Assembly (NCBI GenBank): GCA_002049455.2
Contig: KV918765.1
Coordinates: 1-64,000 of the forward strand
Origin: Porphyra umbilicalis
Taxonomy: Eukaryota; Rhodophyta; Bangiophyceae; Bangiales; Bangiaceae
Direction: 5' to 3'
Length of the DNA: 64,000 bases
Translations under genes and position numbers: made by a program
The notes under the pieces: generated by a model
Told to the model about the DNA's origin: nothing
Databases searched by the model: none
What the model saw: only the letters and a program-made list of their open reading frames with translations
Part shown: positions 1 through 64,000 of the stretch, piece by piece
How positions within the stretch are numbered: position 1 is the stretch's first letter
Layout: the number at the start of each line of letters is the position of its first letter

Positions 1-3000
1 AGGGTGTACTCGGACCGGCGGTGGTTTGTACGGAGCCATGCGAGCTTGACCGCCTTGTGTATCGCCTCGTTGATGCCGGAGTCGCCGTCGTGTACGTTTC
101 CCCGCAGCAAAACTTCGTCTAAGAGGTGGGCGAGCAGACCGTGCAACTTCGTCGTGCGCTGCTCTCCGAAGATGTTCTGGAAGTCAGATGACACCCACAC
201 GGACATGCGATGGCAAAGAGCCCGCGCCTCCGACACGGTAGAGGACTTCATAGCAAAAATATCGCGCGTGAGCGCGGCCAGCTCGCACACGGTCCAGGTC
301 AATACCGAATGGTTTCCGCGACCAGAGGACGTCCCCTCGGCGCCAGCAATGGAGAAAGGAAGAAAATGCATCATGGAGCGATGCTCGGCCCCACGCAATG
401 TAGTTTGTACCGTGTCTGCCTTTACCAGGTACCTGTCGAGTCCACGCGGCCGAAGAATTCCATTAATCAAAGGATATCAAAGACGGAGTGGGTGGGACCA
501 CATGAGAGCCGAGTCAGTCAGTTAGTCCTTGGGAGGCACGCTTCGTGATAGGTCCGCTCACGGGGTCAAAGGTTCAGTCGTTGCGACCTCCTAAATGGGG
601 ATACGTGTCTGAGAATGCAATACATACCCTGGTTGAGCGGTAGGTACGTGATGCGTGCGACATGCGTACGAGAACCGCGTATTGCAGCTCCGCATGGTGT
701 CAATAACTGGGCCATGTACCAGATCACCGCCGTCAGCTACCGTCTCCGCGTAAACTGGGATCTCATTGCTGATGGTGCGCATGAGCCCGACATCCAGCAC
801 CTGTTGGGCACAAGAAGAGGTAGACTTGCAGAGGAACATGCTTCTAGAAGAGCGATTGTGTTGTCAGAAACCTTTGTCAGATGGCTGTGGTTCGGTTGTG
901 AGCAAGGATCAGCACCGCCAGTAAATGGCGAGCGACAGAGTGTAGAAGAATATAAGTGAAGCGAGGAGGGTACCCAATACGAGGCGGGCGAGTACGTACG
1001 TGGAGGCGATCGAAGCCAGGCAGTTTGTAGAGCATGAAGCAGCCTGAGCCCAGACCTGCCCATCCCGCAAGAGCGGGAACGATACACCTGACACTGTAGT
1101 CCGTCTCCAAGTCCTCAATGGTGCGTCCCATGCCGTAAACTCCGCGTAAACGTGCCCCCCTCATCTGCGCCGTGACAGTTTTGAGCACGCTCCTTGCTCT
1201 GGGACGCTTCTCGCCGATGTTGGAGCTTGCGTCGGAGCGGGCCATGCACGGTGTACAATCGTACGTGCTCCCATGCTGCTTCAGACCCAGCACAGCACGC
1301 CCCTCAGGCTGGTCACAAACGTACAGTAGGACGCGAGGGCACACGATCACCTTCGTGCCGTCACGGAGGAGTAGCTCCGCACCGCAGTGGCTGGCAATCA
1401 TGCAGCGGTAGAACACCATCGCCAGCGTGCGCTGCAAGAGCTCGGCTCGCGTCTGGGCGGCCTTCGCTTTCGACATGGGCTCATGCTTTCCAGCGACCGA
1501 CGGCACGTATGCGATGGTGTGCCAACCGACCTTTTTCGTGACAATGTTGATCACACGCATCCTGATCGGGTAAGCGCACACAGCTGGGCAAACACACAAT
1601 GGAACAAACATCCATCTCAACCACCGCGAGGAAGGCCACGCAGCGTGAGAAACAAAGCGAGCATGCTGTCAGAAAGGGTCCACCAAGAAATCATGACCAA
1701 TGGTGTGGGGCTTATGTCGTGGGCCGACGGCAGGCGAACAGTGTTGAACAGGAAAAGGGAACGGGCTCAACCCGTACCACCAGAAGAGCTCAGTGTTGTG
1801 CCGTCCGAGTACAGATACAGGCCGAGCATGCGGACGTTGTCGCGAAACATGCGGCGGACGTCGTCCCGTTGCGCCCTGAATGACTCGCCATCAAAAATGT
1901 CGTGAAGAACGCGATCGTGGTGCTCGTTTCCTCCCGTGCGCACCGGTCTCCGCGGCAGGCCGCACGTGCATGGCCGTGTTGACCGTCCGACACGTGGAGC
2001 CACGCCGTGACCACGTGCATTGCGCACATCGTCGGCGCATTGCGCCGCAATGCGTGCCGCACACGCGAGGCCCGAGTCAGACACAAAGTCATCCAACACC
2101 GAGTCCATATCTTCGAGGTCCTCTCCTTCGCCTCCCGCGCCGGGCACCATAGATTCTTGAGCATCGCAGGAGCAAAAAGGCCCGTCACGTTCCCACTGCA
2201 CGGTCAATGCGCGCCGTAGCTGATACTGGATGGTGTCAAGGCCGTCGCGGTAGATGACCTTGTACATACGTCCACTAATCGGCAACTCAGCCGTCTTCCA
2301 ACCAAGCTGACACAGCAACCGCCGCTTCTCAAGGCGAACGGCCATCCAAAGAGAGTGCAAGGAGGGGAAGCGAGTTGTGAACGGGGGCCTCTCCACTCCA
2401 GTCGCACTCTCAACCATCACCGCCAGCTCGTACAGCTCCTTAGTTTGGATTCGCGAGAGACCCGCCCCCCCAGACGTACAAACATGCTTGAAAACTCTCC
2501 GCAAGCTCGGGTTGTCGAACCCTAGGCCTGCCTCCATGCGCTGTGCGGCGTCGTACACAGGTTTGCCGCGCGTCGCATCGTCGAGCTCCGCAAAGTGCTT
2601 GAGGACCTGCCCGGAAAGAGTGTCACCCGCATTGCCAGGGAGCGACTTTGCGGGCTCGTCTTCGTCCTCAAAGTTGAACAGCTCTTAGACCTCTCCGAGA
2701 TCGTTCGCATCGCCGATATCGCTGCTGCGGGCTTCGCTGCCATAGTCAGTGTGGAGGTCATCATCGCGCAGAAACAAGTCCTCATCAAGCTCAAGCAGGT
2801 CGTCAACTCCAGGACCAAGAGGCAAGTCATGGGGCGGTGTGTTCTCCCGACTCGGTGGTGCGCCCGGTGGCGTCGAAGGTTCAGGAACAGAGGGGGGAGA
2901 GGAAGGGGATGACGAGGCGGCAGGCGACGGCGGACGCCCCACCCCGGAGGCGTGATGAAAGCGCATGTGCCGGCCGACTTTCATGCGAAATGGGAACGAC

Positions 3001-3032
3001 CGTTGGCACCCAGGATACAAGCAAGGGTGCAT
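1..3032 (-). pseudogene. Plavaka-like (CACTA superfamily) transposase, 3' end beyond window
   Basis: Seen: the ATG at 3032 opens a C2H2 finger (MHPCLYPGC, then H-x3-H), followed by a Ser/Pro-rich linker and an acidic stretch. One in-frame TAA at 2687-2685 interrupts exon 1, which otherwise runs on in the same frame to 1778. Intron 1 (1777-1584, GTACGG...CAG, phase 1) leads to exon 2 (1583 to about 1000), which contains the block GWHTIAYVP, the block LRDGTKVIVCPRVLLYV and a C-x2-C (YDCTPCMA). A second intron, about 999 to 433, leads to exon 3 (YLVKADTVQ, LRGAEH, then FQNIFGEQRTTKLHGLLAHLL) reading off position 1. Known: fungal Plavaka transposases carry an N-terminal zinc finger and similar blocks around an RNase-H-like core. 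The gene at 39.4-43.4 kb matches block for block. The stop codon suggests a dead copy. Exact ends of intron 2 are uncertain by a few codons. Confidence 0.75.
1584..1777 (-). other. Intron 1 of the left Plavaka-like transposase
   Basis: The donor GTACGG follows ...TCTGGTG and the acceptor CCCAG precedes CTGTGTGC. Splicing joins G to CT to give Ala, then VCAYPIRMRV, which aligns with AHYIYPIRARF across the spliced site of the homologous gene at 40.45-40.67 kb. Both introns are phase 1 at the same residue. Confidence 0.75.
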
Positions 3033-4706
3033 CGCAGCCGGAGTCCCACACCACGGATCACAAAGGGCACGCAGTGGGCAAGCAATGCGACACGTGATGC
3101 ACCTGGAGACACGCAACCCGTCGCGAAACGCAACACATAATGCACACGTGGCGAACGCAAAATAATATGCGGAGCAGCAACTGCGACACAAGGTGCAGTC
3201 AGCCGGCGTGAGTCGCTGCACGTGTCAGCCCGGGCGTCCGTCCAAGCGGCTGACCTCATCACCGACCCCGTGTGTGAAGCGCACCCTTTGGAAGGACCGC
3301 TGCTGGTGTCCTCTGTGGTGGCCTACCTGTGGCGGAGAAGGTGGATGATCAAACGAGCCAATGATAACCCCGTATATCCCTCGCCGTCCCCAGAATCTCC
3401 AAATTAACGATTTGAAAGCGCCAGTGGACCGCTCCACTGTGGATTCTCCCGGACCTGTCTCTCCGACGAATTATTGGTCCTCAATCGGGCATCCACCTGA
3501 TGTGTTGCACCGACGTGACGCAAGGGACTCTCGCATGTGATGAGCCGGGCCATTCAATCGGCACCCTCGGCCTCGCTGAATGCGCAGGTGCGCGCGACGG
3601 TTGCTTGCGAACATGAGCCGGCGGGTCCGTTGTGACAATTGAATGGGCCCGACCTCAACAGGCCTTCTAGGCCGCAACGAACGACGGCCAATTCTTGCGT
3701 GGCTTCTCCGTCGGCGGCCGAACGGCTCCTCTCAATGGACGCGTTGTCCAACGCCACGGCATGCGCCGTGTCGTCTCCGCCGCCGCCGCCGGCTCGCCAG
3801 ACGGTGCCCCGCTTCGTTGTCTCTCGTGCTCTACGGCGTGCACCTGTTGCCCCCACCGGCGGGTTGGAGGACAACGAGCGTTGTGCCTTTTCCCGCGGCT
3901 GCTTCGTGGTTGACGGTCTGCGGCTGCTAGCCAGTGCTACGGCCCGGCAGTCCGTGTCACGCCCGCTCCTGCTCTCGGAGGGAGACGCGGACGCGGGGGG
4001 TGGTGGGATTTGTCGTGCCGCGGATCCGTTGCAATCCATCCTGCTGGCCACGAGAGCCGCAAGAACTGTTGAACAGCTGATCCACTTCGGCGTGCTCCAC
4101 CTGGGTGCGCTCCCACCATCACTAACAGAGGCGATCATGGCGCCCAAGGTATGGCAGCGCGGGATTGGGTGTTGACTTCGAGAGTCAAGTGGCTCGTTCT
4201 TAATATTTGAAGAGCATGGAAGCACTGATCATTGCACCTGTGCATGCGCGTTGTTCAGCCACTAACGTGTGCACCTGTCCGTTTTGTGCTGGCTGCTGTG
4301 CACTCTTTATTTGCCGACGATGTGTCTGCTATCCGCAGAAGACTCGGAGCACTTCGCCTGGAGCAACTTCCCCGAAGACTCGGCCCCCTACGCACCTGTC
4401 GTCGGGGAGAGCTCGCACAAAAGTACGTGCAGGCATATGCATGGCGTTTCTATGATTTGCAATGCGTGCTCTGGCCCGCACGGCGTGTGCAAATGCATTG
4501 TAACGCATGCTTTTCATGCGTTGCGTGCGTGACGCGTGCGTCTTTCTTGCTTGAAGTCGTGACGTCGACACCCGCACCGTGTCTAACGCACTTGCATGTT
4601 TGTCCGTCTACTGCTGTCTTTTTGCTCTTTCTTTGATCTGCCATTTTACTGTACGCAGCGGTGTGCTCGTTCGGGACCGCCCAAGCCTCTCCCTCCTCCG
4701 CCCCCT
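3033..4706. other. Spacer between divergent ORFs; one weak ORF
   Basis: This separates the minus-strand transposase from the plus-strand partner ORF. Around 3080-3190 and 4440-4560 there are many short variants of TGCATGCG/GTGATGCAC, which also recur near 6160-6200 and 7400-7470. They could be subterminal repeats of a CACTA-type element (inference). A 178-codon ORF at 3639-4175 (plus, TTG start, ending EAIMAPKVWQ) has a possible donor GTATGG at about 4150 and might be an upstream exon of the partner gene. I do not recognise it. Confidence 0.4.
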
Positions 4707-5985
4707 ATGCCCTCTTCAGACCCGAGTGCGGTTGATGTACAGAAAACTACACTCCAGAACACCTCCTCGGGCGGCGTGCCGTTGACGGGCAGTGTGCGCC
4801 CGCCGAGGCCCCAGAGTGCGATCCCCGCCGCTGCCGCTCACCAACGCGGCGCCCATAATAAGGATGGCGGAGGTCCTGCTCGTGCAAGAAAACCAGTGCG
4901 CAAGGTGCTTCCTGCTTCAACCTCTAGCTCAGAGTCAGAGGCGAGCCTGATAGCTGCGGAGGAGAAGGGTGACAAGGACGCTGTTTGGCAGCTCAAGCAG
5001 CGCATGGAGACGGCTGAGGAGGAGGCAGCGGCCGCGGCGGCTGCTGTTATCGCTGAAGGGGACGGGTCCGAGTTTTTTGCGAACCCTAACGGTCCTCCAT
5101 TGCCTCCTCCTCCGCATCGTGTCCGAAGCGCTGCCCAGCACGCCTGATGGCGGCGGCGGAGGTCCTACGGTCAAGCTAAGAACGACAGCCGGAACGGGCC
5201 CACGGCGCGAGATGAAAAACAAGTCGGTCCGACGCATTGCGCACGCCTCGGACGCAAGGCGTACGGAACGCGTCCGTGCCAACACGACCGTGTCGGCGCC
5301 CGAGTCCAAGCATCCAGCTTCTTCCAAGGGCAAAAGCCGCAGATTGCCGCGCGCCACGTCAGAGAAGACCGGTGTGGAGCTGACTGACGCCATCCGAGAG
5401 GTGCTCAATGACAAGTTAATGCTACTGATGCGGGGACCCGAAGTGCCAGACGACGTCTTTCTCTCGACGGGGGAGTCACGGGATTTCTTCATCGGCGTCA
5501 TCGCGGAAGCTGCTACTGCGACGCTGGAGCGTGCCGAGGAGCTGGCTGAGACCACCGCCTTCGTACGACAAAAGGAGGCGAGGCCCCTCAGCAAGAAGGT
5601 CAAGTGCGCGGGCGCGCCCACCTCCTCTTCCAAGCCGAGAAGGACTCAGAACTCGCTGACCTTTTGCGGGTGCGCCCGCTCGTCGAAAATTTCGACGCTC
5701 GGGCGCTCTATCTGAACCGCGTGGTCGGCAGCCACTCGTTGCAACGAGTTCCCTGTCATCGACGACGATGTCTCCGAAGAAGAGCAAGCCCGGCATCGGG
5801 CTCTGTGGTGGTTGCACGGCCGCTGATACATCAAGACGGACGCTGGGCGCAGGGGCGTCTGCGATGCCATGCTGTACTACTTCAGCCGCACGGGTGCCGG
5901 CAGCAGCTGCCACACGAACAGCTACAACAACGGGCGGCTGGTGATCAAGGTCCATCTCAGCCAATTGGCTTTCGTGCTTACAAAG

Positions 5986-6210
5986 GTGAGTCCGCGCGCC
6001 ACGAGCGCACCTCTTTTTGCATCTCACGAACTCCTAACGGTGCATTCCACACGCCACGGGTACGCAGTGCGTGATTGCAACGCGCTGCAGGTTTGTGTAA
6101 TGTATTGCTCTCGTATCCACGCATTGCGCAAGAAACTGACGCCTCGAACTCTACTGTCACGTGTTGCGCTGCGTGATGCATGCGTGACGACACCTGGTGA
6201 CTCCCCCCAG
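5986..6210 (+). other. Probable intron in the partner ORF
   Basis: Donor AAAG|GTGAGT and a polypyrimidine tract ending CTCCCCCCAG. Length is 225 bases, a multiple of three, so the reading frame passes through it. The translation inside lacks the character of its flanks, and splicing joins LAFVLTK to IRNNLWLQAYTK. Confidence 0.5.
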
Positions 6211-6779
6211 ATCCGAAACAACCTTTGGCTCCAAGCCTACACCAAGGCGGTCATCAGCGCCATGTACTCAGGCGTGACACCTTCCCATCGCGCTGTTTGG
6301 TGCGAGGAGCTCGCGTGGCTGCACGCAGAGGCCAACAAGGAACAGTGCATTTGGGTGCGTATGTTCATGACGGACAAAGACGACGAGAACTGCGCAACAG
6401 TCAACGACCCCGAATCTCCCTGGAGGCCCGCCCCCAAGGCGCGCAACGGACGGCAGCTGACAAATCGTGGTAGCGGCGCATCCAAGGGCACCCTGATGCA
6501 GGCTCTCGCCCTGATCCTCGACGAGTCCATTGAGGAGGAGGACGAGGTGCACGACGATGACGTACGGATTGTGGTCGGCCACCCGCAAGTAAAGGGGCGC
6601 AGCGTCATTGACGGCCGTGGCGCTCGTCTGCACGGCCCCATGGCCGGCGGGCCGTCCAGGACCGCTTCCACCCAGGCACCAGGCAAAGGGTTTAAGAAGG
6701 AGAAGCGCAGCCGGGGCCCCAGCGTGGAGGCCGTGACCCCGTCCGACGTCGGCAGTGAATACGAGCACTCGAGCGCCGG

Positions 6780-7130
6780 AACTGGTGAAGACGACGAAGA
6801 CGACGAGGGGGGCGACGAAGACGACGACGAGGGGAGCGATTACCAAGTGGACGTGAGTGACGACGACGACGAGGCGGACGACGTCCACCAGAAGAAGGAT
6901 GGCGCCCAGGAAGACGACGAGGTGGACTCCGACTACGACGCCGGGGACGATGAAGGAGAGGAGGCCGACGACGACGGCGAAGAGGAGGAGGACGACGACA
7001 ATGAGGGTGATGACGACGAGGAAGAGGGCGATGAAGAAGACGAGGAGGGTGATGACGACGGTGAGGAGAGCGATGACGACGGCGAGGAGGGCGATGAGGA
7101 GGGCGAAGACAGTGACAATGACCATAAGGG
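6780..7130 (+). repeat. GAC/GAG-rich acidic-coding simple sequence
   Basis: Degenerate GAC/GAT/GAG triplet repeat encoding a long Asp/Glu tract. It creates an artefactual hydrophobic Val/Leu/Ile ORF on the opposite strand. Confidence 0.85.
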
Positions 7131-7137
7131 GGTCTGA

Positions 7138-8700
7138 GCAGATGCGGTAAGCTTGGCCGTGCCTGTTTACTGCTTTGGGAGTGAGCGGGTTGACCTACGC
7201 CACCATCCTAGCTATCCTGGCACCCATATTTGATGCCGCTCGATGGTGGCATTGGGTACCTTCGGGCACCTCCTGACCGGTGCTCCATGTGTTCCTTTCA
7301 TGTTCGCACCCTGGCTGACTGTTTGCGCTTAGCTTGTGCATGCTCTGCTGCCTTCCCTTCGGGGTTCTCGGCTTGAGTTCCTCTTGAGTACGCCTTTCTC
7401 GACGGCATCATGCCATGCGTTCCCGGTATGCATGCGTTTCCTCACGCGTTCCGCGGACGCATTGCACATTCCTTTGATGCATTACGTTCATCATTTCGCC
7501 ACCGTTCTCGGACCTGTGAGGAGCCCTGTCCTCGGTCGCCAGATGGGTCTCGCGTGTCTGGGGCGCCACGTGGCCCTCGAGTGGGTTCCTTGTCATTACG
7601 GGTCCCATACGTTCTTGCCTCTCTCACGTCTTCTCGCGACTGGGCCTTACACTTGCCTGTTGCCTCTGCTCCTGCTCTGTGCCGGCGGACCGCTGTACCT
7701 ACAGTACAGGACGCACTGTCACGCGGACTGTTCTTTCTGGTTGCTGACCGAGTGGCCCGCCTGACATTCCCCGGAATGTACTTTCTGTGCGCTCCTTCGA
7801 GCTTGATTTGCTGCTGTGCTTCACAGCGCAAGTTTCGTGTTATTTAAGTTTTTCTGCACTTGGAACAAGTCGGCAGTCATCCGGAAAGGGGGGTGATATT
7901 CGCTAGTGCCGGATAAATGAACGTAACACACATTGCAGAGCTTGGTATTGCGTTTTAGAGCATTGTTAACAATGAGATGCTATCCCCATATTCAAGCCAC
8001 GTTGCACAACGTGTCCCATTAAGCACCTGAAGTCCGACGTAACACCACTTTTTAGACGAAGAAGCCCTTTTTTTGTTCGGGCCATGGAAATCGAACTACC
8101 TACTTGATTATGGCTTCCGCTGACCAAGAATAGCTGTGCGGCTATCGCTTTTCTATTTCGAGTCGGAATAGCTTTTAGGATAGCCGAGGCTATCTCACGG
8201 GGGCCTCTGATTGGCCCATGTGATGGATCAATGACCCGTTTCACAGCAAATAGTAGCACGTGGCTGCAACGTGTGCGCCACGTCTGCAAGATTGACTGCC
8301 AGTTTCTTCTGGGCAGAGGTGGTGGGAACGTCCGCAAGAGATGTCGTCCATGGCAATGGTCCTACAGTGACGTCCTTCTAGGCGTGGTCGTCATCAAGCG
8401 CTGCACATTTTGACCTGTTTCTTTGTCCGTCTGCCGACGAGCGTTCTGTGCGCCTTCGTTATGGTTGATACGGCTGTTCACCACAGTTGTCATCTGCCGC
8501 TGCAGTGAATCAAGTCCTGGCAGAAAATATCGTCTTGATCGGGCCCAGACAAGGCCTGGTGTAAGGAAACCTGCAGGTACTTAGGCTCATGACAGCACAG
8601 CAGCCAACCGCTGACGTACATGTGGCTGTCTAAGGACGCGGACTTGGTTCTAGAATGGAATAGCCGATAGCGATAGCCTGAGTTGTTGGCAATGCTCTTA
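7138..8700. other. No gene seen
   Basis: Short overlapping ORFs on both strands show no domain or composition bias. The stretch has short repeats of the TGCATGCGTTTCC type near 7400-7470 and a small ATTGTTAACAAT palindrome near 7963. It may be the 3' side of the element that carries the partner ORF. Confidence 0.4.
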
Positions 8701-9572
8701 TGTGTCACAGCACGCCTCGTGCACGCCTCGTGCACGCATCGCTCATTGATTTTGCATGACGTGGGTATTGCGTCCGTAACACGTTGGGGCACAACCGCCG
8801 ACGATCGCTGCCATGCAGCTCTGAGGATGGTACCGCCGCCCGCGCCCGGCGGCGCGCTGCGCCGTCGACGCGGGCATCCCCGCCACGGCGGCGGCCGCTG
8901 GGCCAGCCTGCTTTCGCACCCCGTGCCCCGCAGCGGCCCGTCAGCGGCGCTGCGGCATGGTGCGACGACCGCCTCGGGCGACGTCCGCCTCGGCCGTCGC
9001 CACGGTGGCGCCACGGGGCGCTGGCGCTGCGGGGCGCCCTGGCCGTCCCATCGGCGGCAATCGCCGGTGGTGGCACCGCTGCCGTAGGGGGACTAGCCCG
9101 CCCCGGCGGCGCGGCCGCCCGCGACCGTGGCCCCCGTTTGGTGGCTCTGAGGATGACAAGCGCGCGACAGTTAAAATCTCGAGTCCTGGCGAGCCCACAA
9201 GACTCCAACCAACCTCCTCTCTACCCAGTCAAGCGGTCCGTCTTGCAATCCCCGCGGTCGCCCCGACAAAAGCAATTCGGGCCGCCGGAGTCAGCAACGC
9301 GTGCAGTGCCACGACCGCAGAGAGTAGGACGCGGGCCCATGCCAGGGGCCTACCGGGGCAATGGTGGCCGAGCGCCGCTCCTACCGTCAAGATGGGGACG
9401 GCGGGTCTTCGCTCGCCGATTCCGCCGCCGCCGTAGTTGGTGGGCTGTCGCCTTTTCCGGCAGATCCCGCCCGCCGCTCGTCCGCATGGAACCGAGATGC
9501 CTCGTGGTGCTGCAGCGAGCTGCGCCACCGAAAGGCGCGCGAGCAGCCCGGGAAGCTGCACCTGTACGGCAT
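8700..9572 (-). pseudogene. Orphan C2H2 head of a Plavaka-like transposase
   Basis: The ATG at 9572 opens MPYRCSFPGCSRAF, giving C-x4-C-x12-H-x5-H, followed at once by a Ser/Pro/Ala-rich linker that stops at 9387. The C-x4-C-x12-H finger right after the start, plus low-complexity linker, is the arrangement at 3032; the gene at 39386 begins the same way with C-x2-C. Downstream to about 8700 the minus strand has only GC-rich frames with no transposase block. I read it as a truncated 5' fragment. Alternatively it is a small zinc-finger gene with unseen exons. Confidence 0.45.
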
Positions 9573-9682
9573 CGTCGTTTCATGCTATCAGTGAGGGGTG
9601 GGATTGGGGCACCAAACAGAGGGGGGAAAAGACCAGTTATCCGCTGCAGGAAAGACATGAAGCGCGTAGACTCTCCCCTCTG

Positions 9683-11281
9683 TTAGCGCCAACTGACCAG
9701 ACGTGCACTCCTGACCAAGTCAGATGCTTGCCAGCGACTGCTGTCCACGAGGCTGGGGCCACTCCGCCATAGATTCGGCCGTGAGTGGTGTCCTTTGCTT
9801 ACCATGCGCTGATGGACGGAGAGGTTGTAGCGACGCGCAGAGGTGTAGTCGCAGCCCGGGGCACCGCAGGCAAAAACCAGGCCGGTAGCGACCGGCGGCG
9901 TCGGCGCCCATCCGGGCCGCGGCGCGATGCGGTACGGGGCAGCGGCCTCGGCCGACGCCGGGACAGCACCGTCGCCACCCTCGACTGCGCCAACGTGGCG
10001 CACGCGGAGCTCCAGACTGCCAGCCACCACGGCCAGCAGCCGCCTGCGCATGGCCGGCTCGCTGAACGTTGCCACGTTGCGGCTCGTCGCCATCTGGGAA
10101 CAGGCTTCCCCTTCGGCACGGCCCCCTCCGAGCACCGGCGACGGCAGCTGCGCGCAACCGTACGTGCCGAGCATGCCTTGAAAGAAAGACGTCAGCGCCT
10201 CGCCCAAGGCGCCCGTCCCCGCCGGCGGCGTCAGCCGCGGCACCACCGAGGCAATCGCCGGCCGGCACACCGACCGGTAGGAGGTCAAGAGCGTCGCATC
10301 GCCCTCCGGCGCCCCCGCCCGCAACATAATACTTGAAGACGCCTTGTGTAGCGCTGGATCGCTATGGCAAGACCACGTGGCACAAAGCCTTCCGTTGGGC
10401 TGGTTGATGCCCGCCCACAGCGCCTCCCGTGTGTCGAGCCGCACCACGCCCCGGTGAACATATGGCCAGTGACCGAGGAAGCCCTCGTGCAGCAGGTCCA
10501 CAAGGACCACGCACATGATGCCCGTGCTAACGTCGAGGTGCACGGGGATGACAATCGTGCTGCGATCATCGACGAGGTCGCCCTTGGGCGACGGGGGCGG
10601 CCCTTCCGACGGGTCATCGGCCCATGGCGGCGGGGAGGCGGGGTCTAGGGGCGGCGGCTCGGCCGCCGCGACCGCCCGCAGCTCCCGGTCGAACGCAAAC
10701 GCCGCGTCGAGGGAGAGCGCTGAGAGGCCGCCGAGGAGCCCCCCCGGCACGTCCTCGGTTGGCTCGAGTGGGGAGACGGGCGCCATCCACGCGGCGGCCA
10801 CGGGTGAGGCATTGAGAAGGCGCCACTCGGGGAGGGCGCGGAGCTCGTCCGTGGAAATCCGCCGCTCCCCCGGCGGCGTGCTCCGGCGAATGGCCTCCAC
10901 GTACTTTCGCGCCGGTGGGAAGCTGGACGCCGTCGATGGCGGCACGGCAAGAAGGGTTTCTAGCTGCTCCGCTGGCGTCAAGGACGCATCCAGGCACGGG
11001 ACTTCGTCCCGCTGCGCCGAGCGCTCCATAGGTTGCGGCTCAGACGCTTGTGGGCGCCCACCGTCGCTGCCAGAGCCTTCCAGCTTGGATGGCGCTGGTG
11101 TAGCACGACCACTGTGGCAGCAAGTACCGCCCTCTGCTGCACGGTGGGGGTGTGCATAAGCAGGAAATACGCGAGTGCCGCTGCCGGCGGTGGAGGACAC
11201 CGCGTCCGCGTCCGCGTCCGCGTCCGCATCCGCGTGCGCATCAGGATCTGCGTCCGCATCGGGTCGCGCAGGAGGATCCAT
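9683..11281 (-). CDS. Hypothetical protein with C-terminal C2H2-type finger
   Basis: Not recognised. The 532-codon ORF starts at ATG 11281 (MDPPARPDADADPDAHAD). An Asp-Ala dipeptide run is encoded by the GTCCGC hexamer repeat. A disordered Ala/Pro/Ser region follows to about residue 230. A better-ordered segment (STIVIPVHLDVSTGIMCVVL, GHWPYVHRGVVRLDTREALW) has normal hydrophobic patterning. Near residues 470-500 is a finger-like C-x4-C-x12-H motif (CGAPGCDYTSARRYNLSVH) with further His. Codon use is GC-rich and the frame is uninterrupted for 1.6 kb, which supports real coding. It could be a host protein or a domesticated transposon-derived finger protein. It follows the orphan finger fragment in the same orientation. 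Confidence 0.5.
   Translation of the reverse strand: MDPPARPDADADPDAHADADADADADAVSSTAGSGTRVFPAYAHPHRAAEGGTCCHSGRATPAPSKLEGSGSDGGRPQASEPQPMERSAQRDEVPCLDASLTPAEQLETLLAVPPSTASSFPPARKYVEAIRRSTPPGERRISTDELRALPEWRLLNASPVAAAWMAPVSPLEPTEDVPGGLLGGLSALSLDAAFAFDRELRAVAAAEPPPLDPASPPPWADDPSEGPPPSPKGDLVDDRSTIVIPVHLDVSTGIMCVVLVDLLHEGFLGHWPYVHRGVVRLDTREALWAGINQPNGRLCATWSCHSDPALHKASSSIMLRAGAPEGDATLLTSYRSVCRPAIASVVPRLTPPAGTGALGEALTSFFQGMLGTYGCAQLPSPVLGGGRAEGEACSQMATSRNVATFSEPAMRRRLLAVVAGSLELRVRHVGAVEGGDGAVPASAEAAAPYRIAPRPGWAPTPPVATGLVFACGAPGCDYTSARRYNLSVHQRMVSKGHHSRPNLWRSGPSLVDSSRWQASDLVRSARLVSWR
11190..11265. repeat. GTCCGC hexanucleotide repeat in coding sequence
   Basis: Imperfect tandem hexamers (GTCCGC/ATCCGC) inside the ORF at 9683-11281, encoding alternating Asp-Ala near its N-terminus. 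Confidence 0.85.
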
Positions 11282-11690
11282 GACGCCCCGTCCCGACCAT
11301 CCCGCCCTGTGGCGCGCCAGGACGGTGCGACAACGGTGGCGGAAACGTCGAAACGCAAAGAAAGCACAGTCGAAGGCGGTGGCGGCGACGGCGCGCCGAT
11401 GGCGTGTGAGGTTTAGCTATCGCGCGCCCTGTCGAGGCGCGCCCCGTCGAGGGAGGGCGCACCACCACTGGTGTCCTCGAAGGGAGTCCTCGCGTCTGAT
11501 TGCCTCGGGGAGGGCCGTTGCAAGGCGTGTCCTCCCGACAGGCCAGCGTCGCGACACGCAGCAGCTGAAATCCTGACACGTGACCCACACACCAACCACC
11601 GCCAGCATCTCCCGTCATGAACACTTGAACAGATGGGCCTGGGCCTGACACGCACTACTATCATAGGGGGTTTCATAAAAGCAAGTCGCT
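11282..11690. other. Upstream region of the 9683-11281 ORF; no gene seen
   Basis: GC-rich, with several short overlapping frames and no recognisable protein. It probably holds the promoter and 5' UTR of the minus-strand gene. No clear TATA box was found. Confidence 0.35.
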
Positions 11691-11722
11691 CACTCACTCA
11701 CTCACTCACTCACTCACTCACG
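11689..11722. repeat. (CTCA)n microsatellite
   Basis: About eight uninterrupted CTCA units, ending at CACGCACTGG. Confidence 0.9.
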
Positions 11723-12013
11723 CACTGGCGGTTTTCGCATGTCTGACAGAGGGGAGGCCTGACACAGTCTTGCCGGAGGCGGGCGCGAAATCTGACCGGA
11801 GACCCCCATTGTCTTCAGAAATGGTGTAACCAGTAGTCACCTCTTCCCGAGGAAATGGTGTAATAAGTTTCTCTCTGCAAGTGGCTAAGTTCCTGGCGAG
11901 ACCCTGCCTGATGCCTGACAGACACCACCGTTGGTGAGGAAGAATTTTTTACAACGAGGAGAGATACCGCCCGTGTCGCCACGCCTCGGACTGCTCACCG
12001 ACAGGCTGGCGGC

Positions 12014-12148
12014 TACAACTGTTCTCCCAAAAATCCCGCTCTCCAATGTTGAAAAAGAGTGCCAAATCAGCCTCTGCGGGATCGTAGAGGCCGATTTGGA
12101 ACTCTTTTGGGACAGTTGTAGTGCGGGATTTTTCAGAGAACGGCTGTA
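12014..12148. mobile_element. Fold-back MITE, copy 1
   Basis: The two halves are inverted copies over nearly the whole length. Left arm reads TACAACTGTTCTCCC then AAAAATCCCGC; the right arm in reverse complement reads TACAGCCGTTCTCTG then AAAAATCCCGC. Both continue with a (G)AGTNCCAAATC(A/G)GCC block towards the centre. The arms begin and end with TA. About 135 bp, no coding capacity. A diverged relative lies at 23394-23534. Confidence 0.75.
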
Positions 12149-13891
12149 CCAACCTTGATGATGGGGCGCGTCTCTCGCAGACAGACGGCCATCCGGCAGG
12201 CGTCCCGGAGGCTGCATTTGGTCACGATTGTGATGTGCCTGGATGGTCGGGCCGCCAAACCTGGTGAACATGGGAGCCAACGGCCTCGAGGACGTGTGAC
12301 TGGCCTTTTTGGCATGCAGCTGGACCAGAGAGGGCTGCGCACTGTGATGGAGAACAGGTGCATGTGCATGGGCCATCGCCGGGTGCCTAAAAGCAAGCAC
12401 TGAAGCCTTATAGTACTGGACGTCTTGCAGGACGACCAATGGCACCAATACGTGCCTGCCGATCGGTCTGCAAACCTGCGCTGTGCCCTTGCTGTCGGAC
12501 CATTCGACAGATGCAGAGCGGAGGGTGAACGCTTCGCAGACCGACGCGCGACCAAAGTGTTCGGTTACTTGTTTATGATATGTAAATACAAAACAACAGA
12601 ATGACTACCAGTTCAATGAGTGATGAGTGAACCTGAGGCAAATACGTTGTGTGTGTCGAAAACTCGTGGAGCCCCCACATTGAGTTGCGTTGAACTGTCG
12701 GATATGAAGCGAGCACCTGTCAAGGTTGGTGTTCCGGCGGTGAGAGGACGGCCTGGCTTTGTGAACCCACCTACTGTTCAGGGGTTGACAGCAGCCCGTT
12801 TGACAGTCCGACAGAGCCACGAGGAGTGGCGCTGACGATCAGTGGTGTGCTTGGACCGCCGCGGCCACACATGGCGCCTGTCGCCAGACACGCACGTGGG
12901 TTGTGTTGTTGCGCGACAGGGCGACCGGCGGTCCGCACAACGTCGTCATGATCTCTGTTGCTGGTCAGGTCAATGGCGCCATTTTCCTGTCGTCAACGAT
13001 GGAACCAAGAACCAAGAAAACCTGGAGAAAACAGTCCTACTGTACTCGCACGGCCACTAACAGGCCGCGAAACGTCCCCGTGTGTTTCGCCAGCCGGACG
13101 ATCAGAGAAACCTTACGTCTTCTGGCCCTGACGGTTGGTCCTCGCGTCTGCTCTCCTTAGGATACGGGACTGTGCTCAGACTCGGAGGGCAAGTGGAAGG
13201 CCAACTGTGCACCACAGCCCATCACTGAAACTGAGCGCAGTTGCGAGATGCCAAGTATCCGGTTGTGCACGCCGCTGGCCTGGCGTTTTGCGCGTTGCCG
13301 CCCCAACGCCCTGTGCTCAGAGAGAGCATAAAGAAGCTATGGCACTCTGAAGCGTCCTCATCGCTTCCATGTCAACCGGTGGTGCGGAGAATCGACCGCG
13401 TCACCGATGTGCAGTTGACGCTGCGAGCACCGCAAGCGCACGTGTATCAGCATTGGGGCTGGTTTGGATCCTTGTGTGCCGCGTGGAGGCCCGTGTGTGG
13501 CTGCTGATACAACACAAGGACGGGGCCTGACACTTTGATTGACAACGTAGTGGACTCACTGGCTCTGTGGCGCTTGTGGCCGGTAGGTCGCCGCGCCGAG
13601 GTGCCGGCAACAAGACTGGGGGGAGCACGAAGTGGCGAGGGCTGGCGAGGACGAAGCTGGTCGGGTCTAGAAGAAGTTGACGCAATCCACAACTTCTCCG
13701 TGTTGAACAATTCCAGTAGCCGTTGTGCAGGACGCCTGGTCCCCCTGGGCACTCCCCCTCGATCGTCGCCGCCGTCGCGATCCCGGTCGTGCTGCGCGGC
13801 CCTCGCCACCCTCATCGCCGTGACCTTACCGGGTCCTTGTTCCTTCTTCTCCCGTGTCTCTACTGCCCTTTCCTCCCCCCTTTTCCCCCTC
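12149..13891. other. No gene seen
   Basis: Only short unrelated ORFs on both strands, with mid-GC composition and no conserved motif noticed. The last part (13535-13891) is the 5' flank of the uS17 gene. Confidence 0.4.
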
Positions 13892-14875
13892 ATGTCGTCT
13901 ACGGCCGCCGGCGCCATCCGTGGCGCTTGCCGCCTGGGGCGACGCCTCCCCATGGCCCCTCCCCGGCCGCCTGCCGCGGCCGCCGCGGCGGCCACCACCG
14001 GATGGCCGGGCGGCTGGCCGCCAGCCGCCCCATTGCGCTCCGCTGCCGGCCTTGCATCAGCGCCGGCGGCAGCAGCTGCTGCCCCCCCCCCACCTCATCC
14101 ACCGCCACGGCGGCGGCGCCCCCCCCCGCGCCCACCGCACCCAGCGGCCGCCGCTCTACACCCTCCCCTTTTACGGTTCCGCGGCGGACGTGGCGGGTGC
14201 GCCCGACGCCCTCGTGACCGCCGCCCTCCGCACGTACGGGGGCCTCCTCAAAGGCACGGCGGAGGAGCGGCGGGCGCGCCTCGCCGCCGCCGCCGCCGCG
14301 TCGTACCGGCCCGCCACGCTCACGGCGACGGGCGTGGTCGTGTCGACGGCGATGGACAAGTCCATCTCCGTCGCCATGCGCGTGCGCGTGTACCACCGGG
14401 TGCTCAAGGCGTGGTCCGCGGTCACCCGCAAGCGGATGGCGCACGATGAGGGGGGGTGGGCGCGGGAGGGGGACGTCGTCACGATCCGCTCCTGCCGGCC
14501 GCTCTCCAAGCGCAAATCCGCCGTCGTTGTTGTCAACTATGGGGGGGGGGGGGGGAGGCGGAGCGGGGGGCCGTCGGCCTGGAGGGGGCGGTCGTCGGCC
14601 GGGACGGGCGCGTGTCGCTGGCGGCGGCGGTGGAGGCGGAGGGGGGGAGTGGCCCTACCGCAGCGGATGGGAACGGCCGAGCCGCAGTGGATGGGGATGG
14701 CCCAACCGCAGTGGATGGGGATGGCCCAACCGCAGCGGATGGGGATGTCCCAACCGCAGCGGATGGGGATGGCCCAACCGCAGCGGATGGGGATGGCCCA
14801 ACCGCAGCGGATGGGGATGGCCCAACCGCAACTGATGGGGATGGGCAAGAAGCAGGCAAGCCTTCGACGGCGTGA
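13892..14875 (+). CDS. Organellar (probably mitochondrial) ribosomal protein uS17
   Basis: The conserved uS17 core is encoded at about 14320-14540: TGVVVSTAMDKSISVAMRV, VYHRVLKAWSAVTRKRMAHDE, EGDVVTIRSCRPLSKRKSAV. It has the family's MDK(T/S)I, AHDE and RPLSK signatures. Known: uS17 is a small-subunit protein binding 16S-type rRNA, and red-algal plastids normally encode their own rps17, so a nuclear copy of bacterial type is most likely mitochondrial. The ATG at 13892 opens an Arg/Ala-rich acid-free N-terminus (MSSTAAGAIRGACRLGRRLP) suited to a presequence, but it is in another frame. The switch needed lies near two C runs (14082-14091, 14119-14127). After the core a run of G near 14540 separates the basic frame from a more natural acidic tail ending at 14875. 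The tail holds a 24-bp minisatellite. Confidence 0.75.
14660..14846. repeat. 24-bp minisatellite at uS17 3' end
   Basis: About eight units of the type GCAGCGGATGGGGATG plus GCCCAACC, with a few substitutions. In the acidic frame each unit encodes GPTAADGD. All three plus frames stay open because 24 is a multiple of three. Confidence 0.9.
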
Positions 14876-15005
14876 TGCATTCTGGTGGATGGTGTTGGTT
14901 GACGCTGCCGTCCGTTTTGGTGCACCGTGAAAGCAAACCAGTGCGTGCGTGGCAGTGCCGACAGGCACAAGAAGAAAGACCAAGAAAGCATGAGCCGCCA
15001 CGCGT

Positions 15006-16520
15006 TTATCCTTCAAGCAATCCTGCTGCGGCTTCCGCCTTGGCGCCCCCCCACCCCGCCATGCCCCCCACGGGCACCCCCCCCACGGTGACACTCCCCC
15101 CTCGCCCCGCGCCCTCGACCAGCAGCCCCCCCAGCGCCCAGCCGAGCATCTCCCCGTCGACGTACTGGCGAAAAATGAGGCGCCCCCCCCCGACCTTAAC
15201 GCCCCACCGCAGCAGCGCGTACACGTAGGCCACCTCGAGGCACACGCGGCTGCGCTCCCCGTTGCGCACGCTCTCGGGCAGCGCATACCCGTCGGCGGTG
15301 CGCTCCCCCCGGCAGACGCGGGAGCCCAGCTCCCACACCTCGTATAGCGTCGCGTTTTCCGCGAGCCCGACCCCGACCGTGCGGTCGTAGAGGTGGGCAA
15401 ACGCCACATACTCAGACCCGTCCTCGTCCCCGTCGGGCAGCCCCGCAAACGCTGGCGCGACGAGGCGCTTGGCCGCGTCGACGCAGCGGCGAAAGTCGCC
15501 GGCGCCGACAATGGGGAGGCGCTCCCCCCCCGCGCCGCGCGACGGGACGACGACCCGGTGGGGGAGCTCCGACGGGGGAAAGCACGGGTTGTCCTCGTCG
15601 AGGGTGCCGTCCGCGTCGAGGGCGGCGAGCACCCGCGCGCTGCCGCCGCCGAGGCCCCACCCGTCGTAGGAAAAGGCCACGACCGATGCGGCACCGCCGC
15701 CGACGGGGAGGGTGACCACATCCCCGGCGCCGGCGCCGGCGACCGACGCCGCGTCCTCCCCGCCGCGCACCGTGCGGACGACTTGGAGGCTGCCGCCGCC
15801 GAGGTCCATGGCGCCAAAGCTCGACGCGGCCGCGCCGCCAGCGGCGGCTGCCGCCACCGCCGCCGAGCCGCCGCCGCCGCCGCCGCTTTGGCCGCCGCCA
15901 CCCGCGTCGGTTGCGGTCGGCAGACGCCCGAGCAGGTAGTTGACCGACAGCCACGCGTAGGCGCCCTCGACGCGCCCGTCGAGCACCCCCGCGCCCTGCC
16001 AAGCGTAGCCGCTGCCGTTCAACGCGGCCGCCGCGCGGTCCATCACCGCCGCCGAGCCGCCCGGAACGGACGCTGCGGCGAGTCGCACGCCAGCCGTGGC
16101 GCGGAGGTAGAGGGGCGTGCGACCGCGCGCGGCCGCGGGGACTTGGTGGCCAACATCGGCGAGGAGCGGCGCAAAGAGGGCCGTCGCGTCCGCGGGGGAG
16201 GCCAACTCGGTCAGGGTTGTGGGGAAGGAGACGGTTTTGTAAGAGAGGAGCGTCGGCAGAGCGGCGGCGGCCGCCGCCGCCGACGCCGCCGGTGCCGCGC
16301 CCGCGGCGCGCCCGGGCGCGGGGGGAAGTGGCGCAAACGCCGCAATGTGCGCGCGGGTGCCCGTGGATCCCGCGTCAATCATCACAGCAAAGACGGGGGT
16401 GGGAGGGGGAGGCGCCATGAACTGCCCGAGCGCAAGGGAGAGGTAGAGGCCGCCGAGGACGACAATGGCCAGGGACATCAAGTCCATGGGCGGCGGGGGG
16501 GGTTTGGGGGGAGGCGCCAT
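15006..16520 (-). CDS. GDA1/CD39 family apyrase (nucleoside di/triphosphatase)
   Basis: 504 residues from the ATG at 16520 (MAPPPKPPPPPMDL). A hydrophobic segment at residues about 13-34 (LMSLAIVVLGGLYLSLALG) is a signal anchor, predicting type II topology. Apyrase-conserved regions follow in order: ACR1 at about 46-56 (VMIDAGSTGTR), ACR2 at about 137-146 (LYLRATAGVR), ACR3 at about 184-200 (VEGAYAWLSVNYLLG), ACR4 at about 236-246 (GAMDLGGGSLQ) and an ACR5-like GWALGG at about 460. Known: these bind nucleotide phosphates and the metal, with the ACR3 Glu catalytic. The family hydrolyses NTP/NDP in the Golgi lumen or at the cell surface. Length is normal. The ORF is open for 16 codons upstream from a TTG, but the ATG precedes the anchor and is preferred. 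Low-complexity Ala and Gly inserts are present. Convergent with uS17. Confidence 0.93.
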   Translation of the reverse strand: MAPPPKPPPPPMDLMSLAIVVLGGLYLSLALGQFMAPPPPTPVFAVMIDAGSTGTRAHIAAFAPLPPAPGRAAGAAPAASAAAAAAALPTLLSYKTVSFPTTLTELASPADATALFAPLLADVGHQVPAAARGRTPLYLRATAGVRLAAASVPGGSAAVMDRAAAALNGSGYAWQGAGVLDGRVEGAYAWLSVNYLLGRLPTATDAGGGGQSGGGGGGSAAVAAAAAGGAAASSFGAMDLGGGSLQVVRTVRGGEDAASVAGAGAGDVVTLPVGGGAASVVAFSYDGWGLGGGSARVLAALDADGTLDEDNPCFPPSELPHRVVVPSRGAGGERLPIVGAGDFRRCVDAAKRLVAPAFAGLPDGDEDGSEYVAFAHLYDRTVGVGLAENATLYEVWELGSRVCRGERTADGYALPESVRNGERSRVCLEVAYVYALLRWGVKVGGGRLIFRQYVDGEMLGWALGGLLVEGAGRGGSVTVGGVPVGGMAGWGGAKAEAAAGLLEG

Positions 16521-17550
16521 GATGACTGCAACACTGGGAGGCAAGCGGATCCGGCTTGGAAAGAACAAAAGCGGGGCGGTAGGGCGTCAGAGGTTGGGAA
16601 TGCAAATGGAAGCAGCCGTGTACGCCAGCCGCCAGTCGCTGGCGCGAAGGAGACGGCCGTGGTAGCGACGACGTCCGGGGTGACTGTAAGCTAGCGTAGC
16701 GGCAGGTGCGAATCAAGGACACGACCGCAGCGTCCAACTCCACTGGATGCCACAAAAAGTTCCTCGTCCTCCCGTCGTGTGTGTGATAAGACTAAAGGTA
16801 TATCTCATGCACTAAAACCTGTCCCAAAAACGATGTGGGAGCGTCGGAACTGGTCCTCTAGGAGCCAAAGTCCCTCAGATGACAGGTATGGGAGTTCCGG
16901 CGGTATTCCGAGAAAACGGGGCTATGAGTGCGAGAAGCGCCTGAATGCGCGTGGGTTGCGCGACACAGGTGAAGCGCTGCGTCCGGTTTTCAGCTCAGCA
17001 ATAGCCGTTGCAACAATGATCCAGCTGATAAATACAGTCCACTCAAACTGATAGGGCGGATCAAGCTGGCTGGCTTGCATGAGACGAAAACAAGAACATG
17101 CAATCAAACAGTAGCCCCCACTTCGTAATCTGTGCGACCAGCGAGTGACATGAAACGATACGGCCGAGTCCAAGGGCCGGCGCTTCACTTTCGGTCCCGA
17201 CCGCCAGCGCTTCCGCAATGCTCAGTCTCGACTTCTGACAGGCTGTAAGGCTCTTCATGTACATGCTTACAACTCTCCCTGGTCGAGCACGCCTCACATG
17301 CCCATCATAGAAGCATGGCGTCAACGAGGGCGCAAAAAGTACCGCAAAACCGGCACCATACTTTTTCTGCACGCACGACAAAGCTCCAAAATACAGTCCA
17401 CACATCGGAACGGCGCGCATAGGCGGAAAGCTTGGGAGTTGGTGGTTCTTTCAATAGCTTAAAAGTTGGCATTGGGTGCGATGGTGTCCGTCTCTGGTCG
17501 GCCTGAACATGCGTCGCCGCCAGAGGTTTTAATGCGTGAGATCCACCTTT
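16521..17550. other. No convincing gene
   Basis: Includes the 5' flank of the apyrase. A weak minus ORF at 17061-17420 and a frame-shifted continuation (16922-17218, with a hydrophobic FEWTVFISWIIVATAIAEL) show no known domain. It could be a gene relic but is not called. Confidence 0.35.
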
Positions 17551-18209
17551 AGGGTTGGGAAGAGCGCCCGGGGCGCTATTGAGGGGCGTTGTTAAGGCGC
17601 TGTTAGGGCGCTGTTAGGGCGCCGTTAACGCCCCGCGCCCCTCGACGCCGAGGCGCGGATAGGGCGCGCATAGAGCATGGATAATTCCACTATTTCAAGT
17701 TCATGATTGCCTGGTGCCCAGCACGCAGCTCCGGGTGATGGAGCTGGGAGTGGAACACGTTGTCAAGGGGCCACAGCCTCTACAGGGGATCCGACGGGGG
17801 ATGGCGGTGCCCACCGCTACCGCCGCGTCTCGCAGCGCAAGGCCGTGGGGCTGGGTGATGTCTTTGACGTGGTGTGGTACCTTGCGGCAGCAGAGCGTCT
17901 GTATGGTGAAGGGTGCTGTTGTAGGCGTGGTGGTGGTTGGGCTTGAATGCGAAGGAAACGAAGGCTGACGGGGAACCGGCAGGAGCGACCCCAGACTGTC
18001 ATCATTAAATAGACAATTGGATCAACTAGCGGCTGCGATCACAGAAGAATCACGGAACAATAGGGTGCTACCTGTGCTAATTCAGTGTTTATGGGTGCTA
18101 CTTGGGGCGTTTTGGGGGCGTCGTTAGCCTTCAGAAGGGCGCTGCTAGGGCGCCATTAGGGCGCGGTTACGCCCCACGCCCCTCACATAGGGGCGCTACT
18201 GCGAACCCT
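17551..18209. mobile_element. Non-autonomous element with GCGC-rich inverted ends, copy 1
   Basis: The left end reads TAGGGTTGGGAAGAGCGCCC followed by a cluster of GGGCGCTGTTA-type motifs to about 17680. The right end, in reverse complement, reads TAGGGTTCGCAGTAGCGCCCC followed by a similar GGCGC-motif cluster (from about 18090). About 659 bp with no convincing ORF. The same architecture with closely similar ends occurs at 37442-38203, and a lone left end is at 58784. Confidence 0.6.
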
Positions 18210-18938
18210 ACTCTACAGAGAGTAAAAACGCACATCGGAAAATCTTTTGGATACCGATGGGCTTTGGATGTCGGCCGATGGCGATTGGGGTAGCGGTGAC
18301 GATGACTGAGTCTTCACCGCCCCGGGTTACTCCTCCTGTGGCCGTGCCCGCCCACCGTCGTTAGGCCCGTCCGACTCGTCGAGGTAGCTTCCCCGCGTGC
18401 GTACGGTACGTGGCTGCCGGCTTTTGTGGTTGTACCACACTGCTTTGGGTACTGTTCTTGGTTGGCTCGAGAGGGAGAGCACATTGCAGAGTTGTGTGTG
18501 ATCCCAACTGGCACTTGTGGCAGCTGTTTTGTATGGCATGGTTTTGACAGCAGCTGGACGAGATACCCGCGCTTTGTGACCAGTGGTTTTAGGCTTGCCA
18601 AACCCTTCTGTGCGCCACCGTTGTGTGGTCGCCCGTAGGCAAGGCCGTGTGGTTGGTACCCCGCCTGCTCGGCGGTGGTCTCTCTCCACCGCCGCCGTCG
18701 TCTGTCTAAGCAGCTTTGTCGCTGATCAGTGAGTTTCAGCAAAGCGCAAGATGAGGTACGTTTATTTGGCTTGCATCTTAGTCGGTGTGATGTCGGGCCA
18801 GGCATGCTATGCTTCGACCATCATGCTTTTCTTGATCTGCCTTTGGTCTTGGCACGCTTGTTCTTCATCTCTTATTGACGCTCAGTCACTATCTGCTGCC
18901 CTTCTCTATTCGTGACCTGGCCGCGGTGACTGACTTGC
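18210..18938. other. 5' flank of the nuclease-kinase gene
   Basis: No conserved ORF. A possible splice acceptor (ACATACATCAG) lies just inside the following ORF near 18979, so an upstream 5' exon or UTR intron is possible. Confidence 0.3.
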
Positions 18939-20957
18939 ATGTCGTGTGTGTGCTCTTCCTTCAACCCACATACATCAGGACACAGTCATGCACCTGCGGA
19001 CTCTATCACTCCTGCTGCGGCTGCTGCTGGTGCGCAACCGCCGCCGAGCTCCCGCATGGCTGCTGATGTGCAGGATGAGGAGGCAGGCAACCAGGCACTT
19101 GCTGACGCTCGCAGGTGCGTCGCTGACCTGGAGCAAAAGGTTCGCGAGTTGGAGCAGAAACAGTCTACAGGACCGCTGGCTGTGGCGGGTATCGCAGCTG
19201 CGCCGGCGCAAGCCGACGTCAACTATTGCTTCGAGTACCCTACGGCGCCTGCGTCTGATTCGCTACTGTCGACGAATGGTCGCTGGTGTGGTCCCTGCGT
19301 GAACATCTTCCCGACGCACGACCCGACGAGCCCGCCTCGCGTCTTCAAGTACCTGCAGCCGTCGGAGCAGGACATTGCTGACGTCATCCAGAGAATGGGT
19401 GGCTCGTACCGCGCCCTGTGCAACATGTCTGTCGTCTCGGTGGACGGCGTCTCAGTCCTCGAGAAGTCGCCGGACCGCGCCATCCGAACCGTGCAGTCGG
19501 AGGTGATGAAGAGCAACAACGCTTATCAACTTCCGGGCGTACAGGTGAGAGAAAACAAGCCCCTTCGCATCCTGCAGCAGCCCGTCGTCTACTGCAAGCT
19601 GGACAACAAGCCCGACATAGCCTGGGTTGCCGAGGTGAGCGGAAAGCTGTTCGTGGTCGCAGTCCAAGAGGTGAAGCGGGCCTTTACATCTCCAGTGAAC
19701 GGCCTGCAACAGGTGGCCACCTACACCTGTGCGGCTGCTGCTGGCATGTACAACGCCGGCGTTGATCACGACAAGATCTTGGTGCCCATGTCGGTATGTA
19801 CCGGCTTGGCCGAAGTGCACGGCGCGGCCTTCATGGCGACACCATCGTTCCCTGTCGCAGTCTCGACGAGCGCCGTTCTCGACTTGCGGACTGACCAGGG
19901 AGCTGCCCGTGCGCACCTGCACCGATCAATGGCCAAGAAACAGATGGAGCGGTCACTGCAATTGCTTGACGAGGCGAGTGCGCCGGGGCGCCCCACGCGA
20001 GCCCGCTCAATTCCTGCTGAGCCTGGCGGCGGTGCGGATGAGACCCCGTGGTTTCGACCGTCTTTTGCCGTCTCGCAGGTGTGGCCCAAGCTTGGTGGCG
20101 TGTCCCACGGGCTCATGCATGGGCGAGATGTGACGCTGCTGCGCATGGGACATGTCTTCCAGAAGTTGTACGCCTCGCCTGCATCTCGCTTCGTGTGCTT
20201 CCCCATCTGCTTTGCCAACAACGTCCTGCCTCCGCCATTGACCAAGGGCGGCGTGTCGGCGCTTCTGTTCCCCAACTTGATGCGGGACGGATATCGCTGT
20301 GGCTTGCCGGAGGACTTGGAGACGGCAAGAATGTACATCTCGGCTGTTAAGGAGGCGATGATTGCGCTTCACGAGGCCGGCGTCATCCACGGGGACATGT
20401 ACATCTCGAACATTATGTGGCGCCGGTTCCCCACCTCGTCGTCGGTTGACGTGAAGCTGATCGACTGGGACACGGCCTTTCTCGCGCAAGATGGCCTCCC
20501 TGACGGCATGGAGCGGGCGTGGAAAACCACGTGCAAGTGGTGCCTGTACCAGACGCGGTCAACCCAGGTGGACGACGTGGTCAACCTGCGGCTGCTGGAC
20601 TCCTTCATGGTGAACACCCTCGAGCACTTTTGCGTTGAGGACACGTATCTATGGCGCGAGTGGATGAAGGCGGCCGGCGACAAGCCCGTGCGCAACCTGA
20701 ACAGCGCCTTCCGTCGCATGCAGTGCTTGTACGTACGGCACAACGGGTGGCCCGAGCCCGAGGTATGCCGGGTTGTGCTTGGCAGCAAGGACGAGCAGGT
20801 GGCGGTGCGTTCGAGCGAGACAGCAGCGGCGGCCACTGTGCCTGCAGCAGAAGATGAGTGGGCCATGGGGTCGGTCGGGGACGCTGCGCGGGCTCCGCCG
20901 GCCAAGAAATCACGACCTGAAGCTTCAGGCCTCCCTTCTACTCCGAGTCGCAACTAG
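18939..20957 (+). CDS. PD-(D/E)xK nuclease-like and kinase-like fusion protein
   Basis: 672 residues from ATG 18939; ATG 19056 (MAADVQDEEAG), just before a predicted coiled coil (residues about 52-76), is an alternative start. The middle region holds a restriction-endonuclease-like signature: KPDIAWV (Asp226), then LFVVAVQEVK (Glu244, Lys246), then a downstream Gln pair in NGLQQVATY. The C-terminal half has kinase-fold hallmarks: a hinge-like segment SALLFPNLMRDGY, helix AVKEAMIALHEAGV, catalytic loop IHGDMYISNIMW (Asp486, Asn491) and VKLIDWDTAF (Asp509) in the place of DFG. No clear glycine loop or VAIK lysine is visible; the segment MGHVFQKLY may supply the lysine. Known: nuclease-plus-kinase combinations occur in Crinkler/RHS-type effectors and some mobile-element proteins. 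The C-terminal tail (PPAKKSRPE) may be a nuclear signal. The ORF is unbroken. Function is inferred only. Confidence 0.7.
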   Translation: MSCVCSSFNPHTSGHSHAPADSITPAAAAAGAQPPPSSRMAADVQDEEAGNQALADARRCVADLEQKVRELEQKQSTGPLAVAGIAAAPAQADVNYCFEYPTAPASDSLLSTNGRWCGPCVNIFPTHDPTSPPRVFKYLQPSEQDIADVIQRMGGSYRALCNMSVVSVDGVSVLEKSPDRAIRTVQSEVMKSNNAYQLPGVQVRENKPLRILQQPVVYCKLDNKPDIAWVAEVSGKLFVVAVQEVKRAFTSPVNGLQQVATYTCAAAAGMYNAGVDHDKILVPMSVCTGLAEVHGAAFMATPSFPVAVSTSAVLDLRTDQGAARAHLHRSMAKKQMERSLQLLDEASAPGRPTRARSIPAEPGGGADETPWFRPSFAVSQVWPKLGGVSHGLMHGRDVTLLRMGHVFQKLYASPASRFVCFPICFANNVLPPPLTKGGVSALLFPNLMRDGYRCGLPEDLETARMYISAVKEAMIALHEAGVIHGDMYISNIMWRRFPTSSSVDVKLIDWDTAFLAQDGLPDGMERAWKTTCKWCLYQTRSTQVDDVVNLRLLDSFMVNTLEHFCVEDTYLWREWMKAAGDKPVRNLNSAFRRMQCLYVRHNGWPEPEVCRVVLGSKDEQVAVRSSETAAAATVPAAEDEWAMGSVGDAARAPPAKKSRPEASGLPSTPSRN

Positions 20958-21554
20958 CACTGCCCACTACATTCGCACCCCTTTCCCTCTTCATCGCGTT
21001 CCGGTGGGATCTTCTCCTGGCCGGCACCACCCCTGCCACTCCTTTCGTCGCGTGCCGGTGCCATTGCGGCGCCCAAGGGGGGGGGGGGCGTGCGGGTGCG
21101 GGTGGGGGTGGCCCCGCCGTCGCCCCGTCGACAGCCCCATTGCCAGAGGCGACGCCACCGCCGCCACTGCCGCCGACGCCGTCTCTACCACCACCACCAC
21201 CATCCCCACCACCTCCACCACCACCGTCGCCGCCGCCGCCGCTGCTGTCCCCGCGGCCGGCCGGGAGGGTGGACGACGACCGCATCACGCCCGTGTTGGG
21301 GGCGGCGGACCAGGGACCCACGGGCGGAGGGCCGGGCGGCGGGGAGCCATCTCGCACGCCGTCGGCACCGGTGGCGCCGCCGTCGGCGGCGTCTGCAGGC
21401 GGCGCCGCCCCACTCACGCCGTCCGCCTCATCGTTGGCCGAAGGCTCCACCGCCCCGCCTGCGGCCGCGAGCGCCATCGCGACCGCGGGCGGCGGCAGCA
21501 GTGGAGGTGGTGACAGAGCCGCGGGCGGCCCCTCAACGACCCGCACTCCCCCCC

Positions 21555-21592
<38 letters not shown>

Positions 21593-21769
21593 GCCGCGGC
21601 GGCGGCCAGCTTTCCCTTTTTCCCCTCGTCCAGCCCGAGGGCGCCGTCTTTCCTGTTTGCACCCCCCCCCGCCTTCCCCCCGCGCCCGCGCGCGCCCTCC
21701 ACAGCAGGTTCCGGGGTAATGCCCACGACAGAAAATCCTGTGGTCGAAAACACATTGTTTCCGTACTAA
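20958..21769. other. GC-rich low-complexity stretch, both strands open
   Basis: Proline-coding CCN repeats on plus (about 21140-21769) and Gly/Ala-coding frames on minus (20938-21753). Includes a G run near 21077 and poly-GCC tracts at 21550-21610. Long frames on both strands are expected from composition alone. The minus frame could be a real Gly/Ala-rich protein, but nothing conserved supports it. Confidence 0.5.
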
Positions 21770-23393
21770 GGTCTCATGCACATTTTGCAATTCCGGCCAG
21801 AGACAGTCCTTGTGTGTCCAAAATCTGTTCCTGCTTTGTGTGAAAGAACGCCGCTTATCTGTTCTCCAAAGTTTGTTCTCGGACTGTGCTTGGCAGTCTG
21901 TGTTGACACCAGATCCTAACACATGGAAGGCACATGTTTGCTAGCCGCTTGTCACTGAGTGCCTCATCATCTGCCATTAACGTGCGCACTCGAGGTGGCT
22001 ATCATGTTCGACGACACCAGGATGAGTTGGCTTTCTTGCCGACAACTCGAGAACAGTTTCTTCGACACATCCTGCAACCCTTCTCCTTCCACATGCCGTG
22101 CACGTGCTGTTCCAACGACTGAGTTACATTCATTAAAAACCTATCCAACATGCTTCTTGCACACTGGTTCTCCACGTGCTAGTGCGCGCATCGCGACGCC
22201 GTGTGTGGTGTACATCCCAGTCCAAATCAACGACTATGGCCGTCCCTCATCATACGTGCTCAGCATCCTCCTCGTCATGATAATGCCCACCACGCCCCTC
22301 CTCTCCAGCACCTCCTTCAACTCTCTGGCCGCAGCACTCACCATCTTAAACAGTGCGCCCCTTCTCAACCACAGCCAGCACTCCCGCGCACACTACCACC
22401 GCTTCACCACTTACCCGGGTGACACCAACGTCCATCACAAAAAAACAGGTGCTACAGCCGTCCCCGAGGGTCCGACCTTCCCGCCCCCGCGCCCAGATGG
22501 CGCCTTGAACAGATCGAACCGCAGGTAGGGGACACGACGCACGAAACAGCCAGACAGAAAGTACAACACAAGCAACCATAGCAAACAGAAAAACAACAAA
22601 TAGTGGACTCAGTGGCCATGCACATGCACCAAAAACAGTCGCTGGGCGAAGCTGCGCAGAAGGCTCTCCCTCGAGAAGCATAGAAATGAAGTCCCTCTGG
22701 CGAGATAACCAACCACCAAGACAAAACAATGCGACAACGCACAGAACACAACGTACCCGGAAAACGGCAGTGCGAGGGATGTGAAGAAACGAAACCAATC
22801 ACGAAACAGGCAGTCGGTCATCCACACAGTTGAAAGGCAACGCAGGCAAGAGAGTAGCGTGAGTACCGCGGCGAGAAGAGTGCACACACAGGCCAAAGAT
22901 GTGAGCGATACAGAGGCCTGTGCACGGCTGTTGTCATGTTGTAAGCAATGAGCACGCCGCAATCCTACGCACGCTCAAGCAACAAAAAGACCTGCAATTG
23001 ACAAGCTCAGGCGCGACTCCATCCCCGGAAACAAACGTGGGGAGAAAACGTCGACGGCAGCAACGACAGTGACGATGTGAGTGGCGCGAGAAGGAAAGGC
23101 AGGAACGAAGACGATGGCCAGCGCAAGGCAGTAGAAGTTGCGGCCCGTGGGACATGCGCGGTGGGCGCCGCTACGCAGGCGACGGCCTCACTGACGAGCA
23201 CTCGGGGAGAGGAGGGCTGCGTCAAACTGCCTTCGTGACTAGCGCGTCGCTTGCAGTCAGTGCGCGCGGCCACCACGAAGCGCACGTGTCGGTCTTGGAA
23301 GCAGACACCCGCGCAGCCTCTGGTTGTGTGTACTTCATCCTCTCGGAGACAACTGATGGCGAGTTCTCGCAGATATCCTGGACTTCGATAGCT
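21770..23393. other. No gene seen
   Basis: Mixed composition, short ORFs only. The minus strand at 22346-22962 has Cys/Leu-rich frames in all three phases, which looks like composition and not protein. Confidence 0.4.
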
Positions 23394-23534
23394 TGACAAC
23401 CATTCTTTCGAAAATCCCCAGCTCCAACTGTTACTACAGTAAAGGGTTCCCAATCGGTCCCAATGATGCCGCAGTGGCAGATTTGGAACACTCTCGCAAC
23501 ACTTTGAGGGCTGAAATTTGAGAGAATGGCTGAA
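23394..23534. mobile_element. Fold-back MITE, copy 2 (diverged)
   Basis: Left arm ACAACCATTCTTTCGAAAAT and right arm (reverse complement) TTCAGCCATTCTCTCAAATT pair with each other. The interior keeps the (A)GNGTTCC(C/A)AATC(G/T)G block seen in the 12014-12148 copy. No coding capacity. Confidence 0.6.
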
Positions 23535-24559
23535 TTCCCAGCTTTTTCAACCACAACCGGGTTACAGGCAACGATCCATGTTCTTGTGATTCTCACTGGA
23601 CGTCGATGCATCATCATTCCACGCAAGAAGACAGTTTGATTGGCTCAGGAGGAGGTCCCTGCCGCTGAAGCGTACGACGCGGATCCAGTCTTAGTGAAAG
23701 CACAATAACGGGGAAAGCAGAGATCCGGAGTGCAGACATCTTGCAACAGCTCGTTGCTTCCATTCCGGGATGGAAGCAACGAGATGTTAAGTCAGATGTG
23801 CTGACAACGAGAATGTAACGGATTCACTGCAAGCTCTATGGAACCGACAGTCCAATCTGTGGAGCCACTTGAGCCAATCAGTGCTCAGCTTTGCCGTGTG
23901 ATGGAGTCGGCAACGTGCCATCATGGCAACAGTCTTGTGCAAGCCAATCCTTACTCATTGGAGCTATCGAAAGCATCCCAATTCTGCCAGAAGCGTCGAC
24001 GACAAAGCACTGCCACTGGCCCGAGGATGTCACGACAAATTCGCGGGGCACCCTGTTATGGCATGGATGTTCCAGACCTCTTGCCGATGACACGTCCATC
24101 TGGCAGCGCGACGGCATGCCCTCTCCATGCCCGCCCGCCCGCAGAGAGCACAGTTACGCGGACTGTTGTGCCAATCGACAAGTGTATAAGAGCACGATAG
24201 TCTAGTCCTCGGGCACAATCTGCCCTCTCTCACCGTCCCAACTCGCCTGTCCAACTCTCTCTCGTCGCCACCATCCCGACCACGAACTGTCCCCCCGCAC
24301 CCGGCTGCACTCCCTGCGCACCTAGCCCACCCCCTCCGCGCGCTCCAACTCGCTGCTGGTCTCCCACGTCGTGCTCAACCATGCTCCGTAGATGGCTGAG
24401 ATCGGTCTTTACGTCCCACCCTGTTGACCCACGCTCCGCGGGTGGTTGAGGATGGCCACATACACCCGTCCTGCGTCGAAGTACACGCCACTGGTTGCTG
24501 GGAACGGCATTTATCTCCTACCTCTGTGTCGATCGTGGCTCCACTGGTAGCTGAATGCC
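23535..24559. other. No gene seen
   Basis: Short frames without features. A short inverted pair of GGAAGCAACGAG-like words lies near 23745-23785. C-rich sequence occupies 24210-24360. Confidence 0.35.
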
Positions 24560-25015
24560 GTCTCAAACTCCCGCCATGTGTCGAGCAATGCTCCACTGGC
24601 GGTTGAGAACCGCTCGAACTCCCACCATGTGTTGAGCTATGCTCCATTGGTGGTTGAGACTGGCTCGAACTCCCACCACGTGTCGAGCTATGCTCCACTG
24701 GTGGTTGAGACTGGCTCGAACTCCAATCACGTGTCGAGCTATGCTCCACTGGTCGTTGAGACTGGCTCGAACTCCCATCACGTGTCGAGCTATGCTCCAC
24801 TGGTGGTTGAGACTGGCTCGAGCTCCCGCCGTGTGTTAAGCTATGCTCCACTGGTGGTTGAGACTTGTTCGAACTCCCACCACATGTCGAGCTATGCTCC
24901 ACTGGTGGCTGAGACTGGCTCGAACTCCCACCATGCGTCGAGCTATGCTCCACTGGTGATTGAGACTGGCTCGAACCCCCACCATGCGTCGAGCTATCCT
25001 CCACTGGTGGTGAGC
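24560..25015. repeat. 51-bp minisatellite, about nine copies
   Basis: The unit contains GAGCTATGCTCCACTGGTGG followed by TTGAGACTGGCTCGAACTCC and CACCACGTGTC. Because 51 is a multiple of three, frames stay open on both strands: SSYAPLVVETGSNSHHV on plus and SSSQSQPPVEHSSTHGG on minus. Degenerate units extend left to about 24390. Confidence 0.9.
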
Positions 25016-26216
25016 CGGGGATGGTGTGTGGTTCACGTTGAGATAGTAAGTGCCTTCTTGTAACAGTAAACACGCTGATTCAGCTCGGTATGAAATAAAG
25101 TGGCCGGCACGGAGGGATATGGAATATTCGTGACTCACATTCTTTTGTAAACGAGTGTCTTTTGACGAGAGCGCACTGGAATACGCTGACGAAAAGGCCA
25201 GAGAATGTTGACCAAATATTTACAGTGTTGCGTGTTTCTGAACTGACGCTACTGTGACAATGCACCGGACCAATTAGAGGCCGGCGGTGCCTCAGCATCA
25301 GCGCTGCGACACAACGCGTCTCAGGAATTATCGGCACGTCCACCGTTGCAGGCCGCCGAAGCCCGTGACAACGCCACCCACCGCAGCTCGTGCCAGCTGT
25401 TGGTCGGGCGGTGCGTCCGCCGTGCGAGAGACGGAGCGTACAGACCGGAACGGTTGGCAGCGACCTGTGGCAGTGCTGACCGCTTCCTTTCTGCTGCATT
25501 TGTCCCATCCGGCCACCGAGCGGCGGCGACTGAGGATATGGTCGATGGGTCGTGTCGACACTCCGCATGACCGGTGCCACGCCTTTCTTGATTGCTTCGC
25601 GTGGCGGATGGACGGGTGGAAGGTGCTGGCCGGGCGCGCAGTGTGCGGGGTTTGAGGCGGACACGTGTGTGCGCCGTCCGACGTGGCGGTCGGTAGGTGT
25701 TCCTCAGTCCTTTCCCCAGTGTCTCTTCCCAGCGTCGCCCGGCCCTCCTCCCAGGTAGGCGCCGATCACCACCATCTTGGGTTCCCCCCGACCCCCTTCA
25801 CGATTGCGAGGCGCGCACTCTTCCTCTTTTCTGTCGGCTCTGGCGCTCTCCAAGCGCTCTGCCGCACGGTATCCGCTGGTTGTTCGTTTCCCCGATCGTA
25901 TCCACCGGCCCTTCGCCTTCTGGTCTTCACTCACTAGACGCAGCTCGTTCTGGTAGCCACGGATCAGCACGTACTGCGCTTCATCTCAGCTCTTGGTATC
26001 GTGTCCGATATGGACAGCAGTAATTCAACAGCAAGCAGGTGCGTTGGCGGGGATACACACGCACGCGAATGACGAATGCTCTGCCCTTGATGTGCTGTAC
26101 CGATTCTTGTTTTTGCTGTTCGATGGCGTGACATGGCCGTACCACTGGTTTGCGACGCTGACTGACAGCCCCGTCATATTTTTGCTGTACTATTTTGATT
26201 TGTATGGCGTGTTGTC
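25016..26216. other. No gene seen
   Basis: Overlapping short ORFs on both strands without recognisable content. It may include the promoter of the following ORF. Confidence 0.35.
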
Positions 26217-27341
26217 TTGGTTTGGAACAGCTGCAGTCCGTCGTCGATTGACAACCATAGTGATCTTCCACAACTACCCGGCTCGCCTGAAGGGCATGCT
26301 GCCTCTCACCTACAGTTCGAAACGGTGGGCAACCCGTCCGCATTTTCTCCCGGGGCGGGCGGTGTAGCTTCTCACGACACTGCTCATGGACATCCCGAAG
26401 CGCCCGCTCCTGACGTGCTGATCGCCGGCGCCTCACCAAGTCCTCCCACGAGAGCGGGCGCAAGCGCTTCCAATGGACGGCGCAATGCAGATGTTGTCAC
26501 GGTCGAGGCCCTTGCGATGGAGGTGCAGGGTACGCGACGTCAGTTTGGAGAGCTACACCGCCTGGCAGAGTTGTTTTCGAGTCTTCCGTCCGCGGTGCTC
26601 GCATTTGCGCAGCAGCTGCGCGAGGCCGACGCCTCCTGTTCACCCCGTCGGTGGCTCTTCTCTGTGGTGGGGCTTGATGAGTTTGCCCTCGGTCGCTCGC
26701 TGCAGTCTACGCTTCGTGGAAAGCTCTTGGACCGGCTCCAGGCCCGGCCTCTCGCCATGGCTCGCAGCCGAGACGCATCCGCCGTCAAGGTGGAACTCGA
26801 CTGTACCTACGGTGGCTTGATGCAGCTGGTGCATTTCCGGAACTTGTCGCTGTCCGAGTGCACCCTCCGCCAATGTCGCGCGTCCTGTGCTGTGCAACTG
26901 CCGTCTCCGCGTGCAGTGCTTGACGCCCTGGAGGTGCCGATGCACATGGTGCCTACAGCTCTGCTGCGCACCTTTTCGCGGCAAAACGGGGACACTGTCA
27001 CACGTGTGCTGTTGGAGAATTACGTAGCTCCAGACGGGACGGTATTCTACGTGTTGGGGCGTGACTTGGAGTCTCGCACCGTAACTGTGGCGGTGCGACA
27101 GTCGGAGGACATTGATGTTGCTCGCGGACAACCTTTGCACGCACTCCAACGGCGTACAGTTGCAGCTGGCAACATCATCAACCTCCCCTCCCATCCGCAG
27201 TGCCGCCTTTCATGGCATGCCAACCTGAGGAGCTCTCGGCTGGAAGCCGACGCGGGTTTGGTATGGGGCCGATTGTGTCTGGTTGTTCCGTCCACTGTCG
27301 TAGGCGGTAACGGCAGCGACTTGTCAACCTTTGTGCTCTAG
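26217..27341 (+). CDS. Hypothetical protein
   Basis: Not recognised. The frame is open for 375 codons; the first ATG in frame is 26517 (MEVQGTRRQFGELHR), the longer start being TTG. The part after 26500 has regular amphipathic patterning (GELHRLAELFSSLPSAVLAF, LDALEVPMHMVPTALLRTF) and a beta-rich end (YVAPDGTVFYVLGRDLESRT, GLVWGRLCLVVPST). A second open frame at 27384-27773 may be a further exon. It lies among transposon ORFs, and its beta-rich C-terminus faintly resembles the end of the transposase at 43.0-43.4 kb, so it may be a relic of another such element (weak inference). Confidence 0.4.
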   Translation: MVWNSCSPSSIDNHSDLPQLPGSPEGHAASHLQFETVGNPSAFSPGAGGVASHDTAHGHPEAPAPDVLIAGASPSPPTRAGASASNGRRNADVVTVEALAMEVQGTRRQFGELHRLAELFSSLPSAVLAFAQQLREADASCSPRRWLFSVVGLDEFALGRSLQSTLRGKLLDRLQARPLAMARSRDASAVKVELDCTYGGLMQLVHFRNLSLSECTLRQCRASCAVQLPSPRAVLDALEVPMHMVPTALLRTFSRQNGDTVTRVLLENYVAPDGTVFYVLGRDLESRTVTVAVRQSEDIDVARGQPLHALQRRTVAAGNIINLPSHPQCRLSWHANLRSSRLEADAGLVWGRLCLVVPSTVVGGNGSDLSTFVL

Positions 27342-27773
27342 GCCAGCGACCCGTCGAGTGGCGGGTTCCAGGGTCTTGGGGACGTGACACAGCTGCCGCC
27401 AACGCCGACTCTGACGCCGACGCCGTCAACATGTTGGTGGCGCTCGGCTACATGTCGTACCGATATCGAGGCCGAACCTCTTCGTTTGGCGGCGCGTGTC
27501 GACGCCGCCTGCATCGCCCTTGTGCTGCACTGTCTCCAGCAGCTGGGAGCAACAACAATGCCCCCCTGTGCAGTGTGGGTGGTTCAGGCGCTCACTGTGG
27601 CAGTGAAGGGGCCGGCGGCGGCTGGGAGCCTACACCGGGCAGCCACGGTGCGGGCTGAGGTGCTAATGGTTCGACACCGGGGCGGTACAGGTAACGGAAG
27701 GGCCACGGCCGGAAGTCCTTTCACTCCCGGCCGGCAGGCGGGCCCCGGGGGTCGATTATGGGGTTACTATTGA

Positions 27774-29212
27774 GGGGGAAGGTGTGGGCTCGGGGTGGGT
27801 TTATAGAGGCAACATTGTAATCGGGTGAACGCAAGCGTAGCATACATTCTAAAAAAGGAATGGCAGGACCCCGCGTACATCTAACCACGCGCATCCCTCA
27901 GCCGGCGCGCCGGCATCACGTCGGTTGGCAATACGATCTTGCGCTCAGCGTGCATGGCACACGGTCATGTATACGGAACCGTGGCAGAGCGTGTCCTGAT
28001 ACGCACGACGATACATCTTTGTTAGAAACAAAGATTGTGGCTTTCTGCGTCATCCAGCGCGCGACTTTCAGCTCCGCCCCGTGACGTCAGCGTCGACTAA
28101 AGCTTTGAAATTCCATCTAGAGTTACTTTGTGCTGGCGACAGCACGCTTGCCAACACGTTTGCGACTTGTTGCTCACGGCCTCGAGAGCGTCTATCTGGC
28201 AGTCACTCGCTCATCAATGTTGGTCCCTATCAACGGTGCCGTATCCTTCGCTATTCGTGACTCTCTTGGTGTCGCCGGGGTGGCGGAACCCCCAGGCGCG
28301 CCTGGTTTTTGAATTAGGTCGATCCGCTGCCGTCCTCTTCTGTTGTGCCGCGCTGCTTGAGGGGTTTTTCCCTGGCCGATCGGCTGCTGTACGCAGCCGT
28401 TGGACCGTGCTGCTTGAGCTGCCGCTGTGGGGGGTGCTCCGTGGAGCACACCGTGTTCTCGATGACGAGCGGGGGGCAGGAGGGACCGAGCTGTTGGTTT
28501 CAGAGAGACAGTGGTGAAGTTTGACTGAGGCATCGCCACCTGTGCGCGAGGATGGTCACTTGAGCACGGCTGACGTGGATGCACAGCGTGTGGCGCGTCT
28601 GCTGAGACTGGTGCGCCGCTCGGGCCAATATCTCTGTTCAAGAAATGTGGCGGTAGCCCGGCTGGCCTTGGGCGAGAGCACCCAGTAAGGCTGGACAGGG
28701 CTGCCCGACTGGTTTCATCATGAGCATCAGTGAATGACTAGTCTTGTGACCTTTTCCATCTGTTAGATGTATGGCTCAGTGGCACCGTTCTTTCACTGAC
28801 ATCCCCTCCGAGAGCGCACAGGATCACGTCTGAGACTGGTGCTCGTGGGTGCCCTTGGCCTGCCAGTTCTTGGCCCGGGTAAGTGTCTGCCAGCACTCTT
28901 CATTATAGAGCCCGGCAACTCGCGTCTCTGCGTGCCCGTGCCGGGGGCTCGACCGGCCAGCCACTTGCGCGGTGCTCTGGAGTGGTACCCTCCCACAGCG
29001 CGGACCGGCTTCAATCTATGAGGGCCGCCGTTGGCTGCTTCGCGAGGACTGCGGTGCGATTTTGCATTGAGCGACAGCATTAATAGATGTGGGCACCGAT
29101 AGGTTGCTTTACGTTTCCCCGGCTTGTCTCTTACTCCAATGACGTCCTGCCCTTACGCAACACGATACCTTCTGGCCGATTTTTTGCGCTGCTCCTCATC
29201 ACTCCGTCTACA
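27774..29212. other. No gene seen
   Basis: Several short ORFs, none with domain or bias. It includes the 5' flank of the next ORF. Confidence 0.35.
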
Positions 29213-31453
29213 ATGCAGCCCTTGCCGCCTCCTTCTCCTGCCAAGAAAAAGCGGCGGCTGCGTGATCAAGCTTCTAAGAACGGCGGAGCGGCCGCTATGG
29301 CGCCCATGGCGGCGGCAGTAGGCGTGTCAGCGGCGGCGCCCGGCGCTTCAGCGGCGGCCGTCACGGCTGCGGCAGCGGCCGGGTCGGCGGCGACGAATGA
29401 CGCTGCGCTGTCGCACGCACGAGGATCGGGGAGCTCTGCGACCACCGGTGGACACTCGAGAACGGTGACTTCAGCGGAGGTCAAGCGCCGCGCCGCCGTA
29501 GCCGCAGCAGCCGCAGCTAAAGCTGCAAAAGCAGCCGCCATCGCCGCCGCTGCGGCCACGCCCCCCGTCCGTGCCGAATCTGGACGGTCTGCGCCAGAGG
29601 GCTCACCCATGCGTGACCGTGGTGCAGTAGACGGCTCGTCTTCATTGATTGCGGCGGCTGCTGCTTCCGTGGCGTCACCGGGTGGTCGAGAGCGTCGTCC
29701 CGCGCGCACCGCAACTGTGGCGGCGGCTTCGCCATCACGCGTCGTAGGAGACCGTTCTCCTCTTACTTCATCAGATGCTGCTGCTGCGGCGTCGTCACAA
29801 CCAGGTCGACGTCTTCCACCGCTCCCGGCAGCAGGAGCAGCGGCGGCGGCTGCAGTGACGGGAACGATCCCAGCTGTGGCGGCAGCGGCCGAGATGGGCA
29901 GTGCCGGGGCTGGTCCCACGGCCATGCAACGACTAGCTCAGCGCCGGGCGGCCACTCCAGGAGCAGGAAAATTCGGTCAGTCGTTGGAGGTTGGCGACGC
30001 TGCGCATCATGGAGGTGGCTCCAGCGCGGTGCTGGCCACGCCGCCAATGAACGCACATGCTTCAATCATCCAAAAGACCGTCAACATGGCCATCGCGGCG
30101 GTGGGGACAGCTTGGCGCACCATTGTTCGTGAGGAGGTCGGCAAGGAGGTCAGCAGGCACGCCGACTTGATGAACCAGCCGGCGGGGCCCCTGATGAAGG
30201 CCATAAAGAAGACGGTGGAAGACGCGCACGTCACTCATGCGGGCCGCGCTTTGGCTCCGGGGCGTGCGTGGTCTGAACGGGAGAAGAAGGTCATCCGCCC
30301 AGAGATGGAATCTGTCTTTGACTCGTCACTTGTGCGCCCTATTGCGGCAGTGGCGATTGCGGCCATGGTGATGAGGTTGTACAACTTACCGGAGGCGTGC
30401 GGGGACGTCCTCACCCCGTTTTTTCCTCCCGTCAAGAAGACGATTGGCGACAAGTCTTTCGCCGTCAAGCACTACAATGTGTTCATCGATTCGGTCTTCA
30501 AGCGGGCCATGATGGTGCTCAAAGCCCGCCAGGCGCCGCCCGACGTCATCCGGGACTTGACTAACGCGTCAACATCGAAGAACAAGGTCACCCAGATCAT
30601 TCTGGCTGTCTTGCGCGTCATCGTCAACGATGGACGGTGCCTTGCAAGAGCGTATTGGTGGCGCACAACTGGTTACTACATCTTTCACCCATCGCCGCTG
30701 GTGTACATCAACCTGGAGGACCCGTCCTCGCCGCGTCCGGCTCTTGAGGACGCTGAGGGTTCAACTTACTTTTCATTCAAGCGAGCTTATCTTGCGTCCC
30801 CGTCGGGTCTCATTTCCGTACAGCAGCTCGTGCCGCCTTCCATCCAGCTCATGACGAGCGACGCCCTGGCAAAGACTGGGCGGGCATCGAGGTCCAGCGC
30901 GGCCACTGGTTCTTCGTCTGCTGCAGCATCCCCGCCATCAATCCCATCGGGAGGTGCTCTTGCGGCGCCTTCCGTACGCCAAGTACACGGGGAGGTACAG
31001 ATCGTGGCGACCGGGTGCCTTTACCGCGTGGCCGCCGGACTGCTGCACGCGTTGCCCGGAAGGGACCAGTACAAGTACCCTGCTACCGTCGTGTGGGCCG
31101 TGGCAGTCTGCTTGAGGAAGATGCTTGTGGAGCCGCGGGCGCCGTGGACAACGGACGACGGCCTCAATGGCCTGGGACCAGATGAGCGCAACAAGCCCGG
31201 GCGCTGGTACGTCCTCATGCCGACCATGACCAAGCGCGCTGTTGAGGACATTTTGCTACAGACGGCCGCGGTCGACCAAGCCGATGAAGCCGACGAGAGC
31301 GCGGCGGCCGCCTTGGCGGCCGCCATGGACGTGCTGGAGGAGCGTCGAGGCGAAGTACCTGAGGAAGATGACCTGCTCAACGAGGTCCCTTTAGAGCTTC
31401 CAATGGACCATGTCGGTGACAACCGCAACGAGGAGGGCGGCGTCGCCCCATGA
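29213..31453 (+). CDS. Hypothetical nuclear protein, probable transposon partner ORF
   Basis: Not recognised. 746 residues from ATG 29213 (MQPLPPPSPAKKKRRLRDQ), the first ATG after a 5' open stretch; KKKRRLR is a candidate nuclear signal. Residues about 15-300 are Ala/Ser-rich and disordered, rich in (A)n tracts. The ordered core (about 310-550) includes SIIQKTVNMAIAAVGTAWRT, SFAVKHYNVFIDSVFKRAM, TQIILAVLRVIVNDGRC and ARAYWWRTTGYYIF. A second linker and an ordered end (GCLYRVAAGLLHALPG, ALAAAMDVLEERRGE) follow, with an acidic tail. The frame is unbroken over 2.2 kb. It is tail-to-tail with the TNP2-like ORF, 100 bp apart. Like 4707-7137 it pairs a transposase with a basic-start, acidic-end protein, which suggests a second element ORF (inference). 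Confidence 0.5.
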   Translation: MQPLPPPSPAKKKRRLRDQASKNGGAAAMAPMAAAVGVSAAAPGASAAAVTAAAAAGSAATNDAALSHARGSGSSATTGGHSRTVTSAEVKRRAAVAAAAAAKAAKAAAIAAAAATPPVRAESGRSAPEGSPMRDRGAVDGSSSLIAAAAASVASPGGRERRPARTATVAAASPSRVVGDRSPLTSSDAAAAASSQPGRRLPPLPAAGAAAAAAVTGTIPAVAAAAEMGSAGAGPTAMQRLAQRRAATPGAGKFGQSLEVGDAAHHGGGSSAVLATPPMNAHASIIQKTVNMAIAAVGTAWRTIVREEVGKEVSRHADLMNQPAGPLMKAIKKTVEDAHVTHAGRALAPGRAWSEREKKVIRPEMESVFDSSLVRPIAAVAIAAMVMRLYNLPEACGDVLTPFFPPVKKTIGDKSFAVKHYNVFIDSVFKRAMMVLKARQAPPDVIRDLTNASTSKNKVTQIILAVLRVIVNDGRCLARAYWWRTTGYYIFHPSPLVYINLEDPSSPRPALEDAEGSTYFSFKRAYLASPSGLISVQQLVPPSIQLMTSDALAKTGRASRSSAATGSSSAAASPPSIPSGGALAAPSVRQVHGEVQIVATGCLYRVAAGLLHALPGRDQYKYPATVVWAVAVCLRKMLVEPRAPWTTDDGLNGLGPDERNKPGRWYVLMPTMTKRAVEDILLQTAAVDQADEADESAAAALAAAMDVLEERRGEVPEEDDLLNEVPLELPMDHVGDNRNEEGGVAP

Positions 31454-31552
31454 GTGAAAAGCATAACCGATGATTTAGATGACGTGCGGACAATAGAATC
31501 CAAGCCAAGGCGTGTTCTGTATCGAGCTTCAAAAAGCTTCTCAACAACAAAT

Positions 31553-33562
31553 CTACAAAGGCATACCGTGCTCATCAGCCGCCTGTGCGGCTTGCACAAT
31601 TGCAACAGTACGAGCAGTTGTTCTTGCCAATCCCATGTGTACGGAGGTGCCATCTTGCGCATAAACGCTACCAATGGCGCCCCGTGGGTTGGCGTATGCA
31701 CACAAGTTGCAAGGCGCCCGAGCATTGTGCCCCCGAAGATGACTTGTCTTGGACACCTGTTCATTGTCGCCCACGAAGAAGGCAACGTCGGCAAACACCC
31801 GCACCTTGACACCATCCGGGTCGTCGACAACCCACCCGTTATGAGCACCAGTTGTAAAGTCACTCATGACCGCACGCAGCACCGCATCCGAAGAGACACC
31901 CCGCTCCGTTAAAGACAGGACGCGACCCCCGCTGCGACTCATGCGGTGCATGAAGAGCCAAGTGAGGTAGCTCATGTACACGCCCCCAAGTCCATCAAAG
32001 TCGTCAGAGTACAGTGCAAGCGATACCACATACCACCGCTCCCCGTCTGGTACCACTCCACTCAACAGTCGTCGCTGCCGAGGGAGGACATCCTCGCAAG
32101 TGTTGACAGCGGGTTCATGATCCCGAGGGAGACGCACGATTTGCTCTACAGAAGCCACGTCCCCAGCGGACGCCACCCAACAAAGATGCTCGTTGTCACC
32201 TTGGCGCCAATGGCGCACCACGAGAGAGCCAACCGTGACGCCAGCTAAGACGCATGGCACGACAAAATCACCAGCGTGAATGGCCGACCCTGGTTGAAGC
32301 CCCGCCGTGCTACTGGCAAAAGAGCCTCCACCGACGGTGACGTCAGCGAGATGTTCAGCTCCACCCTTCAATGAGATCGAGACGGTATCGCCAGCGCATA
32401 GCATCTCGCCGTCTAGTGCAAACCTCCGCACGATTCCCCCCGCCATAGTACAGGCTTGGCGGTCTTGAAAAAGGGGCGAGTCGCAAAACTCCGGGTGACG
32501 AGCCCTCTCGGCGTCACTTCGTCGGTCAGCCGCAGTGAATAGGGCAAAAGTGGCCGCGAAAGAGAAGTCCCGGGCGATGTGGTCGCTGGGCAGAACCACG
32601 AGCAGCGGCGAACCCGTTTGAGCGCCCGGAGAACCCGAGCTCTCCCAGATTGAGCGGAGCGGCAGCCCCCAGGAATTGCGCACACGAGGAAGCAGTACTC
32701 GTTTGATGTACGTCAACGATGGCGGCGATACCGTAGGGTTAATGTCTCGTACAAAGGCGCGCATGATATCATACTGCACCTGGGTGACACCCGCCTGCCC
32801 GCGGAGGTAGTAGAAGCAAAAAAACTCCGTGTAGTCGGCGAATGGCATGTCCCCTAGAGAGCCACACGGTTGCGCCTGCGGAGGCACTGGGTCAGGCACG
32901 TCGTCTGTGCCAACGTCGAGCTGGAACGCGCCGGCATACGGGTCTGCGCCAAAGTAGTTGGTGACGTCGCTGTCACCATCTTGATTGTGAAGCCCATCAT
33001 CTTCGCGAGCCGCATCTTCACCGCATGCCAACCCGGCAGGGTGGATCGTGGAGAGCGACGCACCTGCAAGCGCGGCGTGGGCGGATGGAGCGTCCTCTAC
33101 CTCTTGAATAGCACCGGCCGAGTGATCGCTAAGTAGGTGGTTGGGGTACGCGGGCCCAGCGGGGTGGCCGGCAGCCGGCGGATAGGCGCCAGGCGAGGCA
33201 TGGGACGTCAGATGTGCTGCGGCAGGTTGTGTACGTCGGGGTTGGTGTACAGACGCCAGGCCGACGTCAGGGGGAGGATTGCGAGGCGCGGCGTCGGCGG
33301 GGGCACGTCCGACAGGTACAAGGTTGAAGCAGTGACCCACGGTCGAGAAGCGCTCGCCAGCGGATGCTTGAATAGCAAGGCGGCCGGTGGATAGGTTGCC
33401 GGCCTCACCAATGCCTTCCACAGCAGGAGCCGGTAGCTCACTGGTTCCGGAGTCAGCAGCCAAGGTTGGATGCTCAAATGGTCGGGCGTACGCAACCGGC
33501 CGGACCTCGCTGATCTCTGGGCCCCGCTTCTGTCCACAGAGCGATGGCCGGTACCGAGACAT
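31553..33562 (-). CDS. TNP2-like (CACTA superfamily) transposase, N-terminal portion
   Basis: ATG 33562 (MSRYRPSLCG) is preferred over the upstream GTG at 33610. Residues about 1-230 are a Pro/Ala/Gly-rich linker without a clear finger. Ordered blocks follow: YTEFFCFYYLRGQAGVTQVQ, WYVVSLALYSDDFDGLGG, VKVRVFADVAFFVGDNEQVS, and SHLRGHNARAPCNLCAYANP with a C-x2-C. Known: in TNP2 and Plavaka families the acidic catalytic residues and this C-x2-C zinc site sit in this order. The ORF stops at 31553 soon after a GTATGC donor (GAGCACG|GTATGC), so a further exon is expected to the left, but none is found before the opposing ORF. The missing C-terminal half is present on the other strand at 35033-36214. 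Probably a rearranged, non-functional copy. Confidence 0.65.
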   Translation of the reverse strand: MSRYRPSLCGQKRGPEISEVRPVAYARPFEHPTLAADSGTSELPAPAVEGIGEAGNLSTGRLAIQASAGERFSTVGHCFNLVPVGRAPADAAPRNPPPDVGLASVHQPRRTQPAAAHLTSHASPGAYPPAAGHPAGPAYPNHLLSDHSAGAIQEVEDAPSAHAALAGASLSTIHPAGLACGEDAAREDDGLHNQDGDSDVTNYFGADPYAGAFQLDVGTDDVPDPVPPQAQPCGSLGDMPFADYTEFFCFYYLRGQAGVTQVQYDIMRAFVRDINPTVSPPSLTYIKRVLLPRVRNSWGLPLRSIWESSGSPGAQTGSPLLVVLPSDHIARDFSFAATFALFTAADRRSDAERARHPEFCDSPLFQDRQACTMAGGIVRRFALDGEMLCAGDTVSISLKGGAEHLADVTVGGGSFASSTAGLQPGSAIHAGDFVVPCVLAGVTVGSLVVRHWRQGDNEHLCWVASAGDVASVEQIVRLPRDHEPAVNTCEDVLPRQRRLLSGVVPDGERWYVVSLALYSDDFDGLGGVYMSYLTWLFMHRMSRSGGRVLSLTERGVSSDAVLRAVMSDFTTGAHNGWVVDDPDGVKVRVFADVAFFVGDNEQVSKTSHLRGHNARAPCNLCAYANPRGAIGSVYAQDGTSVHMGLARTTARTVAIVQAAQAADEHGMPL

Positions 33563-33610
33563 GTTCGTGGCAGTGGAGGCGACCACCGCATACCCGCACG
33601 CCGTAATCAC

Positions 33611-35032
33611 GACGGGCTGTGAAATGTGAGTTCAGCGTCGCCTGCAACGCGGGCAGTGCAAAACAAACCGTGAGCCCCTCCTCCCGTGCTTGTCACTTCA
33701 TCCGCCGCCGTGTCTGTGACAGGTCTGTCAAATCTGCTCAGGCCACGTGCCTGCCCACCCAGGGTCGGACAAACCTAGTCCCTCACCCCCGTCAGCAGAG
33801 GCCTCACGGCTCGCCGCGGCCTGTAGAGGCCTCTAGGCTCGCCCCGGCCGGTAGAGGCCTCCTAACTCACGCCGTCAGGTGCTGGTCCCCCCACTCCATC
33901 CCGTGACGGCCTCGTCGCTCATCGTCTACAGCACGAAATAAAAAGGCCCCGCAGTCGTGAACGCACAAATAGCCATCAGCACCGTCGCCAGTGCAGCAGA
34001 GGTCATGTGCACGAAGGGAAGGGACTGCGGTATCGAGAGTTGTCACACGCCGAGGAGACGGCTGCAATCTAAGCTGTCTCTGTGTGTTCGGGGAATGGGC
34101 CATAGAGCTGGTGCTCGTCAGGGGCTCGTCAGCAAGCTGTGGTCCAGACTCCTGGACTTATGTCGTCCTCAAATGCGGTCCAGACGGCTGATCACTGGAG
34201 CTCCAGTGGTCAGCCGTCCATGGAGTCGTTTCTTGAGCGGTAGCTTTGCAGCCGTCTTGGTCCACGAGCCGTCACCTAAATAATTCCAAACAGCATGACT
34301 AGAACGAAGTCCGACGCGACGTTGCAGTAGGTCTTGCTGACGGCACCACCTCACCACAGTGCCGCTGCCGTCTGGGCCCGTCTTCCGCGAGCTCAGAGGA
34401 CTGAGGAGACCCTATTGACGCTTCTTGGGCGTGCCCTTGTTGCTTATTCTGCTGAGGCTACGGGCGCGCGTGCTAGCTGACAACAGGCACTGTGGGTGTC
34501 GTTGACGGTGCCGAAATTTCTGGGCGTGGCCGCCGAACGAGCACACGGGCGTGTTGCCTTCTACTTTGGCGGCAGAGATGCCTTTCTGGTCCCACTTGGC
34601 GTATTTGGGACCGACGTTGCGGGCCATGCCATCCCTCTCGGTTCTGTGGGGACTGCAGGAGTCCTCCTGTTGCAAACTGCCCCCTCTGCTGTCGTCGGTG
34701 GTTGCGTCGCCATCACGGAGCGGTCGCGCTCGGACTCCAGGCGCGGTCGCATTCGGGCTCAAGGCGCGGTCGTTGTCGTGGCGTCGGCTGCCAGAGAGAT
34801 TGGCCAACAGGGAATTCTTTCCGCATTGGGTCCAGCCTCGGCTCTTGCCTCCGTGCCTTTTGTTGCCAACTTTCCATCTTCTAGGACACAAGCCTCTCCT
34901 CACGTCTCTTCCAAACCTCCCTCGGAAACCCGCAGGGGGCTTTCATCGGCACGAGCGCCCGCACCGTTGTGTCTTTCGGCGACGACCGCCCTTCCAAGGC
35001 CGCCGGCAGGCCGGTTCATCATTTCATTCAAC
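33611..35032. other. Spacer between the two transposase halves
   Basis: Repetitive GAGGCCTC-type words at 33790-33860. A plus frame open from 34496 (GTG) joins the downstream ORF but is unlike any transposase block until 35033. A short SpeI-free inverted word pair flanks 34180-34210 (CTGATCACTGGAGCTCCAGT). It may hold the rearrangement breakpoint. Confidence 0.35.
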
Positions 35033-36214
35033 ATGAAGCACGTCGACGCGGGCCTCTTTGGGCTTGGGCTTTGGCTGGACAGCGACCAGAGCGTTTTCCA
35101 CCAACTGAGCGCGGTCTTGCCGGAGGGCATGTTCGATGGCCACCGCAGTGTGTTGCCATCTCCTGACCACCTGTTCTTCCTGGGGCTAACGAAGAAGCTG
35201 GTACAGGGAGTTTTTTCCCTGTTGCACCTCGACCTTCGGCCTACGGTTGGTGTCTCCTTGCGTGAGGCCCTGGCGCACGCTGGGTTTCCATGCACAAAGG
35301 TGTACAACCCCAGCAACAAGACGCACGTCAACTCGTTGGGAATTTCTGAGTGGGCGGCCGTGTGCGTCGTCGGACCCCATGCTTGTTGACGAGCCATCCC
35401 GGACGAACTCCTGACTGGTCCTGTGTCGGGTGTCTCTCCTCTAGGACTGGCCATTGACTTGCTGCAGGACCTGTACGATGTGGTGCGCCTGGCCTACTAC
35501 TATCCCCGAATTGAGCTCGACGGCGAGGCGTCGTGCATGGCCAGAGGCGATGCGAATGTCGAGCTACGGCGTCGCGTGGGTGTGCTCCTTCGTGGGATTC
35601 GTGCGGCGTGCGTGTGCCCGGACTGTGGCTCCCTAGCGTTGATCGTCGACGTCCCGAATGTTCACCGCATGAACGAGGCGGTGTGGCACGCCGTTGAGCT
35701 GCTCGGCTCTCTTCGCGACTCATTTGAGCTTCTCTTCGAGAGCATGCATCAACCGCTGAAGCGCTCCATCCGCGGCGGCAACGGACACAATGACGTGCAC
35801 CGAGCAATGTCAAAGATGGTTGACAATGAGGTCGTGTCCCGGCTGGCGTTGGACCCGGCCAAGTTTGGCGTCCCATCATTCTGGCTCCGCCAGACCTCCC
35901 TGAGCAAGCTGTTCGAAAGTGCGGTGCCCCTTGCCAGCCGCCCCGCGGGTGATGGCTGGACGGCTGGGCGCCAGCGCGAGGAGGAACAGGGGATTTCCGG
36001 CGCCGCTAAGCTTCTGGTCTCTGGTTATGTGACAGGAGCGGTTGAAGCAAGTTGGCGTCGTCATGCTGTGAGGGCAGGGGTTGCCGTCCGCCGAGCTGAT
36101 GCGGTGGCTGTCCTGGTGAACAGTGATTCTGGGGAGGACGCTGTGCGCACCTTCGACGTTGGCGAAGAGAATGCTGTGGGTGTTCACGCAAGCTTTTTCC
36201 ACGTGGTGGCGTAG
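35033..36214 (+). pseudogene. TNP2-like transposase, C-terminal portion
   Basis: From MKHVDAGLFGLGLWLDSD the frame carries LPSPDHLFFLGLTKKLVQG, HVNSLGISEWAA, a TGA at 35387-35389, then in the same frame LGLAIDLLQDLYDVVRLAYY, VHRMNEAVWHAVELLG, FELLFESMHQPLKRSI, GHNDVHRAMSKM and a final VGVHASFFHVV. Known: TNP2-type proteins have the block with PDHLFFLG/D-H-x-L-F after the zinc site, and an E-x2-H-x3-K-type region near the end. The stop may be avoided by an intron with acceptor TCTCCTCTAG at about 35445. The N-terminal half is absent upstream on this strand but lies inverted at 31553-33562. Together they make one family-length protein. Confidence 0.6.
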
Positions 36215-37441
36215 TGGGTTGCCCCGAACGGGCGTCTAAGTGCCGTTGTATCCCCTTTCGTGGTTGCATCACAGGGAGCTTGGACGTTGGATACGACACG
36301 TGTGTTGCATCTGCCGTTGGGCCGTGGGGTTCGCAAGGCTTTGGCTCTCCATGACTGTACCAGTGCCTGCTCTGCTCTGATAACAGGTCGCGTCTCACAC
36401 GATGCCACCAACTCCTGGGTTCTGTACGGACGTGAGCATGGGTTTCCTCCGCGACAGGGGTAGAGTAGAAAATACTGTTGTCAAGCTGGTTTTGTTTTGG
36501 CAATCTCACGACGGTGCTCACCATCTAAGACAGAAGAAAAGAGAAATACACAGAGCAGATGTATGCCACAAGGGCGCCCACGACTTGCCCCCCCCGCCAA
36601 CTTAGATATACAAACTCATACCCAACACGCGGCCTGGGTCACGGCACGGTACTACAAGCGTATCGAACGCCCGCCAGCGCCGCAGCTCATGCACAGTGGC
36701 TGGTGAGCTTCCTGAGCGGGAGCGGCCACAACCTGGACCAACCTTCGAGAAGACGGACCCAACAGAAGATCGCGCAGGGATAGGCTTCCAGGTGAGGCAG
36801 CCGGAGCGACTGTGGCGGTATCTTAGGTAGTACAACTCGGCGACCCCAGGGTCTCAGCTCCTGTCAGGGGAAGGCATCACCAAGGTCATTCAAGGGCGCC
36901 CAAATTCGCTGCTCAGGACAGGTGCTCAGGCGAGGACGCCCAGAACACATATTTGAGGGGTGGCCCGACAAGGCACACAGAAAGGGTCCGCCAGTGGCTT
37001 GCAAGCTGCGCTGCTCAGGTGGGGGGGGGCTTCCAAGAGGCCAGTGGTGCGCGGCTGCGAGCGTGCCTCCAGCCAGGTGCCCGGGCCGGGAGGGCCGCAC
37101 GGATCAAATAGGTGGGGGCGCTGCAAGGGCACGCAGTGGAGGTAGCCAGAAGTGGACACACGAGCGCTCCCAGCGGGGTGGGGGCTCGCCCCAAAATATG
37201 TTCTTGCAGCACGTGGTGGCAACATTCTCGGCCAAAATACATATTTTTTCTGTGTGAGCACAGCTTTGGAACCTGCTGTGTCACCCCCGCCGAAGCGCAA
37301 GCGCGCACCGTTCGCCTCTTCCGCTGCACGGCGGTCGAGGCGGCCAAGGAAATATTTTACGTCCTCTCCACCGTCCCCACCGCGCAGGCGGCGAATTCGG
37401 CGCTCGGGGACCCCGCGGGAATTGCCGAGGGGCTGGCCACT
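36215..37441. other. No gene seen
   Basis: Short ORFs only. A G run near 37020. Frames at 36926-37621 (minus) and 37112-37507 (plus) are open but featureless. Confidence 0.35.
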
Positions 37442-38203
37442 AGGCTTGTTGAGTGCGCCCCGATTTTCGGGGCGCTGGTGCATAATGCGCCCCTGAGCGC
37501 CCTTTGAACGCTCAGTGCGCCCTGAGCGCCCCTCGAGCGCCCGTTGTAGCACCCATAAATGATCAGGTAGCCCCCTCTTGTTCTTACGGTTTGACTGTGT
37601 TTCGTGGAAACTAGCGACCATCTGTGAATTTCTCTATGCAGGTGAAAGAAGGACTGCTGACGGTCATCCGCAAGCCCCAATGTGTCTGCGTGCCGCCCAA
37701 AGCGGCAGCTCACAAGGACAAACAAGAGAACAGATGAATATGTTCCAGGTGGTGATGTAGACAACGAGACCGTCCGGCCATGAGGACAAGAAACACACGC
37801 ACACCATACACAGTCACGCCGACCTATTCACGTCTGCAGCCTTGGCCAAGTAGATATCCGTGCCAAAGATGTCTTGCAGTCGTGGGAGGTGGTTGACAAG
37901 GATGCTGCTGCTCTGGCGCCAAGACGAGGGCCATCGCTGCTGCCATGGCCACCTCCTGACGGGCCCTTCCCGCCTTACCGCTGGGGCACCTGCATCCAGG
38001 GCTGCGCGCCCATAGAGGCTGCAGACAGAGTCGTCGGGCACTCGGTCGACCACGTAGTTAATAAGTTACGACGATTATTATTCAGAGCGCCCATCAAAGC
38101 GCCCAGGAAACCGTGGGCGCTGGGCGCTCGAGCACCCTCTGAGCGCTCATTGAGCGCCTAAAATGCGCCCAAAAAGCGCGCCCTGGGCGCACTCAACAAC
38201 CCT
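37442..38203. mobile_element. Non-autonomous element with GCGC-rich inverted ends, copy 2
   Basis: Left end TAGGCTTGTTGAGTGCGCCC (T at 37441) and right end, reverse complement, TAGGGTTGTTGAGTGCGCCC are inverted matches with one difference in 20. Each is followed inward by about 100 bases of GAGCGCCC-type motifs. Flanks add GGCCA before the ends on both sides. About 762 bp; the interior has no recognisable ORF. A TAGCACCCATAAA word just inside the left cluster (about 37545-37557) recurs in reverse complement inside copy 1 near 18086-18098. Confidence 0.7.
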
Positions 38204-39385
38204 ACTGGCCACGGCGGAGCCCGCCAACACCGCCGCCGCGGAGCTGGCATACACCCGCTTGGCGGCGCATCATCAGCAATATAGGCAGGCCTAACGCGGT
38301 GTTGAGTGGTTCGACTTTGAGTTCGGTCGAACGAGTCAAGCCCGTCAGAGTTCGTTCGTACGAACAAGCCCCAATCCGGGTGCGGCATTATTCGAGCCTT
38401 CCAGCACATTCATGAGGAGGCCGATGGGTGCGCAGACATGGCCAAAGTTAGCCTTACTTAACATAGCCAACATCTAACTTCAAAACATAGGCTCATCATA
38501 ATTTCCTTATTTTATTCCCATACTATACTACGCAACCGTCACACAGTTTAAGTGCAGCGTCGAATTTCTTCGTATTTCCTGCATGGGATCGCGCCAGGGC
38601 ATGCCCGCCTTCCTCGTCATGCTACTACCCCGCGCGGGACGCCGGTGCGTGACGCCGCGATCACCCGGGGCGCAGCATGCCGGCATGCCGGCCCGCCCGG
38701 CCGACGGCCTGCACGCCGGCCCGCCCGCCGGCCCGCCCGCCCACCCTACCGCCGGGCCGTCCACCCGCGCACCCATCCGCCAGCTGGCTCGCACGCTAGC
38801 TCGCCTGCCTGCCCTCTGGAACACCTCGTAGCCTTGTGGCTCAGTGACCCACTCACTGGACCGCTCGCCCCACCACCATCCCAGCACCATCCCGACCACC
38901 CGCCCGCTCAACCCCCCCCCCTCTTTCTCTCCCACCCCCCGCCGACCCGGCCGCCCACCCTCGCGCCTTGTCGCTCCGTTCGACCATCCCCAGCACAGAA
39001 CGCACGGCCGGACAACGGGGGATGAGACGCGCGTGGTGGGCAGCGTTGGTGACTAAAGAGCGAGCAACAACAAACAGCATCCTCCCAGTGCCGTACCCTA
39101 CCAAGGGCCACCCGTCAACCCAACCCTGCAATGGCTGCGCACACGTTGGTGGCGCTGTTGACGAGTCGCGCGACGGCTTCAGGTTGATCCTGGTCACTCC
39201 TGCACGGGAGAGGGGCATCAAGCTCGCCCGGCAAGGGAAAGTAGCGGACGCGGCCGCCAATCGCTGTTGGTGCCGCACCCCCCACCGTCGCTACTCCTGC
39301 TGCTCGGCCGCACTCCGCGCGCGCTGTGTCCGTGAGGTTGGCGGCGCCGCCGCGGCGCCCCCCGCCCCCGCTGTGCGCTGTGTAA
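38204..39385. other. Spacer with GCCCGCCG-rich simple sequence
   Basis: 38680-38800 is degenerate GCCC/GCCG repeat. 38850-38990 is C-rich. Frames here are compositional. The 3' part is the 5' flank of the transposase gene. Confidence 0.4.
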
Positions 39386-42300
39386 ATGCCGCCGCCTCGT
39401 CCAGTGGCGGTCAGCCACAAGTGCGGGCTGTGCAACCGTCTCTTTCCGACGAGCGCTGCCGTAGGCCGGCACCGGCAGCAGTTTCATCCTGGGGTCCCTT
39501 TGCACGTCAACAGGAGCGCCGTGGCTCTGCCAAACACTCACCAAAGTTCAACACCATCCTCTTCGGCGCCTCTCGTTCAAGCCAACGCCGGCGTCGTGGA
39601 CGGGAGGCGGACGGGCGGCACTCCAGGATCTGTTCCCGTTTTCTCCTTGCGGCGCGGTCCGGCGAGCGCCTGCTCCTCGGTGCGCTCCGCGCGGGAGACC
39701 GAGACAGGGTCGCCACACTACGTGGCGGACCAGTCGGCCGCAAGGCCTGATGTGCTGCTGCTCGGCCGGCGAGAGTCCGCCATCCGTGCAAACGCCCCCC
39801 CGCCTCTGCGACCGCGGGTGGTCGTTGGCTCGTTGGCAACGCGCATCTATGCGTACTATCGGTCGAAGGGGGATGCCCAGCAAACGCGGCCTATATTCAA
39901 CAGTGCCACTGGCAGCCAACCTTCTAAGTTCAACAATGCAACGCTGCGGAAGGCCCGGCTCTTTGCGCTATCCACCGGCCGTGACGGGCTGTCGGTGGCT
40001 GGGAAAAAGATGCTGTGGGACGTGGTGGTGTCTGCCGAGCGGAGCACAAGGGCGAGCGACGCTGCCGGCGGCATGGGGCCCATGGAGTCTGCGTTTGAGT
40101 CCGCCGCCAAGTTTGCCGCGTCGTTCAAGAGCGAAGAAAACCGCTGCTTGACGGACCAGGGTTGGCGGGAGACCAAGATTGTGATAGACGGGCAGGCGTT
40201 CACGTTCTACTGGCGCGACCTGTGGGACGTGGCGGTGGAGGCCATTGTCGGCGCGGCGGAGCGGTCGATGTACGGCCATCGGCGCGTGCGTGGGGACGGC
40301 AGCATCATCCGCAGCGGCACGTTAGACAGTGACCTTTACTTGGAGGAGCAGGCGCGCGTCTTCAAGGAGCACAAGATCAACTCCAACGAGAAGCAGTTCG
40401 TGTTGGCAACCCAGCTGTTCTCCGACGCCGCGCTTGTCTCCTGGTCTGGAGGTACGTTGATTATGTTCATTTTCAGGGCCTACTCGAACATTTGCACCCT
40501 CGTTTTCGCCTATGCTCGTATGGACCGTCTCGTGGCGGCTATGCATACATGTGCTCGTTGATTGCTACCACGCCCATTAGCTCGTACTAACTGTCTCGAA
40601 GCCTGCCCTTCTTCCTACATCCTTTATTGTATTGTTCATTTGTTCGATGAACGTTGACCTCTTCAGCCCATTACATCTACCCAATCAGGGCTCGCTTCCC
40701 GAACGTCAAGAAGGGCGTCACCGAGTGGCAGACCGTCGCGTATTTGCCCTGTGTCAAACTTCGCCACGGAGCGGGCTGGCGCGAGAGGGAGCGCGCCCGT
40801 AACTTGCGTGGGCAGCTCCTGCAGCGGTGCATCGCGTTGCTGGTGGACCGCTTTGCGCTCGCGAGCCGAGCTGGTGAGATGATCTCCCTCGACGACGGCG
40901 TGTGGAGGGCGTTTCCGAGAATCACGCTGTATGCTGCAGACATGCCCGAGCAGCGCAATCTCCTCGGCCTACGCTTGGGCCGCAGCCTCAAGCCGTGTTC
41001 GCGATGCATGGTCAGCAAGGACCACTGTGGGAAGTGCGACGACGCCATGGCGCGCAATGTGCGGGAGACGGTGAGGCTGCAGCTGGAGGCCGCGAGCCTC
41101 TTCGACTCGAGCACCGGCTCAGCGCGGCGTGAGCAAATATCAGCGGACTACTCAGCCACCCCGTTTGTCCCGGCCCTGGGCGCCGTTGAAGGACTTTGCA
41201 CTGGTAACACGGCACTCTTTCGAGTCTTCGGTTTTGACCTCCTGCATGTACGTTTGGCGACGCATGTATCTTTTCTTCCTTCTTCTGCTTCTGTCCTATG
41301 TCTGAGTGGCTCGCGCAGAAAGCGCCGCTACTCACACCCCTCAAAAAGGACGACGCGTTCCCCCTCCCCCCCGACTGGAGCGTCCCGACGCTCCTCGGCG
41401 CAACCGCCGCCGTCTACCACACCAACGGCGCGTGTGTTGTGGGGGGCCGTGGCGTCGTGGCGGTCGGGAGGTCCGAGACGGCCGCGGATGCGGATTGTCG
41501 CCGCTTGGCCGCCGCCGCTGCGGTCCGGCAGCTGCCAATCCGTCAGCGCCGGCGGGGTGGCGGCGGCGACGCCGACCCTTCCCATCCCCGTCGGCCTCGT
41601 GTGCGACGGCATCTTGACCCACGCGCCCGTGTGGCCCGCCGACCGGCGACGCCTCCACGCAATCTGTTGTGTTGGAAAACGAGCGGGGGGTAGGGGCGGC
41701 CGCTACTGCCGCCACCGGGAACCGCCGTCAAAAGGCCCTCGCCCCTCCACCCCCAGTCCCCTGCTGGCGACCCGCCGCAAGCAGGGGACTGAACGCCACC
41801 CGACGTGGCCGTTACTAACAATTCTGCTTGTGTTTCGTTTTCTCTCTTTTTCTGGCCTTCTTGCATTCTGTTTATGTAGGTACCTGGTGCCAACAGGAAT
41901 CAAACAGCCCGTCCTCAGGGGTAGTGACTGGCGACATGGGGTGGTCTACTGGCCCGGAGCGGTCGCCGGCCTGATCGGCCGCCGGCCAGCCGACTCGGAC
42001 GCCCCCTTTGAGAGAAATCTTCGCAAGTCCCCGTTCGGCAGCCGCACGTTCCACGAGCAGGCGGAGCTCGCCAAGACCAAGAAGAAGGGCAAACGCAAGA
42101 AGATGTCCGGGGGGGGGGGGGTGCCAAGGCCGGACATTCGGAGTCGCCCTCGTCGGATGGGGAGAGTAGCCTGCGCGGGGACGCGGACAGCGACGGGTCA
42201 GATTGTGCACCCTACTCGGAATTCTTCTGGGACTCCGATGAGGAGAAGCTCGAGCCGACGACCACGACGGGTGTCGACTCCCCAGCCTTCGCGCTCCTTT

Positions 42301-43424
42301 TTCCCGGCTTGTCAATCGCCGATGCGGTCTTGGACGTAGTATGTCGGGCGGCCGCCCTGTCTGGCCGACTGTCAGGCGACAACCGGGCGGTACAGGCCGA
42401 CACGCCGACGGAGGAGGCAGAGAGCATCGCCGCCGACGCCGACGCTTTCATCACCCGCTACGTTGCTGTTCTCTTTGGTCCGGTCAACACGCCTAAGGCG
42501 CATGTCGTCGCCAACCACCTCTTGGAGGAGCTGTTGGACCGCGGCAACCTCGTTGAGGCCGACACCAGCATCAACGAGGGCTTGCACTCGAGATGCAAGG
42601 CCATGTACGAGCGGACGAACAAGTATGTCAACACATTCACTGTGCAGATGATGCGACACGAGCAGACGCTCTCGGCCATTCTCGCCGACGCTCCTGAGCC
42701 GTTGGAGGTGCCGGTGGGCGGGACACGCCGGCGAAAGCGCAAGCGGGCCGTCGGGGCGTCCCCAGCAGAGGACGAGGAACGATTGGCAGCGGGTGCGGAC
42801 ACGCCGACTGTTCGTGTGCGGGGGCGGCGCGTTCCGGTAACGACGCTGGCCCGCACCGCCGGTGGCCGGTTGTCGAGATTGGCGGCGGCGTTGCACGTGA
42901 CCGAGGACTCGTCGGTGGCTGTTCAAAACTCGTTGCTGTTTCCCGCCGTCTACGAGTGGGGCGCTCCCTCTGAGTACCTGCGGGTGCGAGCTGACCCATC
43001 CAACTTTGGAAAGCCGTACTACGACTTCGTGCGCTGTCGGGACGCGGTGGCGCCGGGTGGCTTCTTTTACGGCCTCGCTATTCTGGCGTACGACGGCGTC
43101 GACAATACGCCCCGCAGCGGGATTATAGTGCAGCGGCTGCTGGTGGAGGAGAAGGACCCAGCATGTGTGCGGACACGGTATGGCGACACGAGGCTGCGAT
43201 GGGAGCTCGACGCCTCCACTGGGTTTCCCGTGCTTGTGGACGTGGCGATTGAGAATGTTCTGCGACTGGAGCAGATAGAGCCCGACTTTGTGCCTCTTTG
43301 CGCGCGCCGCGGCCTCTTTGCGACGCCTGCCAACAGTCCAGATACTCGTAGGGAGCGTGAGCTGGAGCGCTTCTTTGTCAACTCGCACTACCCGTGGACC
43401 TCTGCGAAGCTGAAGGAACATTGA
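39386..43424 (+). CDS. Plavaka-like (CACTA superfamily) transposase, nearly intact
   Basis: Three exons: 39386-40451, 40667 to about 41250, and about 41880-43424; roughly 1,060 residues. Exon 1 starts at an ATG with a C2H2 finger (KCGLCNRLFPTSAAVGRHRQQFH), then a disordered linker, then TFYWRDLWDVAVEAIVG and QFVLATQLFSDAALVSWSGG. Exon 2 has AHYIYPIRARFPNVKKG, EWQTVAYLPCVKLRHG, LRGQLLQRCIALLVDRF, ISLDDGVWRAFPRITLYAAD and LKPCSRCMVSKDHCGKC. Exon 3 has LVPTGIKQPVLRGSDWR, a Lys/acidic linker, TPKAHVVANHLLEELLDRG, SINEGLHSRCKAMYERTN, NTFTVQMMRHEQTL and a beta-rich C-terminal domain. Known: these blocks match Plavaka transposases. The only visible break is a run of 13 G at 42109-42121, where the frame must change by one. 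It may be autonomous if that is a sequencing slip. Confidence 0.8.
40452..40666 (+). other. Intron 1 of the Plavaka-like transposase
   Basis: GTACGT donor after ...TCTGGAG; acceptor CTCTTCAG before CCCATTACATC. Phase 1, 215 bp. Same residue and phase as the intron at 1584-1777. Confidence 0.85.
41250..41880 (+). other. Intron 2 of the Plavaka-like transposase (ends approximate)
   Basis: Begins at a GTACGT or the nearby GTTTGG after GFDLLHV. Ends at TTTATGTAG or the later GCCAACAG before GIKQPVLRG. GC-rich and unusually open, encoding DDAFPLPPDWSVPTLLG and ATPTLPIPVGLVCDGIL in two frames, which may be a captured gene fragment. Confidence 0.55.
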
Positions 43425-44192
43425 CCCAATGGAGCGTACGCTGCGCACTTTGATTGGGGCGGGGGGGGCACGAGCGTGCGGGCGCGGGGGTGCGCGGGTG
43501 CTTGTTGACGGGAGGAGTGGGGGGTGGGGGTGCGTGGGTGCGTGTTGACAGGGGGAGTGAGGCGCAGGACCTACTCTTTCACAGCTACCGGCCCATATCC
43601 CCTATCATTTGGAAAGTTGCCAAGTGCACATGTCCAGCCAGCTTAGCGTCGCCGCCCAGTGGACCTGCTCCTCCGTCAGCGTGCGCCCCCCTGTCGATAC
43701 TGAACTGCACGGGGATATCCATGCCGTCGCGACTTCTAGTGAGTGGCTTCGGGCGGGACTACGGCCAGGGGGCGACACACACTCTGGCCCGCGGGGGCGG
43801 GGCGGTGGCGAAGGTGGGCGGCGGGACAGTGCAGCGATGCGGAGAGCGGGGCGGGGAGCGGGCGACACACATGACAGCGGAACCTGGAGACGAAGGCAAG
43901 GAGACTGAGCATGGTCGTGGGGGCGCGGAAGCGACACACAGCAGCAAGCTCGGGAGAGGCGCCGTTCCGGCCAGGAGGGATGGTGGGGGAAGGCAGGAGA
44001 GAAGACGCCCCTGCCGTCACCGTCAAAGGTGTGGGGCCAACGGTGGTGGCGTAACCCACTGCACACACAGGCACCGCCCGCCCGGTCGTGTGGCCCCGTC
44101 CTCCGAGGATTCCTCACCTTCAAAATACTCCTTTGGCTGTACTCTATACCCTTAAGGAGCGGACTCCATGGTTTGGTGCACACTAGTACAGG
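43425..44192. other. G-rich 3' flank, no gene seen
   Basis: 43455-43560 is G-rich with GGGTGCGTG words. 43780-44010 has purine-rich composition. No conserved ORF. Confidence 0.4.
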
Positions 44193-44293
44193 TGTAGCCC
44201 CACCTCTGGGAAGCAATCGGCTAACTTAGCTCCAACCTGGTCGGATGGTACGATGTAGCCCCACCTCTAGAAGCCAATCGGCTGACTTAGCTC
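44193..44293. repeat. Two tandem 40-bp repeats, 61-bp spacing
   Basis: TGTAGCCCCACCTCT then AAGCAATCGGCTAACTTAGCTC at 44193-44232 recurs with three differences at 44254-44293. Confidence 0.85.
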
Positions 44294-45201
44294 TCACTTA
44301 GCCTTACCATGCGACGAGTTGGGAGCGGTGAATCGGACGTCCAAGGGGCTGCCCGACTACAACGAGATCGGGACGTCGCCCAGGCTGCTAACAGGGCTTG
44401 TGGATGCCGTAAACCGCGCTGCCGCGGTGAGCAATTCCCTGCTAGCGTTAAAGTAGACATCAAGCTCTGATGGAGCGCCTCCGACCTCGCCCTCACCCCT
44501 CAGCGGTCTCCACTCAGCTGACATATCGCGCCGTGCTAGCAAGTAGAGGTCTCGTGCATATGGCTGCCCGCGAAGTGTCGGGTACTAACCAGCCGCCGCC
44601 CACAGACGTGCGCTCAGGGAGGGTCCGCGAGAACACCAAGGCCCAACTCATCTCGCGGCCGTTGGGGGAAGACCTGGTCGATCCACGACGCAATAATCTG
44701 TCGAGCTGTGCTGTTGTGACTGGTCAACTGCCCTGTGCGTTGCAGGGGGCTCTCTTCCGGTAAAATATTCCTGAGCGAACACGGGGGGTTCCAGTTCGCT
44801 GCCTGTTTGGCATACTTTCGCGCAATCGCAGTCCGTCTGTGTTCGTCCGTTGGGACTGTTCAGCCTCGTTCCGCTGGCGTTCGGGTTGCCTATATTACCG
44901 ATGATGCGGCGGCCGACGCGGCCACGCGGCGGGAAAGAGGCGGCGGCGGAGACGGTGGTGGCGGCCGCCGCCGCGGCCGGGCGGGCGACGGAGGGCTCCT
45001 CTGCTGTCGGTGGCGAAGGGGGCACCTCCCCGGCCCTGCGTTCCGTCAGCGCAGTCGAGCTTAGACCATGTACCTTACAGATCTGCGAATCCTCTGCAAT
45101 GCCGTGTTGCAAACTGCTTGCAGATCTGGAAAAGTGGCCGCGTGAGCCACGACCCGGATGATTTCCTGCACAGCAGTTCAGATTCCGGGCAAAAGTGCCG
45201 A
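44294..45201. other. No gene seen
   Basis: Short ORFs only. A BglII-like word pair AGATCTG(C/G) recurs near 45080 and 45122. Confidence 0.35.
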
Positions 45202-45284
45202 TATGGTGAGTGTCCCAAAAATGAGACATGCGCGTTTTCTGAAGGACTCACATATCACTGCACGGGGGCAGGCGGCGTGGGGTA

Positions 45285-45682
45285 TTGCTGATCTCCAATT
45301 TTGTCCAGGGGGACAGAGACAGAGACTGACTGTGAATAAAAGCACTCTATTGGTCTAAAACGACAGTAAGAAGGTACCAAAGCCAATAGAAAGCCCGCAA
45401 TCGATGCCAGGACCTTGCATCCAGCAGAACTCACTGTTTGTTGCCGCTGGATCAGATTTTCTTGGCACGGACCAAGCTGCCCACGCGAGATCTTGAGATT
45501 TTCTACTGTCTCCTTGCCAGAAGTGCAGAAAAAAAGAGGAGCTGATGTTGATTTCCAGGCTGTATGGGCACATGTAAGCAATCAGGAGCACCAAGTCAGT
45601 CCCAGGGGCGCATCTGATTGGTGGAGAGAGTCGGTCCGCAAGTCAGTCTCTGTCCACCAGGACAAAATTCGGGGATCAGCAA
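45285..45682. mobile_element. MITE family B inserted in family A, TA duplication
   Basis: Inverted ends of 41-46 bp: TTGCTGATCTCCAATTTTGT on the left and, reverse-complemented, TTGCTGATCCCCGAATTTTG on the right, both running on to ACAGAGACTGAC. TA flanks both sides (45283-45284 and 45683-45684). The family A copy at 59.5 kb has a single TA at this point and no insert. 398 bp, TA target duplication as in Tc1/mariner-type elements. Confidence 0.85.
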
Positions 45683-45850
45683 TACGAGAAAATTCTCGAA
45701 TGGCCTCCATGGAAAGAGCCTCTGCCGAGGTGTGCTTTGCTGACAACTCCTTAATATCCGCCTGTGGGCCCTGATCTGTGGACCTCTCAGATAGTCCCGA
45801 TCTTGGAGCCAGTCTTTTTCAGGTTCTTGCGGTTAAAGGTTTGCAACGCG

Positions 45851-45878
45851 AAAGCTCTTGTGCTAGCACAAGAGCTTT
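45851..45878. repeat. Perfect 28-bp palindrome
   Basis: AAAGCTCTTGTGCT and its exact reverse complement adjoin. A second small hairpin (CGCTAA...TTAGCG, 45881-45898) follows. Confidence 0.9.
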
Positions 45879-45938
45879 CACGCTAATCATGGTTAGCGTA
45901 CGCGCACGCGGCCCAGCCCCACGGCCTCGTCAGGTGTA

Positions 45939-46637
45939 CAATCGCTACTCAAAATTATTTGTCCACCCTGGAAAGGCGATTGTGGTCGTCAATGGGATTG
46001 GAAAATCGGCCTCTCTTGCCCTGATCTGCCGCATTCTGGGGACTTGGGCGTGGAGCGTTCACCCAGTGACCTACGAAGAGACGCCCCCAGCTTGTCACCA
46101 GCGGATACAAACTCACCAGAACCATGATGGCGGGACGTCAAGGGACCCCCATCACCTCTCTGCAGGTAGGCGCAATCAAGGAGATGGTCGCCAACCAACA
46201 GTTCAACGGCGACATGGCAATCTCCATCAGCCACAATCAAAGAATGGATGCTTACGTCGCTACCGCCACTCGGAGGTATGGCGGGCTGGCCGACAATGTA
46301 ACCAGGGGAATAGCACCATGCCGAGAGCACCAACACTGCTGGAGGGCCCTCTTCCCCCCACCTGTCTGTCGAAACGATGCAGAAGGCCGTCAAGGGCCTG
46401 GGATTGTCATCTCGTTCTCCTGCCAAGAAATTTTCTCCTCGTCTGCCAACAAGGACACACGCCTCGTGGACGAGGAACCGCAGGTCGGGGACCTAACACT
46501 GGGTGTTCGTCTTCTTCTCTGACAAAGGCTCCTTTGTAGTGCGGCAGCAGCAAGCATGGTTTGTGTGAGGCCGGTCTCGGCAACCGTGCGCATTGGCCAC
46601 GGATAGGGGTGGACAACTAATTTTGAGTAGCGATTGT
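45939..46637. mobile_element. TA-flanked inverted-repeat element (family C)
   Basis: Inverted ends of about 30 bp: CAATCGCTACTCAAAATTAT then TTGTCCACCC at the left, and the same with one change at the right in reverse complement. TA on both sides (45937-45938, 46638-46639). A 132-codon frame at 46124-46522 (MMAGRQGTPITSLQVG) has no recognisable transposase motif. Confidence 0.75.
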
Positions 46638-46708
46638 ACATACAGTACCGACGTCCATCCTGCGCGTTTGCACGGACGCGCGTTGCACGCCTGCCCGCGG
46701 GGCCGCTC

Positions 46709-47723
46709 CACGCCCAGTTAAGGGCGGACATCAGGATTGGGACACGTTGCTGCCTTACAGCCGCCACGTAAGAATATCCACACGTGCCCGGCGCATTCGA
46801 TCTTCTTGCCCCTGCTACGAACGTCGGTCTTGCTCCTGCCCCACCGTCGTCACCGACCCCGCCGGATCCCAGAATTTGTACTGCTGAGACCGCAGTGTGT
46901 GCTTTTTCCTATTTCTGTTGCGCTGGAGGATTTTATGTGGCTTCCTCCCGTCGCATCATGTCGTCGTCGTCCGCCGGCGCCCCCGCCCCACCGCTGGGCG
47001 CGCAATGGTTCATTCACATGGCTCTGAACCAAGAGTGAACCAGAACGTACTTTTACGGTCGTTTATATCATCGTATGGAGCTTTTCACGCTCATCAATGC
47101 TACACGGTTTGCTACGCGATTCTGACACCTCTGGGTGGGGCACGGCGTAAAGTAGGTAGCCAAAGTTTTTACTTTTTTCTGGCAGGGCGAGGGAATATCA
47201 GGGGAGAAAAAACTGTCGCTTACGGTACACAAAGTGCCCCACTGAGCCCGTCCACCGCTGGTCAATAATTCGCCATGGGCGCCGGGTAGTGCACGCGGGT
47301 GGTGATTAGACACTCGTGCTTTGCTGCCGCTATTTCTTTTTCCAGAGAAGCCGCATGTTGGGCACTGTGCCCCCCGCCGACTGCCGCCCGGACAAGAACA
47401 TGTGGTGATGCGGTGTGTCCCGATCAAGCGCCAGCGCGGAGACGACTCGGACATGCGATTGGTTGCGTCGGCCGTCTTTCTTTTTCTGAATGAGGCGGAC
47501 GGTGCAAGAGACCCCGAAAAAAGGGGCTCCCACAAGATGTGATATGGCCTCCTCAGGTGGGATTCTGAGACACGAGAGCTAACTGTTAGACACGACGACA
47601 AATATGCTTGACACGTACTCCAACGCAGAGAAACACGTTGGAAACTTCTTACATGAGCCTATGTAACCAATAGATGAGCTGGGATCCTGATGTCCGCATC
47701 TGACCCGTCTTAACTGGGCGTGG
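46709..47723. mobile_element. Possible element bounded by inverted repeats
   Basis: CCACGCCCAGTTAAG plus GCGGACATCAGGAT at 46709-46737 recurs inverted at 47684-47723, with an 11-bp insertion between its two parts. The interior (about 1 kb) has no conserved ORF. It could be terminal repeats of a degraded element or an inverted duplication. Confidence 0.45.
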
Positions 47724-48496
47724 CTCCAGCGCGTTGAAGGTGCGCCCGCGGGGACCCGTTTGCCGAGCCCCCGTCGCGGCCACTGCCACCGCTCTCGTCA
47801 CCGCCGCCCTTGTTTGGAGTGGCTCGACGCCGTGGCGCCGTCGCCGGGACGCCCGCCAGTGTCCCCCGCCCGACGTCACCCCTTTCAGTCGCACCCCCCC
47901 CCACCCCCCACCATGACGGGCATCCCCCACCTCCATGGCCATGAGGATGCGGCGCCGCTGCCCCCGTGGGCGGCGGGCCTCCCCGACGCCGCCGCCGCCC
48001 TCCGCGACACTCTCACCCGCGTCGACAGCACGGCCACGTCCGTCTGGGGCGGCCGCGCGCTCGCGTCCGCCCAATTCCGCTACGAGGCCGTCTTCCTCCC
48101 CATGTACGCGGCGCACCTGGTCGCCGCCGGGCGGGTCACCCTCAAAGGCGAGCCCGCCGCCGCCATTGCTGCGCTGACCGCCGCCGCCGACGCGGCGGTC
48201 ACCGACGCGGCGGCAGCGGCGGCGCGGCGCGCGGCGGCGCTGCCGCCGCGCTGTGGGGCGGGGGGGGGGGGGGGGGGGGTTGACCCCCGCTGAGAGCGGT
48301 CCACTGGCGGTGCTCGGCCGGGCGGCGGGCGGGGTGGCGGCGGTGCGGCCGGTGCCGCCGCTCGACGTGGCGTTCTTGTGGCAGGCCGCGCGCCTCGAGC
48401 CGGACGCGTATGAGGCGGACTGCGTGGGGGCGTTTGGCGTTGCCCTTCCCGTGTGGGGGGGGTGGGGGGGGGGGGGGCGCCAGCTGCGCCAGCAAC

Positions 48497-48497
<1 letters not shown>

Positions 48498-48530
<33 letters not shown>

Positions 48531-48533
48531 CCA
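48498..48533. repeat. (CAG)n microsatellite
   Basis: About ten CAG units after CAGCAACGGCAA. It reads as Gln or Ser tracts depending on the frame. Confidence 0.9.
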
Positions 48534-49653
48534 TCAGCGACTGGGTGGGCGATGACGCTGGGACCGCCGACGCAATGGCGCTCACGCACGGGTGGGCCGG
48601 CAACGCCACCACCCCTGCGGTCGTCACGGCCCGCGTGCAGTGGTACGCCTTTGCCACGGCGGCGCGGGCGGTGGAGGCGCCGTCCCCCGTACTGCCCGGC
48701 GCCCTCGGCGCCGCGACAGCGTCCTGGGCCCGCCGCCGACGGTTAGTGCGGCCGCACCACGCCGACTACCTGCCGCCCTACCTGTGGCCCCCGTCGGCCG
48801 ACGCGCCGGCGGTGCGCTCTTCGGCAACCACTGGCGACGGCGGGCCGCCCATGGCGCCGGTCGGCGTGCCGCGGCTGCGGTGGGTGCCCCGCCCCGCGGT
48901 CGCCGCCCTCACGGCCGTCGCCGAGTCGCAGCGCGTGTTTACTGGCCGTCTGACGGCAGCGGCACTGGGCACCCCCGCCGCCATGGTCGCCGCCACCCGC
49001 CGGTACGTCCAGTTTCTGGACCTTGCGTCGACAAGGCCGGGGGCGGCCGCCGCCACGGCGGTCGCGGTGGCAACGGCGGCGGGCGGCGACGGGGGAACGG
49101 CGGCGCCCGCTACGTCTGGGGGCGCGGCGGGCGCGACGGCTGCCGCCCGCCGCCGCCGCGGCCGCCGCCAGCGCCGCGTGCCCGGCCGGGCGGTGGCGGC
49201 GGCGGCTGCCGCGGCCGTGGCGTCGCCGCTCCCGCCGACGTTACCGCCGGCTGCGGCCGCCCGCACGCGGCCGTCGGCGGTCACCGCCGCGCGAGCGGCC
49301 GCCCCCGCGCGGCCGCCGCTGCGCCTCACGCCGACCGCCCGCACCGTGCACGCGGCGGTGACGGCGCTGACCGCAGCACACGGGGCCGTGCCGCCGCGGC
49401 CGCCCACCGCGCCAGTCGCCGCCACCGCCGCCGCCGCCCGCGCCGCCCCACTGGCAGCCGTCGCGCACGGGGCGGTGGCGCTCCTGTCGGCGGTGGTGCC
49501 CCCGACACACCCGCCGCCCGCCGGAGCTGTCGACAGGCGCACGCGGCGGGCGGCGGTCGCCGCCCTCGGCGCCGCAACCGCCACGGTGCTGGGCGCCACA
49601 CTGGCCTCCGTCGACTGGGGCGGTCGGACGGCGGCCGCATCCACGGCAGCGTC

Positions 49654-49745
49654 GGCCGCGGGGCGGAGGCGGGGCGGGGCCGCCGCAGCACCGGAGGCCG
49701 GCCGCGGGGCGGAGGCGGGGCGGGGCCGCCGCAGCACCGGAGACG
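49654..49745. repeat. 46-bp perfect tandem duplication
   Basis: GGCCGCGGGGCGGAGGCGGG and its continuation occur twice, start to start 46 bases, identical over the first 43. Since 46 is not a multiple of three the duplication shifts the reading frame by exactly the step needed. Confidence 0.9.
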
Positions 49746-50258
49746 GCCGCGGCGGCCTTGCCATTGGCAGTCGCCACACACCTCACGCCCGCTGTGCGGC
49801 TATCGTTGGCGGAAGCGCGTGGCGCGGCTGCTGCCGCCATTGCCGCCGCCACGGGCGTGTCGGCAGGCACCTGCCCGCCAGCCGTCGGTGCCGCGTCGAC
49901 GGCTGCGCCGCTGTTCGCCGCCCTCGACGGTGCCGGCCGCTGCGACGCGGCCGCCGCGCGGCTCGTGGCGGCCGTGTGGCGGGCGGCCGTGCGGGCGGGC
50001 GGTGCGTCTGGGTGGGGGGCGTGGCGAGCGGGGAGGGGGGGGTCGGACCCCGCGGCGCCGGCGGGCGGTGGGTGTGGGACGGCGACTGGAGACGCGTCGG
50101 GGGGGGCGGTCTGCGGCGGACCGTGCGGACGAGGAGCCTTGCGGGGGGGGGGGGGCGGGGGCGAGGGGGAGGCCGCAGACCGCCATACCGCCATATACTT
50201 GTACGAGTTGAAAAGCAACCAGGACGTGGGGGGTGAACGCCAGACGTTGTGTCGGTGA

Positions 50259-52543
50259 GGATGGGCGCCGCCGCGGCGGCGGCGGGTCGTGACGGCCTCT
50301 GCTGGGGGGGGGCGCAGACGCGACGCGCAGAAGACGGTCGATGGTGAGCGGGGCGGGGTGCGCCGTGGCGGCATCCACCGGCGTGAGGGCGCGCGAACAG
50401 TGGCGGCGACCGCGGCAGCGTCGCCAGACGCTGCCACGCGGCAGCGTCGCCAGACGCTGCCACGCGGCAGCTTCGCCAGACGCAGCCACGCGGCGGCGGC
50501 CCCAGACGCTGCCACGCGGCGGCGGCCCCAGACGCTGCCACGCGGCGGCGGCGCGAGCCGTCGCGGGCGCGTGCCGGCGCCACGAGCCGTCGCGGGCAGG
50601 CGGTGCCTCCCCCAGCCGCTGGGTAACAGTGCCCGCCGCGGCCGTGGGTGTGGCCAGAGCCACGCCACGCGGTAGGAGTGGTCACCGTCGGGGGCGGGGT
50701 GTGGCGGTGGCGGCCGCGCCCGCCGTTACAAGGGCGGTCCTCGCCTCGCGGTGGGGCGGCGACGGGGTTCCACGTCGACCGTCTGGGTTTGGCGAGGGGT
50801 GGCCGCGTGCGGTCGGCTGGGGCCGCGGTTTCCGTGTTTCTCGCCGAGGCACGGCCATGGGAACCGCGACACGGGCCAGCAGTGACGCCTAGGGTGCCGA
50901 AGCAGAGGCAGCGTCGCGCCTGGCAGATTCCAAGGGAGACCCGTTGGCAAAAACAGTAGAAACAGCGTACCGTCCATCGGGCACCATCAGCCGGTGGATG
51001 CAGAGGGACGGGGGCCAGACTGGGAAAAGGAGGAAAGTCACGAGGGCAAGACTCAGGTGAGCCAGGAAAAAGAGCGGAGGACCCGGAGGGGGCAGGCGTG
51101 GGGCCAAAAGAAGTCGAACGACCCACAGAGGGAGAGGAACAGTACCACAGGACTTTGAACAGGGCACCCAAGCGAGCAGACATGGATCCCCCCCAAGAGA
51201 GGGACACAACAGTTCAACCTCAGCTGATAGAGTGCAAAACCAAGAGGCGTCCTGCAGCCGCTCTTGCAACCCTGTTCGGCGTCGAAGACACTGGATCGCA
51301 GCACATAGAACAGCAAGCACCACACAACCACAGGCCAACAGGGCACGTGCGGCAGGGCCCAGCCAGGTGAGTGCAGTGTGCGAGGACATGGCGGCGTCCT
51401 GCTGCTGTGTGCCTGCGGAGCCTGCGTTTACAGCAGTAACTCGGCGACTTGCTGGAAGCACTGTTTGTGTCCAGGCTGGCGGCTGGCCGACGTATTAATA
51501 GCAGATGTCAAGATTGGTTGACCATCCACTTTCCATTGGTCGATCCCCTCCATCCGGCGGAATGGATGGACGAGACACGGTATTACACTGTTGTTTGCCA
51601 TCCTTGTCATCGATGCGTTCTGCCAAAATTGCACAGATAACAATACTTGTCTCTAACGTCCTGGGAGTTGATCCTGCTGTCCATCCCCGAGCCGGGCTCT
51701 CAGGGCCGTTTGCCAATCGGCCCAGCGGCCCCGGGGCACACGCACCCCGCTGCGATGCGTCGCCGCCCACCCACGATGCCGACCCAGCCGCATCCGCGCG
51801 GGCAGCGCGGTGCGGGTCTCCGCACGACGCACCCCCCCCGCGGTGTTTGCCCCGCGGCCGCACCAGCGCGGGCGCCCGAGCCGCCCGGCCCGTCGGCGGC
51901 GCATGGGTTTGCTTGCAAGCCCCCGGCCCGCGCGTCATGCGGGGCCCCACGCGGTGGGTGTGCCCCGAGTGACCCACTGCGGTCGTGCCGCGTGGCCGAC
52001 GGCAGGCACCCACGCGCGGCCGTGGCCACCCGCGCCGGCGCCTGAGGGGGGCGCCGCCGCCGTCGCCGCCTCCGCGCGCCGGCCGCAGATCTTCCGCGGC
52101 TCGCGCTTGCGACGGGCGCCGCCCGGCGGGCCCTGCCGCTCACGCGCCTCACGTGTGATGGATCGCCGCACCGATGCGGGGATGCGCATGGGCGCTGTCA
52201 AGGGGGGTGGGTTGGGGGGGGGGGGAAGGGGGCGTCTGCCTCGCATTTGCAGGGTTGATGCCGCCCGGCGGTGCCTGGTGTGGGGCGGGTCTCCCGCAGC
52301 GTTTTGCATTGCGCCAGTCTACTTCAGACTACACCCGGGGCTTTTGAGGTGCCCCCGTATGCTGGCGCCCGACTCCTTCCTGGCCTGTGCGCCTGGCCCA
52401 AGGTCCCTCCTGCCGAGCATCCTGCGGGCCGTTTCGCCATCCCGCTGGGCGGCAGCGGCCGCTCGTGTCCGTCTCAACGGACCAGGCCGACTCGGTCATT
52501 GCCACGGGCATCTCGCCTTCCTCTGCCTGCGACGGCGATCAAG
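50259..52543. other. GC-rich spacer, no gene called
   Basis: 50415-50556 is a 26-30 bp minisatellite (CAGACGCTGCCACGCGG repeated). 50889-51500 is less GC-rich with short frames. 51700-52150 is again compositionally open on both strands. It contains the 5' flank of the next gene and a G run near 52214. Confidence 0.4.
50415..50556. repeat. 26-30 bp GC-rich minisatellite
   Basis: Five to six units containing CAGACGCTGCCACGCGG, with the linker varying between CAGCGTCGC and CGGCGGCCC. Confidence 0.85.
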
Positions 52544-53617
52544 ATGGTGGGACCGCATGCGAGCGGGGCGGACCGACGGTTGGTTGATGACGAGGCCACG
52601 AGCGGCCGCGAGGCGAGCGGAGCGGACGGCCAGCGTGGCGGGTCTTCTCGTAATGACGCTATGTTGATTGGGCGTGATGCGGCGGCTCCTGTGCGCTTCC
52701 ACTCCCCCAGTGCGCTGTCGGCGGCCGCGGAGACTACCCGCGGGGGTGCGACGGCGGCGCCCCGCGTACAATGCGGACACGGGATTGGCGGGCGCCGCGA
52801 GGGCGGGGGCGCCGTGCCGGCGGCGACCGCGATGCCCGAGGTGTCCAATGTGAAGGGCGCCTCGCCCGACTCTGCATTGACATCCACGCTGACCCCAAGT
52901 GGTGCGGGAGCGCCGCGTGGCGGCGGCGGAAGTGGGAGCGGCAGTGCCGACGGGAGCTCATCCTCGGTGGCCAGTATCGGAGACGGGACCCCCGACGGTC
53001 GAGATGGCACCGGCTTTCCGCCTGGGGGGCGTCGTCCCCCCCTGCGGGCGGGGCGCGGCCGCCTTCCGGAAGGCGATGGCCTCGTGCGGATGATCTTCCC
53101 CCCCTTTTTCAAGCCCTCCCTCGGCTGGTGTGACGAAGAAGATGATTTTCGCATGGAGGCTGGGATGCTCGACACGGCGCAGGCCCCGCCCGTCGATGGC
53201 GACCAGGTGCGGTTTGCCAACATTGCCCACCCGGTGGCGGGGGCAAACATCGACCCTGGGTCGATGGAGGTGTTTATTGCGCGAGTTGCCACCGTCGCCC
53301 GGCCGACGGGGCCGGGGTGGCGGAACGTGGAGTGGATATGGAGGTGCGCGGACTGCAACGTCAACTTTCTCTTCTTGCCGGACCTGGAGGTTCACTATGT
53401 GAATTCGCACCATGCGCTGCGCCTCTACCATTGCCGGGTGCATGTGGGGGAGGTGGATGAGGATGAAGAGGCGAACGTCGTTGATGACTTCTTTTACCTG
53501 GCGGACCTCTACTTGCACTACGCGAATGGGTTTGAATTGCACGGGCTGTTTGATGCCGCTGCACACTCTGGGGTGTACTACACGCCACCACCTCCCCCCC
53601 CCGGGCCCGTAGCATAG
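52544..53617 (+). CDS. Hypothetical protein with C2H2 finger
   Basis: Not recognised as a family. Start taken at ATG 52544 (MVGPHASGAD); ATG 52661 (MLIGRDAAAP) is an alternative, and the frame is open upstream to 52271. N-terminal 180 residues are Gly/Ser/Pro-rich. The ordered end has IFPPFFKPSLGWCDEEDDF, QVRFANIAHPVAGANIDPGS, a finger WRCADCNVNFLFLPDLEVHY followed by VNSHH (C-x2-C-x12-H-x4-H), and a repeated His/Tyr pattern (DDFFYLADLYLHYANGFELH) that may be a second degenerate finger. Ends in a Pro run. Unbroken frame and normal C-terminal composition support real coding. It could be a regulator or a domesticated transposon finger protein. Confidence 0.5.
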   Translation: MVGPHASGADRRLVDDEATSGREASGADGQRGGSSRNDAMLIGRDAAAPVRFHSPSALSAAAETTRGGATAAPRVQCGHGIGGRREGGGAVPAATAMPEVSNVKGASPDSALTSTLTPSGAGAPRGGGGSGSGSADGSSSSVASIGDGTPDGRDGTGFPPGGRRPPLRAGRGRLPEGDGLVRMIFPPFFKPSLGWCDEEDDFRMEAGMLDTAQAPPVDGDQVRFANIAHPVAGANIDPGSMEVFIARVATVARPTGPGWRNVEWIWRCADCNVNFLFLPDLEVHYVNSHHALRLYHCRVHVGEVDEDEEANVVDDFFYLADLYLHYANGFELHGLFDAAAHSGVYYTPPPPPPGPVA

Positions 53618-56600
53618 AGCATGATGGCTGCGGCGTTTTTTTGAAGTTGTTATTGCTTTTTTGCGAGAAGATCTTTGGGTCACAGATAAAAGAAGAACCG
53701 TACTGGTTTCCAATGCTGTACCAAAGAAGCTGGAGTAGTCCTTTCTCTCCTCCTCAACCACCGCCGCTACATTGCCCTATGCAACACGTTTGGCCTTGGC
53801 TGGACCCGACTCGGATGAGGCTGGCCCTGACATCCCGTTGTTGTCCACTCCTTCGATACCCACCTTAGACACGTTGCTTGCTCTCCGCGTCGGTCTGTGA
53901 CGCCTCGGTCACCACAGAAACTCTAAGAGGAAAGGAACATCCGCGGCGTGGCACACCCTTGCAATATGTAGCGCCAAGAACTAAAGGAAGTGAGAAGCCA
54001 GTTGACATCAGTGGACAGACCTCAACCTCATCAAAACCGAAACAAAGGCAAGTGTATAAGGTGTCAAGGCACGATAACGCACGCCACTGTCCACGCCTTA
54101 GCCATTGGGGTTTGGAAACTCGAGATGCGGCAAGCGCACATCATCAGCACCTCATTGCGCACTCAGGCGGTTGTCACCGCCGTGGGTGTCGAGCAGCACC
54201 AGGCAGCGAATTTTGACAGCGTAGCGCAGTGCCGCCTCCGACTGCTTGATCTTCCACCACGCGCTGGTCCACACTCACTCTGGCGGCGGGTCCCGAACGA
54301 TGGGGGACAAAAAGCCCTCGGGGAGCCGCGGGAGTTAACGATGTTGCGGGCTGCGGTCCATCGCCACCCGTCGCAGGGGAAAGAACGATAGGTGTGATGG
54401 GCGGTGCTGAGCGCAAGCGCGGATGGCAGCGCAGTGCTCACTAAAGCCAGGCTCGTGACGAGGCCGATTTCTTGTCTCCGTCCAGCGCAGTGGGGCTCGT
54501 TGCAGGATCCACGTTTTTTCCCCCCGATCGCTCGTTTTTGCTCGTTGACGCGGGTACTTTTCTCGTCAAAACCTCGTCACTCGGTTATGATACTGTACGC
54601 CTGATCGAAATTCTCGACTTCAACAATAACAGCTCTTGGCCTGTACTATACAGTCGTTACGCGTTTTCATAGCAGGGGTGCGCCACACAAGTAGCACCCT
54701 CTTTCAGTCCGAGATCGCGAGAGATCGCGGTCCTGAGGCTCTACACAGCGTTTTGTCCCCGATTCCTTAAAACTGAGAACTGCGAGATTCGAACAAGCCC
54801 ACCGATGGTTCGCAGAACAGTCGCACATCGATCATGCGATCAGATGATGCCCACTTTTTGTTGATCTCGGAGACAGAGCCCGCAGTGGAGTTCAGAAGTA
54901 CTCGAATACCATCTGCACCGATATTCAGTGGGAATTATCCTCACACCAGCACCTGCAGATTTGGCAATTGTCCGGCGAAGTTGCTGCCCCATGCTCATGA
55001 AGGATCATTCCGATTCGCTGGTTCTAATCGTTCTGCGTATCGTGCTGAGAACTGTCCTGAAGTGGGAGTAAGATCATCCTGAGGATCGTGCTCAGGACTA
55101 TCCTGGCGTCGGAGTACACTCATCCTGGGGATCGTCGTCATAGATTGAGTGAACGAGTGCGCAAGATTGATCTAGATTCCTGCCTCAAGGACTCGATCGT
55201 AGATGATAGCCTAGACTACTTCGAGTGACGTCGTGAGGAGGGTCTGCCGAAAACGATCAGAGAGCAAGACCTGCCCATGGGGCGTCGCTTCTGGGCCACA
55301 AAGCGTGTGCAGAGGGAACCTCAATGTTACTTGGTAGTCGTGCGACCGACACGCTGTTTCCCGGCGCAGAGGGGATGGGAACTGGGTAAACATGCGTCGG
55401 CTCGCACATCGAGAATACCGTGAAGTCCCGGACGCACCCAGTCCCGATTTATCAATGATTGGGTCTCCTTCACGCGCAGTAAATTCGTTCTCAGCTCAGT
55501 GGCAATCTCGTCCCCTTTCGTCCTAACACAGCACGTCCCGAACTCGCAATCCCCCGGTTCAATACGGATCAGAAGCACTCGCACCAGATTCTCAAGCGCA
55601 TGAGTGATGTGTCAGATTGCAAGTTGGGCATTGCTCTGAACGAAGAGAATGTCCACAGGTTTGTGTTCACACTGTTGACGAAATAGGCAGACATTTTGTT
55701 TGCGGAAGAGGCAGTCAGACTATCAGTTGAACAGGTCCTCACATTTTGTTCGAATGACAGTCCCCGAGATGATCTGTGGGTCAGGATGACACTGCTTCTG
55801 GAACGGTCCCAGAGTCAGTGCCGAAGATGATCCGTTGAACGAGTCCAGAACTGTAGTGATGAACTGCCGAATCACAGAGGTCACTCGAGAATCAGGCAAT
55901 CTGAAATGTAGGATTTTCGCTGATCCACGGAACTTTTGTGCACATGATCCTCCGAATCATGCTGAGGCCATCTCACAGGAGCTTTGCATGGCTATCTCAA
56001 AACATTCTTTCGCGTCTACTCGTGATAGATTTACAAGCCGGCAAATTTAGAACTATCCCGGCGATGAAATACCGACCCGCAGTGTAGGGGCCATTCACTT
56101 GTAGAGCATGCTCTCCAAGTGAATGGCACATAAGCGAATAATGACTGTAAGTCATTTTAAGAGCCCCGAAGTCCTGACAAGTAGGCCATATAGGGCTACG
56201 CGCAAGTTGCGAAAAGTCGTACAAGAGAGAGAAAGAGAGCCACAAGTAGGAGAAAAACAGACTCAGGTGCAGCCCAATGACTCACACAACAGCGCATGAT
56301 TCGGCCGCACATGGCTTCCTCCTTGTTTTCCCGCCAATCCACAGCGCGGCGGTTGGCAGCCACAAACAACCATCGCGGCTAACAAAAGACACATGTTGCA
56401 TTGCCTCAGAAGTGTCACCGAGTGCTTTTCACAACGACTTGGTACGAACACGGTGACGACGCGAACACGGGTCGAAGCGGCAACTATCGCCTCTGCCTCC
56501 CGTTCGACTATCAACCGGGCAGACCCCGGCACAGCAGACATTCCCGGTGCTGGTCGCGACCTCGTGCCCCCGGGGTCCAGCATCTCCCCGTTCTCCCAAG

Positions 56601-56798
56601 ACTGTGGCACCCGCGTCAGCCGGCAGTACCTGCCAATGGCTGCGGAAGGAACCCCTTCAGATCGAGTAGCGGCAGCGATGGCGCTGCATGGAGGCATTGC
56701 GCTGCACATCGACTTGACTCGCTCAACGAAGGCGGTGGGGTCGCGTGGAATTCGCCGATTCAGCCGGGGTCACGAGCGGATCGGAACGCGCTCTCAGC
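53618..56798. other. Mostly featureless, AT-richer island
   Basis: 54.5-56.2 kb is lower in GC than its surroundings and rich in stops. The GTAGCACCC word near 54690 is shared with the GCGC-rich element family. It contains the palindrome at 56090-56127. No gene seen. Confidence 0.4.
56090..56127. repeat. 38-bp near-perfect palindrome
   Basis: CCATTCACTTG, AGAGCATGCTCT and CAAGTGAATGG form inverted arms with one mismatch pair; a short hairpin. Confidence 0.85.
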
Positions 56799-58132
56799 GC
56801 AGTGCACCTCGTTGCTGGATCCACCACGAGCCCGGTTCTGGCTCAAATTGCTCGTTCAGAACTTGCACGACCCCTCGTAAACGCCTCTGTGGAGCGTTTT
56901 TCTCGTGCAAACCATGTTTTCACTGGCATACTCTTGCAGTCGAGCATTTTACACCGACTTTTTGGATGCATCAGAAGTGTCTCTGAAAGCGCCTCCTATG
57001 GTGTACAGGGCCATAGTGTGAATGCCCGTATGCAAACGTATGCAAATGCACAACATGCGCGTGCGAGCTCTTCGTTTCTCTAAACAAGGTGTTTCTGCGA
57101 TTTCTGCACGCTTGCATTATGACACCCTTGTTGAGGCGCGTGCATTAAGTCGAGCACGGGTGCCGAGGTGCGGCACGAGTACCGGGTTTTTACTCTTAGC
57201 TCCCCCTTCTCTGCGACTTGACGGTATTTATTACCAGCCACTGCCGCTCCGGCAACTGTCCCTCCGTGAATGGCGAAAGGGAATGGTCTCGGTATTGTGG
57301 ACTCACTTGCCACCAAGTTCTGTGACAATTGCCAAAGAACTGCGCATCCCGTGCGGAGAAAGCGGGTTCCGACGCCCCCCACCCCGGGGTTTGCGGGGCT
57401 TGCAGCACGATATCCGCGTCGCTCTGCCGACTCTGTGCCGGTTGCCCACTGCTGTTGCCATGCTTCACCTTTGTTACCGTGCTTCCCCGCCGCCGGCCTG
57501 TGCTTGCACCAGTGGCGGCTGCGGAAGCGGCGGCTACCTCCCGCTGCGGCAGCCACTGCCGCTGCGGCGACCGAGCCGCCCGCGTGGCGGCCGCACCCCC
57601 GCCACCTCCGCCATGGCCCCGCCCCGCGTGGCGGCCGCGCCCCTGCCACCTCCGCCACGCCCGCCCCCCCCCCCCCCCCGGCTGGCTCTGCCCCGCCCAG
57701 CCACCTGCCCCACCGCCCATCCCGCTGCGATGACCACCGCCGCTGCGGCAACCGAGCCGCCCGCGTGGCTGCCCCACCCCCGCCACCTCCGCCATGCCCA
57801 CCTCCCCCCCCCCCCCCCCGCTGGCTCAGTCCCGCCTGCTCGTGGGCTGCACGATGGTGCCCTTCTACGTATTTCTTGCCCTACTCGGCACAGATCCGGT
57901 ACTGAGCGCCGCACCCGTTTAGCTTATGAAGTAGCACTTGTAAGAACTTGGGCGAGCTTCATAGAGCTGTCAAACACGCCTGAATGTCGTCACCAGCACG
58001 CCGCAACGAGCCTTTTGGATGGGATACGAGCAAACACTCCCAGCGTGCGAGCAGGAGCCCGTTTTCAACGAGCGTTTACGAGCAATTTGAGCCAGAACCG
58101 GGCTCGTGGTGGATCCAGCAACGAGGTGCACT
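56799..58132. mobile_element. Possible element bounded by 54-bp inverted repeats
   Basis: The block from GCAGTGCACCTCGTTGCTGG to GGCTCAAATTGCTCG at 56799-56854 is repeated inverted at 58079-58132 with almost no change. The 1.2 kb interior has CCG-rich tandem duplications and two poly-C runs but no conserved ORF. Confidence 0.55.
57530..57832. repeat. GCCGCC-rich tandem duplication with poly-C runs
   Basis: A roughly 170-bp unit containing GCTGCGGC, ACCGAGCCGCCCGCGTGGC and CACCTCCGCCATG is repeated with changes. Poly-C runs of 15 or more are at about 57662 and 57806. Confidence 0.75.
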
Positions 58133-58783
58133 GGGCAGCCCCGTTCTTGGACGTCGGCGACTCGCGTCGTTCGGCTCCGGATGCATCCCGCTTCAGCTCG
58201 GTCGATGGGACTGATTCATTCTTAGTTCAGTTGTGTTTCCATTCTTCGAATCCTCAGATCCATGACAGCTGGCGTCCACAATGGGCGCATCAGTTCCATA
58301 TTGCCCGCTTGAATCCACATGCCACTCGCACGGACAGTCGTCTTTGCAGTATCTCCACACCCTGTGAGCGACTGAATATGGCCGCTTGCTAGCAGCGAGG
58401 TTTAAGAGCTTGACGAGCTTCATGCTCAAACATCGTTGCGACCCTACTCGCTTGCTCGATAAGGCCTCGTTGTCTCTTTTTACCTTCCCCATGCTCCATC
58501 TCACACCATGCTGTTCTACACCACTTGAAGGCGCTCTCCGTGACGGTCCTGGAGCATCCAAGAACAGTGTGAAAAATGCAAATACGTAGCCACAGACAAG
58601 CAGAATGTGGAGTTCGACGAGAAAAGCTCTCACAAGGGCCTTCAAGGAGGGTTCTTCAGCAGCTTGACAGGTTTCTCGTCGCCGAATCGAGAAAAAAGGG
58701 CCTCGTCGTGGATTTTGCAACGAGCCCTACTACGCAGGTGAGAATCTGTCACGGCTTGTCACGACAAGAGGACAGCCCGAAGT
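58133..58783. other. No gene seen
   Basis: Short frames only. CGAGC-rich words resemble those in the flanking inverted repeats. Confidence 0.35.
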
Positions 58784-59110
58784 AGGGTTGCACACCACGA
58801 CCCTATATCGGGGGCGTTATGGGCGCGCGACAGATGAGACGCCTTACCGACGTCCGATTGAGCAGCCAGAACACCCTCACGACGCCCCAAGTAGCACCCT
58901 CAATATTCGCACCATCGATCAAGTGGCACCCATATTGGGCTCTCATATGTCATTTTTGTGTCAAGACTGGGTGCCTGTCCCCAACTAAAGTGCACAGCCG
59001 CCACCTGCTGAATCATGTCGACTCACCTGAAAACTTTCTCTTCGCGACGCCTTGATGCAGCCCATTTGAGTTGGGGCGTTCGGGGCGTACGACGCCCAAA
59101 CGACGCCCTA
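58784..59110. mobile_element. Partial GCGC-rich element
   Basis: Left end TAGGGTTGCACACC then GGGGGCGTTATGGGCGCG. A reverse-complement copy of GGGTGCTACTTGGGGCGT (found at about 18090 in copy 1) lies at about 58878. A GGGGCG/GACGCCC cluster at 59070-59103 may be the degraded right end. Confidence 0.45.
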
Positions 59111-59167
59111 AGATCTATCTCATCTTATAAGCCCTATGGAAAAATGGCTCTCGTCTCGGCGCATGCA

Positions 59168-59595
59168 TGGTGCGTGTCCCAAAAATGAGACATCGCGGTT
59201 TTTTCTTTTTGTGCTGACAGTTTGTGCACGAAGAAAAGGGCACCACATTACAAATGAGAACGTGAAAAAGACCGCCATGTAGCCCATTGTGAAGAAAACA
59301 CGATTTGGGACACCTCACATCGAAGCTCCAGTTAGCACATGAGCTTAGGCGTTGCAAACCTGTAACCCCAAGAACCTGAAAAAGACTGGCTCCGAGATCG
59401 GAGTTAGTTGAGAGGTCCACAGAACAGAGCCCACAGGCAGGTACTAAGGAGGTGTCAGGCAAGAACGTCTCGGGAGAGGCTCTTTCCATGGAGGCCAGTT
59501 GAGAATTTTCTCGTACCACACCCCGCCTGCCACCCTGCAGTGATGTGTCAGTCTTCCAGAAAACGCGCATGTTTCATTTTTGGGACACGCACCAC
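59168..59595. mobile_element. MITE family A copy with an empty family B site
   Basis: Inverted ends GGTGCGTGTCCCAAAAATGA (left) and the same in reverse complement (right, ending 59594), about 25 bp with one or two changes. 428 bp, non-coding. It aligns inverted with 45202-45840 apart from the family B insert. Confidence 0.85.
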
Positions 59596-59743
59596 AAACC
59601 AATCGGCCCCAAACTTTGCAGAAGTACACTGCGTTCTCGTTATAAGAGACAGCTGATTCAGCTTAAATTGAATAGATAATGGCCTACATGGTCCTGAACG
59701 GAAGACTCGAGACCCATATTCTTTTGTATACGATTCTCTTATA

Positions 59744-59790
59744 TTGCTGATCCCCCAATTCTGCGACAATCTTATTGTCGGTCGCAATGG
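59744..59790. mobile_element. Lone family B terminus
   Basis: TA followed by TTGCTGATCCCCCAATTCTG matches the family B end at 45285. No matching inverted end was found to the right, so the copy is truncated or diverged. Confidence 0.5.
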
Positions 59791-59963
59791 CTTCGCGTGA
59801 CTCCTGCATGACACGGTGATTGGCTTGCAAGATTACTGGCGGCAACTCTCGGCCCATAGTTTGATCATGGCCTGTCGAACTGCCAATCCTACTTCAGTCT
59901 ACGCTGTGTCGTCGGCTCTGCCTTCCTCCTCTCTGCAACCGCTATTTTTTTGGAGGTTCGCAC

Positions 59964-59971
59964 TATAAATA
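59964..59971 (+). promoter_or_regulatory. TATA-like box
   Basis: CACTATAAATAGCA precedes the open frames at 60000-60670. It fits a TATA box but no transcript is shown. Confidence 0.3.
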
Positions 59972-59999
59972 GCAAGAGTAACTGCAACAAAAACTCCCC

Positions 60000-60667
60000 G
60001 TGGCCGGTCTACACCGTCTGCTCCAAATGCGAGATAGCAATTGTTCTAGGCTCGATCCCGGTCGCGAGCACTTTCTTTTGTGGCGGGGGTATTGGCTGGG
60101 CCGTCCCGTCGGTCATTATCCACGATGTGGCAGCGCCGGCTACGGCTCGACCAGTGATGGGGGCGGGGGCGACACGCCGGCCAACGGTGTCGCTCCTGCC
60201 TGGGAGGGCGATTCGAGAACTGGCGGCAGTGGCAGTGGCGGGGGCGGCGCGCCGGGCATCTTCGGCGCACCCTCCGGGGCTGGCCCCGCTGCGGGCGCGT
60301 ACGGGACGACCAGTATCTCTCAGAAGTCGGAGACGAGGCGCTCCTGGTCCCCTTCGTTCCCTCGGTGGCTTTGCGCGTGCGGCTTTTTGGTAGCGGCGGA
60401 GCGTCTTCCGACGCACCCACTGTCGTGTCACAGGCGGTGGTGAGGGAGGCGCTGACTGTGATTGAGTTGGTTATGCGACGCACACTCTCGGCTGCCTTTC
60501 GGGACTGGTGTGGTGCACACTCGACCGATGTGGTCGGCATCGGCATTGCGGTAACTGACTGCCAGACGCAGTGTCTAATTCACAAGTTATCTTCTATGCA
60601 GTGGGTGGCTCAGGTCGCACCCCAGCCACCATATCTCCCCCGACAGGCGGGCCCGCGGCCCACTTGA
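60000..60667 (+). CDS. Uncertain ORF pair, hypothetical
   Basis: Not recognised. A frame at 60000-60443 (Gly-rich, SAGYGSTSDGGGG) overlaps another at 60365-60667 that reads better (LFGSGGASSDAPTVVSQAV, VIELVMRRTLSAAFRDWCG). A frameshift or intron would be needed to join them. It lies downstream of a TATA-like box and opposite the copia 3' end. It may be host sequence or an LTR-side region of the retroelement. Confidence 0.25.
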
Positions 60668-60916
60668 AGTTCCCCCACTCCACAAATCTGGCCTCGCTGA
60701 CACTCACCTCCCATCGGCCACAACGTGGCCTCCTCCTACTACAAAGTGCCAGCCGTTGCCCGTCGGGCCCAGGCCGCCAGTCACCTAACAGGTTTGACGG
60801 CTCGCAATGGATGCCGACACTTCCCCGCGGTCATACGCATGTAGGGCGAGGGCCACCCGACGTACGTCGGGCGTGCTTTTCAGCCGAGCTCGCGTGGCAG
60901 CGGTGAGTCGACGGGC

Positions 60917-63900
60917 CTACACCGTCGCGGCCGTGTTGGCCGTCTCGCCCGGCTGGACCATGCACAAGCGGCGGCGGAACTCGGCCATTGCCGGGTTTGC
61001 CAGCGCCTTTATGAGGCCATCTGCGACCATCTTCGCATCACGTCGGTGGACGAACTCGGCGGACCCCATGGCCGCCCGCTCCCGCACGACGTGGTGGGCG
61101 GTATCAATGTGCTTCGCGCCCGGTCCCTTTGGGGTTGGCGATCAAAGACAGGCAACCCAGTTTGTGCTCGGCCATGGGGACCGGCCGTTCCGGCTCATCC
61201 AGGTCCCCCATGAGCTTCTTCAGCCACAGGGCCTCACGCGTCGCAGACGCGGCGGCAATGTACTCGGTCTCGGCGGTGGAGCATGAAGCCGTCGGCTGTC
61301 GCTTATTGGACCAGGAAATGGCCCCGCCGCCGCACATGAATACCCACCCCGTGGTTGAGCGGCGCGTGTCGGGGCAGCCATTGCAGGTGGCGTCCACCGC
61401 CTCTTCCAGCTCCCGCGAGCCGCAGTATTGTAGGCCGAGGTCGACCGTGCCGGACAGGTTACGGACGACGCCTTTGGCGGCTCGCCAGTGCGCCTCCTCC
61501 GGTTGGCTCATAAAACTTGCGTGGGTTATGGCAGCGAAGTCGATGTGCGCACGTACCGATGCGGCCAGGTACAACAGGCTACCCACCATCTCCTGCTCCC
61601 ACCTGCTTGTGTCCATGGGCAACTCCCCGGTCCGGCGTCGCGCTGTCCTCGCCGGCATAGGCTGCTGAGCGGGGTGCGTGTCCATCACGCCAAAGTTGTA
61701 AAGGAGAGCCTTGATCAGGCCGGGACAGCTGATCGTCAGCGTGCGTTTGGGGCAATTTCGAACGATGCCCATTCCCAGGAAGTCCTTGGCCGGTCCCAAG
61801 TCCCGCCCCTTGTAGCGCTGGAGAAGCGCCGCCTTTGCTGCATCTACGGCCACGCGCGTCTTGCCCAGGGTAGCGAGGTCATCGACGTGCGCAAGGATGA
61901 GGCTGCGGCCATGGATGGGGTGGTCCCACGTGTAATGGTTCGGGTCCGTTCCCAACCATTTGGCACCGGCGCGTGTCAGTGTGGCACAAAGTTGCTCGCC
62001 CCACAGCCGCCCGGCTTGCTTAGTCCCATACAATGCGGAGCGTAGTTTGGACACCGTATTAGGGCCACAATCGTAATAGCCCGCCGGTAGGTTCACGCAC
62101 ACGTCCACGTCCATGGAGGCGTTCAACTACGCCGTCTTAATGTCAATTGTTTCGAGCTAGAGGTTTTGTGGTGCCGCATAGGCCACCACCGGTCGTACGG
62201 TCACCCTCGCGGGGCATGGCGCCCACACCTAGTGCGAGTCCACGCCAGCCCTCTGTGAGTACCCACAGCCGACGTCGCGAGCCTTTTATCGGGTGATTTT
62301 GGCATTCGCATCGCTGTTGTAGTCGGAGGCCCGCTTGCCGCGCATCCGCTGCGCGCCACGAGGGGGGTCAACGACCGTCCAGGTGTTGTTCTCGAGGATC
62401 GACATGTACTCGGCGTCCATCGCTTCATTTCACGGGTACGCATCGCCGCGGGAAAGTGCCTCAGTCCGTGTCTGCGGCGGCTCAGAGCACCAGTCTGCCA
62501 GCCGCAGGGCGGCCTCCAGGAAGATGGGCGCGAGCTCCAAAGGCGGATCCGGCGCCACGCCAGTCGGCGCGCCGCGGGTGGAAGCCTAGAACGCGGAGGG
62601 TCTGCCCGACCCCGTGCGCGTCCACAAATTGTAGTCATGCGTTGCTGTCGGCGCCGCGAGCGGCACGGTCATGAAGTTGGGCGGTGGCAATAGAGCCGCG
62701 GCGGGGAGCAGGGCGACGGCGTCCGTCAGGTTGTCGACGGTAGGAACGCCGGGCGTCGACCCTGCCGGTGCCGGAACCCCATCTCCCTCATCGTCGGACG
62801 AGCAGCCGTCTTCAAACCAGTCCCCATACAGGTGAGGGCAGACGAGTAGGGCGCCCGCGATGACGAGGGACGGCGGCACTATCTCGTCAAACTCAACGTC
62901 GCGACGCGTCAGGATGGCGCCGGTCGCGGCGGAACGGATGCGCAAGGCGTGCTGGCCAGAGCTGTAGCCCACCCTGTGACCAAAGATTACACGAGACTCG
63001 AGCTTGCCGGCTGACCTAGGCGGGCGCTTGGCGCAGGCTTTGCAGCCCCACACGTGGACCATGGACAAGTCAGGCCGTTTGGCGTAGAATAGTTCATGCG
63101 GCGTTGCCGACCCGTCGGCGGTCGGGTATTAGTTCATAATGAATGACACGGCGACTAACATTTCGCCCCAATGAGCCAGGGGCAAGCGCGAGCCCAGAAG
63201 CATGGCGCAGGTGCGCTCCATCAGGAAGCGGTTGTGCCTCTCGGCCTTGCCGGTCAACTTCGGGGAGTACGGCGAGGAGAACTCCACTTTGATCCCCTTC
63301 GATGCCATAAACTGCCGCATCACGTCGTTGCTGGGCATCGTTTTTTCCCCGTCAGTGCGGATAATCTTTACCTTCTTGTTCGCATGGTTTTCCAGGTACA
63401 GGATCCAGTCACGGAGCGCCACCCCGGCCTCTGCCTTCGTCTTGAGCGGAAAAGCAAATGACAAGTCGGTGCAGGCGTCTGTCATCGACAATGCGTAAGA
63501 CGCGCCAACACTTGACACGGGGGTCAGCGGGCCAATCAAATATACGCAGACCCGTTCGAACATGACGATGGCACGCTCGCCAGCGCCGTGCGGGTGTACC
63601 AGCATGCGTGCTTCGACGCACGGCTCACACACGGCAACGGCGGTGAGCTCAATGTCCTTGGTAGAGATGGTCGTGTCGGTGACGATCTTGGCGGCATTGC
63701 CAACATTGTTGTAGCCAAGGTGACTGAAAAACAGACGCTACAGGTCGCCACGCGCATTGTCCTTTCAACAGGCGGCGAGGGCGGCGTGAGGCAACTCCCC
63801 GGGTGTCGCGGTATGCGCGAGCGTCATCTCGTACTGCTCGTTCATGTTGAAGTGGCCGTCAGCCACGACAACACTTTCCTTCTTGATTGTCGCGGTGCTG

Positions 63901-64000
63901 TCGTAAAACCGGATGTCCGCCCAGGTCCGGTCCGCCGCACGGACTGAAAATAGGTTGGTCAAGATACCAGGCACCGGAAGCGTGTTGGTGAGCATCACTC
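60917..64000 (-). pseudogene. Ty1/copia retrotransposon pol, degenerate, 5' end beyond window
   Basis: Reading leftwards: protease/gag-pre-integrase region (ILTNLFSVRAADRTWADIRF; GYNNVGNAAKIV ... CEPCVEAR in a second frame); integrase (SMTDACTDLSFAF, IIRTDGEKTMPS, SPKLTGKAERHNRFLMERT, giving D, D and E); an in-frame TAA at 63131-63129; MVHVWGCKAC and RVIFGHRVGYSSG with TRRDVEFDE; reverse transcriptase beginning EAMDAEYMSILENNTWTVVD at about 62400 with several stops, then KLRSALYGTKQAGRLW and ILAHVDDL (VDD box); RNase H STTGWVFMCGGGAISW, STAETEYIAAASATREALW. Near 61110 a frame change leads to KHIDTAHHVVRERAAM and ADGLIKALANPAMAEF, stopping at 60917. Domain order IN-RT-RH defines copia. At least four stops and two frame changes make it dead. 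LTRs were not identified. Confidence 0.9.

Follow-up and report, generated by a model that had tools for sequence, protein, structure and literature searches.

The closest described systems are the Spok genes of Podospora and Fusarium; drive by a single nuclease-kinase protein has been shown in Podospora (PMC6660238). In the excerpts of that report used here, SPOK3 is described as consisting of a coiled coil, an unknown domain, a PD-(D/E)XK nuclease domain and a kinase domain likened to Kdo (PMC6660238). The best HHpred hit of the nuclease domain was HsdR, and residue K240 is needed for killing; resistance needs the kinase domain with D667 as well as a cysteine cluster, and the Spok2 allele of strain A provides resistance only (PMC6660238). 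A SPOK1 variant is reported to kill Escherichia coli through DNA damage and to be toxic in yeast (PMC9972908), and some Fusarium homologues have both toxin and antidote activity in yeast (PMC12693581). The latter source, citing Zhang et al. 2016, calls the nuclease-kinase architecture widespread (PMC12693581). About one sixth of Crinkler-RHS C-termini are reported to be of the REase-kinase type, which is also found in free-living eukaryotes (PMC5289972). A 2026 review of meiotic drive places Spok under fungi in the part cited here (PMC12941216). Among the matches listed for open-licence literature, judged by titles and abstract openings, none described an algal family of this type; Zhang et al. 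2016 may well include algal members.

The gene described here lies in the window, the whole stretch of 64,000 nucleotides of Porphyra umbilicalis DNA that was analysed. As judged from its sequence, the encoded protein is of this known architectural kind, with a nuclease and a kinase in one chain. The first-pass annotation had proposed the same union of domains, and it is supported by an hhalign match to HsdR and by the Pfam Kdo model.

Gene model and gene family

ORF listing and translation identified an open frame at 19056-20957 on the plus strand, encoding 633 amino acids plus stop. An in-frame ATG upstream at 18939 would extend the product to 672 amino acids, adding 39 low-complexity residues. 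The frame, strand and motifs of the first-pass annotation were confirmed, but its residue numbers had been counted from the ATG at 18939 and its coordinates from 19056; D226, E244, K246 and D486 of the 672-residue count are D187, E205, K207 and D447 in the 633-residue count used below. The length of the frame alone is little proof of a gene, because the DNA is GC-rich and other ORFs of 685 and 788 amino acids occur in the window. The frame is considered a real gene on account of 12 further loci in the genome and of dN/dS values well below 1. A scan for sigma-70 promoters, a model unsuited to a eukaryote, gave no match.

The protein was searched against its own genome (83.8 Mb, 665 contigs). 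The copy number, which the first-pass annotation had left to be established, is 13 loci on 12 contigs, the window copy included. Queries from three other subfamilies recovered 12, 12 and 13 of the 13 loci and no further locus, the sole addition being a 97% identical fragment of 75 residues beside one copy. Subfamily A comprises the window copy, L002, L003, L004 and the broken L005; subfamily B comprises L006, L007, L009 and L012; subfamily C comprises L010 and L011; and subfamily D comprises L008, with one stop, and the broken L013. The family alignment covers 11 of the 13 loci, with L005 (four stops) and L013 (one stop and frame breaks) left out and L008 included up to its stop. All counts of copies given below refer to these 11. 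The features of the window copy are as follows.

19056..20957, plus strand: nuclease-kinase gene, 633 aa plus stop
19098..19160, plus strand: possible coiled coil of three heptads, residues 15-35; weak, 35 of 300 shuffles being as long
19251..19502, plus strand: conserved domain of unknown function, residues 66-149, from the family alignment
19503..19955, plus strand: PD-(D/E)xK (HsdR-like) nuclease region, residues 150-300, from profile comparison and column conservation
19611..19616, plus strand: nuclease motif P186-D187, D in 10/11 copies
19668..19676, plus strand: nuclease motif ExK, E205-V-K207, E in 9/11 and K in 10/11 copies
19710..19724, plus strand: QxxxY motif Q219-Y223, at K+12 and K+16, Q in 10/11 copies
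20043..20765, plus strand: kinase-like region, residues 330-570, from Pfam, NCBIfam and alignments
20388..20411, plus strand: kinase catalytic loop H445-G-D447-M-Y-I-S-N452, with H, G, D, Y, S and N in 11/11 copies
20463..20480, plus strand: metal-binding motif D470-W-D-T-A-F475, replacing DFG, with D, W, D, T and F in 11/11 copies
20904..20915, plus strand: basic C-terminal KKSR, possible nuclear localisation signal, by pattern only

The N-terminal coiled coil named in the first-pass annotation corresponds to three heptads of a possible coil and is weak in the window copy, given the shuffles listed above. N-terminal length differs between copies, and their longest N-terminal heptad runs range from 0 to 5. 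The run was reached by 2 of 300 shuffles for L004, 4 for L007, 5 for L010 and 12 for L003, and by 35 to 300 for the other seven copies. Within residues 66-149, S67, G79, D89-P-T91, L100, P102 and E136 are invariant in all 11 copies. Tails resembling KKSR also occur in L002 and L004, and not in L003.

DNA similarity between copies mostly stops with the coding region; for most copies, flanks of about 1.5 kb were viewed. The window copy and L002 are alike in their DNA over approximately residues 58-575 and not in the flanks. Upstream sequence is partly common to the pairs L006/L007 and L008/L013. A short stretch, 88-91% alike, lies upstream of the otherwise diverged L004 (4117-4174), L007 (4437-4494) and L010 (603-637); it could be a control element that they share or a repeat that is common in the genome. 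On contig C91, positions 4893-6001 of L061 and 2801-3909 of L010 form a 1.1 kb repeat with 99.7% identity, the two parts lying about 7.75 kb apart. The repeat contains the final 75 codons of one family member together with downstream DNA, and represents either a recent partial duplication or an assembly artefact.

Searches for relatives elsewhere gave 13 pattern matches among viral contigs and 24 among the genome contigs of another collection, of which 0 were confirmed in either set; a search in phages gave no match.

Nuclease and kinase regions

The acidic, basic and amide columns kept in at least 9 of the 11 copies within residues 150-300 are D187, E205, K207, Q219, H287 and H289. The first four form a D...ExK...Q signature, and the two histidines lie near the end of the region. 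Y223 is confined to the subfamily of the window copy (4/11 copies). The full triad of D, E and K is present in 7 of the 11 copies and the remaining four deviate at one triad position each, so the homologues as a rule keep the triad on which the first-pass annotation had based its nuclease assignment.

The family profile was compared with a profile of ten HsdR proteins using hhalign, giving a score of 30.5 (P 0.00016, Prob 50.9%) with ExK placed on ExK and the QxxxY of the window protein on that of HsdR. In 600 column shuffles the score averaged 11.2 (s.d. 2.1) and never rose above 20.6; seven other HsdR segments scored 13.2 or lower, and the reversed profile scored 10.8. The full-length profile led to the same place (30.9, P 0.0013, Prob 18.2%). 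A first version with four HsdR sequences and all 11 copies had scored 25.7, compared with a maximum of 20.3 in 400 shuffles; subfamily A alone against those four scored 16.8, within the range of the shuffles (maximum 19.6). With the query divided, subfamily A alone scored 22.7 against the ten HsdR proteins and the remaining copies alone 19.5, the latter falling inside the range of the shuffles made for the whole set. The match spans 31 columns with D187 outside them, and the placement of D187 rests on motif and conservation. The HsdR set consisted of the E. coli K-12 protein and nine plasmid-borne ones, taken from 30 listed of 227 records with a match. As a yardstick HsdR was not blind, since it was picked as the best HHpred hit of SPOK3.

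The algal proteins share with the HsdR nuclease domain ExK and QxxxY in the same register and an upstream D. Q at K+12 and Y at K+16 occur in seven of the ten HsdR proteins; EcoKI has E and Y at these positions, and in the other two the motif is displaced by one or two residues. The spacing from D to E is 18 in the window protein and 14 in EcoKI HsdR. Unlike HsdR, the algal protein is fused to a kinase and has no helicase family among its Pfam matches. A profile of ten Mrr proteins (the E. coli K-12 copy and nine from 30 listed of 68) scored 13.8 in hhalign, a value obtained without shuffles, and did not align at ExK. Nothing credible was found for the nuclease region in Pfam, and among PDB profiles the only match was allophycocyanin (E about 0.5). 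AlphaFold models computed without an alignment had a pLDDT of 34.8 for residues 55-305 and 38.0 for residues 146-278; these values are low, and the models were not used for a fold search. The assignment of the family nuclease as an HsdR-related PD-(D/E)xK domain is upheld at the level of profile comparison.

In the kinase-like region the window protein passes the Pfam cut-off of the Kdo model (23.0 vs 21.3 bits, residues 423-473), and the Kdo, protein-kinase and APH models of Pfam are matched by all 11 members with E values of 1 or better. Bud32, Kdo kinase and LanKC were matched in NCBIfam, the window protein lying far under those cut-offs. H445, G446, D447, Y449, S451, N452, D470, W471, D472 and T473 are invariant in the 11 copies. 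The likeness to Kdo/WaaP, Bud32 and LanKC kinases covers the catalytic loop and the region of the Asp motif (residues 423-483); the algal protein differs from them in having no clear glycine loop, the absence of which the first-pass annotation had also recorded. The beta-3 lysine is not assignable, because two alignments put it at different places. The region keeps the catalytic-loop and metal-binding residues of a kinase and is a candidate for kinase activity.

Selection and triad changes

Values of dN/dS were obtained for 10 pairs by a Nei-Gojobori count written for this analysis. They range from 0.13 to 0.33 for residues 171-300 in nine of the ten pairs (the tenth is undefined, with dS saturated), from 0.20 to 0.48 for residues 340-570 in all ten pairs and from 0.24 to 0.60 for residues 66-170, likewise in all ten. 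The values are rough, since dS is 0.46-2.29 in the nuclease and kinase parts where it is defined. Both the nuclease and the kinase domain are under purifying selection. In the nine defined pairs dN/dS is lower for the nuclease than for either of the other two regions, copies that bear lesions included.

The triad is changed in L003 (K to E), L009 (E to Q), L010 (D to G) and L012 (E to V); L009 with its E to Q change may still be functional, and L012 additionally has Q219 changed to E. At least three of the changes are independent, because they are spread over three subfamilies of the tree, each of which has an intact relative. None of the 11 copies, these four included, has a change in the kinase motifs. 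In L005, with four stops, the match ends ahead of the kinase. In L013 the nuclease stretch keeps D, E and K and then meets a stop ahead of the kinase. The N-terminal part and the kinase end of this copy are in other frames, so that it is broken on both sides of the nuclease stretch. A changed triad with a kept kinase fits the prediction for an antidote and recalls the Spok2 allele of strain A, which provides resistance only (PMC6660238); the pattern involves few copies, was noticed post hoc and is contradicted by L013.

Proposed function and alternatives

The algal family shares with Spok the order of its parts, namely a possible N-terminal coil, an unknown domain, a PD-(D/E)xK nuclease that is HsdR-related at the profile level and a C-terminal Kdo-like kinase with the catalytic Asp. 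Both have a long uninterrupted frame, several diverged copies per genome and copies with a changed triad and an intact kinase. The algal family differs in its host, an alga, and in the cysteine cluster C-x3-C-x13-C-x5-H-x7-H, which was found before the kinase in none of the 11 copies even with looser spacing. It differs further in the QxxxY motif, which lies 12 residues past the catalytic Lys here and 54 in the cited description of SPOK3 (PMC6660238). Membership of the Spok family is not claimed, since the cluster is absent and the comparison was made with published descriptions of Spok.

By analogy with Spok, the preferred reading is that of a REase-kinase conflict protein of the toxin/antidote type working in the same way, with a probability of about 0.45. 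The term genome-conflict protein, one of several offered in the first-pass annotation, remains the best class; Spok, the closest precedent, was not mentioned there. The single protein would be both poison and antidote. Its HsdR-like PD-(D/E)xK domain, through a putative nuclease activity and at a putative nuclear site, would damage nuclear DNA. In cells inheriting the gene, the Kdo-like kinase domain would neutralise this activity, a putative protection. Cells or gametes that receive the protein and lack the locus would die of its putative toxicity, and as cells losing the locus would die, the locus would favour its own transmission, a putative advantage. The multiple loci on 12 contigs and a match in the genome to TBPIP (Hop2), a meiosis-gene family, speak for this reading. 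The missing cysteine cluster, the shortness of the HsdR match and the stronger constraint on the nuclease than on the kinase in nine pairs speak against it.

The main rival is a resident host defence protein, kept as protective, in which the nuclease would cut virus or transposon DNA and the kinase would sense or switch; it is considered unlikely. The strong constraint on the nuclease would suit such a role, the matched HsdR domain is a restriction-enzyme domain, and the window also encodes a transposase of the Plavaka kind and part of a copia-type reverse transcriptase. The kinase also has a weak likeness to the bacterial defence kinases MADS6 (E 4e-4) and PglW (E 0.016), each in one of the 11 copies. 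However, no sensor domain was found with Pfam, the single triad losses with the kinase kept in three subfamilies fit an antidote more simply, and Spok, the nearest architecture that has been tested by experiment, acts as a toxin/antidote gene.

A Crinkler-RHS type effector, exported to act in another organism, is judged very improbable; the first-pass annotation had cited Crinkler/RHS-type effectors as known nuclease-kinase combinations and listed a domesticated effector among its options. The Crinkler-RHS REase-kinase proteins, such as CRN8 of Phytophthora, likewise unite REase and kinase in one protein and are multicopy. The algal family differs in that no Crinkler header was found, with no Crinkler match in Pfam and LxLFLAK in 0/11 copies; a genome search for the header was also empty, though it gave no positive in control genomes. 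Its kinase is of the HGD/DWD type and not of the RD type of CRN8.

About equally improbable is an origin from a transposon, with the nuclease-kinase gene as cargo or machinery of a mobile element. The dispersal of thirteen loci over 12 contigs and the transposon-like genes elsewhere in the window would agree with it. Against it, inverted repeats of at least 25 nt are absent from 15000-25000 of the window, a transposase domain was found neither in ten nearby ORFs (of 77 listed in the window) nor in ten that flank two of the other copies (five of 28 listed at one copy and five of 22 at the other), and the copies are mostly without common flanks over the distance viewed; these results weigh mainly against small elements. 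The same observations leave the self-mobilising nuclease of the first-pass annotation without backing. A signalling protein, with the nuclease fold as a scaffold and the kinase as the working part, would account for kinase motifs that are invariant in 11/11 copies next to a triad changed in 4/11, but it is hardly probable given D, E and K kept in 7/11 copies and the lowest dN/dS of the three regions in the nuclease.

To return to the toxin/antidote reading, its broader form is somewhat unlikely: that single-gene poison/antidote elements of the Spok type exist beyond the fungi, as an algal family of killer meiotic drivers or chromosome-retention genes in which nuclease-decayed copies persist as resistance genes. 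If this were true, the fungal record would greatly understate the age or the mobility of REase-kinase drive. A diverged algal family that lacks the fungal cysteine cluster and includes single-residue triad variants would offer a natural test set for which parts serve killing and which protection, and for whether such genes drive outside fungi.

Surroundings of the gene in the window

A domain of ribosomal protein S17 (66.4 bits with Pfam PF00366) lies at approximately 14331-14531 on the plus strand, about 4.5 kb upstream of the nuclease-kinase gene and on the same strand. By eye it looks to be of the bacterial (organelle) type. The organelle-type S17 nearby and light-harvesting genes in the genome indicate nuclear DNA of a photosynthetic eukaryote. 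Among solved structures, the best relatives of two of the light-harvesting sequences include chains of 9vfj and 7y5e as well as ACPI/ACPII/CAC proteins; 7y5e comes from a red alga, and ACPI/CAC proteins come from cryptophytes. Searches of the genome for a dynein heavy chain and for a cryptophyte phycoerythrin alpha chain were empty, though they gave no positive in control genomes either. By these sequences the genome is likely that of a red alga. The S17 ORF continues in frame through a 24-nt tandem repeat of 8.3 copies (14644-14844). A further tandem repeat, of 51 bp and 8.8 copies, occupies 24562-25011. At 40654-42339 on the plus strand, about 20 kb from the nuclease-kinase gene, an ORF matches the Plavaka transposase model of Pfam (PF18759, 45.7 bits); no relative of it was found among solved structures. 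A copia-type reverse transcriptase fragment (Pfam RVT_2, 50.8 bits) is present at 61104-62126 on the minus strand, about 40 kb from the nuclease-kinase gene.
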